Of a stretch of 64,000 nt of DNA, positions 1 to 64,000 are shown piece after piece. Under the pieces are notes generated by a model that had not been told where the DNA came from, made no database searches, and worked only from the letters and a program-made list of their open reading frames with translations. Position 1 is the stretch's first letter. Each line of letters starts with the position of its first letter. Source of the DNA: Phycisphaera sp. (GTDB taxonomy: Bacteria; Planctomycetota; Phycisphaerae; Phycisphaerales; UBA1924). The position numbers were made by a program, and so were the translations under genes. Where the stretch lies: assembly GCA_025916675.1 (NCBI GenBank), contig CP098402.1:3095205-3159204 (forward strand). Direction: 5' to 3'.

Positions 1-61
1 GCCGTGCATAAAGGCCCGCCACGGCCCGATCCCAGCCCCAAGCAGGGATGGGGGAACGGGC

Positions 62-562
62 ATGGCACAATCGATCGCGGCGCCGGCGACGCGGAAGGCT
101 CGCTTCTCGGACGCCCTCGGGGCCGATGGGTTCCCAAAGTGGATGCGGGTGCCCCTGCGTCAGCAGTGGGCAAACCCTGATTTCCGTGCCCGCCGCGTCA
201 ACCTCTTCCTGCTGGCCATCGTCTTTCTGAGCCTGGCCGACCTCTCGATGACGCTCGACCACATGGTCGGCCCGGGCATGTACGAGAGCAACCCGCTGGC
301 CCGCTTCATCCTCCAGTGGGGCTCGCCGGCCACGCTGGCCATGTTCAAGTGCATGACCCTGCTCCTGGGCACCTGGCTGCTCTGGCGCGCGCGCCGTAGC
401 GTGGCCGGCGAGATCGGTGCCATCCTGTGCATGGTCGTGCTGACCTGGCTCATGTTCCGCTGGAACCACTACAGCAACGAGATGACCGCCCTCACGCCCC
501 ACCTGGCCGAGATCCAGACCTACAACGGCGACAGTTGGGTGGCCATTACGTCCGACCCGTGA
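62..562 (+). CDS. DUF5658-like small membrane protein
   Basis: A 166-residue protein of unknown function. Three hydrophobic segments are visible, at about residues 48-68, 87-108 and 120-136. The stretch around residues 55-82 pairs an Asp-rich helix end (LADLSMTLDHM) with ESNPLARFIL, a pattern I associate with DUF5658-type membrane proteins (Asp, then E-x-NP). It starts at ATG 62 after a purine-rich GGGATGGGGGA stretch. Its 3' end overlaps the end of convergent pyrB by 17 bp, so the two genes share their terminal sequence. The family link is by pattern only. Confidence 0.6.
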   Translation: MAQSIAAPATRKARFSDALGADGFPKWMRVPLRQQWANPDFRARRVNLFLLAIVFLSLADLSMTLDHMVGPGMYESNPLARFILQWGSPATLAMFKCMTLLLGTWLLWRARRSVAGEIGAILCMVVLTWLMFRWNHYSNEMTALTPHLAEIQTYNGDSWVAITSDP

Positions 563-1562
563 CCGCCCCACGCGCCTCCAGGCACGCCATCCGCACCGCG
601 ACGCCCAGAGCCACCTGCCGCGTGATGATCGAGCGCGGCTGGCCCATCACTTCCGCGTCGATCTCGACGCCCGGGTTCACCGGACCGGGGTGCATGATGA
701 CTGCGCCCGGCTTGAGCGTGCGGACGCGATCGACGGTGAGACCAAACTTCTCGCGATAGGCCGCGTCGGCACCGGCGGCGTCCAGATCGCTCCCGCCCCG
801 CTCGTGCTGGATGCGCAGCGCCATCACCGCGTCGGCCTCACGAACGTCGCTCAGGAAGTTCTCGCTCACCTGCCCACCCGCCGACGCCGCGATCGCCTCG
901 TCCACATCGGGCCCGGCGACGAGCACCCGTGCGCCCAGCGCCGCCAGGCAGGGCCCGCTCGACCGCGCGACCCGGCTCCGGGCCACGTCGCCCACGATCA
1001 GCACCGTCAGCCCATCGAGGTCCAGCGAGTCGAGCCTCTTGTGCGCCTCGGCGAAGGCGAGCGTGTCGAGCAAGCCCTGCGTCGGGTGCTCGCCATCGCC
1101 CGCACCGGCGTTGAGCACCGGGATGCGAACGGCCTGAGCCACTTCGAGCACGTCGTCGGTGCGCTTCGAGCGCACCACCAGCCGCGACACGCCCATCGCC
1201 TCCACCGTGCGGGCCGTGTCGGCCAGCGTCTCGCCCTTGCTCAGCGAGCTGCCCTTGTCTGTCAATTCGATGAACCGCCCGCCGAGCCGGTGCAGCGCCA
1301 TGGCGAAGCTCAGCCGCGTGCGCGTTGAGTCCTCGAAGAACAGCAGCCCCACGACCTGGCCCCGCAGGGTCTGCCCCACGTCGAACGGATCCTCGTCGAG
1401 CGCCCACGCGTGCTGCCGCGCACGCGACAGGAGCCGCCGGAGCACCGAAGGCTCCAGGTCGCGGAGGTTCACCAGGTCCTTGCCCGGCATGACGCCCGAC
1501 AACGCGTGCGCACCGGAGATCCCCATCGGCTCACCCGTGCTACCAGGGCTGCTCGTCGTCAT
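546..1562 (-). CDS. pyrB: Aspartate carbamoyltransferase catalytic subunit
   Basis: Catalyses carbamoyl phosphate plus L-aspartate to N-carbamoyl-aspartate, the committed step of pyrimidine synthesis, in the cytoplasm. The 338 residues show the carbamoyl-phosphate motif FEDSTRTR (usual form FxxSTRTR), the SSLSKGET loop with the catalytic lysine, HPTQGLLD, the aspartate-site RIQHER and HPGPVNPGVEI. The last motif has Pro where Arg is more usual (HPGPxNRG). An N-terminal tail of about 25 residues precedes the conserved core, so a start at an internal Met (VMPGKDLVNL) is possible. The gene lies 8 bp downstream of the lipoprotein gene at 1571-2320 and is probably co-transcribed with it. No regulatory pyrI or dihydroorotase gene is adjacent. 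Confidence 0.93.
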   Translation of the reverse strand: MTTSSPGSTGEPMGISGAHALSGVMPGKDLVNLRDLEPSVLRRLLSRARQHAWALDEDPFDVGQTLRGQVVGLLFFEDSTRTRLSFAMALHRLGGRFIELTDKGSSLSKGETLADTARTVEAMGVSRLVVRSKRTDDVLEVAQAVRIPVLNAGAGDGEHPTQGLLDTLAFAEAHKRLDSLDLDGLTVLIVGDVARSRVARSSGPCLAALGARVLVAGPDVDEAIAASAGGQVSENFLSDVREADAVMALRIQHERGGSDLDAAGADAAYREKFGLTVDRVRTLKPGAVIMHPGPVNPGVEIDAEVMGQPRSIITRQVALGVAVRMACLEARGAVTGRT

Positions 1563-1570
1563 CGCCGGCC

Positions 1571-2320
1571 TCAGCCCTGGCCCGGATCCTCGGCTGGGTC
1601 ATCGCCGGGGTCGTCGCCTGGGTCATCCGCGAGATCTTCCGCCGGCATCTCCGGCACCTGCTGGCCCTCGGGCTCCGGCTCCGCTTCGGGCTCGGGCAGG
1701 CCGCTGGGCGCGATGTCGTCGATGAGGTTGAGCGCCGGGGCTGGGATGACGCCCGGCGTAAATCGCTCGACCCACGTGATGTGCCAGGGGCGGAAGCCGC
1801 CGCTCAGCCGCACGGTGTACCCCTCGTAAGCCTCGCTGTTGGTCAGTTCGGCACGGTCCAGTTCGCCCGGACCAAAGATTGGTCGCAGGATGTCGATCTC
1901 GGCCTTGCCCGTGCGGATGCGCACGCCAGCAACGTGGTAGATCGGCAGCGCGAGCCCGGCCTGGTCCAGGGGCGTCACCAGCCGGTTGACGCCCGGCTCG
2001 GCCTCCACGTCCCGGGCGATCCGCCGGTACACGGGCTTGGTGACCAGCGGCGAGGGCACGTTGATCGCCACCGGTTGGCCCTGGCGGCCCCGGGGTGGGT
2101 AGTCGCCGATCACCCGGCCCAAAGCCAGCATCATGGTCTGGCCGATGGCCGCGTCGTCGCGATTCGGCACGCTGTCCACCGGATCGGTCGGCGGCCAGGT
2201 GTCCCAGCCCGCACAGCCGGCCAGCCCCGCCACCAGGCCCACCAGCATGCCGGCGACCGCCATCCCGCGCCACGTCCTCGCTTGCCCGACTCGTGCTCGT
2301 CCTGCCACGATGCCCTCCAT
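1571..2320 (-). CDS. Predicted lipoprotein of unknown function
   Basis: A 249-residue protein I do not recognise. The N-terminus has an arginine-rich n-region, a hydrophobic core and a lipobox ending LAGC at residues 33-36, so it is probably exported and lipidated on Cys36. The middle has beta-rich character. The last 40 or so residues are an acidic low-complexity tail with repeated DDPG units after a Glu/Pro-rich linker. The start at 2320 keeps the basic n-region; an internal ATG at 2263 would also leave the lipobox. It is the first gene of a likely two-gene transcript with pyrB, with no obvious functional link. Confidence 0.7.
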   Translation of the reverse strand: MEGIVAGRARVGQARTWRGMAVAGMLVGLVAGLAGCAGWDTWPPTDPVDSVPNRDDAAIGQTMMLALGRVIGDYPPRGRQGQPVAINVPSPLVTKPVYRRIARDVEAEPGVNRLVTPLDQAGLALPIYHVAGVRIRTGKAEIDILRPIFGPGELDRAELTNSEAYEGYTVRLSGGFRPWHITWVERFTPGVIPAPALNLIDDIAPSGLPEPEAEPEPEGQQVPEMPAEDLADDPGDDPGDDPAEDPGQG

Positions 2321-2435
2321 CCGCTGGGGCTATCACTGCCCTCAACTCAATACCCTGAACCCGTCCCGTCCTTAGGACGACACTCTATTCGCCCCAGACC
2401 CCCCGTTCGCGCCCCATCCAGCATTGAGAGCCCAC

Positions 2436-3110
2436 GTGCCCACCTTTCCCCACGCCAGCCCCGACGCCCCCACCTCCACCGCCGCCGCTGGCCGGACTGT
2501 CGTTCTTGGCGTTTCCGGGGCCTCGGGGGCCTGGTACGCCCTGCGCGCCCTCGAGCAACTCCTGCTGGCCGGAGCCACGGTCCACCTGGTCGTCAGCGAG
2601 TACGGCCGCCGGCTGCTGGGCGATGAGTCGGGCATCACCAAGGTCGGCTTCGACGACCTGCTGCCCCACTTGGCTGGCCATGCCGACGCGCAGGCCATGA
2701 AGGGCCGCCTGGTTTGCCATCCCAACAAGGACGTCGGCGCTGTCATCGCCAGCGGCAGCTTCCGCCACGACGGCATGGCCGTGCTGCCCTGCTCGAGCAC
2801 CAGCCTGGGTGCCATCGCCACCGGGGCGGGCAGCAACCTGCTCACCCGCGCCGCGATGGTCACGCTCAAGGAGCGCCGCACGCTCATCATCTGCCACCGC
2901 GAGACGCCGCTGAACCTGATCGACATCGAGAACATGCGCATCCTGGCCCTCGCCGGCGCGTGCATCTGCCCGACCAACCCGGGGCTGTACCTGCTGCCGC
3001 AGACCATCGGCGAGGTGATTGATTTCGTGGCGGGGAAGGTGCTTGATTTGTTGGATGTCGAGCACGGATTGAAGACGCGGTGGCAGGACCACCCCGGCTT
3101 GCGGGGTTAG
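2436..3110 (+). CDS. ubiX: UbiX/Pad1-type flavin prenyltransferase
   Basis: Flavin prenyltransferases attach a dimethylallyl unit to FMN, giving the prenyl-FMN cofactor used by UbiD-type decarboxylases. The protein shows the family's Rossmann start VVLGVSGASGAWYALRAL, SEYGRR, the ASGSFRHDGMAVLPCSS stretch (family form GSF.tdgMvi.PCSm), ATGAGSNLLTRAA and the ERRTLIICHRETPLN segment. Start is uncertain: GTG 2436 is used here, while TTG 2424 in the same frame adds four residues, and neither has a clear ribosome site. No ubiD-like gene is in the window. It ends 1 bp from the end of the convergent fic gene. Confidence 0.88.
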   Translation: MPTFPHASPDAPTSTAAAGRTVVLGVSGASGAWYALRALEQLLLAGATVHLVVSEYGRRLLGDESGITKVGFDDLLPHLAGHADAQAMKGRLVCHPNKDVGAVIASGSFRHDGMAVLPCSSTSLGAIATGAGSNLLTRAAMVTLKERRTLIICHRETPLNLIDIENMRILALAGACICPTNPGLYLLPQTIGEVIDFVAGKVLDLLDVEHGLKTRWQDHPGLRG

Positions 3111-3111
3111 G

Positions 3112-4362
3112 TCACTCCGGAAATTCCGCGTACTCTGCCTCGGCTACGTCGAGCACGGCCGGCGCGTACCAGGTCTTGCCATACTTCCCATCATCGGTGC
3201 GCGCCAGGATGCCCAGCTCCTCGAACAACGCGATGTCCTTCCGCGCTGTTGGATCGGTCACGTCCAGCACCTTGGCCGCGCTGGCCGCCGTCACAAGCGG
3301 CCAGCCGAAGACGTGGTCGAGCAAGCGCAACAATCGCCCGGCCGCCGTCTCATCGCGCAATTTCTCGGTAAACGCCGCGTGGGCCGACACAATCCGCTCG
3401 GCCAGCAGTCGCGTCGAAACAGCCTCTTCCCCCACTGCAATCGCGAACATGCGCAGCCACTCGACCCACGCGCCATGCTCGCTCAGCGCACGCATGCGGT
3501 CGACGTATTCCTGCCGATGTCGCTGGAAGTACCCGCTGGGCGACACGATCGGCATATCAAGCAACCCCAAGGCGCACATCTGATGCAAGATGAGCGCCCG
3601 CCCGATTCGACCATTGCCGTCTCGGAATGGGTGGATCGCCTCGAACTGATAGTGCGCTAACGCGACTTGCGCGATCGCGGGAATCTCGGGCCACTCGCCG
3701 TTCACGAACGCGTCCAACGCGACCATGCATCGCGCCACCGTCTCGCCCTCGGCCGGCGGTACGAACCGCGCCCGATCGGGCCTGCCCGCGACGCCGATAT
3801 ACACCGGCACGTCCCGAAACTCTCCAGGCCGCAGCTCTTCGCCGCGCACTCCATCGAGCAGCTTCTCGTGCATCGCGCGCACGAGTTTCCCGCTGTAGGG
3901 CTCGTGGCTCTCGATCCCAAACTGCACCGCGCGCACGGCGTTGAGCGCCTCGCGGCCTGGGTTGGCTTTCCCGTCACCCTCGCCAGCCAGCACCATGTCC
4001 AGCGCGGTGGTCTCGATGCCCTCGATCTTCGAGCTCAGCCGAGCCTCGCGCAGCCACAACGCCTGGCGGAGGATCTCGGGGTTCGGCACCGCATGCACCA
4101 GCCCGTTCACCCGGCCCAGGGCGGCGTGGGCGCCGGCGAACTCGTCGAACAGTTCGCCCTTGAGTCCTTTCCAGTCGATCGCCGGCGGCAGGTCGTCGGG
4201 CACGAACGCCCAGGTCTCGACCTCCTGCCACTCGCCTGCCCCCGAGCCGCCCACCACACGCTTGCGCATGGTGACCGGCTCCAGCTTTCCCGGGCTCGCG
4301 TCCGAGAATCTCGCTTTCAGGTTCCAAGGGGGTTTTGAAGCTGGGTTTGAATCTAGGTCCAT
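3112..4362 (-). CDS. Fic family AMP-transferase with C-terminal winged helix
   Basis: Fic proteins move AMP (sometimes other nucleotides) onto target hydroxyl groups. The 416 residues contain the complete active motif HPFRDGNGRIGR (244-255), with catalytic His and the anion-binding loop. An N-terminal helix carries the inhibitory motif SSKIEG (110-115, family form S/TxxxE/N), so this is an auto-inhibited enzyme of the N-terminal inhibitory-helix class. The C-terminal 90 or so residues read as a winged helix-turn-helix (AAKVLDVTDPTARKDIALFEELGILAR). No antitoxin gene is adjacent; regulation is probably built in. The start codon lies 1 bp from a perfect inverted repeat, suggesting autoregulation. 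With this start there is no room for a ribosome site, so either the mRNA is leaderless or the true start is Met32 (4269). Confidence 0.9.
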   Translation of the reverse strand: MDLDSNPASKPPWNLKARFSDASPGKLEPVTMRKRVVGGSGAGEWQEVETWAFVPDDLPPAIDWKGLKGELFDEFAGAHAALGRVNGLVHAVPNPEILRQALWLREARLSSKIEGIETTALDMVLAGEGDGKANPGREALNAVRAVQFGIESHEPYSGKLVRAMHEKLLDGVRGEELRPGEFRDVPVYIGVAGRPDRARFVPPAEGETVARCMVALDAFVNGEWPEIPAIAQVALAHYQFEAIHPFRDGNGRIGRALILHQMCALGLLDMPIVSPSGYFQRHRQEYVDRMRALSEHGAWVEWLRMFAIAVGEEAVSTRLLAERIVSAHAAFTEKLRDETAAGRLLRLLDHVFGWPLVTAASAAKVLDVTDPTARKDIALFEELGILARTDDGKYGKTWYAPAVLDVAEAEYAEFPE

Positions 4363-4363
4363 G

Positions 4364-4393
4364 ATTTAAAGCAAAACGCTATTTGCTTTAAAT
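4364..4393. promoter_or_regulatory. Perfect 12-bp inverted repeat at the fic start (probable operator)
   Basis: The arms ATTTAAAGCAAA (4364-4375) and TTTGCTTTAAAT (4382-4393) are perfectly complementary around a 6-bp spacer. The element is AT-rich in a GC-rich genome, sits between fic and dnaN, and its near arm lies 1 bp from the fic start codon. This is the geometry of an operator that blocks transcription of fic. The C-terminal winged helix of the Fic protein is the natural candidate binder. As RNA it lacks a T-run, so it does not look like a terminator. Confidence 0.7.
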
Positions 4394-4436
4394 GTCAACC
4401 CCCAAACCCAAAGAACTTTTGGTTTCAGGGATTGCC

Positions 4437-5603
4437 CTAGATCGTCACCGGCATCACCACATACAAGAACCCATTCCCAGCCGTCCGGATAACCCCAGCG
4501 TGACGACCGTCCTTCAGCTCCATCGTTACCTCGGTGTCGTGCATCACCCGCAGGGCGTCGGTGATGAAGCCGGGGTTGAAGCCGATCTCGACGTCGGCAC
4601 CGTCGTAGCCCTTGAGCTCGACGTTCACGCGGGCCTCGCCCATCTCCGGGGCGTGGCTCGAGAGTTCGAGTTGTTTCTGCTCGCCGCGGAAGGCCAGGCG
4701 GACGCCCTTGCTCTCCTCGTTGGTCAGCAGGGCGGCGCGGCGGACGGCGCTGTGGAGCATGTCCTTGTCGAAGGTCGCCTTGACGGTCTGGTCGCTGGGG
4801 ATGGCCTCCTCGTACGGCGGGAACTGGCCGTCGACCAGCGAGGTCGAGAGCACGGCCCGGGGCGCATCGTCGTCTCCGCCGCCAAGCGCAAACAACGCCT
4901 TCTGGTCGCCCACCGCCACGGTCACCGACTCGTCCTCGCTATCAACCAACCGCTGCAACAGCGAGAGGGCCTTGGTGGGGATGATGCACGATACGTCCGG
5001 GTCGTCCTTGCTCGCGCCGGGCACGGTGCCCTTGGCCATGGCCAGGCGGCGACCGTCGGTGGCGACCATCTCCAGCGCCTTGCCGTGGCGACGCACGAGC
5101 ACGCCGTTGATGGCATACCGCGTGGTCTCGCGGGCCGTGGCGAACAGCGTCATGCCGATCATGTCGCCCAAAGTGTCGCTGGGGAAGTCGAAGCGTGTCT
5201 TGAGCCCCTCGGCCCCGAAGTCGCTTCGATCGGCCACGCGCGGCAGGTCGGCCGGGTCGTAGCCCAGCAGGGTGTAGTTCGCGTTCTCGCCCTTGACGTG
5301 CAGGGTGCGGTCCTCGCCCTCGAGGGTCAGCGTGGGCTCGTGGTCCTCGGCGGCGACGATCTGCTTGAGCTTGTCGGCGGGCACCAGAGCCTCGCCGGGC
5401 TCCTGCACGTCGACGCGGGCGGTGCGCAGGCGCAGGCCGATCTCGCCGTCGGTGGCCGACAGGGTGAGCTCGCCCGCGTCACCCTCGCGACTGGCGGTGA
5501 TCTTCACGCAGGTCAGTTGCGGCTTGGGCGTGCGCGACGCCGCCACCGACGACACCACGTTCACCGCGTCCAGCAACGCACCACGATCGCAAACCACTCG
5601 CAT
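4437..5603 (-). CDS. dnaN: DNA polymerase III beta sliding clamp
   Basis: A ring-shaped dimer that tethers polymerase to DNA. The 388-residue length is normal for the family. The three-fold repeated clamp topology is recognisable, with MRVVCDRGALLDAVNVVSS at the start, the second domain around FPSDTLGDMIGMTLFATA and ETTRYAINGVLV, and the C-terminal GFLYVVMPVTI that ends the peptide-binding domain. The start at 5603 was chosen over the upstream in-frame Met (5636) because AGGAGAGG precedes it at good spacing and the protein then begins at the conserved first strand. There is no dnaA or recF beside it, unlike the classical dnaA-dnaN order. Confidence 0.94.
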   Translation of the reverse strand: MRVVCDRGALLDAVNVVSSVAASRTPKPQLTCVKITASREGDAGELTLSATDGEIGLRLRTARVDVQEPGEALVPADKLKQIVAAEDHEPTLTLEGEDRTLHVKGENANYTLLGYDPADLPRVADRSDFGAEGLKTRFDFPSDTLGDMIGMTLFATARETTRYAINGVLVRRHGKALEMVATDGRRLAMAKGTVPGASKDDPDVSCIIPTKALSLLQRLVDSEDESVTVAVGDQKALFALGGGDDDAPRAVLSTSLVDGQFPPYEEAIPSDQTVKATFDKDMLHSAVRRAALLTNEESKGVRLAFRGEQKQLELSSHAPEMGEARVNVELKGYDGADVEIGFNPGFITDALRVMHDTEVTMELKDGRHAGVIRTAGNGFLYVVMPVTI

Positions 5604-5750
5604 GAAAAACCTCTCCTGGCCCGCATCCGGGCCCACGAATCACGCCTCGCATGAGGCCCTGCTTAGAAGCAGGCACTGTAGCACGCCTGCCTCCGAGATA
5701 GCCCCTCTACCATCGCCCATGACCACCCCCCGCACGCCCCGGAGCCACCC

Positions 5751-6938
5751 ATGATCGGCCCCGGATGGGCCGGCGACCCCCAGCCGGCGCGCACCCACGC
5801 CCGGGCCGCCCGCACGCGCCGCGTGGCGGTGGTGACCGGATCTCGGGCCGACTTCGGGCTGCTCAAGCCGGTCATGGCCGCCGTCGACGCCCACGCCGAA
5901 CTCGAACTGCTGGTGATCGCCGCGGGGGCCCACCTGATCCCCCCGGCCGACAGCTTCCGCGACGTGAAGGCGCTGTTCCCGATCGCCGACAGCGTGCCCA
6001 TGCAGAAACCGGGGCGCACGACCCGGCCCGACGACGCCGAGGCCCTAGGCACGGGCGTCAGCCGCCTGACCCGCAGCTTCCGCGCCCACGAGCCAGACTG
6101 GGTGGTCGTGCTGGGTGATCGCATCGAGGCCTTCGCCGCCGCCAGCGCCGCCAGCGTCGGCGGCTGGGCCCTGGCCCACCTGCACGGCGGCGACCGGGCC
6201 GAGGGCGTGGCCGACGAATCGATGCGGCACGCCATCAGCAAGCTGGCCAACCTGCACCTGCCGGCCACGCAGGCCTCGGCCGATCGCCTGACGCGCATGG
6301 GCGAGAAGCCCGAGCACGTCCACGTTGTTGGCTCGCCGGCCATCGACGACCTGCACGCCATCGAGCCCATGCCGCAGGCCGACTTCGAGGAAGTCGGTTC
6401 GCCCAAGGCCCTCGTGCTGCTGCACCCGACCGGCCGCTCGGTCGAGACCGAAGAGCACGTGACCGCCACGCTGCTCGACGCCCTGGCATCGCTCAAGCTC
6501 AAGCCGCTCGCCCTGAGCCCCAACCACGACCCCGGCCGAGCGGGCGTGCTGCGCACGCTGACCGAGCGGCTGGGCCACCCCCAGCCCCACATGCGCCGCG
6601 AGAAGTTCGTCGCCCTGCTCAAGCGCCTGGCTCTCACCGGTGGCGTGCTTGTGGGCAATTCGTCGGCGGGTCTGATCGAGGCCCCCGCGCTGGGGCTGCG
6701 CGTGGTCGATATCGGACCCCGCCAGAACGGCCGCGAGCGCCCACCAGGCGTGCTGCACGCCGACGACCAATCGCAAGAAGCCGTCGAACGCACCATCCTC
6801 GACGCTTTGGCCGCCCCCCCGTGCGATCCAAAGGCCCATCCCTATGGAGACGGCCTCGCCGGCGAGCGTGTGGCGGCCTTGCTGGCCTCGGTCGACCCCA
6901 ATAACCGGGGCATCCTGGCCAAGCTCAACGCCTACTAA
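5751..6938 (+). CDS. UDP-N-acetylglucosamine 2-epimerase (NeuC/WecB type)
   Basis: Members interconvert UDP-GlcNAc and UDP-ManNAc, or hydrolyse UDP-GlcNAc to ManNAc, supplying surface polysaccharide or sialic-acid-like sugars. The 395-residue protein has VVTGSRADFGLLKPVM, VVVLGDRIEAFAAA, the LHGGDRAEGVADESMRHAISKLA signature (family HxxGDxxxG...DexxRHaitKla), HVVGSPAIDDL and the C-terminal sugar-nucleotide-binding part GVLVGNSSAGLIEAPALGLRVVDIGPRQNGRE. The GSRADFGLL start favours the NeuC branch over WecB. It stands alone; no neuB or neuA is in the window, so the pathway is not fixed. Confidence 0.88.
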   Translation: MIGPGWAGDPQPARTHARAARTRRVAVVTGSRADFGLLKPVMAAVDAHAELELLVIAAGAHLIPPADSFRDVKALFPIADSVPMQKPGRTTRPDDAEALGTGVSRLTRSFRAHEPDWVVVLGDRIEAFAAASAASVGGWALAHLHGGDRAEGVADESMRHAISKLANLHLPATQASADRLTRMGEKPEHVHVVGSPAIDDLHAIEPMPQADFEEVGSPKALVLLHPTGRSVETEEHVTATLLDALASLKLKPLALSPNHDPGRAGVLRTLTERLGHPQPHMRREKFVALLKRLALTGGVLVGNSSAGLIEAPALGLRVVDIGPRQNGRERPPGVLHADDQSQEAVERTILDALAAPPCDPKAHPYGDGLAGERVAALLASVDPNNRGILAKLNAY

Positions 6939-7079
6939 GGCCGGCCTCTGGGCCCAACAGCGGCCACGCCCGAAAATTTTTTGGGCCCAAGCCTCACGAC
7001 CACCAAAGTCGCGCCGCAGATCCGCCGATCCTCATGGGCAAGCCCGTCGCGAGAGTTCGACCGGCAGGAGATCAGGCCA

Positions 7080-7964
7080 ATGAGCACCGGAACGCAAGAA
7101 CGTGAACAAGCCGTCACCGTGGCGATCCGCGAGATCAGCCACATCGCGACGCTGCCCGAAGTGACCCTCAAGATCGTCGAGCTGGTGGAAGACCCCTCTT
7201 CCACGGCCCAGGACCTGCACAACGTCATCGCCAACGACCCGGCGTTGTCCAGCCGCATCCTGAAGGTCGTGAACTCGTCGTTCTACGGATTGCCGGGCCA
7301 GATCGGCTCGATCAACCGTGCGATCGTGATGCTCGGGCTCAACGCCGTCAAGAACATCGCCATCGCCGCCAGCCTGGCCAAGCTCTTCCGCGGCGGCGAC
7401 CTGAGCCACGGCTTCAGCGCCCGCGCCGTGTGGGAGCACGCCGTGGCGTGTGGTGCCGTGACCAAGATGATCGCCGACACCGCGAAGGTCGGCTTTGCCG
7501 ACGAGGCCTTCCTGGCCGGCCTGATGCACAACATCGGCCTCATGGTCGAGATGCAGTTCGATCGCAACAAGCTGATCGAGGTCGTGCAGACGCTGGGCGT
7601 CGACGGCGACGGCGTGCCAGCCAACGACATGCGCGACGTCGAGGCCCAACTCATCGGTGCCGATCATCAGGACTTCGGCAAGGGCCTGTGCGAGAAGTGG
7701 AAGTTCCCCAGCAACTTCGCGCTGGTCACCGGCTACCACCACAACCCCATGAGCGCCCCGGCCGACGCCCGTCGCCTGCCGGCCATGGTCTACCTGGCCG
7801 ACCGCTTGGTCGGTGCCGTCGACGGCCAGTTCCGCCTGGACCTGACCAGCCTCCAGATCGACCCCGAGGTGCTGGCGGTACTGGGGCTGAGCGAGGCCGA
7901 CGTGAACACCCTCCGCGAGCGGGTGCCCGAAGAAATTTCCGCCGCAGCCGGCCTGCTGGGCTGA
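7080..7964 (+). CDS. HDOD domain protein
   Basis: HDOD domains are HD-superfamily folds that lack the full metal-binding set and act in signalling and regulation. The 294-residue protein is essentially one HDOD domain: LPEVTLKIVELVEDP, NDPALSSRILKVVNSSFYGLPGQI, INRAIVMLGLNAVKNIAIA, WEHAVACGAVTKMIA, FLAGLMHNIGLMV and GYHHNPMSAP. It has LMHNIG where HD enzymes have a His-Asp pair, consistent with a non-catalytic domain. The start at 7080 follows GGCAGGAGATCA; in-frame starts further upstream lack this. No partner domain or adjacent sensor gene is present. Confidence 0.87.
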   Translation: MSTGTQEREQAVTVAIREISHIATLPEVTLKIVELVEDPSSTAQDLHNVIANDPALSSRILKVVNSSFYGLPGQIGSINRAIVMLGLNAVKNIAIAASLAKLFRGGDLSHGFSARAVWEHAVACGAVTKMIADTAKVGFADEAFLAGLMHNIGLMVEMQFDRNKLIEVVQTLGVDGDGVPANDMRDVEAQLIGADHQDFGKGLCEKWKFPSNFALVTGYHHNPMSAPADARRLPAMVYLADRLVGAVDGQFRLDLTSLQIDPEVLAVLGLSEADVNTLRERVPEEISAAAGLLG

Positions 7965-8012
7965 AAACTCGGCCTGCAACCAGCGAATTCTGGTGAGAAG
8001 TATCCATGCAAG

Positions 8013-8033
8013 CGGGCCAATTCGGCCCGTTTT
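8013..8033 (+). terminator. Intrinsic terminator after the HDOD gene
   Basis: The arms CGGGCC and GGCCCG form a 6-bp stem around AATTC and are followed by TTTT. It lies about 50 bp past the stop codon of the HDOD gene on the same strand. Confidence 0.65.
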
Positions 8034-8040
8034 GCGTATT

Positions 8041-8231
8041 TATGAGTAAGTATTGACCCGTGATAGGGTTGATTTTCCCGTGCGTACCGTGAAGTCTGGC
8101 GGAAAATTGCCTAGCTTACCGATTAGGTCCGTGATTGAAGGATTCTTCACGCTGCCGCCGGTAGCGTGATATAAAGAGCTCTCTCTTTCTCCCTCCGGGC
8201 GGTCGCACACACGTGTGCGGCCGCCTTTTTT
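8041..8231 (+). ncRNA. Candidate small RNA or attenuated leader
   Basis: A gene-free segment bounded upstream by one terminator and closed by another. It contains a 10-bp hairpin with one G-U pair (8147-8156 with 8160-8169, loop GCC) and ends in the very stable terminator at 8198-8231. The arrangement (no reading frame, internal hairpin, strong terminator) suits a free-standing small RNA of up to about 190 nt, or a leader that terminates before the pseudopilin gene. I recognise no known RNA family and no convincing promoter, so this is inference from layout and folding. Confidence 0.4.
8198..8231 (+). terminator. Strong intrinsic terminator inside a gene-free stretch
   Basis: Arms 8198-8210 and 8213-8225 are complementary over 13 bp apart from one T-G pair and are followed directly by six T residues. 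The tip must open, because only two bases separate the arms. No coding sequence precedes it within 230 bp on this strand. Confidence 0.8.
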
Positions 8232-8474
8232 GGTTCTTGATAGGTTTGCTCGCTGATGCCCCTCAACCGGGCCGGATCGGCTCGGTACACTTATCCGTCG
8301 GGACCCTCCCCTTTGTCGCGGCAACTCCAAGGGCCCGCGATGCGAACAACAGGGTGCCGGGTGCAGCAATCCACTGGGGTTGGCCGCGCCCGCACGGGGT
8401 GGATATCGCGGCCCGTTGTCGGGCCGCTCCAAGGGGGCCCAGGCCTGGGCCGGCGGATGGGGAGGTTTCGGGAC

Positions 8475-9551
8475 ATGACCATGCAACACACGCAGCAAGA
8501 CCAACGACGCACTTCGGGGCGGGGCTTCTCGCTCATCGAGCTCCTGGTGACCATGGCGGTCATCGCCATCGTCATCGCGATCATCGTGCCCACCCTGGGT
8601 GGCGCGCGCAACACCGCCAAGGCGGCCGCGACGCAGAGCGAGCTCACGGCCATCGGCGCCGCCGCCCAGCAGTTCTACACCGACAAAAATCAACTGCCCG
8701 GCTACTTCACCGCCAAGCAGATGGGCGACGCCACCAACGAGACGCGCGGCTTCACCGGCATGCAGAACGTCATGCTCGACCTGGCCGGCGGATTCGCCAC
8801 GTCTACGAGCGCCGCGGGCAACGTCGTCACCGTCGGCCCCACCACCGGCGATCTGGTCGACATCGACGTCACGCTCATCGGCACCCGCGAGGCCGGCGGC
8901 GGCTATTACACCCCCGCCGACAACCGCTTCGTGCCCCAGGATGGGACCGGACAGGGTGCGATGTCGCCATCGGCCGACGACCAGCACCGCCAACTTCCAT
9001 CGGTGATCGACTCCTTCGGCTCGCCCATCCTGGCCTGGGAACTGGACAAGACTGCCATCCAGCCGATCGCGGCGTTGGAAGACTTTGCGGCGACAAACAC
9101 CAGCGCCCCCGCAGCCGCCCGCTTCTACTGGGCCTCGAACGCGGGTTTCCTGTCGACCCGGGAACTCGGTAAGCGCGGCAAAAACCCTGTCTTCTCCAGC
9201 GCCTCCAGCGCCCGCGAGTACAGCCTTCTGGGCGACGGCGTGCCCGAGGATCCCGAGCTGCTCAACCACATGGCCATCCTGCTCGGCTCGCCCACCGTGC
9301 CCAACAAGGACGAGCCCGAGCTGCCCTCCGGCGCCCGCGGCAACCTCGTCTTCCACTCGGCCGGCATCGACGCCATGTACATGGGCTCGAAGGACAAGGG
9401 CGGTCGAGCCAGCGAACTCAGGTTCTGGCAGAGCTTCTATAGCGATTCGGCGGGCACCCAGGCCGATCGCCTGGTCGATAGCGACGGCAACGTCGAGTCC
9501 ATCGACCTGCTCGACCAGTTCGACGACCTGATCGAGTCGGTCGGCAACTGA
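8475..9551 (+). CDS. Type II secretion/type IV pilus-like pseudopilin
   Basis: A 358-residue protein with a class III (prepilin) signal: a short polar leader, then GRG followed by FSLIELLVTMAVIAIVIAII, with cleavage expected between Gly and Phe and the conserved Glu at mature position 5. The helix after it (GGARNTAKAAATQSELTAIG) is typical of the GspG-like fold. The large C-terminal domain is not recognised and includes date- or table-like GYYTPADNRFVPQD segments. Start ATG 8475 follows GGGGAGG at good spacing; ATG 8481 is also possible. Longer upstream extension in this frame lacks pilin character. Planctomycetes carry many such orphan pseudopilins, and no secretion ATPase is nearby. Confidence 0.82.
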   Translation: MTMQHTQQDQRRTSGRGFSLIELLVTMAVIAIVIAIIVPTLGGARNTAKAAATQSELTAIGAAAQQFYTDKNQLPGYFTAKQMGDATNETRGFTGMQNVMLDLAGGFATSTSAAGNVVTVGPTTGDLVDIDVTLIGTREAGGGYYTPADNRFVPQDGTGQGAMSPSADDQHRQLPSVIDSFGSPILAWELDKTAIQPIAALEDFAATNTSAPAAARFYWASNAGFLSTRELGKRGKNPVFSSASSAREYSLLGDGVPEDPELLNHMAILLGSPTVPNKDEPELPSGARGNLVFHSAGIDAMYMGSKDKGGRASELRFWQSFYSDSAGTQADRLVDSDGNVESIDLLDQFDDLIESVGN

Positions 9552-9614
9552 TTTTGTCGCAAGACCGCCATTTGCCCTTGACCTGACGGCCAATCTTCGT
9601 CAGGCTATGGCGGC

Positions 9615-12161
9615 GTGCCCACACTCCCCGACGCACAACCCGCCCCTCAGCCCGCAACCAGCCCCGCGCGCACCCGGGCGTTGCTCGCGTTCTCGGCCGG
9701 GCTTGGTGGCGTCCTGCTGGCACGGTTTGCCGGCCTGGAGCACCCCACGCTGCTGTACGCCCTGGCGATCGCCCTCTCGGGCGTGTCGCTGGCCATCCCG
9801 CGGCACGCCGGGCGTGCCGTGCTGCTGGTGGCCATCGCGTGCGTGGGTGCGGGGCGGATGGCCGGGGAGCTGGCACCGCCGGCCGACCACCTGGTCCACC
9901 GCCTGAGCGCGATGCCGCACGACGACTCGGGCCGGCAGCGCGGGCTGGTTCGCCTGACGGCCATCGTCACCGACGCGGCCATCGACCCCGATATCGGCCT
10001 GCCTTCCTACGAGCGTGGCGTGTTCCGGGGCGAGCGCTCGGTGCTGCTGGCCGACGCCATCTCGCTCGACATGGGGCGGGGCTCCAAGCCCACGCGAGGC
10101 CGCGTGCGCATCAGCGTGAGCGAGGGCCTCGACGCCGCGCCGTCGCTCGTCCCGGGCACGCCCATCACCATCACCGGCTGGATGCGTCCGCCAGGCGAGC
10201 CCATGAACCCCGGGCCGGAGCGCCCGCCTCGCGAACCGATCTGCACGATCCATACCGACGGCTGGGCGCTCGTCGTGCCGGCATCGCTCCCAGACCGATC
10301 CCTTGCACGCGTCACCGCACCCCTGCGCCGGGCGCAGTACGCGCTGCAATCCGGCGCTCGACGCGTGCTCGGTCTCGATGAGCGAGGCGAACACGCCGAC
10401 CCCGCCCGCGCGCTCCTGGCCGCACTGGTGCTCGGCCAGCACGACCCCGGCTACGACGAGGCGTACGACCCCTTCCGCCGCGTGGGCTTGGCGCACCTGC
10501 TGGCGATCTCGGGATTGCACCTGGCCATCCTCGCGGCGGCGGCGGCGTGGCTGCTGCGCGCGATCGGGCCGGGCTGGCGCGTCGAGGCCATCGGCGTCGC
10601 GGCCGCGGTGGCCATGCTGCTCATCATCGTGCCGGCGCGCACGCCCATCGTGCGCGCCGGGATCATGGTGCTGGCACTGCTCGGCGCCCGCGCCCTGGGC
10701 CGGCGGCACGACCCGCTGGCCGTCCTCGCGTGGACCGCACTGGCGATCGCGCTGTGGAACCCATACCAGGCGTTCGACCTCGGGTACCAGCTCAGCTTCG
10801 GCCTGGTCGCGGCGCTCATCGCGCTCGCCCCGCGCACGCACGCGGCCATCTTCGGCTCGCGCCAGCCCATCAAGGGCGTGCTGGAACAGCCCCCGCCGGT
10901 GTGGCGATTGGGTGTGAACTACGCGGGCGGCACGATCGGCCAGCTCTTCAGCGCCACCGTGCTGTGTTGGGCCGTGAGCCTGCCGTGGATCGTCTGGCGC
11001 ACGGGCCTGGTCGCCCCGCTCACGGTGCCGGCCACGATCGTGATGACACCGCTCGTGGGCATCCTGCTCATCGCCGCTTACGCCTCGCTGCTCATCGGCA
11101 CGATCGCGCCGCCGCTGGCCGAGCCGTTGTCGCTGGTGTTGCACGCGCTGGCCGAAGTGTGCCTGGGCGTCGTGCGATGGTTCGATGGCCTGGCGTACTC
11201 GAGCCTTGAGATTCCACCCATCGGCCCCGCGGTAGCCATCAGCGCCACGGCGGCGCTCGCGGCCACCGCCTATGCGGGCCGACGCGTGCGATGGAACCAC
11301 GTGCTCGCGCTCAACGTGGTCGTCGTGTGGACGGCAGTCGAGGTCGTGTACCCTTGGACCAGGGCGTCCATCATGCTCCAGCTCGACACCCTCTCCATCG
11401 GCGACGGCAGCGCCCACCTGCTGCGCTCCAAGGATCAGGCGATGCTCTGGGATTGCGGCTCGCTTGGCCCGGGAGCGGGTCGCACCACGGCGAGCGCGGT
11501 TGGGGCCCTCCGCGACGTGCCCGTTTCCACTGCGGTGCTCACGCACGCCAACCTCGACCACGCCAATGGCCTGCCGCGTGCCGCCAAAGAACTCGGCATC
11601 ACATGGCTTTGGACGACACCGCAAGCCCTCGAAGCCGCCAACGGCAGCGGCGCGATGCGCGACATCTTCGACGACCTGCGAGCTCAGGGCGTCACCATCC
11701 ACACGCTGACGGCCGGCGATGCTTTCAGCCTGGGCGACGCCCACGCCACCGTGCTCTGGCCGCCTGCCAACGAGCGCTTCAACGACGCCAACAGCTCGTC
11801 CCTTGTTGTGCGATGGGAGAGCCGATCGGGCCACACGCTGCTGCTCACCGGCGACATCGGCGGCCCAGCGTTGGGGCGCATGATCGACACCACCGACCCG
11901 GAATTGCTGCGCGTCGACGTGCTCGAGCTGCCCCACCACGGGGCCGACGACGACCACGCGCGTCGCCTCGTCGCCCTCTCGAACGCCCGCGTGGTTATCC
12001 AGTCGGCCGGCACCAAGCGCGTGCGGCGAGACCCGTGGAAGGACTACCGCACCCAGGGCCTCTGGCTGGTGACCGGCCGCGATGGGGCCATCCAGGTCCG
12101 TCTCGAGCACGATGGCCTGGGCGTGAGCACGATTCGGCGCGGCGAGGTGCTCAAGCCCTAG
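9615..12161 (+). CDS. comEC: ComEC/Rec2 competence channel protein
   Basis: The inner-membrane channel for single-stranded DNA uptake. The 848 residues contain, in order, an N-terminal membrane part with a soluble OB-like insert, the multi-span Competence domain beginning at LAHLLAISGLHLAILAAAAAWL (the family signature), and a C-terminal metallo-beta-lactamase-like domain (from about residue 585) with LTHANLDHANGLP, LLLTGDIG and LELPHHGADD. The first metal motif is THxNxDH instead of HxHxDH, so one ligand is changed, which may leave the domain inactive or with altered metal binding. GTG start. The stop codon shares the tetranucleotide CTAG with the convergent gene's stop. Confidence 0.92.
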   Translation: MPTLPDAQPAPQPATSPARTRALLAFSAGLGGVLLARFAGLEHPTLLYALAIALSGVSLAIPRHAGRAVLLVAIACVGAGRMAGELAPPADHLVHRLSAMPHDDSGRQRGLVRLTAIVTDAAIDPDIGLPSYERGVFRGERSVLLADAISLDMGRGSKPTRGRVRISVSEGLDAAPSLVPGTPITITGWMRPPGEPMNPGPERPPREPICTIHTDGWALVVPASLPDRSLARVTAPLRRAQYALQSGARRVLGLDERGEHADPARALLAALVLGQHDPGYDEAYDPFRRVGLAHLLAISGLHLAILAAAAAWLLRAIGPGWRVEAIGVAAAVAMLLIIVPARTPIVRAGIMVLALLGARALGRRHDPLAVLAWTALAIALWNPYQAFDLGYQLSFGLVAALIALAPRTHAAIFGSRQPIKGVLEQPPPVWRLGVNYAGGTIGQLFSATVLCWAVSLPWIVWRTGLVAPLTVPATIVMTPLVGILLIAAYASLLIGTIAPPLAEPLSLVLHALAEVCLGVVRWFDGLAYSSLEIPPIGPAVAISATAALAATAYAGRRVRWNHVLALNVVVVWTAVEVVYPWTRASIMLQLDTLSIGDGSAHLLRSKDQAMLWDCGSLGPGAGRTTASAVGALRDVPVSTAVLTHANLDHANGLPRAAKELGITWLWTTPQALEAANGSGAMRDIFDDLRAQGVTIHTLTAGDAFSLGDAHATVLWPPANERFNDANSSSLVVRWESRSGHTLLLTGDIGGPALGRMIDTTDPELLRVDVLELPHHGADDDHARRLVALSNARVVIQSAGTKRVRRDPWKDYRTQGLWLVTGRDGAIQVRLEHDGLGVSTIRRGEVLKP

Positions 12162-13507
12162 TTCTCGATTCGCACGGTCTCGCGCACGTCGACGCGATGC
12201 ACCCACACGGCCCCCACCGGCGTGATCGCTCCGGCGGATGGTGCGGGCGTGCCATGCGGTGCAACGTACAGCCACCCCGTGCCACGCAGCTCGATGGTGT
12301 CGCCCGCGTACCGCGAAGCGTCAACACGAGCCGTTGGCCCGTGTGAGGCGGGCGTCACGCCATCCCGCGGCGCGCCCCGATCGCCCTGGTTGGTCGTGTT
12401 CATCGAGATACCCGGGATCGGGTGCCTGGGGTCATTCTGCATGTCGGCCGGCTCGCCATCGACCGTCAGAGATTCGGGCACGAAGAAGACCTGCAACACG
12501 GACGCCGCCGGCACATGGAGGTTGCCCTGAAAGTCGCCGCCGAAACCGAACCGCAAGCCCCGCGGCTCGCCGCGGCTCACGCTCTCGGGCGCTGCGATCC
12601 ACACGCTCAGCATGCCCTCGTAGTACCGCTCGACCACATCCGCCGGCACGGCTCTCGCGAGCGCCGTCCGGTCAAGCCAACCCTCGGCCTCCCGCGCGAA
12701 GTAGCCCTTGGTGTCACGCAGGCCCAGCATGCCCTCGAACAAAATCTCGACTTCTCGGGATGTCAGTGTGCGCGTCAGCAGTTCCTTCCATTCGTCGCTC
12801 GTGAACCCGCGCGGTGCCGTTGTGACTTCTTTGATGAGTGAGCCCGTGGGTAGGTAGGGTAAATAACCCGACGACCCACGCGAGAATCGACCAATGGTCG
12901 CAAAACTCGCGATCACCAGAGCGATGCCCGCGATCATCATGGGCTTGATGATCGTCTTGTGGCCCTTGGCGATGGCGTCTTTCGCACGCAGGTCACGGCC
13001 GCACTCGGGGCACACGTCGTATCCACCCTCGGGCGCACCCTCCATCGTGTACTGGCACTTGGCGCAGCACGGGTCTCGGCCGTGATGCACCGGGGCCAGG
13101 AACACCAGAGCGAAACCGGTCCACATCGTCGATTGCCAGAAGTTATCCAGGATCAGGGGAATGAGGCTCCCGGTGCTCGTGCCGGACATCGCGTAGTGGA
13201 GCGCCAGCATGAACGCCACACCCACCGGGAATGTCAGCAATGCCAACCCAACCCGAGTACCCGTGTGTGCGAAGATCGTGCGAACCCGCTCGACTCGTGG
13301 CGATCCCTCGTGGGTCCTCATCCAGGCCGCCAACTTGGTCGAGCCGAGCCAGAACGCACCCACCACGGCAACGAACCCAAGGGCGACCCCGACCAGCCCC
13401 AGCACACGGGGCCATACACCGGTCACAAACAGCAGGTATGCCAGCAGCCCGAAGACCGCGACCACCAGACCTATCCCAATACGCGTCGGCCGTTCCACCA
13501 GACCCAA
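12158..13507 (-). CDS. Membrane protein with a zinc ribbon, function unknown
   Basis: A 449-residue protein I cannot name. From the N-terminus there are four or more membrane segments (for example GIGLVVAVFGLLAYLLFVTGVW), then a cytoplasmic-type zinc ribbon CAKCQYTMEG...YDVCPECG with two CxxC pairs, another membrane segment (MMIAGIALVIASFATIG) and a long soluble C-terminal domain. The ribbon followed by a hydrophobic helix is common in planctomycete membrane proteins. The start is taken as TTG 13507 because GGAGG (13514-13518) lies six bases upstream and no later Met keeps the first helix. It is divergent from speA with only 27 bp between start codons. Confidence 0.7.
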   Translation of the reverse strand: MGLVERPTRIGIGLVVAVFGLLAYLLFVTGVWPRVLGLVGVALGFVAVVGAFWLGSTKLAAWMRTHEGSPRVERVRTIFAHTGTRVGLALLTFPVGVAFMLALHYAMSGTSTGSLIPLILDNFWQSTMWTGFALVFLAPVHHGRDPCCAKCQYTMEGAPEGGYDVCPECGRDLRAKDAIAKGHKTIIKPMMIAGIALVIASFATIGRFSRGSSGYLPYLPTGSLIKEVTTAPRGFTSDEWKELLTRTLTSREVEILFEGMLGLRDTKGYFAREAEGWLDRTALARAVPADVVERYYEGMLSVWIAAPESVSRGEPRGLRFGFGGDFQGNLHVPAASVLQVFFVPESLTVDGEPADMQNDPRHPIPGISMNTTNQGDRGAPRDGVTPASHGPTARVDASRYAGDTIELRGTGWLYVAPHGTPAPSAGAITPVGAVWVHRVDVRETVRIEN

Positions 13508-13534
13508 GTCTAACCTCCGGCTCGCCCCATACGC
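13508..13534. promoter_or_regulatory. 27-bp divergent start region
   Basis: Only 27 bp separate the TTG starts of the zinc-ribbon gene (minus strand) and speA (plus strand). The minus-strand ribosome site GGAGG occupies 13514-13518. There is no room for two promoters in the spacer, so at least one promoter must lie inside the opposing coding sequence, or one of the messages is leaderless, or speA starts at GTG 13541. No clear -10 or -35 boxes are visible. Confidence 0.4.
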
Positions 13535-15523
13535 TTGTCCGTGATCCAGACCACCACCAACACCGCCCCCACCAGCCCCCACCAGCCCGCCGACAACACC
13601 TGGACCATCGAGGACTCCTCCGACCTCTACGGCATCGATCGCTGGGGCTCGGGCTACTTCGCCGCGGGCGACAACGGCCGCATGCGCGTCCAGCCGCGCG
13701 GTCCCGACGGCCCGAGCATCGACCTGGGCGAGATCGTCGCCGGCCTGCGCGAGCGCGGGCTGGGGGCGCCCTTCCTGCTGCGCTTCGACGACATCACCGA
13801 CCACCGCATGGGCTCGCTGCGGGCCGCCTTCGATAACGCCATCGCCGAGGAGGGCTACAAGGGCGCCTACGAGGGCGTGTACCCCATCAAGGTCAACCAG
13901 CAGCGCTCCCTGTGCGAGCAGATGCGCGACGCCGCGGCCAGGTACGGCTTTGGGCTCGAAGCCGGCAGCAAGCCCGAATTGCTCGCCGTCCTCGCGCTCA
14001 CCGCCGACAGCCCGACGATCCCCATCGTCTGCAACGGCTTCAAGGACGAGGAGTACATCGAGACCGTCGTGCTCTCCAGCCGCATCCGCGAGCGCATCTA
14101 CCCCATCGTCGAGCGGCCCAGCGACCTGGACCTGATCATCCGCATCGCCCAGGAGCACACCGTCACCCCGCGCATCGGCGTGCGCATCAAGCCCAGCGCC
14201 AAGGGCATCGGCCGCTGGCAGGGCTCGGCGGGCGAGGCGGCCAAGTTCGGCCTGACCGCGGCGCAACTCATGGAAGCCCTCGACAAGCTCCGCGCCGCGA
14301 ACATGCTCGAGTGCCTCGAGGTCGTCCACTTCCACATCGGCAGCCAGGTGTGCGACATCATCAGCTTCAAGACGGCCATCACCGAGCTGGCCTGGACCTA
14401 CGCCGAGCTGCGTCGCATGGGCGCGGGCGTCACGCACATCAACGTCGGCGGCGGCCTGGGCGTCGACTACGACGGCAGCCGCAGCGCCACAGACAGCAGC
14501 GTGAACTACGACCTGCACGAGTACGCCGCCGACATCGTCTACCGCATCAAGGCCGTGTGCGACGAGGCGCACCAGCCCCATCCCAATATCTTCAGCGAGA
14601 GCGGCCGCGCCATGGTCGCCCACGGCAGCGTGCTGGTGGTCGACGTGCTGGCCTCCAGCGGCCTGCCCGCGCCGGTCGACATCGAGGCCGTCCGTACGCA
14701 GCTCAGCAGCATGAGCGATCCGCCCCGCCCGGTGCTCGAGCTCATCTCGACCTACGAGCGTCTGCACGAGGGCCGCCTCTCCGAACTCAGCCACGACACC
14801 CTGGCCGCCCGCGACGAGGCCATCGGCCTGTTCCAGTACGGCCGGCTCAGCCTCGACCTGCGCGCGACGACCGAGCGCCTGTTCAAGTCCATCGCGGCTT
14901 CCTTGCTCGCGCGTCCCGACGCCGTCGATGAGGACGACGTCCTGGTCGACGCCGTCCGCCCCCTGGCCGGCGTTGTCCGCGAGATCTTCTTCTGCAACTT
15001 CAGCCTGTTCCAGTCGATGCCCGACGCGTGGGCCATCGACCAGCTCTTCCCCGTGACACCCCTGCGCCGCCTGGGCGAGCGCCCGACCCGCCGCGGCATC
15101 CTGGCCGACATGACCTGCGACAGCGACGGCGCCATCAAACGCTTCCCCGCCACCGACGGCGGCGAGTACGACGACGCCTTGCTGCTGCACGACATCAGGG
15201 ACGACGAGCACTACGAGGTCGGCGTCTTCCTCGTCGGTGCCTACCAGGAAGTGCTCGGCGACCTGCACAACCTCTTCGGCGACACCCACGCGGTCCACAT
15301 TGAGCTCGACGAGGAGAACACCTGGGCCATCGCCGAGGTCGTCGAGGGCGATACGGTCAAGGACGTGCTGGGCTATCTCCAGTACGACAGCAACGACCTC
15401 CGCCGCGCGATGCGCAAGGACGTCGAGAAGGCCGTCCGGACGGGCAAGCTCTCCGTCGCCGACGGGGCGGCCCTTATGCGCTACTACGAGAACGGCTTGG
15501 CCGGCTATACGTACTTGGAATAG
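13535..15523 (+). CDS. speA: Biosynthetic arginine decarboxylase
   Basis: A PLP enzyme that converts arginine to agmatine, the first step of the agmatine route to putrescine. The 662 residues match the family length. Visible are the N-terminal WGSGYFAAGDNGRMRV, the PLP-lysine motif VYPIKVNQQRSLCEQM, GLEAGSKPELLAVLA, VCNGFKDEEYIE, HFHIGSQV, the glycine-rich INVGGGLGVDYDGS phosphate loop and the C-terminal DMTCDSDGAIKRF. The start TTG 13535 has no clear ribosome site; GTG 13541 is an alternative, and the conserved domain begins soon after either. No agmatinase or agmatine deiminase gene is in the window. ThiL follows after 9 bp. Confidence 0.94.
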   Translation: MSVIQTTTNTAPTSPHQPADNTWTIEDSSDLYGIDRWGSGYFAAGDNGRMRVQPRGPDGPSIDLGEIVAGLRERGLGAPFLLRFDDITDHRMGSLRAAFDNAIAEEGYKGAYEGVYPIKVNQQRSLCEQMRDAAARYGFGLEAGSKPELLAVLALTADSPTIPIVCNGFKDEEYIETVVLSSRIRERIYPIVERPSDLDLIIRIAQEHTVTPRIGVRIKPSAKGIGRWQGSAGEAAKFGLTAAQLMEALDKLRAANMLECLEVVHFHIGSQVCDIISFKTAITELAWTYAELRRMGAGVTHINVGGGLGVDYDGSRSATDSSVNYDLHEYAADIVYRIKAVCDEAHQPHPNIFSESGRAMVAHGSVLVVDVLASSGLPAPVDIEAVRTQLSSMSDPPRPVLELISTYERLHEGRLSELSHDTLAARDEAIGLFQYGRLSLDLRATTERLFKSIAASLLARPDAVDEDDVLVDAVRPLAGVVREIFFCNFSLFQSMPDAWAIDQLFPVTPLRRLGERPTRRGILADMTCDSDGAIKRFPATDGGEYDDALLLHDIRDDEHYEVGVFLVGAYQEVLGDLHNLFGDTHAVHIELDEENTWAIAEVVEGDTVKDVLGYLQYDSNDLRRAMRKDVEKAVRTGKLSVADGAALMRYYENGLAGYTYLE

Positions 15524-15532
15524 GCACGCCCA

Positions 15533-16405
15533 GTGCGCGAACGCGAACTCCTCCAACGCATCGCCGACCGATCGGCCACCCTTCCCGATACCTACGGCCA
15601 GGTTCTCGTCGGTCCGGGCGACGACTGCGCCGTCATCGAAGCGAGCCCCCACCCGCTGCTGCTCACCACCGACCACCTCGTCCAGCACCGCCACTTCGAT
15701 GACGCGCTGCCGATCGAACTCGTCGCGCGCAAGGCGATCGTCCGCTCGGTCAGCGATATCGCCGCCATGGCCGGCACGCCCGCGTGGGCCCTCGCCACCG
15801 CGCTGCTGCCCGTTGGGTATCAGCCCGCCAACGAGCTGTTCGACCACATGGCCCGCTTCGCCCGCGAGTTCGGCTGCCCGCTCGTGGGCGGAGACATCGC
15901 CACGTTGCCGCCCGGCACGCCCGGGCCGATCTCCCTCACCGTCACCGTCGGCGGCCACGCACGCAAGCCCATCCTTCGTAGCAGCGCGCGCGTGGGCGAC
16001 CACGTCTACGTCACCGGCCCACTCGGCGGCTCGCTCGTGAACCACCGCCACGCGCTCGCCACGCCGCGCGTCGGGCTCGCGCAGCAACTGGCCGAAGACA
16101 TCCACGCGATGATCGACCTCTCCGACGGCCTGGGCATGGACGCCGCCCGCGTCGCCCGCGCCTCGAACGTGCGCCTCGAGCTCGACGCTGCCGCCATCCC
16201 CATCCACCCCGACGCGAAAGACCTCAACGCCGCCCTGGGCGACGGCGAGGACTACGAGCTCCTCTTCACCGCGCCCGCCGACGCCAGCATCCCCGATTCC
16301 ATCAACCGCATCGGCCGCGTGACCAACGGCCAGCCCGCCGCCATCCTCATCACATCCGACGGCAGCCAACGCGAAGTTTCGGCCCAAGGATTCGAGCATG
16401 GCTGA
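15533..16405 (+). CDS. thiL: Thiamine-monophosphate kinase
   Basis: Phosphorylates thiamine monophosphate to thiamine diphosphate with ATP. The 290 residues show VGPGDDCAVIE, LTTDHLVQHRHF (family TTDxxVExxHF), VARKAIVRSVSDIAAMAGTPAWAL, GCPLVGGDIAT, MIDLSDGLGMDAARVA and LGDGEDYELLFT. It is slightly shorter than usual (about 320), from a compact middle and C-terminus. GTG start 15533. It overlaps tsaE by 8 bp, so the two are probably translated together. No thiamine riboswitch is seen upstream. Confidence 0.92.
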   Translation: MRERELLQRIADRSATLPDTYGQVLVGPGDDCAVIEASPHPLLLTTDHLVQHRHFDDALPIELVARKAIVRSVSDIAAMAGTPAWALATALLPVGYQPANELFDHMARFAREFGCPLVGGDIATLPPGTPGPISLTVTVGGHARKPILRSSARVGDHVYVTGPLGGSLVNHRHALATPRVGLAQQLAEDIHAMIDLSDGLGMDAARVARASNVRLELDAAAIPIHPDAKDLNAALGDGEDYELLFTAPADASIPDSINRIGRVTNGQPAAILITSDGSQREVSAQGFEHG

Positions 16406-17024
16406 AGCAATCGAAACCAACTCGCCCCAGCAAACCGAAGCCTGGGCCAAGCGACTCGCCACCACCCTCAAGGGCGGCGATATCCTCGCCCTCGAGGGCG
16501 ACCTGGGCGCGGGCAAAACAACACTGGTCCGCGGCCTGGCCGCCGGCTTGGGCATCGACCCCGCCAAGGTCTCGAGCCCCACGTTCGCGCTGATGAACGA
16601 GTACGAGGGTTCGGGTCGAACTCTGGTCCATATCGACGCCTACCGCATGAACAGCCCCGAAGAACTCGCCGGCCTGGGCTGGGATCGCCTGACCGACGAC
16701 AACACCATCGTCATCGCCGTGGAATGGCCCAGCAAGGTCGAGGGCTCATTGCCACCCGAGCGCACAACCACCATCACCCTCGAACACATCGGCGAGAGCC
16801 TCCGCGCCATCACACTCACCCCCCCGCGCGGCTGGACCACCTGCCCCACCACCGGCAAGCGGGTGCCGCCGGGCAGCCCCACCTGGCCCTTCATCGACGA
16901 GCGGGCCCAGAAGGCCGACCTCTACGGCTGGTTCGCCGGCACGCACACCATCAGCCGCCCCTTCGACCCCGAACGCGACGACCCGACGGAACTGCCGCAG
17001 GCATCCGAAGACGAAGAGACCTGA
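16398..17024 (+). CDS. tsaE: TsaE tRNA t6A-synthesis ATPase with a YacG-like tail
   Basis: TsaE is the ATPase of the TsaBDE complex that makes N6-threonylcarbamoyl-adenosine at tRNA position 37. Residues 1-140 are a normal TsaE: P-loop GDLGAGKTT (34-42), SSPTFALMNEY (59-69), HIDAYRM (78-84) and VIAVEWPSK (105-113). The remaining 65 or so residues are extra. They include CPTTGKRVPPGSPTWPF and DERAQKADLYGWFAGTH (149-183), which track the small zinc protein YacG (CPxCGK...FRPFCSxRCxxIDLGxW) with three of the four zinc cysteines replaced by Thr151/152, Ile166 and Ala170. This fusion is unusual. It ends 6 bp from the convergent PEP-CTERM gene. Confidence 0.9.
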   Translation: MAEAIETNSPQQTEAWAKRLATTLKGGDILALEGDLGAGKTTLVRGLAAGLGIDPAKVSSPTFALMNEYEGSGRTLVHIDAYRMNSPEELAGLGWDRLTDDNTIVIAVEWPSKVEGSLPPERTTTITLEHIGESLRAITLTPPRGWTTCPTTGKRVPPGSPTWPFIDERAQKADLYGWFAGTHTISRPFDPERDDPTELPQASEDEET

Positions 17025-17030
17025 TCGCGA

Positions 17031-17603
17031 TCACCGCCGCCGACGCATCGCAAGCACGCCCAGCGCCAGCAGCGACGCCGAGGCCGGGGCGGGGATGACG
17101 TAGATGGTGGCCGAGCCCTCGGTGAGGTCGGCCAGGCGGGAGGCGCCGCCGACGCAGCACTCCCGAAGGTACACGGCGTAGTCCCGGGTCATGGTGGCGA
17201 CATCCACGTCGAAGGGTGCCGCGGGATCGACAGGCGCGGTGTACGTCGCTTGCCAGAACCCCATCGGGTTCGTCGGGTCGGCGATGAAGTCCGAAGGGAT
17301 GTGGTACTGGCCGGTGATGATCTGGTCATAGCCGGTCGCCGATGGGAATCCGTCTTGCGTGCCCGGGCCATCCATCGGGGCCAACCGCATCGCATCACTC
17401 CAGCCCTCGCTCCCGACAGACGTCAGCAAGTCGGTCTGCACGGCCGCCATCGCGTAGTCACTGGAGTCAAACCCCGCGTACAACGTAACAACCGTGCTCT
17501 CGCCCGGCATCAGCGTCGGGCTCGCCACGTCGATCGTGATCTCGTACTGGGCCAGCGCGGTGCCCGCGAGCGCGAAGACGGCGATTGTTGTAATCCGGAT
17601 CAT
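17031..17603 (-). CDS. PEP-CTERM-like secreted protein, tandem copy 3
   Basis: A 190-residue member of a three-gene tandem family. It has a signal peptide (residues 1-19, cut after LAQ), a beta-rich domain that starts QYEITIDVASPTLMPGESTVVTL, a conserved ADPTNPMGFWQATYTAP segment, and a C-terminal sorting tail: VIPAPASASLL, hydrophobic residues, then RRRR. Such tails direct proteins to an exosortase-like processing system. Last gene of the trio, 31 bp below copy 2. It has an extra CC pair (RECCVGG) that the other copies lack. Function unknown; a choice-of-anchor-type extracellular role is inferred only from the tail. Confidence 0.8.
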   Translation of the reverse strand: MIRITTIAVFALAGTALAQYEITIDVASPTLMPGESTVVTLYAGFDSSDYAMAAVQTDLLTSVGSEGWSDAMRLAPMDGPGTQDGFPSATGYDQIITGQYHIPSDFIADPTNPMGFWQATYTAPVDPAAPFDVDVATMTRDYAVYLRECCVGGASRLADLTEGSATIYVIPAPASASLLALGVLAMRRRR

Positions 17604-17634
17604 GGGATTCCTCCTTGGTTGGTGGCGCAACAAC

Positions 17635-18213
17635 TCACCGCCGCCGCCGCGCGGCGGCCAGCAGCCCCAGCGCCAGCAGCGACGCCGAGGCCGGGGCGGG
17701 GATGACGTGGATGGTGGCGGAGCCTTCGACCAATTCGATGAGGTGGCTCTCGGAAAAGGAACTCGTCCTTTGAACATACACGTCGTACCGCCGGGTTCTC
17801 GTTGAAAGGTCGACGTCGAAGGAAACGGCAACATCGAGAGGGGCGGTGTAGGTCACTTCCCAGAACGCGATCGGGTTGGTCGGGTCCGCATAGAGACCCG
17901 CGCTCGCGGAATGGATCTGCCCTGCGATGATGCCGTCGTAACCGGTCGACGACGGGCTGCCGGCTGAATGGCCAGGGCCATCCATTGGTTCCACGACGGC
18001 TGCATCGCCCAAACCAACCGTGCCAGTCGAGACGACGAGTCCAGTCCCGATCCCCGCCATCGCATAGAGCGCAGGATCGAAGCCGGCCTTGAGCGTCACC
18101 ACCGTGCTCTCGCCCGGCATCAGCACCGGGTTCTCCACGTCGATCGTGATCTCATACTGGGCCAGCGCGGTGCCGGCGAGCGCGAGGACGACGGTTGTTG
18201 TAGTTCGGATCAT
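17635..18213 (-). CDS. PEP-CTERM-like secreted protein, tandem copy 2
   Basis: A 192-residue paralogue of its two neighbours, with the same layout: signal peptide (cleavage after LAQ), YEITIDVENPVLMPGESTVVTL, ADPTNPIAFWEVTYTAP and the tail VIPAPASASLLALGLLAAARRRR read as motif, membrane stretch and arginine cluster. The first 20 codons and the ribosome-site region (GGAAGAATCCC before ATG) are nearly the same as in copy 3, while the middle (residues 45-110) has diverged. It is 27 bp downstream of copy 1 and probably in one transcript with it. Confidence 0.8.
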   Translation of the reverse strand: MIRTTTTVVLALAGTALAQYEITIDVENPVLMPGESTVVTLKAGFDPALYAMAGIGTGLVVSTGTVGLGDAAVVEPMDGPGHSAGSPSSTGYDGIIAGQIHSASAGLYADPTNPIAFWEVTYTAPLDVAVSFDVDLSTRTRRYDVYVQRTSSFSESHLIELVEGSATIHVIPAPASASLLALGLLAAARRRR

Positions 18214-18240
18214 GGGATTCTTCCTTGGTGATTCAAAAAC

Positions 18241-18849
18241 TCACCGCCGCCGCCGCGCGGCGGCGAGCAGCCCCAACGCCAGCAGCGACGCCGAGGCCGG
18301 GGCGGGAATGACGCGGATGGTGGCGGAGCCTTCGACCAGTTCGGAGAGGCGGCGCTCAGATGCTGCACCGTCCATGGCGAGGTACACGTCGTACGTACTT
18401 GTCATCGTCGACAGATCGATATCGAAGGGGGCGGTCGCGTCAGCAGGGGCCGTGTAGGTGGCTCGCCAGAATGCAATCGGGTTGGTCGGATCGGCATAGA
18501 TGCCCGCGGTGGGGAAATTGAATTGGCCTGCCCCGATGGTGTCGAAGCCGGTCGCCGACGGCGTACCGGGTGACGTGGCCGCCCCACGCATGGGGTCCAG
18601 TTCCATCGCATCACTCCAACCATCGCTCCCAACGGACGTGCGGAAGTCCGTGATGACCCAGGCCATGGCGTACATTGTGGGATCGAACCCCGCGAACATC
18701 GTCACCACCGTGCTCTCCCCCGGCAGCAGCACCGGGTTCTCCACGTCGATCGTGATCTCGTACTGGGCCAGGGCGGCGGCCGGCAGGGTGGCACCGATGG
18801 TCAAGGCCGCGAGGATGGTGCGGAGACGCGTGGTGTGATGAGTGATCAT
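18241..18849 (-). CDS. PEP-CTERM-like secreted protein, tandem copy 1
   Basis: The first and longest (202 residues) of the three tandem paralogues. It has a longer, differently composed signal peptide (RTILAALTIGATLPAAALAQ), then the family domain with YEITIDVENPVLLPGESTVVTM, SVGSDGWSDAMELDPM, ADPTNPIAFWRATYTAP and the same VIPAP...RRRR tail. The start at 18849 follows AGGAGG at good spacing. The GSEGWSDAM-type segment is shared with copy 3 but not with copy 2, so copy 2 has diverged most in that part. Divergent from the exbB-type gene, with about 196 bp between starts. Confidence 0.8.
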   Translation of the reverse strand: MITHHTTRLRTILAALTIGATLPAAALAQYEITIDVENPVLLPGESTVVTMFAGFDPTMYAMAWVITDFRTSVGSDGWSDAMELDPMRGAATSPGTPSATGFDTIGAGQFNFPTAGIYADPTNPIAFWRATYTAPADATAPFDIDLSTMTSTYDVYLAMDGAASERRLSELVEGSATIRVIPAPASASLLALGLLAAARRRR

Positions 18850-19045
18850 GGTGGACCTCCTGTTTTAGGTTTTCCTGTAGATCCGGTGGGGCCGCGTGGC
18901 TCTCTCCCTCCACACTACCACAAAAGCCGCTCGGTCCGACAACGATCTCGCGCCGATTCGGCCAAGGGTCTTCCCGAACATCGATCGGCGGCGACCACCC
19001 TCGGCCTCTCCGCCCTCATTTGATCTGCTCCCGTACCCTCCCCCG

Positions 19046-19798
19046 ATGTCCCTATTCACCTACCTCCTCGCCCAAACCGACACGCCCGCCTCTACCCCGA
19101 CCTCCAGCGCCTGGTCGCTGTTCGTGCAGTCGATCGACCTGTTCACCATCATCCTGGTGGCCGGCTCCATCGCCGCCGTCGCGCTCCTGGTCCAGTGCCT
19201 GCTCGAGATCCGCCGCGTTAACCTGCTGCCCGAAGAGGAACTCGCACGCCTGAACACCCTGACCGCCAGCGGCCCGCGCTCCGAGCTGGTCAGCTACCTC
19301 CGGGCGCGCACGAGCTTCCCAACCCTGGTGCTCAAGAGCATGCTGCACGCCGAGGACGCCGCCGGCGTGCGGGGCATCCCGGCCGAGACGGCCCGCGAGG
19401 CCGCCCAACTCGAAGCCGACGCGCAGTGCGCCCGATGGCTGCGCCGCATCGAGCCGCTCTCGACCATCGGCAACCTCGCCCCGCTCGTGGGCCTGGCCGG
19501 GACCGTCTGGGGCATGATCCTGGCCTTCACCACCATCGGGGCCGAGGGCGGCGCGGCCGGCCCCGCCCAGCTCTCGCTTGGCATCAGCAAGGCGCTGTTC
19601 CACACGCTGCTGGGGCTGTGCCTGGCCGTGCCCGCGCTGCTGGCCTACGGCATCCTGCGCTCGCGCGTCGATCGCCTGTGCGACCAGGCCACCAGCACCA
19701 CCACCCCGCTGGTCGAGCGCGTCGCCCACCGCATCGGCGAGCAGTCGTCCGAACCAAAGCCCAAGCCACCCTCGCCCGACGACGAGCCCAAGCCATGA
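19046..19798 (+). CDS. exbB: ExbB/TolQ/MotA-family proton channel protein
   Basis: The channel subunit that with ExbD/TolR turns proton flow into work on TonB, Tol or similar envelope machines. The 250 residues show a first membrane helix near residues 33-54, a cytoplasmic loop, and the conserved core IEPLSTIGNLAPLVGLAGTVWGMILAF followed by GISKALFHTLLGLCLAVPALLAYGIL, the two pore-lining helices typical of the family. The C-terminus is a Pro/Lys-rich tail. ATG 19046 was chosen because the protein then begins just before the first helix; the frame is open further upstream without family character. It overlaps the exbD gene by ATGA. Confidence 0.9.
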   Translation: MSLFTYLLAQTDTPASTPTSSAWSLFVQSIDLFTIILVAGSIAAVALLVQCLLEIRRVNLLPEEELARLNTLTASGPRSELVSYLRARTSFPTLVLKSMLHAEDAAGVRGIPAETAREAAQLEADAQCARWLRRIEPLSTIGNLAPLVGLAGTVWGMILAFTTIGAEGGAAGPAQLSLGISKALFHTLLGLCLAVPALLAYGILRSRVDRLCDQATSTTTPLVERVAHRIGEQSSEPKPKPPSPDDEPKP

Positions 19799-20217
19799 AA
19801 CGCCGCCGGCCAACCACCAACGGCAGCACCCACCCGAACCTCACGCCCATGATCGACGTGGTCATGTGCCTGATCGTGTTCTTCCTGCTCGTGGGGCAGC
19901 TCGCCAGCGATCAGCGCAGCGACCTCACCCTCCCGCGCTCGGCCACCGGCGACGAGACCCAGGAGGCCCAGGCCGCCTTCGTCAACGTGCGCTTGGAGAA
20001 CGGCCTGCTGCTCATCGACGTCGACGGCGCGCCCGTGCCGCTCATGCAATTAGGCCGCAGCGTGCGCGCCGCGCCTTCGGTCCACCTGCGCGCCGACGCG
20101 ACCATCCCCTACGAACGCCTCGCACCGGTCCTCTCCGAGCTCCGCCGCACGGGCGTGCGCGCCGTGCGCGTCGCGACCGAGCAGGCCAGCCTCTCCGGCG
20201 GCGGCGGGGGGTCGTAG
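19795..20217 (+). CDS. exbD: ExbD/TolR-family protein 1
   Basis: A 140-residue single-span partner of the ExbB channel. After a basic start, NLTPMIDVVMCLIVFFLLVGQL carries the essential membrane Asp (in PMIDVV). The periplasmic domain ends ELRRTGVRAVRVATEQ, as in ExbD/TolR. It starts inside the exbB stop codon (ATGA), so translation is coupled. A Gly-rich run (SGGGGGS) closes the protein. It is followed 3 bp later by a second ExbD-type gene. Confidence 0.9.
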   Translation: MKRRRPTTNGSTHPNLTPMIDVVMCLIVFFLLVGQLASDQRSDLTLPRSATGDETQEAQAAFVNVRLENGLLLIDVDGAPVPLMQLGRSVRAAPSVHLRADATIPYERLAPVLSELRRTGVRAVRVATEQASLSGGGGGS

Positions 20218-20220
20218 CCC

Positions 20221-20670
20221 ATGCGCCGCGCCCGCGATCCACGCCACGTCTATGGCCCCAATCTCGCGCCCATGGTCGACGTGGTGCTGGTCATCCTCAT
20301 CTTCTTCATGGCGTCGATCGTGTTCGTCGGGCCCGAGTGGTTCCTGCCCGCCGCACTCCCGGTCGCGCAACCGGAGAACGAGCCCGAATCGACCGATCCC
20401 TACGCCCTGCCCGCCCCCACGCTCGACGTGCGCGTCTCGATCGACGATGGCACTCCCACCCCGACCATTACCGTCACCGGCCTGGGCCCGGGCACCGTCG
20501 CGCTCGACGGCTTCGAGGCCCACGCCCGCACCCAACTCGCCGGTGCGACGCCCGAGTCCATCAAGATCCGCCTGAGCGCCGACGGTGGCGTCGCCTGGCA
20601 GCACGTGGTGACGGCGCAGGACATCCTTACCCGCGTGGGCGTCCGCCAGATCGCGCTCGACACGCCCTGA
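20221..20670 (+). CDS. ExbD/TolR-family protein 2
   Basis: A second, diverged ExbD-type subunit (149 residues). The membrane helix NLAPMVDVVLVILIFFMASIVF keeps the key Asp in PMVDVV. The periplasmic part is longer, with a Pro-rich linker (QPENEPESTDPYALPAP) and the C-terminal RVGVRQIALDT. One exbB with two different exbD genes is a common planctomycete arrangement and may allow a mixed complex. No TonB, TolB or Pal gene is adjacent, so the partner machine is unknown. Confidence 0.87.
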   Translation: MRRARDPRHVYGPNLAPMVDVVLVILIFFMASIVFVGPEWFLPAALPVAQPENEPESTDPYALPAPTLDVRVSIDDGTPTPTITVTGLGPGTVALDGFEAHARTQLAGATPESIKIRLSADGGVAWQHVVTAQDILTRVGVRQIALDTP

Positions 20671-20844
20671 AGGCGGCTCGAATCTCGCACCGCGTTGCTC
20701 CCATCCCCGGACCGCGGCCACGGCCCAGCCGGGCACGCACTTTGCACACAACCCACACCATCCCCCGGATGTCGCTAAATCGCGGCATCTATGGCCACCG
20801 CTGGCCACACACCGACCACCACTGGCCCGCGCAGGGAGAAAACC

Positions 20845-22191
20845 ATGAAACTCGCACACCACACGCTTGCAACCCTCTCGATCTGCGGCCTCGCGCTCGG
20901 CACCCCGCTGGCCCACGCCCAAGACTGGGAGTTCTTCTCCACCACCAGCCCGTACCCGCAGAACATCCCCCAGGGAAGCGACGCGCCCGCCGACGACGAG
21001 GTGTGGGTCGTGGGCAACAGCGACTTCTTCGACCCTTTCCCCCAGTTCTTCAGCTTCACCTTCGCCCAGCGCTTCGACGGCACGCGGTGGAACTTCGTGC
21101 CCACACCGGACATCAACGGGGCGGCGCTCTACGGCGTGAAGAAGCTGCCCGGCGGCGACGTGCTGGCGGTCGGCTCGTACAACGCCGGCGCCGATGGGCA
21201 GACGCTTGCCCTGCGCTACGACGGCTCGTCGTGGCAGCAGATCGACAGCCCCACGCGCTTCGGCGGCGCGGCCTTCGTCGGCATGGGCCAAGCCGGGGAC
21301 GACATCTGGGCCGTGGGGGTCCAGGCGACGCAGGACCCCCCGCCCTCGGCCACCGGCCAGGCGCTCGCGGCACGCTGGAACGGCTCGGGGTGGGATCGCT
21401 ACCAGCCCGAGCCGCTGGTGACCGGCGGCCGCGCGTACAACACGCCGCGCGATGTTGCCGGCGTGAGCGCCGACGACGCCTGGGCCGTGGGCAACGCCCA
21501 GCAGACCGGCGTGGGCGGCTTCGGGCCCACGGCGTACATCACCCGCTGGCAGGGCGATCGCTGGGAACTGTACGACATCGGCCTGCGCGACTTGGCGGGG
21601 CTCAACGACGCCCTCGCCTTGGCGTCGGACAACGTCTGGGCGGTTGGCTCCATCACCACCGGCGACCTGGGCCGCCAACCGCTCATCTTGCACTGGGACG
21701 GCAGCGACTGGACCATCGTGGACACGCCGACGTTCCCCGACGGCAGGGCCGAGCTGCGCGCCATCGCCGCACGATCGCCGACGGAGATCTACGCCTCGGG
21801 CACCGACGCCGACGCCGACGGCTTCCCGCGCGCCCTCATGCTCAAGTACGACGGCACGAGCTGGGAGCGCATCGACGTCGCGACGCCAACGGACGGCGAG
21901 CAGCAGTGGTTCCGCACGATGTCCGTCACCCCAAGCGGCGACGTGTGGGCCATGGGCCAGTACTACCGCCCCGACGAACAGGCCACCCACGTCACCACGC
22001 AACGCCTGAGCGCCAGCGCCACCTGCCGCGCCGACCTCGACGGCGACGGAGAACTCACCATCTTCGACTTCCTCGCGTTCCAGAACGCATTCGATGCCGG
22101 CGACCCCATCGCCGACTTCGACGGCGACAGCGAGCTGACCATCTTCGACTTCCTCGCCTTTCAGAACGCCTTCGACGCCGGCTGCGAGTAG
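20845..22191 (+). CDS. Secreted beta-propeller-like protein with GC-type dockerin
   Basis: A 448-residue exported protein. A signal peptide (cleavage near AHAQ, residues 23-26) is followed by about six repeats that each pair a DxxWAVG strand with a WDGSxWxxVDTP-like strand (for example DDIWAVG, DDAWAVG, DNVWAVG, and YDGSSWQQID, WDGSDWTIVD), which suggests a kelch-like propeller. The last 60 residues are a duplicated dockerin: CRADLDGDGELTIFDFLAFQ and DFDGDSELTIFDFLAFQ, ending DAGC. The DxDxDGExT loops are calcium-binding type. This paired, Cys-terminated form is known from Phycisphaerae. ATG 20845 follows GGGAG. Confidence 0.85.
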   Translation: MKLAHHTLATLSICGLALGTPLAHAQDWEFFSTTSPYPQNIPQGSDAPADDEVWVVGNSDFFDPFPQFFSFTFAQRFDGTRWNFVPTPDINGAALYGVKKLPGGDVLAVGSYNAGADGQTLALRYDGSSWQQIDSPTRFGGAAFVGMGQAGDDIWAVGVQATQDPPPSATGQALAARWNGSGWDRYQPEPLVTGGRAYNTPRDVAGVSADDAWAVGNAQQTGVGGFGPTAYITRWQGDRWELYDIGLRDLAGLNDALALASDNVWAVGSITTGDLGRQPLILHWDGSDWTIVDTPTFPDGRAELRAIAARSPTEIYASGTDADADGFPRALMLKYDGTSWERIDVATPTDGEQQWFRTMSVTPSGDVWAMGQYYRPDEQATHVTTQRLSASATCRADLDGDGELTIFDFLAFQNAFDAGDPIADFDGDSELTIFDFLAFQNAFDAGCE

Positions 22192-22325
22192 GCCAGAATC
22201 ACCCGTCCGATGCATCCGCGGTTGCGGGTGGGAGTTGCATGAGTTATCGGTGCGGCACAAGCGACACGCGACTGATAAAATCCATCACACCACCTGTTCG
22301 TCTGCATAGAGAGAGGTTGCCAACC

Positions 22326-23690
22326 ATGAACCGTCTCATTCCGCTCGTCGCGATCACTGGCGTAGTCTGCTTCACCACCTCAGTAACGGCGAGGCTCGTC
22401 GATCAGGCATTCAAACTCGTTGCAAATGACGGTGCCGCCGGTGATGAGCTCGGCCGGTCCATTGATCAGAGTGGCAACACAATTGCTGCTGGAAGTCCGA
22501 ATGATGATGAGCGGGGGGCCGTTTATCTCTTCGACGCGGGCACGGGCACGCAGACGGGGAAACTCGTGGCCGACGACGGTGAGGCTGGGGACCGGTTCGG
22601 AATCTCGGTCGCGATCGCCGATGGGATCGTTGCGGTGGGTGCACCCGGCCAAGACGCCGCGGGCACCAACGCCGGCGCGGTGTATCTCTTCGACGCGTCC
22701 ACCGGCGTTCAGCTCGCCAAGCTCATCCCCGACGATCCGGGAGCTGGCGACGAATTCGGCAACGCCGTGACGATAAGCGATGGGATCGTCGCCGTCGGAT
22801 CATGGCGAGCAGATGAACTCGGAGACAACTCTGGTGTGGCACACCTCTTCGATGCGTCCACAGGAAGCCAGCTCCACAAACTATTGCCGGACACGGGCAA
22901 CGCCAACCAGAGTTTCGGCGTCTCGATCGCCATGGATGATGGCATCGTCGCCGTTGGCGCACGAACCTATTTCGTCCTGGGCGAGGGCTACACCTTCGCG
23001 AAGGTCTACCTCTTCGACGCGTCGACTGGGAGCCAGGTCCATCGGCTTCGGGCTGACATCGAAAACTACAACGGAGATCTGGGCGGTGGCTTCGGCGATG
23101 CCGTCGATATCCAGAACGGCCTGGTCGCTGTGGGTGCGCCGTTCCGGAGTGTCTTCTTTGATTTTTCCGGCGCAGCCTATGTCTTCAACGCTTCGACAGG
23201 CGACCAACTCCGGTTCATCTTCCCCGCCGATGGCCACGACCGAGATCACTTCGGCGCGTCTATCGCCATCGACGACGGCGTCCTGGCCATCGGCGCGAAC
23301 GAGGATGATGACAGCGCCTCGGCAGCTGGATCCGCGTATCTCTTCGACGCGCTCAGCGGATCTCAGATCGACAAGCTCCTTGCCAACGACGGTGTGGCGT
23401 CTGATGAACTCGGCGTTGCCATCGCAATCAACTCCGACACGGTCGTCGTCGGGGCGCCGGGGGTCAACGACCAAGGCGAGAACTCGGGGTCAGTGTACGT
23501 CTTCAACGACGACCCCACCACCTGCCGCGCCGACCTCGACGGCGACGGCGCCCTCACCATCTTCGACTTCCTCGAATTCCAGAACCTCTTCGACTCTGGC
23601 GATCCCGAAGCCGACTTCGACGGCGACGGCGAGCTGACCCTCTTCGACTTCCTGGCCTTCCAGAACGAGTTCGACGCGGGCTGCCCGTAG
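22326..23690 (+). CDS. Seven-bladed FG-GAP-like propeller with GC-type dockerin
   Basis: A 454-residue exported protein. After a signal peptide (residues 1-22) come seven repeats of about 52 residues with the consensus KLxADDGxAGDxFGxSVAIxDGIVAVGAPxxD...GAVYLFDASTGxQ, the layout of an integrin-alpha-like seven-bladed propeller. The C-terminal 60 residues form a duplicated dockerin (CRADLDGDGALTIFDFLEFQ, DFDGDGELTLFDFLAFQ) ending in AGCP. Base composition is visibly less GC-rich than the neighbours. Blade 4 and blade 5 have extra residues. It may be exported to the cell surface or a secreted complex; no cohesin partner is visible here. It ends 3 bp from convergent mgtE. Confidence 0.85.
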   Translation: MNRLIPLVAITGVVCFTTSVTARLVDQAFKLVANDGAAGDELGRSIDQSGNTIAAGSPNDDERGAVYLFDAGTGTQTGKLVADDGEAGDRFGISVAIADGIVAVGAPGQDAAGTNAGAVYLFDASTGVQLAKLIPDDPGAGDEFGNAVTISDGIVAVGSWRADELGDNSGVAHLFDASTGSQLHKLLPDTGNANQSFGVSIAMDDGIVAVGARTYFVLGEGYTFAKVYLFDASTGSQVHRLRADIENYNGDLGGGFGDAVDIQNGLVAVGAPFRSVFFDFSGAAYVFNASTGDQLRFIFPADGHDRDHFGASIAIDDGVLAIGANEDDDSASAAGSAYLFDALSGSQIDKLLANDGVASDELGVAIAINSDTVVVGAPGVNDQGENSGSVYVFNDDPTTCRADLDGDGALTIFDFLEFQNLFDSGDPEADFDGDGELTLFDFLAFQNEFDAGCP

Positions 23691-23693
23691 GCC

Positions 23694-25082
23694 TCACGCC
23701 ATGCCGAGCACCGCCGTCGCCACGCCCAGGTAGATCAGGATCCCGCTGATGTCCATCAGCGTCGCTACCAGCGGGCTGCTGATCGTCGCGGGGTCGAGCT
23801 TGTACTTCTCGAGCACCAACGGCAGCAGCCCGCCCAGCAGCGCCGCCCACGTCACGATGCCCAGCACCGCCAGCCCCACCGCCACGCCCACGCGCAGCGG
23901 CTGGTCGGTGCTGGCTAGGCCGATAGCATCGACCAGCAGCACGATGCCCACGCCCATGACGCCCATGACGCCCAGAACCAGCCCGAGAATCGCGCCCGTC
24001 GCCAGCTCCTTGCGCGCCACGCGCCGCCAGTCGCTGGGCGCCAGCTCGCGCAGCGACACCGCCCGAATCAGCAGGCTCGCCGCCTGCGTGCCCGTGTTGC
24101 CGCCGCACGAGATCATCAGCGGCACCAGCATCGCCAGGATCAGGTGCGTCTCGAGCGCCCCCTCGAATCGCCCCAGGATCGCGATGGTGACCACCTGCAC
24201 GACGAATAGCACGCCCAACGCGATCCCACGCTTGCGCAGCATCGCCAGCAGCGGCGTCTTGATGTACGGATCGTCCAGAGCCTCGACACCACCGATGAGC
24301 TGGATGTCCTCGGTTGCCTCTTCCTCGACCACGTCGGCCACGTCGTCGATCGTCACGATGCCCAGCAGCACGCCCTTGCTATCGACCACCGGCAGCACCG
24401 TGCGGTCGTAGTCCAGCATCGCGCGGGCAGCCTGCTCCTGGTCGTCGGTGGCGCTCAGCGCCTGGTACGCGTCGTCCATGACGTCGCGAACCCTCTGGTC
24501 GGGCTCGGCCAGCAGGATCGACCGGATGTGCAAATCGTCGATCAGCACGCCCGCGCTGTCAACCACGTACACCCAGTGCACCGTCTCGGCGTCACGCCCA
24601 TACCGCCGGATGTGCTCGAGCGCCTGCGCGATGGTCCACTCGGGCCGAAGCCGCACGTAGTCGGGCGTCATCAGGCGACCGACCGAGTCCTCGGGGTAGC
24701 CCAGGATCTGCTGCGTGACCTCGCGGTCCTCGGGCCGGAGCTGGTCGATCAGCCGCCGGGCCGCGTCGGTGGGCATCTCGTCGAGCAGCGCCGCCCGGTC
24801 GTCGGGGTCCATCGACTGGAGCATGGTGCGGGCCGACCGATCGCCCAGCGCGTCGATGATCGCCTGCTCGCGGTCGTAGTCGAGCACGGCGAACGCCTCG
24901 CCGGCCAGGTCTCGAGGCAGCAGCCGGAACGCCACCGCCGCCTCGGCCGGCTCGAGCAGGTCCAGCACCGCCGCCACATCAAACGGCGGCATCGGCGCCA
25001 ACGCCTCGCGCAGCTCCCGGTACCGCTTGGCCTCGATCAGCTCGCGGACCTCGACGTTCAACAGCTCGGCGGTTGGGTTCAT
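23694..25082 (-). CDS. mgtE: MgtE-family magnesium transporter
   Basis: A magnesium channel gated by cytosolic magnesium. The 462 residues contain an N-terminal helical domain (residues 1-130, with LPRDLAGEAFAVLD and MDPDDRAALLDEMP), two CBS domains (about 135-255, with SVGRLMTPDYVRLRPEWTIAQAL and VVDSKGVLLGIVTIDDVADVV) and five membrane helices starting at RKRGIALGVLFVVQVVTIAIL, including the pore signature MISCGGNTGTQAASLLIRA. The start at 25082 gives the usual N-terminus; an in-frame ATG at 25118 would add 12 residues. No riboswitch of the M-box or ykkC type is recognised upstream. Confidence 0.93.
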   Translation of the reverse strand: MNPTAELLNVEVRELIEAKRYRELREALAPMPPFDVAAVLDLLEPAEAAVAFRLLPRDLAGEAFAVLDYDREQAIIDALGDRSARTMLQSMDPDDRAALLDEMPTDAARRLIDQLRPEDREVTQQILGYPEDSVGRLMTPDYVRLRPEWTIAQALEHIRRYGRDAETVHWVYVVDSAGVLIDDLHIRSILLAEPDQRVRDVMDDAYQALSATDDQEQAARAMLDYDRTVLPVVDSKGVLLGIVTIDDVADVVEEEATEDIQLIGGVEALDDPYIKTPLLAMLRKRGIALGVLFVVQVVTIAILGRFEGALETHLILAMLVPLMISCGGNTGTQAASLLIRAVSLRELAPSDWRRVARKELATGAILGLVLGVMGVMGVGIVLLVDAIGLASTDQPLRVGVAVGLAVLGIVTWAALLGGLLPLVLEKYKLDPATISSPLVATLMDISGILIYLGVATAVLGMA

Positions 25083-25308
25083 GGCCAGTATGGGAGCCCC
25101 GCCGGAGGCCTCTGGCAAGCCATCTCCAAGTGGAAGTTCCGGTGAAACACCCGCCCCCCTTTAGGGCCTATCCTCCCCGCCGGTGCATCCGCCGCGTGGT
25201 GGCGTGCGGATCGGCCCCTCACACGGGCTCCCCGCGGAGCCGAACGTGGTATCATCTGATCTTCGGGATTCCCCGTAGGTCGACGTCCCAACGCTGGAGC
25301 GAAACGCC

Positions 25309-26145
25309 ATGGCCAAGCTGTTTTACTCGATGGAAGAGACCACCCAGAAGCTCGGCAAGAGCGAAGAAGAGGTCATGGAGCTGGTCGATTCCAACCGGCT
25401 GAGCAAGTTCGTCGACGGCGACAAGCTCATCTTCAAGGTCGACCAGGTCGACATGCTCGCCGACGGCGGCGAGGGCGACGATGACGAGCTGCCCGGCTTC
25501 GCCGACGATTCGGGCCTTACCTCGGGCATCGGCTTAGAAGACTCCGACGACTCGGCCATCGGCTTTGCCGATGACGACAGCGCCGACATCGGCTCGGGCG
25601 AGGCTAAGGAGCAGACCGGCATCAGCATCTTCGATGCCGACGAGGTCGAAGAGGCCGACGCCGCCGCCCAAACCCAGATGTCCGCCGCCCCCAACTTCGG
25701 CATGGACACCGCCGCCGACCCCGCCGCCTCGGGCAGCGGCCTGCTGGACATGACCCGCGAGGCCGACGACACCTCGCTGGGTGCCGACCTGCTCGAAGAC
25801 TTCGGCATGGGCGACGGCGAGGGCTCGACCGTGGGCGAGGGTGTCGGCGCGGGCGGGGGCGCTCTGTTCGAGGACGCCGGCACGACCGCCAGCCAGCCGA
25901 CCGCGGTCGTCTACGCCGAGGAGTCGCTCTCCCCGGGGGCGTCGATGGCCACGATGTTCGCCTGCTTCGGGTTGTTCCTGGTCATGGCCTTCGCGTTCGC
26001 CCTGATCGTCTCGATCACCACGGGCGCGGGCGTCATCATGGACCTCATCGACGGCCTCAGCATCGCCATCCTGGCCGGTGCCATGGCCGGTGTGGTGCTC
26101 GTCCTGGCCATCATCGGCGGCCTCATCGGCAAGATGACCAGTTGA
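25309..26145 (+). CDS. HTH-excisionase-like acidic membrane protein, function unknown
   Basis: A 278-residue protein with three parts. Residues 5-50 (YSMEETTQKLGKSEEEVMELV and on to FKVDQVDML) read like a MerR/excisionase-type helix-turn-helix. Residues 52-205 are a low-complexity, strongly acidic and Gly-rich linker with repeated SxIGFADDDS-like units. Residues 212-275 form two membrane helices (ATMFACFGLFLVMAFAFALIV and LAGAMAGVVLVLAIIGGLIG). A DNA-binding-like head anchored to the membrane by its tail is unusual, although such heads can bind proteins instead. A GGCTCC/GGAGCC hairpin (25226-25241) lies in its leader. A terminator follows at 26171. Confidence 0.65.
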   Translation: MAKLFYSMEETTQKLGKSEEEVMELVDSNRLSKFVDGDKLIFKVDQVDMLADGGEGDDDELPGFADDSGLTSGIGLEDSDDSAIGFADDDSADIGSGEAKEQTGISIFDADEVEEADAAAQTQMSAAPNFGMDTAADPAASGSGLLDMTREADDTSLGADLLEDFGMGDGEGSTVGEGVGAGGGALFEDAGTTASQPTAVVYAEESLSPGASMATMFACFGLFLVMAFAFALIVSITTGAGVIMDLIDGLSIAILAGAMAGVVLVLAIIGGLIGKMTS

Positions 26146-26170
26146 TCCGCCCATCCAAACCGACCACCAG

Positions 26171-26195
26171 CGGCCCCAGATGGGGCCGTTTCTCT
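26171..26195 (+). terminator. Intrinsic terminator after the HTH/membrane protein gene
   Basis: The arms CGGCCCC (26171-26177) and GGGGCCG (26182-26188) form a perfect 7-bp stem around AGAT and are followed by TTTCTCTT. It lies 25 bp past the stop codon. Confidence 0.8.
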
Positions 26196-26539
26196 TGCGC
26201 CACCCCTGTTGCGACCGCTGTGGACAACGTGTTATTAGCGCTCGGGTGCGGTCTGCCGCCGCGCGGGGCCATCCAAGCTACCGACCGCGCCCGCCAATCG
26301 CCAGCCCACCAGAGCGCTTTGCGACAGCCAAACGCTCCGTATCTACACGATGCAAGTCGCATATTCCAATGTGTTTATGGGTCGAACGGGCCGTTCTGTC
26401 CACAAGGCGACAGCCGTAACGAGTACGACGATTACTTTCTATATACATAAGGGAGAAGAAGAGGGGGTCGGGTGTCCGGCAAGCCGGTTGCCCGGCCATG
26501 TGGATAACTCGTTGGTGGATTGGGGGCCTCTGGCACACC
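26196..26539. other. Gene-free spacer with DnaA-box-like sites (possible origin)
   Basis: This 344-bp stretch has no credible gene. It contains TGTGGACAA (26219-26227) and TGTGGATAA (26499-26507), the complements of TTGTCCACA and the consensus DnaA box TTATCCACA, plus the near match CTGTCCACA (26396-26404). Between them is the AT-rich run 26430-26450 (ATTACTTTCTATATACAT), rare in this GC-rich region. This is the composition of a small replication origin, but dnaA is not in the window and the nearest replication gene, dnaN, is 21 kb away. It could also be just a spacer with chance matches. Confidence 0.35.
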
Positions 26540-27409
26540 TCAGCAAGCCCCCTGGCACGAGGGGCACCATACGGTGGTCCGGCTAGCCAGCACTCCACTC
26601 TCCAATGCCTGCCCACACGTGAGGCATGGCTGGCCCCCACGCCCGTACACCGCGTGCCGGAGTTGGAACGCCCCGGCTTGCCCATCGGCGGCCCGGTAGT
26701 CCCGCAGCGTCGACCCACCGGCCTCTACCGCCAACGCGAGCAGATCACCGAGAACCTTGCCGAGCTTGTGTGCCCGGGTAGCCGGAATCTCGCAAGCCAA
26801 TTCTGCCGGGTGGATGCCCGCCCGGTACAGAGCCTCGTCGGCGTAGATATTGCCCACGCCCGCCAGCAGCCGCTGGTCGAGCAGGGCCGCCTTGATTGGC
26901 CGGCGTACCTTTGCCAGGAGCCCGCCCAGTTCGCCCGGCGGCAGGGAGAGGGCATCGGGCCCGAGCCCACGCCAGGGAGGCAGCTCGTCTCGGCTCTGAG
27001 CCAGCCAGAGCCCGCCGAAGCGTCGCGGATCGCGGAAGATGAGCCTTGAGCGGTCGTCCAGCCGCCATGTCGCGTGGACGTGGTCGGTAGGCAGCCGCCG
27101 GCCGGCGGCTGCCCACAGGAGCTGGCCGCTCATGCCCAGGTGGACGCCCAGCGCCCGCCCATCGCCGGCGAGGATGGCCAGCAGCTTGCCCCGCCGGTCG
27201 ATCCGCCCGATCGTGGCGTCCGCCAGCAACTGGGCCGCCCTGAGGTGGGTGGGCCGAACAGCCAACCTCTGGCGAGCGAACCCTCCGGGCGGGTCTGCCG
27301 GCCCCACGGCCACGTCTCGCCTGTGCAGCGTGGCCCCCACCACACGCCGGCCCAGCAGCCTGGGCTCGAGCGTGCGTCGCAGGTGCTCAACCTCGGGCAA
27401 CTCGGGCAC
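26540..27409 (-). CDS. mutM: Formamidopyrimidine-DNA glycosylase
   Basis: Removes oxidised purines such as 8-oxoguanine and nicks the abasic site. The 289 residues begin PELPEVEHLRRTL, with the catalytic N-terminal Pro and Glu. Other hallmarks are RRGKLLAI (the lesion-site Lys), HLGMSGQL, FRDPRRFG, the helix-two-turn-helix AGVGNIYADEALYRAGIHP, and the C-terminal zinc finger CLTC...CPSC containing the arginine of the ASRTTVWC segment. The three C-terminal residues extend past the last Cys. It belongs to the Fpg type (QxxxAxR-zinc finger present), not endonuclease VIII (PEGPE start absent). Confidence 0.94.
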   Translation of the reverse strand: MPELPEVEHLRRTLEPRLLGRRVVGATLHRRDVAVGPADPPGGFARQRLAVRPTHLRAAQLLADATIGRIDRRGKLLAILAGDGRALGVHLGMSGQLLWAAAGRRLPTDHVHATWRLDDRSRLIFRDPRRFGGLWLAQSRDELPPWRGLGPDALSLPPGELGGLLAKVRRPIKAALLDQRLLAGVGNIYADEALYRAGIHPAELACEIPATRAHKLGKVLGDLLALAVEAGGSTLRDYRAADGQAGAFQLRHAVYGRGGQPCLTCGQALESGVLASRTTVWCPSCQGAC

Positions 27410-27512
27410 GGAATCAGGGTATCAGGATCGCCACCAAGGCGGTCGAGAGTGGCCGGCGGGTGTACCCTCGCCCTGCCCGCGCCGATTGCCGCTGGTCCCG
27501 AAGGAACGCTTG

Positions 27513-28106
27513 ATGGAACGTCCGGCATTCGAAGCCATGGCCCTGGAACACCTCGATTCGGTGTACCGCCTGGCGTACCACCTGACGCGCAGCCCCGAGC
27601 GGGCCGACGAGCTGGTGCAGAACGTCTACCTGCGGGCCCTCAAGAGCGAGACCTGGACCAGGTTCGAGGAGCGCGGTGGCGGCATGCGGGCCTGGCTGTT
27701 CACCATCGCCCACAACGCGTTTTATTCGGACCTGAAAAAAGAAGGCCGCCGGCCCACCCCGGTCGGCGAGTTCTACGAGGAATCCGACGGCGAGCTGACC
27801 CCGGGCGAGGCCTCGCCCGCCTGGGATCGCGCCAGCTTCGACTGGGACCAGGTCGACGACGCCCTGAAAGACGCCATCGAGCAGCTCAAGCCCGAATTCC
27901 GGGAGATCCTCTTGCTGTGGGGGGTCGAGGGCCTGAAGTACCGCGAGATCGCCGAGATCCTGGAGGTGCCCATCGGCACGGTCATGTCCCGGTTGCACCG
28001 GGCACGCAAGCTGGTGGCCGAGGCCTTATCGGCCGACACGGACGCCGCAGAAAGACTTGGAATCAATCGACTTTCCGGGGATGAAAACAGGCAAGACGAC
28101 AGTTGA
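27513..28106 (+). CDS. ECF-type RNA polymerase sigma factor
   Basis: A 197-residue extracytoplasmic-function-type sigma factor. Region 2 is visible in ALEHLDSVYRLAYHLTRSPERADELVQNVYLRAL (promoter -10 recognition) and region 4 in IEQLKPEFREILLLWGVEGLKYREIAEILEVPIGTVMSRLHRARK (-35 recognition). An acidic linker and a short C-terminal tail complete it. Start ATG 27513 follows AAGGA. A protein with a membrane span and an ASD-like N-terminus is encoded 109 bp downstream and is the likely anti-sigma factor. Target promoters are unknown. Confidence 0.92.
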   Translation: MERPAFEAMALEHLDSVYRLAYHLTRSPERADELVQNVYLRALKSETWTRFEERGGGMRAWLFTIAHNAFYSDLKKEGRRPTPVGEFYEESDGELTPGEASPAWDRASFDWDQVDDALKDAIEQLKPEFREILLLWGVEGLKYREIAEILEVPIGTVMSRLHRARKLVAEALSADTDAAERLGINRLSGDENRQDDS

Positions 28107-28126
28107 ACAGTGCGAGCAGCCCCCAT

Positions 28127-28144
28127 GGTGTCTGGGGAGACACC
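28127..28144 (+). promoter_or_regulatory. GGGG-loop hairpin between sigma and anti-sigma genes
   Basis: The arms GGTGTCT (28127-28133) and AGACACC (28138-28144) pair perfectly over 7 bp around GGGG. There is no T-run after it. It lies in the 109-bp spacer and might tune the ratio of sigma to anti-sigma expression or be incidental. Confidence 0.35.
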
Positions 28145-28215
28145 TACCGGGCCTGCCAGAAACCATCTCGGACCCTCGATCCCGCCGGCCCGTCAGCAGT
28201 TTTGGAGCGGCACGC

Positions 28216-29181
28216 ATGAGCGACCACAGCATCGGACCCGACCGCCACGGCCCCGACGACAACCTCGGAGACTCCCTCGATTACGCCGCGCTCGGTCGGC
28301 TTGTTCGCCTGGCCGCCGATGGCGAGTTGTCGGCCGAAGAGGCCGCCGCCTACGCCAGCGCCAAGGCCGCCCGTCCCGAGCTCGACAAGCACGAGCAGGC
28401 CGAGCGCCAGCTCCGCGTGGCCGTTGGTCGTTGCATGAGCAGCGATGATGCGGCGTGCCCGCAAGCCGTGCGTGATCGCATCGAGGCGTTGACCGCCGAC
28501 ATCCGAACCACCGGCGGCGACCGCCCCGTGCTCAAGCTCAATCCCACGCGGGCGGATAAGCCGTCCCGCCCAGCCGAACGATTTTCGACGTGGCAGCGCG
28601 TGGGCGCCCTCGCCGCGGCGATTGTGATCATCGTGGCCGTGTCGGCATACTTCAAGCAGGCTGGCCCCGCGCAGACCGGCGGGGGTGGTATCGCCCTGGC
28701 CGATGGACCCCCAAGTGGCATCCAACTCGCTGGCTTCATGACCGGTGAGCACTCTCGCTGCGCGAGACACCCCACCAGCATCCGCAAGTTCACCGAGAGC
28801 GACCTCGACAAGGTCCCCGAGGCCTTCCGCGACGTGCTGGGCAACGGATTCACGACGCAGGACATCCTGTTCAGCGACGCGAACTTCGTCGCCGCGGGCA
28901 AGTGCAAGGTGCCCGGCGAGGGCCCCTCGATCCACCTCATGTTCGAGACGGTGAATCCGCAGAGCGAGCCGGTCGAGGTCAGCCTCTACATCCAGCGCTG
29001 CGGCGACAAGCGCTTCGAGGAAGGCAAGGCTTACACCGTCGGCGCCGAGGCTACCGACGGCAGCAGCATCATCGGCTGGCGCCACGACGGCCTGGTGTAC
29101 TACCTCGTCACGTCCTCGCCCGACACCACGCTCGAGTACGCCACCAAGCTCAAGGCGCCAGCGCTCGCCGGCGCGATCTGA
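28216..29181 (+). CDS. Probable membrane anti-sigma factor
   Basis: A 321-residue protein. The N-terminal cytosolic part (LGRLVRLAADGELSAEEAAAY) resembles the anti-sigma domain seen in planctomycete and proteobacterial ECF partners. A single membrane span follows at about residues 133-150 (VGALAAAIVIIVAVSAYF). The rest (160-321) is an extracytoplasmic domain with three cysteines (SRCARHP, GKCKVPG, QRCGDK). No HxxxCxxC zinc motif is seen, so it is not a ZAS-type anti-sigma. It lies directly after the sigma gene. Its stop codon abuts that of convergent gatA with no spacer. Confidence 0.7.
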   Translation: MSDHSIGPDRHGPDDNLGDSLDYAALGRLVRLAADGELSAEEAAAYASAKAARPELDKHEQAERQLRVAVGRCMSSDDAACPQAVRDRIEALTADIRTTGGDRPVLKLNPTRADKPSRPAERFSTWQRVGALAAAIVIIVAVSAYFKQAGPAQTGGGGIALADGPPSGIQLAGFMTGEHSRCARHPTSIRKFTESDLDKVPEAFRDVLGNGFTTQDILFSDANFVAAGKCKVPGEGPSIHLMFETVNPQSEPVEVSLYIQRCGDKRFEEGKAYTVGAEATDGSSIIGWRHDGLVYYLVTSSPDTTLEYATKLKAPALAGAI

Positions 29182-30675
29182 TTACCCCGAAGTTTGAAGA
29201 GCGATCGGGCTCTGGGCATCGAATCCCAGCCCGCGTTCGAGTGCGCGCGCCAGTTGCAGCAGCCCCGCCTCATCGAACGCCCGTCCGACGAGCTGCACAC
29301 CGATGGGCAGCTCCACGCCATCGACCTCGACCAGCCCCGCCGGCACGCTGACGGCCGGCAGCCCGGCGAGGTTCGCGCCCACCGTGAACGCGTCTTCCAG
29401 GTACATCGACATCGGATCACCCAGCTTCTCTCCCAGTGCGAAGGCGGGCGACGGCGTCGTCGGCATGAGCACTGCGCGAGCCCCGCTGGCGAAGATCGCG
29501 TCGAAGTCGTTCTTGATCAGCCGCCGCGTGCGCTGGGCTTTGCCGTAGTACTGGTCGTAATAGCCGCTGCTGAGCGCGTGCGTGCCCAGCAGGATGCGCC
29601 GCTTGACCTCGGCCCCGAATGCCTCGCTGCGCGAGCGCACGTACAGGTCTTCGAGCCCCTCGCCCGCTCGCAACTCGGCGCGCCTGCCATATCGCACGCC
29701 GTCGTACCGCGCCAGATTGCTCGACGCCTCGGCCGGCGCGATCAGGTAATACGCCGCGACGCCGTACCGCGTGTGTGGCAGCGCGCCCTCAGCAATACCA
29801 ACGCCAGCGTTGCCCAGCACCCTCGCCGCGCGCTCCAGTGCCCGGTCTATCCCGGCATGGATCGCGCCCTGCGGACGTACCACGGCAACGCGCTCGCCGT
29901 CGGCATCTTCATCGAGCAAGGCGGAAAAATCCTCAACGGCACGCGGGGCGCTCGTCGCGTCATGCGCATCATGCCCGGCGATGACCGACAGCGCCGCTGC
30001 GGCATCTTCCACCGTGTGCGTCAGCGTGCCGATCTGATCCAAGCTGCTGGCGAACGCGACCAACCCATACCGCGACACCCGCCCGTACGTCGGCTTGAGC
30101 CCCACCAGCCCGCACATGGCCGCGGGCTGGCGCACCGAGCCGCCCGTGTCGCTGCCCAGTGCCAGGCCCACCACGCCCGCGGCCACCGCCGCCGCGCTCC
30201 CGCTGCTGCTGCCGCCGGGCGTGCGTTGCACATCCCAAGGGTTGCGTGTGGCACCGAAGGCCGAGTGCTCGCCGCTGCCGCCCATGGCGAACTCGTCCAG
30301 GTTGGCCTTGGCGATGACGACCGCCCCGGCGTCGAGCAGATTTTGAACAGCCGTCGCGGTGTACGGGCTGTGGTAGCCCTCGAGCATCCGGCTTGCGCAC
30401 GTGGTCCGGCCCGGATAGGCATCTTGGCCCAGGCAGATGTTGTCCTTGATGACCACCGGCACGCCCGCGAGCGGGCCGAGGGCCTCGCCGGCCGCCCGCT
30501 TCTCGTCCACGATCCCGGCTCGTGCCATCGCGCCATCGTGGAAAACATCCACGAACGCGTTCAGTTCGGGCTGCACGCGATCGACACGCGCCAGGGCCCC
30601 CGCGACCGCTTCGCGGGCCGAACATTCACCGGCGGCGATCCGCCTGGCTATCTCGATCATGCCCGGCTGGGCCAT
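29182..30675 (-). CDS. gatA: Glutamyl-tRNA(Gln) amidotransferase subunit A
   Basis: Hydrolyses glutamine and feeds ammonia to GatB, which amidates Glu-tRNA(Gln) (and Asp-tRNA(Asn)). The 497 residues have the amidase-signature catalytic set: the lysine in VVIKDNICL, the cis-serine in TPGGSSSGSAAAVAAG and the nucleophilic serine in GSDTGGSVRQPAA, plus GLKPTYGRVSRYGLVAFASSLDQIG. The start at 30675 was chosen over upstream in-frame starts because the conserved sequence starts at once. No gatB or gatC gene is adjacent, so the subunits are encoded apart. Confidence 0.95.
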   Translation of the reverse strand: MAQPGMIEIARRIAAGECSAREAVAGALARVDRVQPELNAFVDVFHDGAMARAGIVDEKRAAGEALGPLAGVPVVIKDNICLGQDAYPGRTTCASRMLEGYHSPYTATAVQNLLDAGAVVIAKANLDEFAMGGSGEHSAFGATRNPWDVQRTPGGSSSGSAAAVAAGVVGLALGSDTGGSVRQPAAMCGLVGLKPTYGRVSRYGLVAFASSLDQIGTLTHTVEDAAAALSVIAGHDAHDATSAPRAVEDFSALLDEDADGERVAVVRPQGAIHAGIDRALERAARVLGNAGVGIAEGALPHTRYGVAAYYLIAPAEASSNLARYDGVRYGRRAELRAGEGLEDLYVRSRSEAFGAEVKRRILLGTHALSSGYYDQYYGKAQRTRRLIKNDFDAIFASGARAVLMPTTPSPAFALGEKLGDPMSMYLEDAFTVGANLAGLPAVSVPAGLVEVDGVELPIGVQLVGRAFDEAGLLQLARALERGLGFDAQSPIALQTSG

Positions 30676-30836
30676 CGGTCGATGCTCCGTTTGGTCCAAA
30701 CAGGCCAACCGAGCAAACCAGCCCGGCCCGGCCAACGAATAGAGATGCGAGGCTAGGCCGCAAACGCCCGGCTGCCGAAGTGAGTATCCCCCGGCGACCA
30801 ACGACGCTCGCCGCGACTCGAGCCAAAGGTCCCAGC

Positions 30837-31757
30837 ATGCCCACCAGCCATCTGAGAGACGATCGGTTCGCCGGCGCGTTCACCGCGATCATCACGCCCT
30901 TCACCGCCGACGGCAAGGCCATCGACACCGACCGCCTCGATGCCCAGATCGCCCGCCAGGCCGACAATGGAATCGCGGGCATCGTCGTGGCCAGCACCAC
31001 CGGCGAGAGTCCGACCCTCAGCGAGGCCGAGTTCCGCACGCTGGTCCGCCACGCCGTCGAGATGGGCAAGGCCCACGATCTGGTGGTTGTCGCCGGCGCG
31101 GGCAGCAACAGCACGGCCCATGCCGTCGAGCTGCAACGCATCGCGATGTCGCTGGGCGCCGACGCCGGGCTGAGCGTGAACCCCTGCTACAACAAGCCAA
31201 CGCAGGAAGGCCTCTATGCCCACTTCGCCACGATCGCCGAGAGCGTGGAGCTGCCCATCATTCTCGGCAACGACCCGGGGCGCACGGGCGTGGCGCTCGG
31301 TGCCGCGACCGTCGAACGGCTGTACGAGAGTCCTTGGGTTGTGAGCATCAATGAGGCCACCGGCAGCACCGACAGTGCCAGCGACATCCTGGCCCGCTGC
31401 CCGGGCATCGCCCTGCTGAGCGGCGACGACAATACGACGCTGCCCTTCATGGCCCTGGGCGGGGCGGGCTGCGTCTCGGTGGTTAGCAACATCGCGCCCC
31501 AACGCACGGCCGCCCTGTGCCAGGCCATGCTCGACGCCGACCTGCCCACCGCGCGCGAGCACCACGCCGCCTTGTTCGAGCTGGCCCGCGCGATGGTCCT
31601 CGAGACCAACCCCATCTGCGTCAAGGCGGCGATGGCGATGATGCACCTGGACAGCGGCCAGCTCCGCCTGCCCATGACCCAGCCCACCGAGGCGACCAAG
31701 CGCGCCATCCACCAGGCCCTCGAACGCGCCAACCTGCTCGAAGCGGCGGCGTGCTGA
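30837..31757 (+). CDS. DapA-family protein lacking the Schiff-base lysine
   Basis: By overall sequence this is 4-hydroxy-tetrahydrodipicolinate synthase (lysine and diaminopimelate pathway): ASTTGESPTLSEAEF (52-66), NPCYNKPTQEGLYAHF (115-130), DPGRTG (146-151), LSGDDNTTLPFMALGGAGCVSVVSN and ETNPICVKAA. However, the usual IKEATG has become INEATG: Asn172 (codon AAT at 31350-31352) replaces the lysine that forms the Schiff base with pyruvate. The usual YNVPxR has become GNDPGR: Gly144 replaces a catalytic tyrosine. The Thr pair, the other Tyr and Arg are kept. The fold should be intact. It may be a slow or changed enzyme, a regulator, or the product of a duplicated gene. Its neighbours (gatA, a flavodoxin gene) give no clue. 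Confidence 0.85.
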   Translation: MPTSHLRDDRFAGAFTAIITPFTADGKAIDTDRLDAQIARQADNGIAGIVVASTTGESPTLSEAEFRTLVRHAVEMGKAHDLVVVAGAGSNSTAHAVELQRIAMSLGADAGLSVNPCYNKPTQEGLYAHFATIAESVELPIILGNDPGRTGVALGAATVERLYESPWVVSINEATGSTDSASDILARCPGIALLSGDDNTTLPFMALGGAGCVSVVSNIAPQRTAALCQAMLDADLPTAREHHAALFELARAMVLETNPICVKAAMAMMHLDSGQLRLPMTQPTEATKRAIHQALERANLLEAAAC

Positions 31758-31761
31758 AGCA

Positions 31762-32493
31762 CTAGCGATACTCGGGATTCTCGAACCCGAACCGCTCCCC
31801 ATCCTTCCACTTGTTACGCTGGTTGCCGAAAGCGGGGATGCCGCCGGCGTCCTTGAGCATGCGCGCGAAGTGCAGGAGGTTCCACGTCATGATCGTGGTG
31901 TTGCGGTTGGTGAAGTCGTTGTCGGGACCGTGCGAATCGTCGTCCAGGTAGCTCGGGCCCGGGCCGGCCTCGCCGATCCAGCCGGCGTCGGCCTGCGGCG
32001 GGATGGTAAAGCCCACGTGCCCGAGCGAATAAAGGATGTTCATCGCGCAGTGCTTGATGCCGTCCTCGTTGCCCGTGATGATGCACCCGCCCACGCGGCC
32101 GTAGAAGTCCGACTGGCCTTGGTTGTTGAGATCCCCCGAGTTGCTGTACAGCCGCTCGATGATGCGCGTGCACACCGAACTCTTCTCGCCAAGCCAGATG
32201 GGCGTGCCGATGACCAGGATCTGCGCCGCCATCACCTTCTTGTGCAACGCCGGCCAGTCGTCGGTGTCGAAGCCCGCTTCGGTCATGTCGGGCTGCACGC
32301 CCGGCGGGATGTCGTGGTCGACGGCGCGGACGGTGTCGATCGTCACGCCCACCTTTTCCATGATCGCGATCGAGCGATCCATGAGCCCCTGCGTGTGGCT
32401 CATATTGGGAGACCTCTTCAGCGTGCAGTTGATGAACACCGCTCGCAGGTCGTCGTACTTCGCCGGGGCCCGCTCGCTCAGTTTCTCGGCCAT
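31762..32493 (-). CDS. Flavodoxin-fold NAD(P)H-dependent oxidoreductase
   Basis: A 243-residue protein of the NADPH-dependent FMN reductase/flavodoxin-like group. RAVFINCTLKRSPNMSHTQGLMD is the N-terminal beta strand and phosphate-binding loop, AAQILVIGTPIWLGEKSSVCTRIIERL is the conserved GxPxWxxxxS flavin-binding region, and GGCIITGNEDGIKHCAMNI follows. Substrate unknown. ATG 32493 has a perfect AAAGGAGG ribosome site. Its stop lies 5 bp from convergent dapA-like gene. It may be single-gene transcribed; the region upstream holds a terminator for the next gene to the right. Confidence 0.85.
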   Translation of the reverse strand: MAEKLSERAPAKYDDLRAVFINCTLKRSPNMSHTQGLMDRSIAIMEKVGVTIDTVRAVDHDIPPGVQPDMTEAGFDTDDWPALHKKVMAAQILVIGTPIWLGEKSSVCTRIIERLYSNSGDLNNQGQSDFYGRVGGCIITGNEDGIKHCAMNILYSLGHVGFTIPPQADAGWIGEAGPGPSYLDDDSHGPDNDFTNRNTTIMTWNLLHFARMLKDAGGIPAFGNQRNKWKDGERFGFENPEYR

Positions 32494-32557
32494 CGTGTGC
32501 CTCCTTTGGTCGTGGTCACTCTACCCGTGCGAATCGGGTTGGCCCTGTAGAAGCACG

Positions 32558-32582
32558 AAAAAACCGCGGCCATTCCCGCGGT
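32558..32582 (-). terminator. Intrinsic terminator of the pseudopilin cluster (minus strand)
   Basis: Read on the minus strand, ACCGCGG and CCGCGGT arms (32576-32582 and 32563-32569) pair over 7 bp around a 6-base loop and are followed by TTTTTT. It ends the transcript that runs from 34717 to 32609. Confidence 0.8.
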
Positions 32583-32608
32583 GTGGGTCGATCTCGATGA
32601 AAAGGTGT

Positions 32609-33403
32609 TCAGCCACCGCCGGGGCTGCGAAGAAACCGGGTCATGTCACGCATGAGCAGCTCGCCTCGGCGGCGTTCCAGCGGGCTGGCGTGCTGGCCGA
32701 TGTTGTTGTTCATCACGTCGAACACGCGGCCCACGATGCGTGACGGCGGGCCGCCACCCTCGGCGATGGCCTGCTCGTCGCGCTGGGCGTTGCGGCGCGC
32801 GCGTTCGAGGCGCTCCTCGGGAGAGCGATCACGCACGTCGCCGCCCATCATCTCCAGCGTGGTCTCGAACTGCACGAACGCGTCGGCCAGGTACTCGTCG
32901 CGCTCCTCGAGCGGCACGGTCTGGTACTCGACGGCCATCGAATCCCACAGCTCGATCGCCAGGCGGCTGGCGTTTTCTTCGAGCTGGTCACGGGCCTTGC
33001 CGCGGATCGACCCGGCGAACGCCGCCAGCATGAGCGAATCGCTCGAGTTCATGCTTTCCATCCGCTGGATGAGCATGCCGACCAGTTCGAGGCGGCGCTC
33101 CAGCGGGAGCTGGTTGAATTCGTCCTGGAGGAGCGTGAAGCTCATCAGCGTGTCGATGCGCCCGTTCTCGTAGTCGGGCACGGGCATCGGCCGGAACATG
33201 AAGTAGGCCGCCACGCCGGCGATGACGACGAGGGCCGTGGCGAAGGGCCAGCCCCGGCGCGACCAGCGACGCCAGTTGTCGCCGTTGCGCAGGGTGTTGC
33301 GCTCGAAGTCGGCGATGCTCTCACGCATCGCGCGGATGTTGGGGCGGCGGCCATCGAGGCGGCCGAGCGTCTTCAGCATGTCGTCGTGCACGTTGTTGCT
33401 CAT
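32609..33403 (-). CDS. Single-span membrane protein next to a pseudopilin, function unknown
   Basis: A 264-residue protein I do not recognise. A basic cytosolic part of about 50 residues precedes one membrane helix (PFATALVVIAGVAAYFMF, 53-70). The remainder is charged and helical, with ExxLxRxRR-like heptads, and ends in MTRFLRSPGGG. It is translated from an ATG that overlaps the stop of the pseudopilin gene by ATGA, so the two products are probably made together and may interact at the inner membrane. Confidence 0.65.
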   Translation of the reverse strand: MSNNVHDDMLKTLGRLDGRRPNIRAMRESIADFERNTLRNGDNWRRWSRRGWPFATALVVIAGVAAYFMFRPMPVPDYENGRIDTLMSFTLLQDEFNQLPLERRLELVGMLIQRMESMNSSDSLMLAAFAGSIRGKARDQLEENASRLAIELWDSMAVEYQTVPLEERDEYLADAFVQFETTLEMMGGDVRDRSPEERLERARRNAQRDEQAIAEGGGPPSRIVGRVFDVMNNNIGQHASPLERRRGELLMRDMTRFLRSPGGG

Positions 33404-34083
33404 TGGAACCCCAAGATGCGGCCAATCTCGCCGAAGAGCGCCTCGGCGTCCTCGGCCTGGAGCTCTTCGAGCCAGTCGGCGCGCATGGATGGAAAGTACA
33501 CGGCGTTCTGGGTGGGTGCCCCAACGCGAAGCACGTGCCACTCGCCCGCGCAGTTCAGCAACGGGAAGGGCGTGCCCCCCTCGGCTTGCAACTCGAGCGC
33601 CCGCGTGACGGCCTTCTCGATCTGCGGGCTCTCGGCGGCGAAGAACAGCTCGGTGGCGGTCATCGCCTGCCCGGGGAAGTACTCGTAGCTGGTGCCCGAG
33701 CTGGCCCAGAGCGCGGGCTCTTTGCCGCCGTGGTCGCTCGGGCATCGGTAGCACGAGTTCTTGCCTAGCACGAAGTCTTCGTCTGGCGACGACCGCCGGG
33801 GCACGGGCGTGTCGAGGTACTGGCTCAGCACGTCGAGCAGGCTCGGGTCGCTGCCGCCGCCGGGCTCGCCGGTGTGGAAGGGGCGCACCACGGGCAGCAC
33901 GCCCTTGGACTCGGTGTCCATGTACATCTGGGTGCCGATGCCGATCTGGGCGAGGTTCGCCAGGCACGCGGTCCGGCGGGCGCTCTCTCTGGCGCTGCCG
34001 AGGGTGGGGATGAGGATGCCGATGAGCACGCTGATGATCGCGATGACCGCCAGCAGCTCGATGAGTGTGAATCCCTTGCGCAT
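33400..34083 (-). CDS. Pseudopilin with an N-terminal methylation motif
   Basis: A 227-residue type II secretion/type IV pilin-like protein. The leader is only MRKG, followed by FTLIELLAVIAIISVLIGILIPTLGSAR with cleavage after Gly4 and Glu at mature position 5. The C-terminal domain has a CYRCPSDHGG segment with paired cysteines and a DUF1559/H-x9-DG-type look (planctomycete prepilins), although the defining motif is not complete. GGAGG precedes ATG 34083. It follows a lipoprotein gene after 22 bp and overlaps the next gene by 4 bp. No pilus assembly ATPase is present. Confidence 0.83.
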   Translation of the reverse strand: MRKGFTLIELLAVIAIISVLIGILIPTLGSARESARRTACLANLAQIGIGTQMYMDTESKGVLPVVRPFHTGEPGGGSDPSLLDVLSQYLDTPVPRRSSPDEDFVLGKNSCYRCPSDHGGKEPALWASSGTSYEYFPGQAMTATELFFAAESPQIEKAVTRALELQAEGGTPFPLLNCAGEWHVLRVGAPTQNAVYFPSMRADWLEELQAEDAEALFGEIGRILGFQ

Positions 34084-34105
34084 GCCCGGCGTTCCTCCGT
34101 GGGGG

Positions 34106-34717
34106 CTAGATGGGCCGCGCGGCGCGCTTGCCCTGGGCCTCGTCGACGATCCGCCGCGCGAGGGGCGGCTGCTCGCTTCGGATGGCATCTGCGTGTTGGG
34201 CAAAGCTGGTGGCGAGTTGCGGGTCGGCGTCGAGGGCCCGCTGGACGCCCTTGGCGATGGCCCGGCCGGCGCGGCGGAGCTGAGCGCCGCGAGCGAGCGA
34301 GGCCGCAAGCCCGGCACCGAGGACAAGCGGCAGTCGGAAGGGCTCGGGCACGAGTGGCGCGACCGCGCCGATCGTCCGGGTGACGGCTCCACCAGCCGGG
34401 TCGTGCTCGTAGTCGGCCGAGGCGCTGATGGCGTGGTCGGCGGCGGCGAGCTGGTCTTCGACGACGGCGAGCTGGCTGCGCCAGCCGTGGGCGAGGTCGG
34501 GCGGGGCCGACGGATCTTCCAGGGCCTGGCGCAGGGCATGCTGGCGGGTGGCCAGGGCATCGCGCAGCACGCCAAGATCCTGGCGCGCTGAGGCGATCTG
34601 GTTGCGCATGGCGGCCTGGTCAACGCAGCCCCCTGTCAGAGTTCCCAAGGCGAGGCAGGCGAACAACGCCGCCATCGCAACCCACGCCTTCGGCCGGAAT
34701 CGGCCGAGAGCCCTCAT
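34106..34717 (-). CDS. Predicted lipoprotein with a coiled-coil part
   Basis: A 203-residue protein with signal peptide MRALGRFRPKAWVAMAALFA and on to a lipobox LTGGC, so lipidation on Cys31 is likely. Residues 33-85 are helical with heptad-like spacing (ARQDLGVLRDALATRQHAL), followed by a hydrophobic stretch (LPLVLGAGLAASLARG, about 130-147) and a basic C-terminus. The start at 34717 has AGGGA upstream. A longer reading frame to 34825 exists but its N-terminus is not signal-like. Function unknown; position before a pseudopilin gene suggests the same process. Confidence 0.65.
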   Translation of the reverse strand: MRALGRFRPKAWVAMAALFACLALGTLTGGCVDQAAMRNQIASARQDLGVLRDALATRQHALRQALEDPSAPPDLAHGWRSQLAVVEDQLAAADHAISASADYEHDPAGGAVTRTIGAVAPLVPEPFRLPLVLGAGLAASLARGAQLRRAGRAIAKGVQRALDADPQLATSFAQHADAIRSEQPPLARRIVDEAQGKRAARPI

Positions 34718-35273
34718 CAACATTCCCTGGAAGGATAGTGCCCCCAGGCTGTTGCGCGTTACGAACGAATCCCGGCTCTTGGGATTGCACAGGGTGTCAT
34801 CGGACGAATTCTGGATGGTCTTCATGGGAAACCCCCATCGCGGGCCCGCTGGCGCATGTCACCGCCGCCTGTGCGGGCCCAATGGCCTGCGGCTGGTGGT
34901 GGGGGGAATGGGCAAATCGAGCATACCGGCGGGGCCGGCGGATGCAAGTGGATTTGGGTGGAGCGCCGGCAGGTTGCGCGCGGGGGTGGTGGTCTATACG
35001 GAAAGGCATCGGGGATTAGTCTTCAGGCATCGGCATGCGCGGATTGTGCTGCGCAGATGAATCGATGGCGAGGCCGCGTACTCACGAATATCTTGCATCA
35101 AGCTTGTCCCCATTGGGTCGATCCGAGCGCTTTGCCCCCCTCCGAGCCCCCTGCGACCTCCGCGTTCAAGATCTTCAACGCAGAGGTCTCGGAGGTCGCA
35201 GAGGCGTGAGCATCTGGATCCTGCATTCCAGTGCTGCGGCGCTTTCGCGGACAAGAGTTGATGCAAGAGCATC
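34718..35273. other. Gene-free stretch before lpxC with one long inverted repeat
   Basis: About 556 bp without a credible gene lies between the lipoprotein gene and the end of lpxC. The only structure I find is the inverted repeat at 35152-35200. The middle is GC-rich with runs of G (34905-34915) and short repeats but no promoter I can support. Confidence 0.5.
35152..35200. repeat. Imperfect long inverted repeat (TGCGACCTCCG arms)
   Basis: The 11-bp arms TGCGACCTCCG (35152-35162) and CGGAGGTCGCA (35190-35200) are perfectly complementary, and the central part around AAGATCTT (35168-35175) is itself nearly palindromic. The wording (CTCTGCGACCTC and CTCTGCGTTG-like phrases) resembles a low-complexity intergenic element that I recall from many high-GC soil and aquatic bacteria. 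It lies 74 bp beyond the stop codon of lpxC on the opposite side of a gene-free spacer and could act as a weak terminator there. Confidence 0.5.
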
Positions 35274-36158
35274 TCACACCCGCGGCTGGGTTTTGAGCGC
35301 CCCTGCCAGCGCGCGGGCCATCTGGTGGTTCAACGCGTGGCCCGACTTGGTGGCGACGATGTCGGCCTGGATCGGCCGGCCGGCGAGCGTGAGGTCGCCG
35401 GTGGCGTCGAGGAGCTTGTGGGCGGCGGGTTCATTGTCCAGGCGGTAGGCGTTGTCGATCGGGCCGTCTTTGCCGATGACGAGCATGTCGGCGGGGGTGA
35501 GGCCCTGGAACAGCCCCGCGCTTTGCAGCGCGAGGGCTTCGTGTTCCATGCAAAAGGTGCGGGCGCGGGCGATGTTCTGTGTGTAGGTCTCGGGCGAGCC
35601 GTCCCAGGTGACGGCCTGGGGCTCGAGGTACGCGCCGTCGCCGTAGTCGAGGAAATAGGTGATCGACCAGCCGGGCAGGGTGCGCGGCTTGGCGGTGATG
35701 GTGCGGTCTTCGACCTTGAGGGTGATCGGTTCGTCGATGGTGATCGGCTCGATGGTGGAGCCCAGGTCATTGGTGCCCGCCTCAAGGATGGCGTCGACGA
35801 AGGGCTGGGCCGAACCGTCGAGGATGGGGACCTCGGCGCCCTGGAGTTCGATGTCGCAATCGGTGATGCCCAGGCCGGCGAGGGCCGAGAGGGCGTGCTC
35901 GACGGTGGCGATCATCGTGTCGCCCGCGGCCAGATTGGTGCTCCGCGGCGGACCGTCGGCGAAGCCGGGGTGGATCGGTGTCGTGCTGACCGCGATGTGG
36001 TGGACGGGCAGTGGCGAGGAGAGGCCGGCGCGAGACAGCGTGAGGCCGCTCGAGCCCGGCTTGAAGGTGATGGTGGCGGGCTGGGACGTGAACAGGCCGG
36101 TGCCGCTGAGGCTCGCGCTGGCGGCGAGGGTCCTGCGCGGGACGGCGTGGGCGGTCAT
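35274..36158 (-). CDS. lpxC: UDP-3-O-acyl-N-acetylglucosamine deacetylase
   Basis: A zinc amidase that removes acetate from UDP-3-O-acyl-GlcNAc, the committed step of lipid A synthesis. The 294 residues hold the zinc ligands His88 (TVEHALSAL), His247 and Asp251 (AHKLLDATGD), the catalytic His274 (KSGHALNHQ) and the ILDGSAQPF motif. The first motif GTGLFTSQP has Phe where His is often found (GxGLHSG). It overlaps lpxD by ATGA and lies third in an ompH-lpxD-lpxC operon. Its presence supports a lipid A-containing outer membrane. Slightly short for the family (about 300). Confidence 0.93.
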   Translation of the reverse strand: MTAHAVPRRTLAASASLSGTGLFTSQPATITFKPGSSGLTLSRAGLSSPLPVHHIAVSTTPIHPGFADGPPRSTNLAAGDTMIATVEHALSALAGLGITDCDIELQGAEVPILDGSAQPFVDAILEAGTNDLGSTIEPITIDEPITLKVEDRTITAKPRTLPGWSITYFLDYGDGAYLEPQAVTWDGSPETYTQNIARARTFCMEHEALALQSAGLFQGLTPADMLVIGKDGPIDNAYRLDNEPAAHKLLDATGDLTLAGRPIQADIVATKSGHALNHQMARALAGALKTQPRV

Positions 36159-37198
36159 GCGTCGCGCAGCCGCTTGCGGAGCTGGCGCAGGTCCTTGGAG
36201 AGCGTGCGGAACTGGGCGTAGTTGGCGGCGGCCTCGCGAGCGGGCATCGCGGGGGTGCCCAGCCACGTTTCGCCGGCGGGGATGTCGTTGATGACGCCGC
36301 TGCGTGCACCGATGGTGGCGCCCGCGCCAACGGTGACGCCGTCGCTCACCGAAACATTGCCCGCGATGGTCGCGCCACTCCCAATGGTGACGCTGCCGGC
36401 GATGGCGCACGAGCCGCAGATGATGACGTGCTCGCCGATGTCGCCGTTGTGGCCGATCTGGCAGAGGTTATCGATCTTGGTGCCCTTGCCGATGCGGGTA
36501 TCGCTCAGCTTGCCGCGGTCGATGCAGGTGTTGGCGCCGATCTCGGCGTCGTCTTCGATGACCACCGCGCCCAGGTGCGGGATCTTGACCGGGCCAGCGG
36601 GGCCGGGCAGGTAGCCGAAGCCGTCGGCCCCGACGACCGCGCCGGGGTGGAGGATGCAGCCGGCACCAATCGTGCAGCCGTGCTGGACGACAACGCCCGC
36701 GTGGAGCACCGAGTCGGCATCCACGGTGACGCCCGGGCCCAGCGTGACGCGGGCCATAAGAACGGCACCGGGCGCGACGCGGCAGCCAGCGCCGACGATG
36801 CACATGGGGCCGATCGAGGCGCCCTCGACATCGGCGGAAGGATCGACCACGGCGGTGGGGTCGACGCCCTGCTCGGGCACCGGCGGGGCGGCGTGTTCGG
36901 CGAAGGCCTCGAGCAGGGTGAGCAGCGCGCGGTCGGCGTCGGGCACGTAGAGGATGGCGCGGTCGCTCGGATCGCCCTCGTCGAGATTGACGCCCTCGGT
37001 GACCAGGGCGGCCGAGGCGTTGGAGGTGGCCCAGGCGGCGGCGTGGCGCTGGTCGCGGATGAAGGTGAGGGCACCGGGGGTGGCCTTGTCGAGGGGGGCG
37101 ATGTCGGCCAGGGGGATGTCGCTTGGGCCGACCAGCCTCGCTTGGAGGATCTCTGCCAGGGTGCCGGTGGTGGTGGCCTTGGGCCTGGCTTGGGTCAT
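36155..37198 (-). CDS. lpxD: UDP-3-O-acylglucosamine N-acyltransferase
   Basis: Adds the N-linked acyl chain in lipid A synthesis. The 347 residues have an N-terminal UMP-binding domain (residues 1-110, TLAEILQARLVG and ALTFIRD), a left-handed beta helix of about ten hexapeptide turns (120-310), with GADGFGYLP, the catalytic-type QIGHNG and the GSCAIAGSVTIG run, and a C-terminal helix (FRTLSKDLRQLRKRL). ATG 37198 is used; an earlier in-frame start would not add conserved sequence. It lies 100 bp below ompH and overlaps lpxC by 4 bp. Confidence 0.93.
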   Translation of the reverse strand: MTQARPKATTTGTLAEILQARLVGPSDIPLADIAPLDKATPGALTFIRDQRHAAAWATSNASAALVTEGVNLDEGDPSDRAILYVPDADRALLTLLEAFAEHAAPPVPEQGVDPTAVVDPSADVEGASIGPMCIVGAGCRVAPGAVLMARVTLGPGVTVDADSVLHAGVVVQHGCTIGAGCILHPGAVVGADGFGYLPGPAGPVKIPHLGAVVIEDDAEIGANTCIDRGKLSDTRIGKGTKIDNLCQIGHNGDIGEHVIICGSCAIAGSVTIGSGATIAGNVSVSDGVTVGAGATIGARSGVINDIPAGETWLGTPAMPAREAAANYAQFRTLSKDLRQLRKRLRDA

Positions 37199-37298
37199 AT
37201 CGAGAGATTGGGCTGGAGAGGGCGGATGCACTGGGCAGGCCTCGACAGGTGAGAGTTGGCGGGTCTGTTCGTCGGACGCTCGTGGTGTTTTAGGGTGC

Positions 37299-37973
37299 TC
37301 AGCCCCCGGCGGCGTACTGGTTGTTCATGAGCTCGACCACGCTGTCCGAGATGTCCACAGCGTCGCTGGAATAGATGACTCGGCGGGTTTGGATGAAGTT
37401 CTCCACAAAGTCCATGGCGGCCTCGGCCCGGATGTTGGGGTTCCGCGGCACGATGAGGCCCTGGCCGGCGTGGATGACGACATCCCAGCCGTCCCGCTTG
37501 GCGACGTCTTCCACGGCCTTGAGGGCCTTCTCGTAGAGCTCGGTTAGCACGCGGGCGTTGTCTTCGGCCTGCCAGCGGATGAGCATGGTGCCCCGAAGCT
37601 CTCGGAAGCCGGCCTTCATGTTGAGCTCTCGGAAGGTCTGGTCGTAGGCATCTGAGTTCGGGTCGTAGCTCTTGAGGTCTTCCTGCAGGCCCTCGATCTC
37701 GGCGGTCAGCTTCTCGATCTCGGCGGCTTTGACGTCCGCTTCGGCATCGAACTTCGCCTTGACGTCGTTGTACTCGTTGAGTTGGGTGATCACGCCCACG
37801 AGGTCGATCACGGCGACGGGTGTCGCCGGGGCCCGGGCGACCGACGAGGCGTCGGCTTGGGGCTTGAGCAACGCAACGGTGGCGATCGCAAGGGCAACCA
37901 TCGCGAGCAGGCCCATGCCGGCGTTCGCGCGGGAATACGAGATGGCGGGTGCCGTGTTTGGGGTCTCTGGCAT
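37299..37973 (-). CDS. OmpH/Skp-family periplasmic chaperone
   Basis: Skp-type chaperones bind unfolded outer-membrane proteins in the periplasm. The 224-residue protein has an N-terminal membrane anchor or signal (MGLLAMVALAIATVALLKPQ, 20-39), then VAVIDLVGVITQLNEYNDVKAKFDAE (family form vayvDlqkvl) and a long charged coiled coil (EIEKLTAEIEGLQEDLKSYD). The region after the coil (GWDVVIHAGQGLIVP) matches the C-terminal part. GGAGG precedes ATG 37973. Its place before lpxD is the classic skp-lpxD order in Gram-negative bacteria. Confidence 0.85.
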   Translation of the reverse strand: MPETPNTAPAISYSRANAGMGLLAMVALAIATVALLKPQADASSVARAPATPVAVIDLVGVITQLNEYNDVKAKFDAEADVKAAEIEKLTAEIEGLQEDLKSYDPNSDAYDQTFRELNMKAGFRELRGTMLIRWQAEDNARVLTELYEKALKAVEDVAKRDGWDVVIHAGQGLIVPRNPNIRAEAAMDFVENFIQTRRVIYSSDAVDISDSVVELMNNQYAAGG

Positions 37974-38348
37974 GGTGTCAAGCCTCCTGCTGTGTGGGGA
38001 GAGTGCGATCGCTCCGCGATCGATGCGAACAAACCCTCGGGCGAGTGCAGGCCGTTGGCGTACGCCAGCCCGGATCAGGCGGCCGGCCACAGAAGAGCCC
38101 GGGCTTCGCGCACGCCTGAGATCGGATTCTACACCCCATACGGATGCGGCCGGGAGGGAAAGCCTGCGATCGGGAGCAAAAAGCTGGTGAATACTTACTT
38201 ATATTATCGGACATTTTAATAGCCGACTGTGCCTCGATCAGAACCCTCTGCGGGGCCGATGTCGTACGTGTAGAGGATGGGCCTCTGGGCTATCCTTACA
38301 GATATCGTCCAGATGGGCGACAGGCGGTGGGCCGAAGGGAGGCCGGTG
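37974..38348. other. Gene-free region between divergent ompH and TPR-like gene
   Basis: This 375-bp spacer must hold the promoters of the ompH-lpxD-lpxC operon and of the gene at 38349. An AT-rich core at 38187-38219 (AATACTTACTTATATTATCG) is the only clear low-GC patch and the best candidate. It shares TATRAGTAAGTATTSACC, on the other strand, with position 8040 in another gene-free stretch (16 of 18 positions). No further structure was found. Confidence 0.5.
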
Positions 38349-40034
38349 ATGTGGCAAGCGGGCGTGAGCGTGGGTGTGGTGTTGCTGGCGGCGGGGCTCG
38401 CTCTGGGGCAGAACGCGCTGGGTGATGGGTACGCCCTGGACCGCAACTCTCGGATCGGCGGGCAGGGCATCAACACCCCGACGCGCGACCTGATGGCCGA
38501 GATCCGCTTCCGCAACGCCCTGGTGACGGGCAACGTGCCGGGCGGCGTGGGCTTCCGGGACGAGACCGGCTACGGCTTGGCGTACGACTTCCGGCAGCGC
38601 GTCGGGTCGGACGATCTGTTCACCTTCCGGCGAGACTCCTTCACCAGCGGGCTCGCGGGTACGGGCATCCGCGGGACCGAGGCGCTGCAATACCAGTTCG
38701 CGCTCACGGTGGGCAACGCCCCACCGCGGAACCTTCGTGGCAGCCTCTTAACGTCGCGTACCGGCGAGCGGGTCACGATGGACCTGCCGTCGAGCCCGAT
38801 CGATCAGCGAGACCTCGGCGGCGGGAACGCCGACTTGCGGCAGGCGACTGCCTCCGAGATGGGCGAGTACGAGCCGGGCACGGTGCTGTCGCTGCGATCG
38901 ATCTCGGCCCATACGGCCGGACGGAGTCTCGGGCCCTCGATGCTGACGATCGTCGAGGGGGAGGGGGGCCTGACGCAAGGGCTTGTAGCCTCGCCGTTGC
39001 GTGGGCTGGCTCGTGAAGATCTTCTTGGCGACACCGAAGCGGGCGGACGCGAGCCGGGTGATCCCGTGCGGCCCGGTACCGATGCGGGCGATCGCGGCGT
39101 CGGCGAGCCGAACCCGGCTCCCGGCCCGGGTGTCGAGCGTGAGCTTCGCGAGAAGCTGGCGATGGACTATGCGTCGCGCATCCCTGGCAGTGTGCCCGTT
39201 GCCGAGCCCGGCGCGCAGGGTGCCGCGGCCATGGGTGGCGGCGATCCGTTCCTTGAGCAGCTTGCGGCTTTGCAGCAGGTTCTCCGCGAGGGCGTGCTCG
39301 CCGAGCCGGGTGGTGCTGCGGCCGATGGCACAGAGGCCGGGGGTGAGCCTGGAAGCGTGCCCGAGGCGCCCGCGTCTCAGCGGGCGATGGCCCGCCAGAT
39401 CAGTGGGTGGAAGGAGCTCGTCGGCACGCTCAAGGAGGGTGTGGGCACGGTGGAGGTGCCGGCAGCCACGCTCGACCGCGCGTCGGCGTACGACCTGCAC
39501 GTGAACCGGGCGAAAGACATGCTGACGGCCAGTAGGTTCTTCGAGGCCGAGCAGCGTTTCACGATGGCGCTGGCGGCCCGGCCGGGCGACGCGATCGCGT
39601 CGATCGGCCGCGTGCACGCGCAGATCGGTGCCGGGCTCGACTTGTCGGCCGCGGTGAACCTGCGGGCGTTCCTGGTGGAGCACCCCGAGTTCGTGGGCGC
39701 TCGATACGAGCCCGGGATGCTGCCGAGCGAGGACCGGCTGGAGATCGCGTCGCGTCGGTTGTCCGAGCTGTTGGACGCGGACGAGGTGCAGCGCCCGCGG
39801 CGGGAGAGCGCGCTGCTGCTGGCGTACGTTTCGTTCCACCGCGGGGATCGGGTCTCGACCATCCTGGGGCTGGAGCGTCTTGGTGAGGGCGAGATCGGCC
39901 GGCGTGATCCGCTAACGCCGCTGCTGCGGGCCGTGTGGCTTGACGACGTGGAAGCTGGCGTGGAAGCCGACGCAGAAGCCGGGGCGGACGCGGGTAAGGA
40001 AGAGAGCCCCAGCGGGGACGACGACGGCCAATGA
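38349..40034 (+). CDS. Exported protein with TPR-like C-terminus, function unknown
   Basis: A 561-residue protein. It has a signal peptide (MWQAGVSVGVVLLAAGLALG, cleavage near LGQ), a polar middle (residues 30-330) rich in Gly, Asp and Pro with no fold I can name, and a C-terminal helical part (about 360-520) with AYDLHVNRAKDMLTASRFFEAEQRFTMALAARPGD, a TPR-like repeat of helix pairs. An acidic tail ends it. The start at 38349 follows GGGAGG; an in-frame ATG at 38277 lies before the signal peptide. It precedes a SpoIIE-type gene after 31 bp. Confidence 0.65.
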   Translation: MWQAGVSVGVVLLAAGLALGQNALGDGYALDRNSRIGGQGINTPTRDLMAEIRFRNALVTGNVPGGVGFRDETGYGLAYDFRQRVGSDDLFTFRRDSFTSGLAGTGIRGTEALQYQFALTVGNAPPRNLRGSLLTSRTGERVTMDLPSSPIDQRDLGGGNADLRQATASEMGEYEPGTVLSLRSISAHTAGRSLGPSMLTIVEGEGGLTQGLVASPLRGLAREDLLGDTEAGGREPGDPVRPGTDAGDRGVGEPNPAPGPGVERELREKLAMDYASRIPGSVPVAEPGAQGAAAMGGGDPFLEQLAALQQVLREGVLAEPGGAAADGTEAGGEPGSVPEAPASQRAMARQISGWKELVGTLKEGVGTVEVPAATLDRASAYDLHVNRAKDMLTASRFFEAEQRFTMALAARPGDAIASIGRVHAQIGAGLDLSAAVNLRAFLVEHPEFVGARYEPGMLPSEDRLEIASRRLSELLDADEVQRPRRESALLLAYVSFHRGDRVSTILGLERLGEGEIGRRDPLTPLLRAVWLDDVEAGVEADAEAGADAGKEESPSGDDDGQ

Positions 40035-40065
40035 GCCCGGGGCGAGGGGCGTTGGATAGGGCGCG

Positions 40066-41820
40066 ATGGCGGACGGCATGACGACACAACCCGCCCGCAA
40101 GCCCGCGCGTGCCGAGGACGACCCTGGGCTTTCGATCATCGACTTCCTGAGCGACGGCGGCTTTGTGCACTTGTGCGCGACGCTGTCGGTGCTGCTGTCT
40201 GCCCCGGTGCGATTGCTGGACGCTCGCGGGCGTGAGATCCTGCCGACCGAGGACGAGGCGGTGACGTGGCGGCTGGCCGACCCCGGGCCCGATCCGGCGG
40301 CGCTGGCGGCCGAGCGTGCGTTCACGGTGCCGATGCGGGCGCACGGGCGCGTGATCGGCTGGGTACACGTGGGCAAGAGCCCGGCGACCGAGGGCCCGCT
40401 GGCGGCCGAGATCGAGCAATCGGTCGCGCTGATGGTGGACGTGGCCGATCAGGTGTGCGATCGGGAGCTCGAGCTTCGGGCGCGATTGCGCGAGCTGAGC
40501 GCGACGCAGCGGCTGAGCGCCCTGCTGGCGTCGGCCCAGAGCGAGGACGAGGTGCTGGGCATCGCGCTGGATAGCGCGATCGAGCTGCTGGGGTTGTGGG
40601 CCGGATCGCTGGTGCTGTTCGACCAGGACGACCAGAGCCAGGGTCTGGCGACCGAGGAGCGTGACGTCGAGCACCGGGTGAGCCGGAACCTGAGCGAGGG
40701 ATGGCTGGCCAACCCGCTGCCGCTCTCGGCCGATCGCGAGTTTGACAAGCGGGCGCTCGCGGGTGAGGTGGTCGCGGTGGCCGACCTGCAGCGCGACTCG
40801 CGGGTGCAGATCAAGGCACGCACCAAGGAAGAAGGGCTGGCGAGCGCCCTACACGCGGGCATGATCTTCAACCAGAAGCCGCTGGGGGTGATCCGGCTGT
40901 ACGGCCGGCAGGTGCGGCAGTTCACGCCGGCCGAAGAGCGGGTCTTGCGGACCATCGCGCAGCACGCGGCGGTGGCGATCGGGCAGGCGCGGCTCTTGCG
41001 CACGCAGCGCGAGGAACGCCGCATGCAGCGGCAGCTGAAGCTGGCCAGCGACGTGCAGCGCCGCATGCTGCCCAAGCGGGCGCCGAAGAGCGAGCGGCTG
41101 GACCTGGCGGCAAGCTGGGAGCCGAGCCTGGAGCTGAGCGGTGATTTCTTCGACTTCATCGAGCTCGATCGTGATAGCCGGCCCGAGGGCGAGCGGCGGA
41201 TCGGCATCGTCGTGGGCGATGTTGTGGGCAAGGGCGTGGCGGCGGCGCTGCTGATGAGCCACGTGCGCGCCAGCCTGCTGGCCCACGCGTCACTCGATTC
41301 GTCGCCCGGTACCGTGCTGGCTGCGGTGAACGATGATTTGTGCCGCGATTCGTTGCCGAACGAGTTTGTCACGCTGTGGTACGCCGTGGTGGACCCGGTG
41401 GGCCTGGAGCTGGTCTACGCGAGCGCGGGCCACGACCCGCCCGTGCTGCTGCGGCCGGTTGTGGATGGGATGCCACCGGACACCTCGGAGATCGAGGGTG
41501 CCGACGCGCGGCCGATGCTCAGCAGCGGGATGATTGCGGGCGTGTTGCCCGGGCAGATATTCGATGAGGAGCGCGTGCCGTTGCTCGGTGGCGACACGCT
41601 GGTGATGTTCACCGACGGCATGACCGACGCGCAGCACTTCGATGGGCAGCGGTATGGGCGGTCGAGGTTTGCTCGTTCGGTGTTCGACGCGGTGAGCGCG
41701 AACCCCGATATCTCGGCGGCGGCGATGGTGAAGGAAGTGGTGTGGGGCGTGCGACGCTTCTCTGGGTTGGCCGAGATGCCCGACGACCAGACGATCGTGG
41801 TGCTGCGGGTGAAGCCTTGA
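40066..41820 (+). CDS. PP2C-type phosphatase with sensory and GAF domains
   Basis: A SpoIIE/RsbU-like serine phosphatase (584 residues), the type that dephosphorylates anti-anti-sigma proteins in partner-switching. Order: a PocR-like sensory domain (about 20-130, with FVHLCATLSVLLSAPVRLLD), a short coiled coil, a GAF domain (155-315, FDKRALAGEVVAVADLQRD and LGVIRLYGRQVRQF), and the phosphatase domain (325-584) with DVQRRMLP, GDFFDF, GDVVGKGVAAALLMSHV, ASAGHDPPVLL, FTDGMTDAQ and PDDQTIVVL. The metal-binding Asp residues are present. It overlaps the start of the lipoprotein protease gene. No anti-sigma kinase is adjacent. Confidence 0.9.
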   Translation: MADGMTTQPARKPARAEDDPGLSIIDFLSDGGFVHLCATLSVLLSAPVRLLDARGREILPTEDEAVTWRLADPGPDPAALAAERAFTVPMRAHGRVIGWVHVGKSPATEGPLAAEIEQSVALMVDVADQVCDRELELRARLRELSATQRLSALLASAQSEDEVLGIALDSAIELLGLWAGSLVLFDQDDQSQGLATEERDVEHRVSRNLSEGWLANPLPLSADREFDKRALAGEVVAVADLQRDSRVQIKARTKEEGLASALHAGMIFNQKPLGVIRLYGRQVRQFTPAEERVLRTIAQHAAVAIGQARLLRTQREERRMQRQLKLASDVQRRMLPKRAPKSERLDLAASWEPSLELSGDFFDFIELDRDSRPEGERRIGIVVGDVVGKGVAAALLMSHVRASLLAHASLDSSPGTVLAAVNDDLCRDSLPNEFVTLWYAVVDPVGLELVYASAGHDPPVLLRPVVDGMPPDTSEIEGADARPMLSSGMIAGVLPGQIFDEERVPLLGGDTLVMFTDGMTDAQHFDGQRYGRSRFARSVFDAVSANPDISAAAMVKEVVWGVRRFSGLAEMPDDQTIVVLRVKP

Positions 41821-42632
41821 GGTGGTGCGTGCCGCTCGTCGCGTGCGCGCTGCTGGTGGGTGGATGCACGATCACCGGGCTCGAGGAGACCGCCACGCGA
41901 GAGGCCTGGCCGGCCGACGCGGAGGCGGTGTTCGGCTGCACGCCGGTGAGCATCGACCTGGTTGGCGGGCGTGTGCGCGGGAGTGGTTCGGGTGTGTTCG
42001 TTTCGGACCGCTGGCTGCTGACGGCGGCGCACGTGGTGCCCGAGGGTGCCGAGTTCGCGTGGATCTCGTTCGAGCGGAACGGGACGACCGTTGGCGTGAT
42101 GTACCCGATCGAGGTCGTCATGACGGGCGGCGGTGAGCCCGTGGAAGCCGGGGACTGGGCGCTCATCCGGCTGCCCGAGCGAGCCGAGGAGATCGGTGCG
42201 ACACCGGCCAAGCTGGTGGATGACGGGTTCGAGGACGGCGGCGCGGTGCTGGTTGGGTTCCCCACGAAGGACGCCGACGTGGGATTGTTCACGCCGCGTG
42301 AGGTCGTCGTGCTGCGCAGCGAGGCGCCTGGGCCGATCGAGCAACTGGGGCATGACGGCGAGCGTGAGCTGCGATACTTCCGCATGGTGCGGGGGTGGAG
42401 CGAGCTTGGCGGAGCGTCGGGCGGGCCGGTGGTGGTGTACGACGAGCAAGGGCGGCCGCGGGTGGCGGGGATCCTGCTGGGGCGTGTGGAGTATCGCGGG
42501 ATGTGGAAGCGCGGGCGGGCGATCGTGACGCACGCGATCCCGCCGCAGGCGTTCCTGGCGGCTCGGGGAGTACTCGATGACCTGCCGTCGCGGGAGGGGC
42601 CCGAAGGGATGCTGACGGGCGACCTACGCTGA
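41817..42632 (+). CDS. Lipoprotein trypsin-like serine protease
   Basis: A 271-residue S1-type serine protease predicted to be a lipoprotein: hydrophobic VPLVACALLVGG then Cys17. The triad reads His in LLTAAHVV, Asp in EAGDWALIRL and Ser in GGASGGPVVV. The start is taken as TTG 41817, which overlaps the stop of the phosphatase gene (TTGA); GTG 41829 is an alternative. A longer in-frame extension to 41742 would run into the upstream gene. Translational coupling to a phosphatase gene may mean both act in one envelope-signalling process, but that is inference. Confidence 0.8.
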   Translation: MRWCVPLVACALLVGGCTITGLEETATREAWPADAEAVFGCTPVSIDLVGGRVRGSGSGVFVSDRWLLTAAHVVPEGAEFAWISFERNGTTVGVMYPIEVVMTGGGEPVEAGDWALIRLPERAEEIGATPAKLVDDGFEDGGAVLVGFPTKDADVGLFTPREVVVLRSEAPGPIEQLGHDGERELRYFRMVRGWSELGGASGGPVVVYDEQGRPRVAGILLGRVEYRGMWKRGRAIVTHAIPPQAFLAARGVLDDLPSREGPEGMLTGDLR

Positions 42633-42638
42633 CAGCCC

Positions 42639-43577
42639 ATGGCCACGGTATTCCTCAACGGCAGGCTGCTGCGGGACGACGACCCCGCGGCGAGCGTTTC
42701 CCTCTCGGACGCGGGCTTCATGCACGGCGTCGGCTTGTTCGAGACGATGACGGCGCGCAAGACCGACTCGGGTGTGCGCGTGGTGCGCGTGGATGAGCAT
42801 GTCGGGCGGCTGGTGGCTTCGGCCAAGGAGCTGGGGCTGGCATCGTCGCTGCGCGCCGGGCCGCTGGCCGAGGCGATCGAGCACACGGCACAGTCTCACC
42901 TCGAAGATGCCGAGCACGACGCGGCGCGGTTGCGGTTGACGGTGACCGGCGGCGACCTGAACCTGGTGCGCCGCGAGGCAGAGCGCGTGGGGGCGGGTGT
43001 GCAGACGCCGACGGTGGCCATCGTGGCGCAGCAGGCCACGGTGTATCCGCCCGAGTTGTACGAGCGGGGCGGCCTCATGACGGTGGCCGACGCGAAGGCG
43101 AATCCGCTGGAGCCGACATCGGGGCACAAGACGCTGAATTACTGGTGGCGTTTGCGCGAGCTCCAGGCGTCGTTGGCCAAGGGCGGCACCGAGGGGCTGG
43201 TGTTCACCATAACGAATCACGTGTGCGGCGGCTGCGTGAGCAATGTGTTTGCCGTCAAGGATGGGGCGGTGATGACGCCGGTGGCGCGCGGCGAGGAGGC
43301 GGACATCGCGGGCCAGGGGGGCGCGATGCCCAGCCCGGTGCTGCCGGGCGTGACACGGGCGGCGGTGCTGGAGATCACGGCCGGGCTCGGGATGCAGGTG
43401 CGCAAGCAGTGGCTGGCGATCTCGGACCTGCTCGACGCCGACGAGGTGTTCTGCACGAACGCGAGCTTCGGCGTGCTGGCGATGACACGCATCGAGGGGC
43501 GGGAGATCGGCGATGGGCAGGTGGGGCCGGTGAGCACGCAACTGCGCGAGAAGCTGGCCGGGCTCGATCAAGCCTGA
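42639..43577 (+). CDS. Class IV PLP-dependent aminotransferase or aminodeoxychorismate lyase
   Basis: A 312-residue fold-type IV PLP enzyme, the group of branched-chain aminotransferase, D-amino-acid aminotransferase and aminodeoxychorismate lyase (PabC). Visible are FLNGRLLRDDDPAASVSLSDAGFMHGVGLFETM, the PLP-lysine stretch SGHKTLNYWWRLREL, HVCGGCVSNVF and EVFCTNASFGVLAM. The YWWR and VCGGCVSN details do not settle the substrate. No pabA, pabB or ilv gene is near. It begins 6 bp after the protease gene, probably in the same transcript. Confidence 0.85.
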   Translation: MATVFLNGRLLRDDDPAASVSLSDAGFMHGVGLFETMTARKTDSGVRVVRVDEHVGRLVASAKELGLASSLRAGPLAEAIEHTAQSHLEDAEHDAARLRLTVTGGDLNLVRREAERVGAGVQTPTVAIVAQQATVYPPELYERGGLMTVADAKANPLEPTSGHKTLNYWWRLRELQASLAKGGTEGLVFTITNHVCGGCVSNVFAVKDGAVMTPVARGEEADIAGQGGAMPSPVLPGVTRAAVLEITAGLGMQVRKQWLAISDLLDADEVFCTNASFGVLAMTRIEGREIGDGQVGPVSTQLREKLAGLDQA

Positions 43578-43607
43578 TTGGAACAAGTCGGATTAGACCA
43601 GGCCTGA

Positions 43608-43913
43608 TTAGAACGGGTTGTCCTGCGCGGGCTTGCGGACGCGGACGTTCTCGCGGCCGGTGGTCTCTTCGCTTGGGGTTTCCATCGCGCGCATGGCCTG
43701 GCGGATGCGGCGGCGGATGAGGAACCAGCCGACGATGGCGGCGACGAGCGCGAAGGGCAGCAGGAACAGCCCGACGGCCACGATGCCGATGAGGATGACC
43801 GCGCCGATGACAACCAGCGCACCGAGCATCAGGGCGGTCTTCAGCCGTGCGAGCGGGCCCGGGCTCGGGGATTGCCCCCCACCCAGCGTGTGGTTGAACG
43901 AGTACTGGGACAC
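43608..43913 (-). CDS. Small membrane protein, function unknown
   Basis: A 101-residue protein with two adjacent hydrophobic helices (ALMLGALVVIGAVILIGIVAVGLFLLPFALVAAIVGWFLI read across residues 27-66), then RRRIRQAMRAM and a polar tail ending KPAQDNPF. The charge pattern places the C-terminus in the cytosol. No family recognised. Convergent with the class IV aminotransferase gene, 30 bp apart. The spacer has a short degenerate repeat (GCCTGATTGGAAC and GCCTGATTAGAAC). Confidence 0.6.
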   Translation of the reverse strand: MSQYSFNHTLGGGQSPSPGPLARLKTALMLGALVVIGAVILIGIVAVGLFLLPFALVAAIVGWFLIRRRIRQAMRAMETPSEETTGRENVRVRKPAQDNPF

Positions 43914-43947
43914 GAACGGAGTTTAGGTGCTTGGGAGCGCATAAACA

Positions 43948-43969
43948 CGCCCGCCGGATTCGGCGGGCG
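43948..43969 (-). terminator. Hairpin after a PEP-CTERM gene (minus strand)
   Basis: The arms CGCCCGCCG (43948-43956) and CGGCGGGCG (43961-43969) pair over 9 bp around GATT. Read on the minus strand it is followed by TGTTTATG, a weak T-rich run. It lies about 90 bp past the stop at 44058. Confidence 0.6.
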
Positions 43970-44057
43970 GTGGTGTACGCGGTGGAGCGGTGTCCAGGCC
44001 GCGGGAGATGTGGCCGACCGGTGGTTGTCGGCGCGGTGGTGTCGGATCGGGCCGGGA

Positions 44058-44759
44058 TCAGGCGCGGCGGCGGCGGCCGAAGAAGCCGGCACCGGCGAGG
44101 CCCACGGCGGCCAGGGCGCCGGTCGTGGGTAGCGGCACGGCGACCTCGAACATCTGGTCTTGCGAGCCGTCGTTGGTCAGAGCGCGGATGCGGCGGTTGA
44201 TGGAGATGCCGTCATCGGTGGCGACCGCGAGGAGCGTGGCGAGGTGGCTCATGGTGCCGCTGTTGAGGTTCCAGGCCTTGAAGTCGCCGCTGAGGACGCT
44301 CAGGGTGCTGGACTCGGTCTCCAGATCGGTCACGACCTCCCAGACGGCCAATTGGAACGCGGCGGCAAAGTTGTTGCTCGTGCCGAACTGCTGGCCGTTG
44401 GCGTGGGTGTAGAGGCGGCCGATGGCGTCGGCCTTGTGCTGGTCCATGCCGCTGTTGCCGTTGCCCACGGGCGCGTCGGTGAGCTCGCTGACGTCGTAGT
44501 CGCGGTTCTGGTAGCTGACCCACTCGGAGACATCCACGCAGTACGTGGCGAGCGCACCCAGTGCGGGCGCGGTCGAGCCCGTGCGGGCGGTGATCTCGTG
44601 GTTGAGCTGGCCGGCATGGACGTTGTACTGGTCGCCGTTGACGCGGATGGTGGCCGAGCGACCGGCACCGGAACCGACGAACTTCATCGTGACGCTGTCC
44701 GCGGCGGCGAGAGCCGCGGTTGCGAGCACGGCGGCGGTGGCGAAAATGGAACCCTTCAT
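44058..44759 (-). CDS. PEP-CTERM protein with thioester-like motifs (copy A)
   Basis: A 233-residue secreted protein. A signal peptide (residues 1-20) is followed by a domain with TYCVDVSEW (Cys74) and AAFQLAVWEVV (Gln136). An aromatic residue next to Cys plus a Gln before a hydrophobic-Trp stretch is the layout of bacterial thioester domains, where Cys and Gln side chains form an internal bond that attaches covalently to surfaces. The C-terminus is a sorting tail: VPLPTTGALAAVG, hydrophobic residues and RRRRA. GGGAG precedes ATG 44759. It is a paralogue of the gene at 45095, in the same orientation with its own terminator. Confidence 0.8.
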   Translation of the reverse strand: MKGSIFATAAVLATAALAAADSVTMKFVGSGAGRSATIRVNGDQYNVHAGQLNHEITARTGSTAPALGALATYCVDVSEWVSYQNRDYDVSELTDAPVGNGNSGMDQHKADAIGRLYTHANGQQFGTSNNFAAAFQLAVWEVVTDLETESSTLSVLSGDFKAWNLNSGTMSHLATLLAVATDDGISINRRIRALTNDGSQDQMFEVAVPLPTTGALAAVGLAGAGFFGRRRRA

Positions 44760-45094
44760 GGCAGTCTCCCTCTTGGTCTTCTGTTGCCTCCGCCCAGCCA
44801 CCCACGAGTGGCGGTGTTGGCTGGGCGGCGTCGGCGAGGCAACGGGCAGGAGGTCTCTCCTCTCCTCCCGCCTTGGTTGCCTGGCCAGTGACAGCATACC
44901 CGAAACGCTGGGATTGTCGAGGCCTAAATGGCGTTATATCAGTGGGTTATGACGATTTTGGCCTATGTGGACCAAGATCATGGATGTTGGACGAAAGGCG
45001 CCTGCAAAAGCAAACGCCCGCCTCGTGGGGCGGGCGTTTGGAGTTGATTCTGCCGTCATCGGGCTGTGACGCCCGAGGTTTGGATTGAGCGGGA
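44760..45094. other. Spacer between two PEP-CTERM paralogues
   Basis: A 335-bp stretch with no credible gene. It contains the terminator of the upstream copy (45012-45039), an AT-richer patch at 44925-44960 (AATGGCGTTATATCAGTGGG) that may hold the promoter of copy A, and otherwise no structure I can support. Confidence 0.5.
45012..45039 (-). terminator. Intrinsic terminator after thioester-like copy B (minus strand)
   Basis: The arms AAACGCCCGCC (45012-45022) and GGCGGGCGTTT (45029-45039) pair perfectly over 11 bp around six bases. Read on the minus strand the stem is followed by TGCTTTTGC. It lies 56 bp past the stop at 45095. Confidence 0.75.
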
Positions 45095-45802
45095 TCAGGC
45101 GCGGCGGCGGCGGGTCACGACCACACCGGCCAGGCCGACGGCCGCGAGGCCGGCGGCACCTGGAAGGGGCACGGCCACGGCGTAGAGCTGGTCCTGGAAG
45201 CCCTCGTTGGTCAGGGCGCCGAGGCCCGAGAAGGTGGCGACGCTGTCGTCGGCGGCGGCGGCCAGAAGGCCGGTGAGTACTGACTGGGTGCCGGCGTTGA
45301 GGCTACTCGAGACCTCAAAGTCGCCGCTGTTGATGTCCAGGGTCGCGCCCATGGTGCCAAAATCGGCGATAACTTCCCAAACAGCCAGCTGGAAGGCGGC
45401 GGCAAAGTCGTTATCCGACGTGAATTGATCGCCACCAGCGGCGGTGTACAGGCGGGCGATGGCGGCGGCCTTCTCGGCACCCATGGCCGGGGCGATGCCG
45501 CCGGCGGTGACCGGGGCGTCTTCGAGGGCGGCCAAGTCGTAGGTGTTCTGGCCGGCACCCACGCCCTCGAGCACGTCGATGCAATAGGTCATGAGCGGGC
45601 CGTTGAGCTGGACGCCGGTCGAACCCGAGCCGTTCACAACGGCGAAGTTCAATTGGCCGGCGAACACGTCGGTGGTCGTGCCATTGGCGACGACGGTGAA
45701 CGAGCGACCGTTGCCCGAGCCGGTGTAGGTCAGGTCGACCGAGTCGGCGGCGGCAGCGCCGGCGGCGGCCAATACAGCAGTGAGTGCAATCACGGAACGC
45801 AT
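45095..45802 (-). CDS. PEP-CTERM protein with thioester-like motifs (copy B)
   Basis: A 235-residue paralogue of the gene at 44058, with the same layout: signal peptide (1-19), MTYCIDVLEGV with Cys74, DFAAAFQLAVWEVIADF with Gln138, and a VPLPGAAGLAAVG...RRRRA sorting tail. The Cys-Gln distance is 64 residues here and 62 in copy A. Between the two motifs both have a SELTDAPV/AALEDAPV segment and an ADAIGRLYT/AAAIARLYT helix. The substrate or partner is unknown. It starts at ATG 45802; a long in-frame extension upstream lacks signal character. Confidence 0.8.
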   Translation of the reverse strand: MRSVIALTAVLAAAGAAAADSVDLTYTGSGNGRSFTVVANGTTTDVFAGQLNFAVVNGSGSTGVQLNGPLMTYCIDVLEGVGAGQNTYDLAALEDAPVTAGGIAPAMGAEKAAAIARLYTAAGGDQFTSDNDFAAAFQLAVWEVIADFGTMGATLDINSGDFEVSSSLNAGTQSVLTGLLAAAADDSVATFSGLGALTNEGFQDQLYAVAVPLPGAAGLAAVGLAGVVVTRRRRA

Positions 45803-46207
45803 CTTCAATTCTCCCTTGGATCTCTCTCTTGTGTTCTCTCGCGAATCAACCGGAGCGCCCCCGGGCCTCACGCATTGCCCGCGGGTACAGAGCCAGCCCG
45901 CCGAGGCGGGACGGCACGCATGGCACCCCGGAGGTTCCACCCCAGTGCTCTATGCGGAATCAGATTGTGCGGAGCGCGGCCAGCGGATGGCTGGGCCGCA
46001 CCTCCCTCCATTAAGACGATAGCGGATACGAGCGAAAGTGCCCACACGGATCCCCCTATTTGATACGGATTTGTGTGATAAATCGCGTATAACCAACAAG
46101 AGTGCGACTTATCGGGCCGACGTGGTACGTTACCGGATTGCGCCGGCTGGCACGGCTGCTGGCTACGGTCACTCGTCGGACGCGCAGATCACGGAGGATC
46201 GCTTGGA
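45803..46207. other. Gene-free region before dnaE
   Basis: A 405-bp spacer between divergent genes. It must hold promoters for copy B of the PEP-CTERM pair and for dnaE. The low-GC patch at 46055-46095 (GATTTGTGTGATAAATCGCG) and the short CCCGCCGAGGCGGG hairpin at about 45897-45910 are the only features. GGAGG at 46193-46197 is the dnaE ribosome site. Confidence 0.5.
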
Positions 46208-49200
46208 ATGGGCAGTGGCACACCCAAACACAAAACGAGTAAACAGCTGGGCAGTGATCTCTTGGATCAGTTAGGAAGCGGCTTTGCCCACCTGCACCTG
46301 CACACCGAGTATTCGCTTCTGGACGGCGGCAATCGGGTCGATCGGCTGACCGATCGCATCAAGGAGCTGGGGACGCCCGCGGTGGCCGTGACCGACCACG
46401 GCAACATGTTCGGCGCGGTGGCGATGTACGAGGCCTGCCGCCAGCGAGGCATCCGGCCGATTTTGGGCGTCGAGGCGTACGTGTGCCCGCCGGGCCGGCC
46501 CAGGCAGGACCGCACCTACACGGGCGTGAGCGACGGCGGGTACCACCTCGTGCTGCTGGCCGAGAACATCACCGGCTGGAACAACCTGATGCTGCTATGC
46601 AGCCAAGCGTACCTGACGGGGTTCTACTTCAAGCCGCGCATCGATCGTGATTTGCTCGAGCAGCACAGCAGCGGGCTGATCGCTATCAACGGCCACCTGG
46701 GCAGCGAGCTGGGCGACCACCTGTTGGCCTATGTGCGCAACAACAGCCAGACGTCGTGGGATGCCGCGGAGGAGAGCGTCGAGTGGCACAAGCGTGTGTT
46801 CGCCGACGAGGGGACGGGCCCGCGGTTCTATTGCGAGATGCAGCACCACGTGCCCGAGCAGGTATCGATCAACCCGCACGTGATCAAGCTGGCGAGGAAG
46901 CACGACGTGCCGCTGGTGTGCGACAACGACTCGCACTTCTTGCGTGCCGAAGACCACGACGCGCACGACACGCTCATCTGCATCTCGATGGGCAAGAACA
47001 AGCACGACCAGGAACGGCTGCGCTACACGCCCGAGCTGTATGTCAAGAGCCCCGAGCAGATGCGCGAGCTGTTTGAGGGCGAATACGGTGAGGACGGCGC
47101 CGAGGCGTGCGACAACACGCTGCGCATCGCGGCGCGGTGCGACGTGGAATTGCCGATCGGAGCCAACCACGCGCCGGTGGTGGTGGTGCGCACGCCCGAC
47201 GAGTTGCCCGACAGCGGCGGCAAGGCGTACGGCGGTGATCTGACGGCGTGGTACAAGGACTATTGCTCGCGGTTCACGCTCGAACCCGCGGCCGACGCCG
47301 GGCTGGACCACGACGAGCTCAACGTGCAGTGCGATGAGGCGCTGCGCCTGCTGGCCGAGGGCGGGATGGTGTGGCGGTACGGGCCCGACATCACGGCGCA
47401 CAAGCACGAGCATGCCGAGGGTGCCGACCGAACGGAGGCCGCGCGCGAGAAGGCGGTCGATGTCGATGCGTTCGACAAGTGGGCCCGGCTGAATCGAGAG
47501 CTGAAGATCCTGGCCGACAAGAGCATCAGCGCGTACTTCCTGATCGTGTGGGACTTCGTGAATTGGGGCCGAGCCAAGGGCATCCCGGCCCTGGCCCGTG
47601 GCTCGGGCGTGGGCACGATGGCGGGCTACGTGCTGGGCCTCTCCAACGCCTGCCCGGTGAAGTACGGGCTGCTGTTCGAGCGGTTCACCGACCCGGACCG
47701 CAGCGAGTACCCCGATATCGATATCGACCTGTGCCAGGACGGGCGCGGCGACGTCATCCGCTACGTGCGCGAGAAGTACGGGCACGTGGCCCAGATCATC
47801 ACGTTCGGGACGCTCAAGGCGCGGGCGGCCGTGCGCGACGTGGCCCGCGTGCTGGCGATCAGCCTGCCCGCGGCCGATCGGCTGGCCAAAGCGATCCCCG
47901 AGCAACTCGGCATGACGCTGGACAAGGCCGAGGCGGAAGACCCCGAGTGGGCCGACATCGCCGCCGGCAAGCCCGCGGCGCTGGCGAAGATCAACGACAA
48001 GCTGCCGCCCGAGCAGCACGCCGACAAGGAGACCATCCAGCGGCTCATCGCCAACGCGAAGGTGATGGAAGGGCAGGCGCGGCACGCGAGCGTGCACGCG
48101 GCGGGCGTCATCGTCGCGACCAGGCCGTTGCACGAGCTCGTGCCGCTGTATAAGCAGAGTGGCGGCGGCGAGGACGAGGCCATCACGCAGTGGGACGGCC
48201 CGACCTGCGAAAAGATGGGCCTGCTGAAGATGGACTTCCTCGGATTGCGCACGCTGAGCGTGATCGAGCGGGCGCGGTCGCTCATCACCGCCGCGATGGA
48301 CGAGGAGGCGATCTACAAGGCCGTGGGTCGAGAAGCCGGCGACGGGGGCCCCCACCCACTCGATCTCGATCGCCTGACGTACGACAACCCGACCGTGTTC
48401 GAGATGTTCTCTCGCGGCGACACGACGGGCGTGTTCCAGTTCGAGTCGGGCGGCATGCGGCGGCTGCTGATGGAGATGAAGCCCGACCGGCTCGAAGACC
48501 TTATCGCCGCCAACGCGCTGTTCCGGCCCGGGCCGATGGACCTGATCCCCGATTACAACCGGCGTAAGCACGGGCAGGAGGCGGTGCCCAAGGTCCACGA
48601 GATCGTCGATCGATTCACGGCCGAGACCTACGGCGTGATGGTGTACCAGGAGCAGGTGATGCAGATCGTCCACGAGCTGGGCGGCATCCCGCTGCGCGCG
48701 GCGTACTCGCTCATCAAGGCGATCAGCAAGAAGAAAGAGAAGATCATCGCGGCCGAGAAGCCCAAGTTCATCGAGGGTGCGGGCACGCAGGGCCTCGACG
48801 CAGCGCGAGCCGAGGAGCTGTTCGAGCTGATCTTGAAGTTCGCCGGGTATGGCTTCAACAAGAGCCACTCAACTGGTTATGCGATCGTGGCGTACCAGAC
48901 TGCGTACCTGAAGACGTACTTCCCCGCGCCGTACATGGCGGCGTTCCTAACCTTCGAGAGCCAGGCGCAGAAGGTGGCCGATTGGTTGCCATACCTTGAG
49001 GATTGCAAGCGCACGCGTGTGCTCGACGCGAAGACCGGCGAGGTGCTGCGGACGGGCATCGACGTCGCGCCGCCCGATATCAACCTGTCGGGGCAAGACT
49101 TCGAGGTGGTGTACGCCCCCGGCGAGCCGCACGACGCGGCCCACGGGCACATCCGTTTTGGCATGAAGGCCATCAAGGGCGCGGGCGGCGGCGCGATCGA

Positions 49201-50278
49201 GGCGATCGTGAACGCGCGGCAGGGCGAGGACGGGCCCGAGCCGTTCCGTGACCTCTTCGACTTCTGCGAGCGCATCCCGCTGCGCAGCGTGAACAAGGCG
49301 ACGATCGAGAGCCTGGTGAAGGCCGGCGCGTTCGATAATGTCCATTCTCGCGAGCAGCGGGCGGCGATGGTCGCGTCGATCGAGCAAGCCGTGAGCGCGG
49401 GCCAGAGCGCGGCGGCCGACCGCGCTGCGGGGCAGGGCGGGTTGTTCGGTGGCGGTGCCGCGGCGGAAGAAGTGCCGTCGCCCGCATTGGTGAACATCGA
49501 GCCCTGGGGCGAGCAGGAAACGCTCCGCAACGAGAAGGACACGCTGGGGTTCTACGTCTCGAGCCACCCGCTGGACCAGTGGGGCCCCTGGATCCGTGCG
49601 TTCGCGAGCCACGAGCTTGGGGATCTGGCCGGCGTCGAGCAGGGCCGCCGCGTGATCGCTGGCGTCATGGTGCAGAGCACCCGCGTGATCGTGGCGCGGA
49701 GTGGTCGGAGTGCCGGGCAGAAGATGGGCATCCTGACCGTCGAGGACACCACGGGCACCGCCGACGCCGTGCTGTTTACCGACGCCTACCAGCGCTACGC
49801 GCACCTGCTCGAGGACGACTCGCCAAAATTCGTACTGGGACGGCTCGATCGCTCGCGCGGCGATGCCCAGATCATCGTCGAGCAGATGACGCCCATCGAG
49901 GCGGTGCCCCTGGAGGGCGGCAAGCTGCGGCTGTATGTTCGCGATAGCCGGCTCAATGGCAACGGGCCGCTCGCGCTCGAAACCGTGCACGAGCTGGCGC
50001 GCGGGCACGACGCGTCGGTCAAGAACGGTGCGCCCGTCGATGGGCCGGCCTCGCCTTTGGAAGTCGTGCTGTGCATCGGCGAGCATGAGCCGGTGGCCGT
50101 GCCCTCAACCAACCCCAAGCGCGTTCGCCTGGAACCGGCGTTCATCGCGAGCGTCGAGGGCGTGCTCGGGCCGCTGTCGGCGCGGCTGGTGGAGGGCGTG
50201 GCCGTCGAGCGCGAGGACAAACGCCGCAACGGCTACGGCGGTGGCGGGAATGGCAACGGCAGCACTATGCGGCGGTGA
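46208..50278 (+). CDS. dnaE: DNA polymerase III alpha subunit
   Basis: The replicative polymerase (1356 residues, longer than the usual 1150-1200). In order: PHP domain (HLHLHTEYSLLDGG at 28-41, VTDHGNMFG), polymerase core with ARGSGVGTMAGYVLGLSN, the catalytic Asp pair in PDIDIDLCQDGRGDVI, FGTLKARAAVRDVARVL and HAAGVI, then fingers (ETYGVMVYQEQVMQIVHELGG, FNKSHSTGYAIVAYQTAYLK), helix-hairpin-helix-like and OB-fold parts, with beta-binding likely through QGGLFG. An insert of about 50 residues near 365-430 (HKHEHAEGADRTEAA) accounts for some extra length. The C-terminus is a Gly/Asn-rich tail. ATG 46208 follows GGAGG. The third polymerase Asp is not located. Confidence 0.94.
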   Translation: MGSGTPKHKTSKQLGSDLLDQLGSGFAHLHLHTEYSLLDGGNRVDRLTDRIKELGTPAVAVTDHGNMFGAVAMYEACRQRGIRPILGVEAYVCPPGRPRQDRTYTGVSDGGYHLVLLAENITGWNNLMLLCSQAYLTGFYFKPRIDRDLLEQHSSGLIAINGHLGSELGDHLLAYVRNNSQTSWDAAEESVEWHKRVFADEGTGPRFYCEMQHHVPEQVSINPHVIKLARKHDVPLVCDNDSHFLRAEDHDAHDTLICISMGKNKHDQERLRYTPELYVKSPEQMRELFEGEYGEDGAEACDNTLRIAARCDVELPIGANHAPVVVVRTPDELPDSGGKAYGGDLTAWYKDYCSRFTLEPAADAGLDHDELNVQCDEALRLLAEGGMVWRYGPDITAHKHEHAEGADRTEAAREKAVDVDAFDKWARLNRELKILADKSISAYFLIVWDFVNWGRAKGIPALARGSGVGTMAGYVLGLSNACPVKYGLLFERFTDPDRSEYPDIDIDLCQDGRGDVIRYVREKYGHVAQIITFGTLKARAAVRDVARVLAISLPAADRLAKAIPEQLGMTLDKAEAEDPEWADIAAGKPAALAKINDKLPPEQHADKETIQRLIANAKVMEGQARHASVHAAGVIVATRPLHELVPLYKQSGGGEDEAITQWDGPTCEKMGLLKMDFLGLRTLSVIERARSLITAAMDEEAIYKAVGREAGDGGPHPLDLDRLTYDNPTVFEMFSRGDTTGVFQFESGGMRRLLMEMKPDRLEDLIAANALFRPGPMDLIPDYNRRKHGQEAVPKVHEIVDRFTAETYGVMVYQEQVMQIVHELGGIPLRAAYSLIKAISKKKEKIIAAEKPKFIEGAGTQGLDAARAEELFELILKFAGYGFNKSHSTGYAIVAYQTAYLKTYFPAPYMAAFLTFESQAQKVADWLPYLEDCKRTRVLDAKTGEVLRTGIDVAPPDINLSGQDFEVVYAPGEPHDAAHGHIRFGMKAIKGAGGGAIEAIVNARQGEDGPEPFRDLFDFCERIPLRSVNKATIESLVKAGAFDNVHSREQRAAMVASIEQAVSAGQSAAADRAAGQGGLFGGGAAAEEVPSPALVNIEPWGEQETLRNEKDTLGFYVSSHPLDQWGPWIRAFASHELGDLAGVEQGRRVIAGVMVQSTRVIVARSGRSAGQKMGILTVEDTTGTADAVLFTDAYQRYAHLLEDDSPKFVLGRLDRSRGDAQIIVEQMTPIEAVPLEGGKLRLYVRDSRLNGNGPLALETVHELARGHDASVKNGAPVDGPASPLEVVLCIGEHEPVAVPSTNPKRVRLEPAFIASVEGVLGPLSARLVEGVAVEREDKRRNGYGGGGNGNGSTMRR

Positions 50279-50284
50279 ACTGAG

Positions 50285-50362
50285 CTACGCTGGGCAGCCG
50301 GCGTCGACTCGTTCTGGAAGGCGAGGAAGTCGAAAGATGCTGAGCGAGTTCAGGCCGTCGCC
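50285..50362 (-). pseudogene. Frameshifted fossil of a GC-type dockerin
   Basis: On the minus strand, just past the M20 gene, the DNA reads like the end of the dockerin of the gene at 22326: CGACTTCCT, GCCTTCCAGAACGAGT and CGACGC-GGCTGCCC appear in the same order. An extra T before CGACTT and a missing T after GAGT break the frame twice, so the translation becomes IFRLPRLPERVDAGCPA instead of IFDFLAFQNEFDAGC, with the terminal AGCP back in frame. The remnant is about 65-78 bp; no signal peptide or propeller is left upstream because the M20 gene fills that space. It is a decayed remnant, not a gene. Confidence 0.75.
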
Positions 50363-51573
50363 AGGGCGCACATCAGCCGAACGCCCACGGGCAGGGCGTC
50401 GTCGTTGAAGTCGAATCCCGGCTGGTGCAGCAGCGGCACCGTGTCGGGGTCGGCACCCCGCGGCAACAACCCGAGCAGGAAGAAGCACGCGGGCACGTGG
50501 CGGCTGTAATAACTGAAGTCCTCGCCACCCATGCTGGCCTCGGGCACGATCTCGACGGCGTCGTCGCCCAGCGTCTGGCGCGCAACAGCGAGCATGTGGT
50601 CGGCGCATTGCGAGTCGTTGGTCGTGACGGGGTAGCCGGGCAGCCAGTCGACCTCGGCGGTGCAGCCGTGGGCGGCGGCGGTCGATTCGACGACCTGGCG
50701 GAAGCGGTCGGCGAGCAGTGCTCGCGTGTCGTCGGTCAACGCGCGGACGGTGCCGACGATGCGGGCGCTGTCGGGGATGATGTTGTTGGCCGTGCCGGCC
50801 TCGAACTGGCCAACGGTGATCACGCCGGCGTCGTTGGGATTCACCGCTCGCGACGCGATGGTCTGGAGCGCCATCACGACGGCGCTGGCCGCAACGATCG
50901 GATCCTTGGCTAGGTGAGGCATGGCCGCGTGCCCGCCTCGGCCCACGATGCGCACGTCGAAGTCGTCGGTGCTCGCCATCATCGGCCCGGGACGTGTGCC
51001 GACCTTGCCCAGCGGCATGCGAGGCCAGCCGTGCAAGCCGAAGATGCGCGTGACCGGCTCGCCCAGTCCGCCGCCTTCGGCACCCTTGAGCACGCCCTGG
51101 TCGCACATGACCTCCGCGCCGCCGCCGTCTTCCTCGGCCGGCTGGAAGAGGAACAGCACGTTGTTTGATCGTTCTTCGACTTGCGAAAGGGCGCGTGCGG
51201 CACCGAGCAGGATGGCCGTGTGGCCATCGTGGCCGCAGGCATGCATCACGCCGGGCTTCGTCGATGCGTACGGCTTGCCGGTGCTCTCGGTGATGGGTAA
51301 TGCGTCGATATCGCCCCGAAGCGCGATCGTCGTGCGCGTGGGATTGGTCGCGGGCAGGTAGGCGATGATGCCGGTGCCGTTGGTGGCCAGACCGGTCTTG
51401 AGTTCCAGCCCCAGCTCGCGCAGCTCGGCCTCGATGCGCTTGGCGGTTGCGTGCTCGTTGTTGCTCAGCTCGGGGTTCTTATGGAACTCACGGCGCAGCC
51501 CGGTTAACCGGGGCAGGTCGGCCTTGATCAATTGCGAGATGGTCTGGGAAGCCGGCATGGAAGTGGTCGTCAT
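50350..51573 (-). CDS. M20-family amidohydrolase
   Basis: A dinuclear metallo-hydrolase of the M20 aminoacylase/hippurate-hydrolase group (407 residues), which removes acyl groups from amino acids or related compounds. Motifs: REFHKNPELSNNE, ALRGDIDALPI, HACGHDGHTAILLGAA (metal ligands), FQPAEEDGGGAEVM (catalytic Glu pair) and ASMGGEDFSYY (C-terminal ligand), with the dimerisation domain between. Natural substrate unknown. It overlaps the ROK gene by ATGA and is last of an ispE-ROK-M20 operon. The 3' end runs into a dockerin remnant. Confidence 0.9.
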   Translation of the reverse strand: MTTTSMPASQTISQLIKADLPRLTGLRREFHKNPELSNNEHATAKRIEAELRELGLELKTGLATNGTGIIAYLPATNPTRTTIALRGDIDALPITESTGKPYASTKPGVMHACGHDGHTAILLGAARALSQVEERSNNVLFLFQPAEEDGGGAEVMCDQGVLKGAEGGGLGEPVTRIFGLHGWPRMPLGKVGTRPGPMMASTDDFDVRIVGRGGHAAMPHLAKDPIVAASAVVMALQTIASRAVNPNDAGVITVGQFEAGTANNIIPDSARIVGTVRALTDDTRALLADRFRQVVESTAAAHGCTAEVDWLPGYPVTTNDSQCADHMLAVARQTLGDDAVEIVPEASMGGEDFSYYSRHVPACFFLLGLLPRGADPDTVPLLHQPGFDFNDDALPVGVRLMCALATA

Positions 51574-52502
51574 CGGGCCATTGTACGGGCGGCGAACAGG
51601 GCCGCGCCGATGAGCCCGGCGTCGTCGCCGAACACGCTCTGGCGGACCGAGAGCGGGCGGCCAGGCGGGAAGGCGTCGGCGTTGGCGGCCCGGCCCACAA
51701 CCTGAGCGACCGCCGGCCCGATGGCCTCGACCAGCGCGCCGCCCACCACGACAACACTCGGCCCGAGCATGGCGCATGAACTGGCTGCGGCCGAGCCGAC
51801 GAGGCGCAGGGCGTGGTCGACCACCGACACGCACAGGTCGTCGCCCTGGCGGTAGGCGTCGGCGATGGCTTGGGGGGTTGCCTCTTTCACAGAGCTGGCC
51901 CGACCATCGGCCATGCCCTGCCGCACGGCTTCGACGATCGCCCGGCGGGAGCAGCACTGCTCGACCGTTCGCGCGTCCGGCGGGCCGTCGGCGTTGATGA
52001 TGATGTGCCCCGCCTCGACCGCGACACCGTCGATCCCAAGGTAGACCTCGCCGCCCAGCACCGCCCCACCGCCCACGCCGGTGCCGATCCACAGCGCGAT
52101 CATGTCCGATTCACCGCGCGCCGCTCCAAGGCGTTGCTCGGCCAGCGCGGCCGCGTTCACGTCGTTGATGAGCACCGCCGGCACACCCAGGTGCTCGCGC
52201 ACCATTTCTCCCAGCGGCACGTCTCTCCAGCCGAGGTTGATCGCGGCGGTGATCGAGTTGCCGACGACCGGGCCGGGTACGCCCAGGCCGACGGCCGGTG
52301 GGAGCGCAACACCCGCATCCTCGCAGGCACGCGTGACGGCTCTCGCGATGGCTCGGGCCGCCTGGTCGGGATCCTTGGGTGTCGCCTGCTTGTTGCGGGC
52401 GATGACATTGCCCCGGCCATCGACAATACCCGCGCGTAAGCCCGTAGCGCCGACGTCGACACCCACCAGGACGGAATCGGTTTGATCGGGTGATGTCGTC
52501 AT
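51570..52502 (-). CDS. ROK-family sugar kinase-like protein
   Basis: A 310-residue ROK protein, usually glucokinase or another hexose kinase. It has the phosphate-binding start VLVGVDVGATGLRAGIVD, PGPV, the catalytic Asp in LINDVNAAALAE, IGTGVGGGAVLGG and EAGHIIIN. The usual zinc-binding stretch CxCGxxGCxE before the EaYaSG helix is missing: after GHIIINADGP comes PDARTVEQCCSRRAIVEAV. It may be a kinase without structural zinc, or changed in specificity. It is coupled to ispE upstream (overlapping TGATG) and to the M20 gene downstream (ATGA). Confidence 0.85.
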   Translation of the reverse strand: MTTSPDQTDSVLVGVDVGATGLRAGIVDGRGNVIARNKQATPKDPDQAARAIARAVTRACEDAGVALPPAVGLGVPGPVVGNSITAAINLGWRDVPLGEMVREHLGVPAVLINDVNAAALAEQRLGAARGESDMIALWIGTGVGGGAVLGGEVYLGIDGVAVEAGHIIINADGPPDARTVEQCCSRRAIVEAVRQGMADGRASSVKEATPQAIADAYRQGDDLCVSVVDHALRLVGSAAASSCAMLGPSVVVVGGALVEAIGPAVAQVVGRAANADAFPPGRPLSVRQSVFGDDAGLIGAALFAARTMAR

Positions 52503-53377
52503 CAGATCAGGTGTGCACTCAACGTAGTAACCTCATGCGATGCCGCGTGCGAACCGACGGCGAACAGGGTCGATCCGCTGCCGGTGACGTGGACCGGGGC
52601 CTCCCAGCCATGAACCAGATCACTGCGCAGCTTTTTCAATTCGGGTCGCACCGCCTCCGCTGCCGGCGCGAGATCATTGAACAACGCCGCAACCCTTGGT
52701 GATTGCATCGCCAGCGACCGTACTTCCGCTTCTCGCAACGGCCCGGGTTGGAGGCTATCGAACGCCTTGTAGACCTCGCCCGTCGCGCAACCAAACGTAG
52801 GAATCGCCAGCGTCACCTCGAACCCGTCGGCGGGGCTGGCCAATCGCTCGATGGTCTCCCCAAACCCGCTCACGATCGCCGGCCTCGGCTGGGCGTCCAG
52901 GCTCGGGTCGGTATCGCCGATGAAGAAGGCGATGTCGCTGCCCAGCGTCATGGCTAGCTCACGGAGTTTTGTGGGGCCGTGATTCAGGCCCAGCAACGCA
53001 TCGCCCGCGCGCAGCACGGCCGCCGCGTCGCTGCTGCCACCGCCCAGCCCACCACCGTCCGGGATCCGCTTCCGGATCGTGATCCGCAGCGGCGCCTTCT
53101 CGTCGAGCAGCAATGCCGCCCGATACGCCAGATCCTTCTCCGCCGGCCACGCCAGCGCCCCGCCCGCAAGCACCTGTGCATCGTCGGCCCATCGCGCGTC
53201 AAGCGCCGGCCCGTTGAGCGACCGATCGACGTCGACGGTCACGTCATCGTGCAGGTCGATCGCGTGCATCCACGAGCAGATGCGGTGCCAGCCCTTCCTG
53301 GGCCCATCGCGCTCCGGCGGCGCGACGGCCAACGCCAGGTTCAGCTTCGCGAAGGCTCGGAGCCTGAGGGAGTCCAT
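52502..53377 (-). CDS. ispE: 4-diphosphocytidyl-2-C-methylerythritol kinase
   Basis: A GHMP-family kinase of the non-mevalonate isoprenoid pathway. The 291 residues show AFAKLNLALAV at the start, HRICSWMHAIDL, the ATP-binding IPDGGGLGGGSSDAAAVLR, MTLGSDIAFFIG and a C-terminal VHVTGSGSTLFAVG motif. The start at 53377 was chosen because conserved sequence begins there; an in-frame start at 53416 would add 13 residues. First gene of a translationally linked set with ROK and M20 genes. No other isoprenoid gene is near. Confidence 0.92.
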   Translation of the reverse strand: MDSLRLRAFAKLNLALAVAPPERDGPRKGWHRICSWMHAIDLHDDVTVDVDRSLNGPALDARWADDAQVLAGGALAWPAEKDLAYRAALLLDEKAPLRITIRKRIPDGGGLGGGSSDAAAVLRAGDALLGLNHGPTKLRELAMTLGSDIAFFIGDTDPSLDAQPRPAIVSGFGETIERLASPADGFEVTLAIPTFGCATGEVYKAFDSLQPGPLREAEVRSLAMQSPRVAALFNDLAPAAEAVRPELKKLRSDLVHGWEAPVHVTGSGSTLFAVGSHAASHEVTTLSAHLI

Positions 53378-53469
53378 CGTGAACCCTATCGGCCATTCCG
53401 CGTCATCGACGGGCAAGCCGTGGTACCCGCGGAACGATCATCTGGCCTCCCACGTCCGTACCATCGGCT

Positions 53470-54621
53470 ATGGCACACGTCGGCGACCTGCTCAACGCTC
53501 TGGAGTCCTTCGCACCCCTCCGCTACGCCGGAAGCTGGGACAACGTCGGCCTCATCGTCGGCTCGCGCACGCAGGCCCTCTCGGGGCCGGTGCTGCTGAC
53601 CATCGACCTGGCCCCCGGCGTGCTCGAAGAGGCCAAGGCCGCGGGCGCGTCGGCCATCCTGGCGTACCACCCGCCCATCTTCCACCCCATCAAGAGCCTG
53701 ACCGACGACACGGCCATGGGCGCGATGCTGCTGCAGGCCGTGAGGACGGGCATGGCGGTGGTGAGCCCCCACAGCAGCCTCGATGCGGCACCCGGCGGCA
53801 TGACCGACTGGCTGTGCGAGGCCATCAGCGGCTCGAAGACCGAGGGCAGCATCGCCGGCGACGTCCGAGCCTTGACCCCCCACCTGGAGCGGCCGGGCAG
53901 CCGCGAGATCAAGATCGTCACCTTCGTGCCCCACAAGGACGCCGACCAGGTTCGCAACGCCCTGGCCAGCGCCGGCGCCGGCATCATCGGGGCCTATACC
54001 GCCTGCTCGTTTGGCGTTGAAGGCAAGGGAACCTTCTTCGCCGAGGACGAGGCCAACCCCGTCGTCGGCGAGATCGGCCAGCTCGAGCGTGTCGAAGAGC
54101 TGAGATTAGAAATGGTCTGCTCGAAGGCCGCCTTGCCCATCGCGATGGAGACCCTCCGGCAGTTCCACCCTTATGAAGAGCCCGCGGTCGACCTGTACGA
54201 ACTACTCCCCGAACCCGTGCGCCACGCCGGTGCGGGCAGGCGATTGGTGCTCGACCGCCCCGCCACACCCGCCGAGATCGCCGACCGGCTGAAGACCTTC
54301 CTGGGCATCCCGGCCGTCAAGGTGGCGGCCGTCGACGGCGATGTAAACAAGCCCGTGCGAACGGTGGGCGTCATCCCCGGCGCGGGCGCGTCGCTGCGCC
54401 CCGCGGCCCTGGCCTCGGGCTGCGAGCTGTTCGTCACCGGCGAGATGACCCACCACGAGGCCCTCGAACTCCTTCGAAAAGACTGCGGCGTGCTGCTGGC
54501 CGGCCACACCAACACCGAGCGCGGCTACCTCCCACGCCTGCGTGACCGGCTGGTCGATCTGATGCCCGAGATCGAGTGCGTGGTGTCGACGCGGGATCGG
54601 ACGCCGTTTACGTGGATGTGA
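53470..54621 (+). CDS. NIF3/YbgI-family dimetal-binding protein
   Basis: A 383-residue member of the NIF3 family, toroidal hexamers with two metal ions, of uncertain function. The N-terminal half carries DNVGLIVGS, AYHPPIFHPIKSL and PHSSLDAAPGGMTDWL (family HHPxIF and HTNLDxaxGGxND). The C-terminal half has VTGEMTHHEALEL and HTNTERGYLP with metal-binding His/Glu. A central insert of about 110 residues (KIVTFVPHKDADQVRNAL) is the PII/CutA1-like domain seen in longer members. The first metal His of HHP is Tyr here. Divergent from ispE with 92 bp between starts. Confidence 0.87.
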   Translation: MAHVGDLLNALESFAPLRYAGSWDNVGLIVGSRTQALSGPVLLTIDLAPGVLEEAKAAGASAILAYHPPIFHPIKSLTDDTAMGAMLLQAVRTGMAVVSPHSSLDAAPGGMTDWLCEAISGSKTEGSIAGDVRALTPHLERPGSREIKIVTFVPHKDADQVRNALASAGAGIIGAYTACSFGVEGKGTFFAEDEANPVVGEIGQLERVEELRLEMVCSKAALPIAMETLRQFHPYEEPAVDLYELLPEPVRHAGAGRRLVLDRPATPAEIADRLKTFLGIPAVKVAAVDGDVNKPVRTVGVIPGAGASLRPAALASGCELFVTGEMTHHEALELLRKDCGVLLAGHTNTERGYLPRLRDRLVDLMPEIECVVSTRDRTPFTWM

Positions 54622-54797
54622 GGTCTGGTCACCAGCCACCTACTACCGAGCGTATTCAAACATCGGCGGAATCGACCGCTCCCGAATCCAAGCAATCACA
54701 TGGACGGACTCATTGAGCCCGTGGGGGTTTCTAGCGAACAGTTTTTTGATAGCCAGGCTCACGTTGTTCTGCCCAACAGAAGACGAAGGGAACATCA

Positions 54798-56204
54798 ATG
54801 GGCTCTGCGATCACGTACACAGCACGAGCTGGGTTCTTTGCCACGGGCATCGCCACGGCGATGATGGGCGCGTACCACCTCTACCTCCCAACGCACATGC
54901 AGTGGGATGCCGGGCTCGACGGGGTTCCCGGCATGATCCGGTGGGGCGTCCTTGCGATCAACTCCGACTTCAGCTTTCTCCTTATGTTCATGGGCCTGCT
55001 CGCGTGCGTCCAAGCGATCGGGTCGCCACCACGTTCGGCTAGCGAACGCATCTCGATCTACATGCTGGCGGCATTCTGGCTCTGGCACCAGATCTATCTG
55101 CGCACCCATGCCATGCCGATTCCCGATTCGCTCAGCACGCTGCGAGCGGCGCTCGAAACGTTCGGAATCGTGATATTGGTTGGGGCGGCTATCTGTCCCA
55201 CGGTCCTCATCGTGAAGTCGCAGGAGTCGCTGCACGTGAAGAAGCGATGGATCCTGGCTTCCGGGCTGCTTGCCGGATCTGTTGCCATGGGCGTCGTCGT
55301 TGCTGTTGTGCTCTGGTCGATGCCGACCATGAAGGCATCATCACAAGCCGATACTCCGAAGATGGCTATCGACCCGGCTGAGACCGATGCGGATCGACTC
55401 GGGGTCGCGTCGCTCGCGGATCTGTCCCCTTCAACATCGTTTCGGGTATTCAAGCAGGCGACATCGGTTACCGATGAGCAGTACCTGTCCGCGTGGCCCC
55501 GGATCGGCGAGGAGTTGGTACGCGCCGAGCAGATCGACCCGGCTTCTGAGGACGCGGCGTTGCTCAACGTACATGCCCGTTACCTCATGCGGTCCGGAGA
55601 CTTGGCCGCGGCAAATCGGGTGATCAATCGAGCGATCGAGCTGGATTCGGAGCACGCGCTGCACCACTTGCAAGCCGGAATGATCGGGATCGGGTTGATG
55701 GACGCAGAGCAATCTCCCATGAAACGGTGGTCGCTCTCGACCCGGACGCTGACCGCGATGGAGGCCGCACTCAGGCTCGATCCGTCGCTGTTAGCGGCGC
55801 GTCTCTATCTCGTATACTCGCTCGAACTGGCCCCGCCGGGATTCGGTGGTGATCGTGAGCGAGCGATGGAACTGCTGGACGAGGCGATCGAGAGTGGTAC
55901 TGCGGAGTTCATTCCAGTGCGTGCGCGATTTCGATTCGGGCGGGGGGAGTACCAGGCTGGGTTGGCGGACGCGCGGCAGGCTATCGCGGAGGGCGTGTAT
56001 CACCCCGGAACGTTCACCCTTGCATCGACCCAGGCGTTGGAAGCCGGAGATAGCGAAGACGCGTTTCGTTTCGCGTCGTTTGCCGTCAGGATGGAACCAG
56101 ACAATACCGAGAACTGGCGTGCGCTCGCCGTTGTCCTGGCTTCGCAGGGAGATCAGGCTCGTGCTGATAGCGTTGAAGAATTCATCCAGGAAGCAACAAA
56201 GTAA
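54798..56204 (+). CDS. TPR-containing membrane protein, function unknown
   Basis: A 468-residue protein. Four or five membrane helices occupy residues 10-185 (for example FFATGIATAMMGAYHLYL, SFLLMFMGLLACVQAIG, RWILASGLLAGSVAMGVVV). The C-terminal 260 residues are soluble and made of TPR-like helix pairs (ALLNVHARYLMRSGDLAAANRVINRAIELD, ALRLDPSLLAARLYLVYSLE, AFRFASFAVRMEPD). It resembles membrane TPR proteins that assemble envelope complexes. Base composition is lower in GC than the neighbours, compatible with recent transfer. No operon partners. GGGAACATCA precedes ATG 54798. Confidence 0.65.
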   Translation: MGSAITYTARAGFFATGIATAMMGAYHLYLPTHMQWDAGLDGVPGMIRWGVLAINSDFSFLLMFMGLLACVQAIGSPPRSASERISIYMLAAFWLWHQIYLRTHAMPIPDSLSTLRAALETFGIVILVGAAICPTVLIVKSQESLHVKKRWILASGLLAGSVAMGVVVAVVLWSMPTMKASSQADTPKMAIDPAETDADRLGVASLADLSPSTSFRVFKQATSVTDEQYLSAWPRIGEELVRAEQIDPASEDAALLNVHARYLMRSGDLAAANRVINRAIELDSEHALHHLQAGMIGIGLMDAEQSPMKRWSLSTRTLTAMEAALRLDPSLLAARLYLVYSLELAPPGFGGDRERAMELLDEAIESGTAEFIPVRARFRFGRGEYQAGLADARQAIAEGVYHPGTFTLASTQALEAGDSEDAFRFASFAVRMEPDNTENWRALAVVLASQGDQARADSVEEFIQEATK

Positions 56205-56526
56205 GCAGCCGAAACCGTGAAGGTGGGTTTGTCCCCGATCAAGGTGGTGTTCTGGGGCTGGTCGACAAGAAACAGCCCCGCGCCGTGATCACCACGACGC
56301 GGGGCCGGTGCAGGGGGATGCGGCCACTGCTGCCCAGCCGGGGGCCCACACGGGCCCGGGTTTCGGCTGGGCACGGCCAAAGGCCGATGGCCGAACACCA
56401 GAAATGTCCATTGCACGACGTAGTTTGCCAAGCCTTGTCAGCCTTGTTTGATCGGCTGGGCGGGTCCACGAGCGGCACGACCCGTCCAGTCGGTGCCGGC
56501 GGCGGGCGGTTCTGGTACGATGGCCG
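56205..56526. other. Gene-free hairpin-rich spacer before coaD
   Basis: A 322-bp stretch without a credible gene. Its central half (56254-56386) is packed with inverted repeats, described as a separate feature. From 56387 to 56526 I find no structure beyond a GCGGGTCCACGAGC stretch near coaD. Confidence 0.5.
56254..56386. ncRNA. Candidate structured RNA with mutually exclusive hairpins
   Basis: Four inverted repeats lie in 133 bp. GGGGCTG (56254-56260) pairs with CAGCCCC (56273-56279); GCCCCGCG (56275-56282) pairs with CGCGGGGC (56298-56305), and these two share bases so only one can form. TGCCCAGCCG (56331-56340) pairs with CGGCTGGGCA (56364-56373) around an inner GGGCCC-ACAC-GGGCCC stem. 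CGGCC (56374-56378) pairs with GGCCG (56382-56386). Competing stems are a sign of a regulatory RNA, but the strand, promoter and ends are unknown and no known family is recognised. It could instead be an extragenic palindrome cluster. Confidence 0.4.
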
Positions 56527-57093
56527 ATGCCAGGCCCCCACGTCGCGATCTACCCGGGCTCGTTTGATCCGATAACTTTCGGGCACCTCGACGTCATCCG
56601 CCGCGGCCGGACGCTGTTCGACGAGCTGATCGTCGCCATCGGGAACAACCCGAGCAAGCCCCAACTCTTCACCGCCGAGGAGCGTGCGGGCATGGCCCGG
56701 GACCTGGTCGAGGAGTTATGCGCCAACGAGCCCCAGCACGGGCCGGTGCGCGTCGAGGTGTTCACGGGGCTCACCGTCGACTTCGCCGTCTCGAAGGGTG
56801 CGGCCGCCCTGCTGCGGGGCGTGCGGAACCTGTCGGACCTCCAGTATGAAGTCCAACAGGCGGTGACCAACCGGCAGCTCGCGGGGCTCGAGACGGCCTT
56901 TATGGTGTCGGGCGAGAGCTTCGCATACATCAGCAGCAGCCTGATCAAGCAGATCGCCGCGATGGGCAAGGACCCCGACGTGCTGCGGAGCATGGTGCCC
57001 GAGGCGGTGATCGAGGCCATGTGGGCCAAGCGTGACGACCCACTGCTGGCACGCCTGCGGGCCGACCACGACCCGGCCAATGGCGAGGGCTGA
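56527..57093 (+). CDS. coaD: Pantetheine-phosphate adenylyltransferase
   Basis: The fourth step of coenzyme A synthesis: 4'-phosphopantetheine plus ATP gives dephospho-CoA. The 188 residues have IYPGSFDPITFGHLDVIRR with the nucleotidyltransferase TxGH motif, NPSKPQLFTAEER, the LLRGVRNLSDLQYE segment (Arg-Asn-x-x-D) and the C-terminal AYISSSLIKQIAAMGKD with ISSSxV-type motif. About 25 residues longer than the usual 160, all at the C-terminus. ATG 56527 has no strong ribosome site. Confidence 0.94.
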   Translation: MPGPHVAIYPGSFDPITFGHLDVIRRGRTLFDELIVAIGNNPSKPQLFTAEERAGMARDLVEELCANEPQHGPVRVEVFTGLTVDFAVSKGAAALLRGVRNLSDLQYEVQQAVTNRQLAGLETAFMVSGESFAYISSSLIKQIAAMGKDPDVLRSMVPEAVIEAMWAKRDDPLLARLRADHDPANGEG

Positions 57094-57215
57094 GGCAGGC
57101 CCGATTCTGGCATTGGGGGAATCTGTCTGCCCTGGCGCGCTCCAGGGCCGCGCAAGGCAGATGGTCGGGCTCCCCGCTTGATCGGGGCCGTGGCGCGACC
57201 GACCATTCACCAACG

Positions 57216-58049
57216 ATGCCCGACCGGCCCAGCAGCTTGAGAATAAGCGGTCTCCGCCGATGGCTGGTCATTGGCGCCCTCTCGCTCGTCGCGATGCTCA
57301 CGCTGGCGGTGGTCGTTGCGTACTCGCTGGTCGAGCAGGCCCCCGCGTGGTGGCGGACCGTCAAGACCGAAGACCCCCGCACCGAACAGACCGCCGTCGC
57401 CATCGAGAACGGCCTGTGGAACGCGCTCTACCAGCGGCGCGAGCCGGGCAGAGAACGCTGGCACATGTGGATCAGCGCCAACGACTCGAATGCCTGGCTC
57501 AACACGACGATGCGCGACTGGGTGGCCTCGCAGTGGGAACTCGTCGGCTGGCCGCAAGAGCTCGAGCAAGTCCAGGTCGAGTTCATGGACGGCGCGATCG
57601 CCATCGGCCTGCGCGTGCGCATGCCCGATGGCGTGCGCTACGTATCGGCTGTGGTCGAGCCGATCATCGACCCCGATGGCGCGCTGTGGCTGCCCGCCCG
57701 CACCGTGAGCGTGGGCCGCCTGACCCTGCCCGCGGGCGTGTTCCTCGACTACCTCCGCCGGAACCGGGAGGAGTACGTGCCGCCCGCGCTGCTGACGCTC
57801 CCCGAGACCGAGGCCATCTTCCTCGCGCTCGAGGGCAAGGCCCCGCTCATCGAGAACGCCTCGCAGTCTCTTGGTGATGGCCGCCGCGTGCGGATGATCG
57901 CGATGCGGCCGGTGGGCGCCCGCCTCGAATTCTGGTGCATGACCACGCTGGACGAGCCCGGCGAGGGCGGCGGCGACAAGGACCTGCGACGCGTGCGGGC
58001 CCAGAGCCCGGCGATGGCCGCCGAACGCGATGGCCAAGGCCCCGGCTGA
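57216..58049 (+). CDS. Single-span membrane protein, function unknown
   Basis: A 277-residue protein. Basic N-terminus, one membrane helix (VIGALSLVAMLTLAVVVAYSLV, 18-39), then an extracytoplasmic domain with a helix QTAVAIENGLWNALYQRR and strands VQVEFMDGAIAIGLRVRM, RLTLPAGVFLDYLRR and LIENASQSLGDGRRVRMIAM. The order resembles DUF-type membrane-anchored lipid or cell-envelope proteins, but I do not recognise a family. A 25-bp gap separates it from lysS, so it may be in that transcript. Confidence 0.65.
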   Translation: MPDRPSSLRISGLRRWLVIGALSLVAMLTLAVVVAYSLVEQAPAWWRTVKTEDPRTEQTAVAIENGLWNALYQRREPGRERWHMWISANDSNAWLNTTMRDWVASQWELVGWPQELEQVQVEFMDGAIAIGLRVRMPDGVRYVSAVVEPIIDPDGALWLPARTVSVGRLTLPAGVFLDYLRRNREEYVPPALLTLPETEAIFLALEGKAPLIENASQSLGDGRRVRMIAMRPVGARLEFWCMTTLDEPGEGGGDKDLRRVRAQSPAMAAERDGQGPG

Positions 58050-58074
58050 GCCGCTTCCCCTACAGTCTTGGCTC

Positions 58075-59691
<1,617 letters not shown>

Positions 59692-59695
59692 GAAC

Positions 59696-60208
59696 GTGCG
59701 CTATTACCCTTGGAGGAGTGTCGAGTGGTTGACGCGACTGCGCGACGACCGTTCATCCGTTGAGGCAGAATTTCTCGATGGCGTAGGTTATCCGCTACCC
59801 TGGTGTGAATCGGTGGCTACTGCAGAACTCGAATCTATTGCCTGGATGCTCTGTGGTCGTGCTCGGGCAAATCCGCCCACGATCAACATTCGTGTTGCTC
59901 TCGAAAGCGTGTGGGAACACATGCCTAAGCAAGCCCTACGCGATCGTTGGGATCATGATGGACTAACCGAACGCATCGGCGAAGTGGTCTCGATGCATCG
60001 AATTCCCACTGATTGCGACGTCTTGTTGATTCCGGATTCAACGATGCTCAGAGAAGATGTCGGAGGCCCAATGGCGCTGCGCACGCGCATGAAGACAGTC
60101 GTAGACAGCATGTTTTGGGGCGAAGGAACCTGGGTCATCGATGCGAAGTGCCACTGGGTCCTCGTCGCGCGTCACGAATGGAAGCCTGAGTACTGGGAAT
60201 TCGACTAG
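59696..60208 (+). CDS. Hypothetical protein of lower GC content
   Basis: A 170-residue protein without a recognised family, signal peptide or membrane span. It is Trp-rich (about nine Trp), with segments such as RYYPWRSVEWLTRLRDD, WEHMPKQALRDRWDHDGLTE and WVIDAKCHWVLVARHEWKPEYWEFD at the end. GTG start 59696, 4 bp after lysS, without a clear ribosome site. Base composition is visibly lower in GC than both neighbours, suggesting a recent arrival. It could be an immunity-like or effector-like small protein, but nothing in the sequence says so. Confidence 0.6.
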   Translation: MRYYPWRSVEWLTRLRDDRSSVEAEFLDGVGYPLPWCESVATAELESIAWMLCGRARANPPTINIRVALESVWEHMPKQALRDRWDHDGLTERIGEVVSMHRIPTDCDVLLIPDSTMLREDVGGPMALRTRMKTVVDSMFWGEGTWVIDAKCHWVLVARHEWKPEYWEFD

Positions 60209-60220
60209 CTGCCACACGCC

Positions 60221-62674
60221 TCACGCCGGCAACAACATCCCGCCACTCGCCCAGCCAAGCTCACCATCAAGCGCCGCCAGCACGCCGGTGATCGGCGTGC
60301 TCGAATCGAGGAACACCGCCAGCGGCCCATCGCCGATGCGCGCGCGCACGGCGGTGAGGGTGTCGATCTGCAGGGAGCGGAAGCCCCGGCCGTCCACCGT
60401 CACGATCTGTTGGACCTCCGCCCCGCTCAGGAACACGAACCGCACCGTCACGGTCGCGTTGCTGGCCGACGTGTTGTAGATGCCCAGCCGCAGGACCGAA
60501 TCACTATCCGCGGGGTCGAACGTTCCCAGCGAGAACCCAAGGCTGCGCGACGCGATCGTGGGCGTGCTGCCGCTGGTGGTCTCGGTGCTCGTGCGCTGCA
60601 CGAACTGGACCACGGCCGAGCCGCCGCTGACCGAGTAGCTGTACCCCAGCCCGTTGGGCACGGTGATGACGGTGGCGACCCCCGGGGGCGCGAAGCGATC
60701 GGCCAGCGTCTCGGTGCCCGTGCTGGTCGTGCGCTCGAAGCTGAGCACGGCCGTGGACGATTCGGGGTTGAAGATGAGCACCTCGGTCGTCGAGCCCGGC
60801 AGGTCGGCCAGCGGCACGACCTGGGAGGCACTCTGGGCGGCCACGCTGCCGAGCGCCGTCCAGCCCACGCCGGCCGTTCCGTCGTAGTGGCTCACCGCGG
60901 CCACCACGCCGTCGTGATCGGCCTGGTCGGCGGGCAGCACCGCTTCGCTCGTGAGAACGATGCCGTACGCCCCATCGGCAAGGGCCCCGATGTCGCCGAT
61001 GCTCAGCCCGCCGCGCGCCTCGCCGCGCACCGTTTGCGTGAGCCGGATCTGCCCGCTCAGCGACCTCAGCAAGACCGATACCCGCACGTCGTGCGAGTTC
61101 GGGTTGTAGAAGACCAGGAAGTCGGACGTGCCCGCCGCCTTCTCGACGCGGGGCAGGTACCACGTCGTGCTCGTGATGGCCGTAAAGCCCTCGGCCGTGG
61201 TGATGCGCTCGCCGCCGAACACGTCGGCGTGCTCGAGCGTGGCGCTCAGCGGCGCGGTCGAGCTGAGCACGATGGCATAGGGCTCGGACGCGAGGATCTG
61301 CCGCCCGGTCGCCTCATCGGTCGCGAACGTGCCGCCGCGCGCGAGGTCGATAGCGACGTTCGTGCCCGGCTCGATGACGCGATCGACAACGACCGCGTCG
61401 CCGTCCCGGCCGAGGCCCTCGCGCTCGTACCGCAGCGTGAGGGTGAACAGTTGGGCGCTGTCGGTGGGGTTGGAGACGTAGACCGTCTGGTCGATATCAA
61501 CCGAGGCGAAGCCCTCGGGGTAGTACGCGACTTCGTCGAACCCCCCGCTGCTGACCGCCATGTCGTACGTCGCCGCCGATGAGCTGATGACTTCGATGGT
61601 GTAGAACTGATCGGTCGCCGAGAGGCCAAGCCCCGTGATGGTGTCGGCGGCCGAGACCTCGTCGATCACCAGGCCCTGCGAATCCCACAGCCGCAGCGTC
61701 ACGGGCTGGTCGGCGGTGATGCGGAAGTCCAGCAGGCCCGCATCGGAAACGTCGACCCAGTGCAAGCCGGGGTTGGCCGGCGATGCGCTCCCCGATGCGA
61801 CACCCCCGCCCGTGAACGGGCTCAGCGAGATCGACGCGCCACGACCCGGCCACCGCATCACGTTGACCTCCCACCCGATGTCCTCGAGAGCGGCGAAATC
61901 GAGCGGCGTGAGTAGTTTGCGCGTGCCACGCGAGAAGGTCGGGTCCATCGCGGTTTCCTGTCCCGCGCTGGCGAGACCCTCGCGCCAGTGGGCCAAGTCG
62001 TCGGTGTCGAGCTGCGTGTCGCTGCTCACGGCCATCGCCGCGGCGCCCATGAACTCGCCGCTGGGCGAGATGAGGTTGGCAAACGCGGGCGAGCCGTCGG
62101 TGAACCCGAGCACGTGCACCATCTCGTGCAGCGCGACGGAGTAGAAGTCGTGCTCGTTGCCCGCTAGGCCGCTGGTGGTGGTGCCGAAGTGCCAGTTGGT
62201 GTCGGCATCGAAGACGATGCTGCCGCCCCAGAGGCTGGTGTCGCTCTGGCCCGCCTCTGGCCCGGTGGCGCCACTCTGGCCGCGTCCCTCGATATTCAGC
62301 ACGAACGCGCTGCTGCCGCTGGCCTGGAATCCGCCCGCACCGCCCAGGCCCAGCGTGTCGCCGCTCAGATCACGGCCGCCCACGAACAGCAGCAACTCGT
62401 CCTGATCGATGGTCGGGTCGTCGACTTCGGCAGCCATGCCCGTGGCCGGGTCGGTGAATCGGATGCTCCACTCGTTGCCGCCTCCGGGGGTGATGGCGTT
62501 CAACGAGTCGTCCAGCAGCGAGCCCAGATAGTCGGCAGCCGCCTCGATCACCTCGCGCCGAACCGGGTCGTCAAAAAAGCCGTTGGCATCAAAGGTGTAG
62601 TCGATCGTGAAGTTCACGCTCAGCAGCATGCGGGGCTCGAGCGTTTCACAAACCGGGGGTTCACGATGGGGCAT
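60221..62674 (-). CDS. Secreted metzincin-like metalloprotease with LEPR signature
   Basis: An 817-residue protein. The N-terminus has ETLEPRMLLSVN, the planctomycete LEPR-x-LL(S) signature that marks large surface or secreted proteins. The catalytic domain (about 25-250) has the zinc motif HEMVHVLGFTD, a HExxHxxGFxD pattern of the metzincin type, and a Ser/Gly-rich substrate side. The rest (250-817) consists of beta-rich repeats with QTVYVSNPTDSAQLFTLTLRY- and FLVFYNPNSHDVRVSVLL-type strands. AAGGAG precedes ATG 62674; a longer frame to 62770 is less likely. The next gene upstream (KynB-like) is 52 bp away on the same strand. Confidence 0.85.
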   Translation of the reverse strand: MPHREPPVCETLEPRMLLSVNFTIDYTFDANGFFDDPVRREVIEAAADYLGSLLDDSLNAITPGGGNEWSIRFTDPATGMAAEVDDPTIDQDELLLFVGGRDLSGDTLGLGGAGGFQASGSSAFVLNIEGRGQSGATGPEAGQSDTSLWGGSIVFDADTNWHFGTTTSGLAGNEHDFYSVALHEMVHVLGFTDGSPAFANLISPSGEFMGAAAMAVSSDTQLDTDDLAHWREGLASAGQETAMDPTFSRGTRKLLTPLDFAALEDIGWEVNVMRWPGRGASISLSPFTGGGVASGSASPANPGLHWVDVSDAGLLDFRITADQPVTLRLWDSQGLVIDEVSAADTITGLGLSATDQFYTIEVISSSAATYDMAVSSGGFDEVAYYPEGFASVDIDQTVYVSNPTDSAQLFTLTLRYEREGLGRDGDAVVVDRVIEPGTNVAIDLARGGTFATDEATGRQILASEPYAIVLSSTAPLSATLEHADVFGGERITTAEGFTAITSTTWYLPRVEKAAGTSDFLVFYNPNSHDVRVSVLLRSLSGQIRLTQTVRGEARGGLSIGDIGALADGAYGIVLTSEAVLPADQADHDGVVAAVSHYDGTAGVGWTALGSVAAQSASQVVPLADLPGSTTEVLIFNPESSTAVLSFERTTSTGTETLADRFAPPGVATVITVPNGLGYSYSVSGGSAVVQFVQRTSTETTSGSTPTIASRSLGFSLGTFDPADSDSVLRLGIYNTSASNATVTVRFVFLSGAEVQQIVTVDGRGFRSLQIDTLTAVRARIGDGPLAVFLDSSTPITGVLAALDGELGWASGGMLLPA

Positions 62675-62726
62675 GCCTCGCTCCTTCTTCCTTGGCACAC
62701 TGTCGATCAGGACGTGGTATCGGTGA

Positions 62727-63374
62727 TTATCGCCGCAGCACCGCACGCACGGGGCTGGCATCAAAACCAACCAGCCTCAGCGGCAGCGCGATCAATTCCC
62801 AGATGCCCGGCTCTACGTCGTCGAGCACCAACCCCTCGATGATCGATACGCCGCCTCGCGCACACGCGGCGTGGCCGACGAGCTCCTTCGCATCAGCAAG
62901 ATCCACACTCGGGGTATCCACCCCCAACAGTCGAACGCCCCGCGCGACCAGGGCGTCGATGCATCCGGGCTCCGGGGCGGACAGATCGCTCGGGAATATC
63001 TTGGGATTGCCCCCGGTGCCCGTCGCCAGCAGCAGCCTACCGGGCTGGCCGTGGTCGGTCAGGCCCGCCACAGCCTCGAGCCATTTCTCGTCAATCGCGT
63101 CAACGCCGAACCGCTTGCCCGGCTCGGCCCGCACCGGCGCGACTACGCAGGGCCCCAAGTACAACTCGATCGGGTGCTGGTCGATCGGCCGTCCGCCCGG
63201 CTTGTAGTGGCTCTCGGCGTCGGCGTGAGACCCCACATGCACGGTGCTTGTGAGGGTGCTCAGCGTCAGGTGGTCGCCCCGGGCCGTGTCCATGAGCACC
63301 GTGCGGGAGAGCGCGGTGTCGCCGGGGAAGACGGCCGTGGCGGGCGAGAGGGGCGGTGAGATGTCGACCAGCAT
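62727..63374 (-). CDS. KynB-like metal-dependent cyclase/hydrolase
   Basis: A 215-residue member of the cyclase family that includes bacterial kynurenine formamidase (KynB). DISPPLSPATAVFPGDTAL at the start and TVHVGSHADAESHYKPGG (family HxGTHxDxPxH) give the metal-binding site; GVRLLGVDTPSVDLAD and VSIIEGLVLDDVEPG (family EgLxL) are the other conserved stretches. Substrate is not certain because the family also holds isatin hydrolases and other amidases. No other tryptophan-breakdown gene is near. Confidence 0.83.
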   Translation of the reverse strand: MLVDISPPLSPATAVFPGDTALSRTVLMDTARGDHLTLSTLTSTVHVGSHADAESHYKPGGRPIDQHPIELYLGPCVVAPVRAEPGKRFGVDAIDEKWLEAVAGLTDHGQPGRLLLATGTGGNPKIFPSDLSAPEPGCIDALVARGVRLLGVDTPSVDLADAKELVGHAACARGGVSIIEGLVLDDVEPGIWELIALPLRLVGFDASPVRAVLRR

Positions 63375-63489
63375 GGGCTGAGGCTACGCCGGCTTGACTT
63401 GCTCGGGCCCGGCACCAACCCTTCAGGTTCCCGATCTTGGCGGCCTGGTGGAATGGGCCGCGGACCGAGGGATGGAGGTTCACGTTCTT

Positions 63490-63699
63490 ATGGCGATCCG
63501 CATCAAGTCTCGCGGCGGCGAATCCGTCGAACAGATGATGAAGCGCTTCAAGAAGCTCTGCGAAAAAGAGGGGCTGACGAAGGACATCAAGCGCCGGGAG
63601 TTCTTCGAGAAGCCCAGCGAGCGCCGCCGCCGCGCCGCCCGGAAGGCCGTCAACAAGCGCATCCGCGAGCTAGCACCGCCGCGTCGCAACAAGGATTGA
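63490..63699 (+). CDS. rpsU: Small ribosomal subunit protein bS21
   Basis: A 69-residue ribosomal protein needed for initiation on many mRNAs. The sequence MAIRIKSRGGESVEQMMKRF, CEKEGLTKDIKRREFFEKP and the basic tail ERRRRAARKAVNKRIREL are typical. The start ATG 63490 has GGAGG (63474-63478) upstream; longer in-frame starts would put non-conserved residues in front. It is about 30 bp before a second small gene, perhaps in one transcript. Confidence 0.92.
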   Translation: MAIRIKSRGGESVEQMMKRFKKLCEKEGLTKDIKRREFFEKPSERRRRAARKAVNKRIRELAPPRRNKD

Positions 63700-63730
63700 G
63701 CCGTTTGGGCTGGCAGAGCTTGAGTTGATT

Positions 63731-64000
63731 ATGGCCAAGCGCCCAGACCTCTCCCACAACCAGCAACGCATCGTCAACCGCTACTACGCGAACAAGGACG
63801 CTATTGTCGAGACGCGTCTAGGTGACGTTGTGTCCGAGCTCTACATCGCCACGGCCGAGGGCAAGCAAGCGCCGATCAAACGCCTGTGGAACAGCGCCCG
63901 CGCCGCGCTCAAGCAGAAGGGCGTTCCCGAGCCGCAGATCGACCGCATCGTCGATGCCCAGGATCTGACGGCCTTGGCCACGCTCGCGGGCCAGGTGTCG
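63731..64000 (+). CDS. Truncated gene at the window edge, function unknown
   Basis: An open frame that starts at ATG 63731 and runs without a stop for 90 codons to the end of the window. The visible part, MAKRPDLSHNQQRIVNRYYA and on to LYIATAEGKQAPIKRLWNSARAALKQKG, is charged and helical, with no signal peptide. Repeating Lys/Arg and Ala pattern suggests a nucleic-acid-binding or ribosome-linked role, and it follows rpsU by 31 bp. Family not recognised. Confidence 0.65.
   Translation, partial: MAKRPDLSHNQQRIVNRYYANKDAIVETRLGDVVSELYIATAEGKQAPIKRLWNSARAALKQKGVPEPQIDRIVDAQDLTALATLAGQVS

Follow-up and report, generated by a model that had tools for sequence, protein, structure and literature searches.

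The window, by which we mean the whole stretch of 64,000 nucleotides that was analysed, encodes a protein in which TsaE, the ATPase of t6A synthesis, runs on into a predicted zinc-free YacG domain that is under selection. The gene (16398..17024; all features are on the + strand unless marked otherwise) is one open frame of 208 amino acids, in a genome that consists of one contig with a completeness of 99.97%. A sequence-only reading had already proposed that TsaE is fused here to a domain descended from YacG whose zinc cysteines have been lost, and the matches to PF02367 and PF03884, together with the relatives, bear this out. We lean, if only slightly, towards an explanation in which the YacG domain attached to TsaE holds its fold without zinc, docks on GyrB and restrains gyrase.

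The ATPase domain (residues 8-133; 16419..16796) is recognised as TsaE by PF02367 (E 7.4e-38; 129.8 bits against a cut-off of 26.6) and by TIGR00150 (E 9.9e-33). Residues 34-42, GDLGAGKTT (16497..16523), form the Walker A motif. As in TsaE/YjeE of these two families, the ATPase domain is whole, with Walker A, HxDxYR and EW; unlike them, the window protein adds a C-terminal YacG domain. Seven residues of Walker A and other conserved positions (G37, G39, K40, T41, D80, E109 and W110) are invariant in 21 aligned sequences, the window's among them. Partners are available in the window genome, where TIGR03723 and TIGR03725 find TsaD and TsaB, both above cut-off. In the full AlphaFold2 model residues 11-140 have pLDDT block means of 92-98, and all nine Foldseek matches of this model at E <= 0.001 are TsaE structures. 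Going by its sequence, then, the protein is TsaE, the switching ATPase of t6A synthesis, with the conserved residues in place.

The YacG domain takes up residues 148-191 (16839..16970), as defined by PF03884 and by alignment with relatives whose cysteines are intact. An acidic C-terminal extension (residues 192-208; 16971..17021) follows it, read from the sequence and modelled with low confidence. The similarity to YacG that had been suspected is found by profile search, though below the PF03884 cut-off of 25.5 bits: the whole protein matches with E 0.0018 (18.4 bits) and the tail alone with E 1.6e-4 (21.7 bits), and the tail also gives weak matches to two NCBIfam models for YacG (E 3e-4 and 0.012). 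Against a profile made from 31 stand-alone YacG sequences in the class, whose stretches were themselves located with a profile built from fused forms, the tail scores 23.4 bits; in the shuffle control 16,761 of 20,000 shuffled tails were reported, with a top score of 10.5 bits. At E <= 1, PF03884 matches 12/12 zinc-free fusions of one alignment (A2; best 3.1e-6) and 21/21 rows of another that holds both zinc and zinc-free fusions (A1; best 3.1e-14). A 21-row profile that combines fusions with and without the zinc site finds the E. coli YacG structures 1lv3 (E 1.2e-6) and 4tma (E 1.8e-6), and a profile of four tail rows, two of them zinc-type, finds an E. coli YacG structure at E 1.6e-10.

Structure prediction says less about the tail than about TsaE. 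Residues 151-208 of the full AlphaFold2 model are weak (pLDDT block means 50-62). Modelled alone, the tail has a mean pLDDT of 71.8 and a pTM of 0.44, with 81-87 in tail residues 11-40, and its secondary structure is strand-strand-helix. Foldseek ranks chains K, J and I of 4tma and 1lv3 first for this model, with E from 0.12 to 2.6, none of them significant, and the model leans toward YacG because the alignments included two zinc-type YacG rows (L178, L179). What settles the match below the cut-off is a four-cysteine YacG at the same place in relatives. Judged by these intact domains and by the profile matches to 1lv3 and 4tma, the tail shares descent with zinc-binding YacG. Its core CP..G, PF, R, DL..W and I aligns with YacG (PF03884; 1lv3, 4tma), with the Trp at the same position. 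It differs in that three of the four zinc cysteines are missing and in being part of TsaE, whereas E. coli YacG is a free protein of 65 residues. YacG is a treble clef of the TRASH family, and several treble-clef families show variable loss of zinc residues, according to excerpts of PMC4999995.

The whole window protein finds matches in 58 of 61 genomes (its own and 60 relatives), while a search of 198 class genomes with PF03884 gives matches in 139 at E <= 0.01 and above the cut-off in 134. We read 67 tsaE loci in the order, namely the 58 whole-protein matches and nine chosen for having a YacG match; those of G139, G213, G233, G024, G027 and G058 are outside this count. YacG is fused to tsaE or directly next to it at 64 of the 67 loci (in the same open frame at 48, immediately downstream at 16), so that the outcome by which the earlier reading would have been refuted, a tail absent from close relatives or not conserved in them, was not observed; G014, G046 and G050 have no YacG at the locus. 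By fused we mean one frame with no stop between the domain matches, irrespective of start codons; 216-270 bases separate the two matches in G045, G025 and G035 though these are scored fused, and most relatives are draft genomes, in which frameshifts may mislead the scoring. Four cysteines (C-C-C-C) are found at 38 loci, 22 fused and 16 adjacent. A degenerate zinc site is found at 26, every one of them fused, from 20 genera that all belong to the window's family. Fusion extends further than the loss of zinc, as four cysteines remain at 22 of the 48 fused loci, and since zinc loss is close to a single event on the tree, its occurrence only in fusions represents few independent cases.

In the window's genus (seven genomes) only 6 bases separate the two domain matches; among the 19 other degenerate forms the gap is 48-87 bases in 17 and 216 and 270 bases in two. 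Some relatives have a thiL-tsaE-yacG run of genes, and in others tsaE and yacG are one reading frame. Record L178 (Phycisphaeraceae bacterium OFTM326) has yacG directly after the tsaE stop codon with no shift of frame, so that the loss of one stop would fuse the genes; record L177 (Phycisphaerales bacterium S146_42) is a zinc-free fusion. The 31 stand-alone YacGs that were read in the class all keep four cysteines, which is to be expected, since 28 come from the 30 best scorers of the PF03884 class search and three were added to these. In a phylum scan of 392 genomes, all of the matches listed that reach profile position 195 or beyond, out of 200, come from the window's order. A TsaE-YacG fusion is not named in the titles and abstract openings of the open-licence PMC literature on YacG and TsaE, a part of the literature that leaves absence unproven.

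Is the fused domain the only YacG of its genome? When 36 genomes were searched again with PF03884 at E <= 0.5, the fused tail was the best match in 26/26 degenerate genomes, and none of these 26 had a second YacG above the cut-off; in this six-frame search the fused tail itself is above the cut-off in 11/26. The window genome has weak extra PF03884 matches (E 0.012 and 0.41), as do 13 of 14 control genomes. G139 (f1) gives no PF03884 match at all at E <= 0.5, and no YacG above the cut-off was found in G027 and G014 of the zinc-free branch or in G046, G050, G058, G213 and G233 of f2, some genomes of this kind being incomplete. In G014 (L066), which lies inside the zinc-free branch, TsaE stops at the linker and there is no YacG domain. 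With YacG absent or below the cut-off in G014, G027, G139 and the f2 genomes, the domain seems to be dispensable.

The zinc positions of the window protein read C149, T152, I166 and A170 (C-T-I-A), and the pattern CxxC...CxxxC is absent. The Thr, Ile and Ala given for cysteines 2, 3 and 4 by the sequence-only reading are therefore correct; it also placed residues 147-188 rightly at 16836-16961, but the sequence it quoted omits I166 between PF and DERA. C149 (16842..16844), at zinc position 1, is the sole cysteine of the protein, and this position is Cys in 26/26 degenerate and 38/38 intact forms. In the degenerate forms the position of T152 (16851..16853), which replaces zinc cysteine 2, is Thr in 24/26 and Ser in 2/26; that of I166 (16893..16895), which replaces cysteine 3, is non-Cys in 26/26 (Ala in 14, Ile in 4); and that of A170 (16905..16907), which replaces cysteine 4, is Ala in 24/26, with Leu in G009 and Cys in G010. 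As G010 reads C-S-A-C, zinc cysteine 4 is gone in 25/26.

The rest of the domain has been kept. C149, F165, D174 and W178 occur without exception in the 26 degenerate and the 38 intact forms, P164 in 26/26 and 34/38 respectively, and L175 and R187 in 25/26 and 24/26 of the degenerate ones. By alignment of the tail profile with chain I of 4tma, W178 (16929..16931) is the equivalent of residue 40 of E. coli YacG; with D174 and L175 beside it, the window carries both the residue-40 Trp and DL..W. The degenerate forms also have derived residues in common, P161 (25/26) and D167 (20/26) besides T152 (or Ser) and A170, and the loop consensus of their branch is P-P-D-S-P, where the window has P-P-G-S-P. 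Over seven congeneric genomes (21 pairs) pN/pS is 0.33 for tail residues 145-190 and 0.42 for TsaE residues 8-141. By these comparisons the remainder of the YacG domain is under purifying selection in the zinc-free branch.

A GyrB tree of 72 genomes places 26/26 degenerate genomes in one branch of 30 rows (SH-aLRT 99). G037 is missing from this tree, GyrB is partial in G036, G013 and G014, and the GyrB of G043 seems part foreign (a long branch, with 94% identity to G055 over 627 residues only); of these five genomes only G014 is in the degenerate branch. The other rows of the branch are G160, which is fused with four cysteines, and G014, G024 and G027, which have no scored tail. At least six changes between fusion and separate genes are required on this tree, rows without a scored tail being excluded. 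A single zinc loss in a strict clade was rejected (26 degenerate against 37 intact, AU p 0.0065), because G160 (L091), with its four-cysteine YacG fused to TsaE, nests among the degenerate genomes. In G024, the sister of G160, a fragment of a four-cysteine YacG lies at the end of a contig (L403). Either the domain was replaced by an intact one in G160 and G024, or the zinc losses were parallel. Replacement would be the better account, because the degenerate forms share the derived residues T152, P161, D167 and A170, and because the 12 tails most like that of G160 are all intact (43-50% identity); the nearest relatives of its TsaE part are a mixed list. Two side observations concern GyrB itself: G043 has two GyrB-like genes on separate contigs (L101, L134), and several f6 genomes have an additional GyrB-like gene that is shorter, at about 640-660 amino acids.

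What could a YacG without zinc be doing? According to the review PMC10886550, YacG places a Trp inside the GyrB core, while its C-terminal region spans GyrB and GyrA. An excerpt of PMC5507300 has residue 40 of YacG meeting a GyrB region partly formed by F513; the paper writes F40 there, while residue 40 is Trp in the 4tma sequence. Binding of YacG to gyrase was found in E. coli lysate (passages of PMC8196013). Docking of the zinc-free domain on GyrB is what we infer as best fitting these data. Its fold would be held without zinc by small core residues, by the clade-specific loop and by the tether to TsaE; the domain would still dock, through the conserved Trp, on the TOPRIM pocket of GyrB; and it would restrain gyrase, at a one-to-one ratio with TsaE. 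The earlier reading had spoken of a former gyrase-binding module that may now dock TsaE to some other protein. Here we differ, as conservation of PF, DL, W and ISR, including the Trp by which YacG reportedly enters GyrB, makes retained gyrase binding at least as likely.

The GyrB side does not discriminate. F513 is kept in the window's GyrB and in 26/26 degenerate genomes, and also in all 34 intact genomes that gave the motif (four others did not) and at the three loci without YacG. Being kept with degenerate, intact or no YacG, F513 had to be given up as a marker of co-evolution. As an observation apart, three zinc-free genomes, G023 (L141), G029 (L143) and G225 (L154), have Leu or Ile in place of Phe directly behind the F513 equivalent, and G233, a genome without YacG above the cut-off, also has Leu there.

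Another possibility, which we hold to be rather unlikely, is zinc economy: small zinc-knuckle proteins of this lineage would be shedding their structural zinc, and YacG would have lost its site for that reason, with its function unchanged. As this would explain why zinc was lost, it can hold together with docking on GyrB. The only L36 match of the window genome (L260, C1:2038978-2039091) and its only L31 match (L261, C1:322365-322562) are without most of their zinc ligands, and zinc-free L31 or L36 occurs in several groups of the order. Forms of L31 and L36 that are predicted not to bind zinc and are made under zinc limitation are known (excerpt of PMC13343924). Among 73 genomes searched, 71 have an L36 match and 70 an L31 match; 70 sequences of each were read, leaving out the L36 of G058, and called zinc-free by reading their cysteines. 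By this judgement L36 is zinc-free in 10/24 genomes with degenerate and 14/38 with intact YacG, and L31 in 24/24 and 30/37; two degenerate genomes have no L36 match, and two degenerate and one intact genome no L31 match. On these readings, small zinc sites tend to be lost in this order, but the losses do not go together: zinc loss from L31 and L36 does not track that from YacG, and so we rejected zinc economy as a lockstep cause. The retention of a zinc-knuckle fold after loss of its ligands has parallels in the zinc-free (C-) L31 and L36, in the U-box and in other treble clefs (parts of PMC4999995). The zinc-free form of L31 and L36 is known as an alternative copy (PMC13343924), whereas here there is no other YacG above the cut-off; and the window's YacG, unlike them, is fused to another protein.

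It is also possible, but unlikely, that YacG has taken on a new structural or regulatory role as an appendage of TsaE or the TsaB/TsaD complex and that gyrase binding is gone. The 6-base gap in the window's genus, set against the longer gaps of the other degenerate forms, suggests integration into TsaE, and the clade-specific T152 (or Ser), P161 and D167 speak of a changed domain. It is not obvious, however, why a pure appendage would keep the Trp, D and PF in 26/26 forms and the L in 25/26. Very improbable is that YacG became useless after the fusion and is now an eroding passenger. The zinc ligands have gone, to be sure, and G014 is missing the domain, but a tail whose pN/pS is lower than that of TsaE, a consensus common to 20 genera, and a first cysteine and Trp kept in 26/26 appear to leave decay largely refuted. 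That the tail resembles YacG by chance, as its single-sequence score below the Pfam cut-off might suggest, we can dismiss, given the four-cysteine YacG in the same place in relatives and the shuffle test.

If the domain does dock on GyrB, several further suggestions can be made, with less confidence. ATP-bound TsaE joins TsaD-TsaB and departs in its ADP form (passages of PMC9654439). With TsaE coming to TsaD-TsaB and leaving it in this cycle of ATP and ADP, YacG could be hidden or free depending on the state of t6A synthesis, and its availability to gyrase could follow that state. Such a coupling between t6A synthesis and gyrase is speculative. The occurrence of TsaE and YacG fused or adjacent across the order is a "Rosetta stone" hint in the same direction, that t6A synthesis is linked to control of gyrase, a link unreported in the literature searched. 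The more elaborate proposal that TsaE-YacG is a two-headed regulator between the ATP state of t6A synthesis and DNA gyrase, metal-free in one family, where its lone cysteine could add control by redox state, seems to us improbable. The link of translation to DNA topology that the sequence-only reading had raised is possible, and the joining of TsaE to YacG, with loss of the zinc site under continued selection in one branch, makes a link between translation and supercoiling testable. Separate genes, fusions with zinc, fusions without zinc and loss of the domain form a natural series on which tests can be made directly, and the fusions without zinc may teach us how a regulator of the treble-clef kind outlives its metal.

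As to the surroundings of the gene, thiL, encoding thiamine-phosphate kinase (15533..16405; TIGR01379, E 1.6e-59), overlaps the start of tsaE by 8 bases at its 3' end in the window. It stands 5' of tsaE on the same strand at 56/67 loci, the window genome counted; several of the remaining 11 loci without a thiL call had short stretches. On the other side, convergent to tsaE-yacG, 17031-18849 (-) holds a tandem of three similar exported-looking proteins with short PEP-CTERM-like tails, two of which match PF07589 weakly, below the cut-off.
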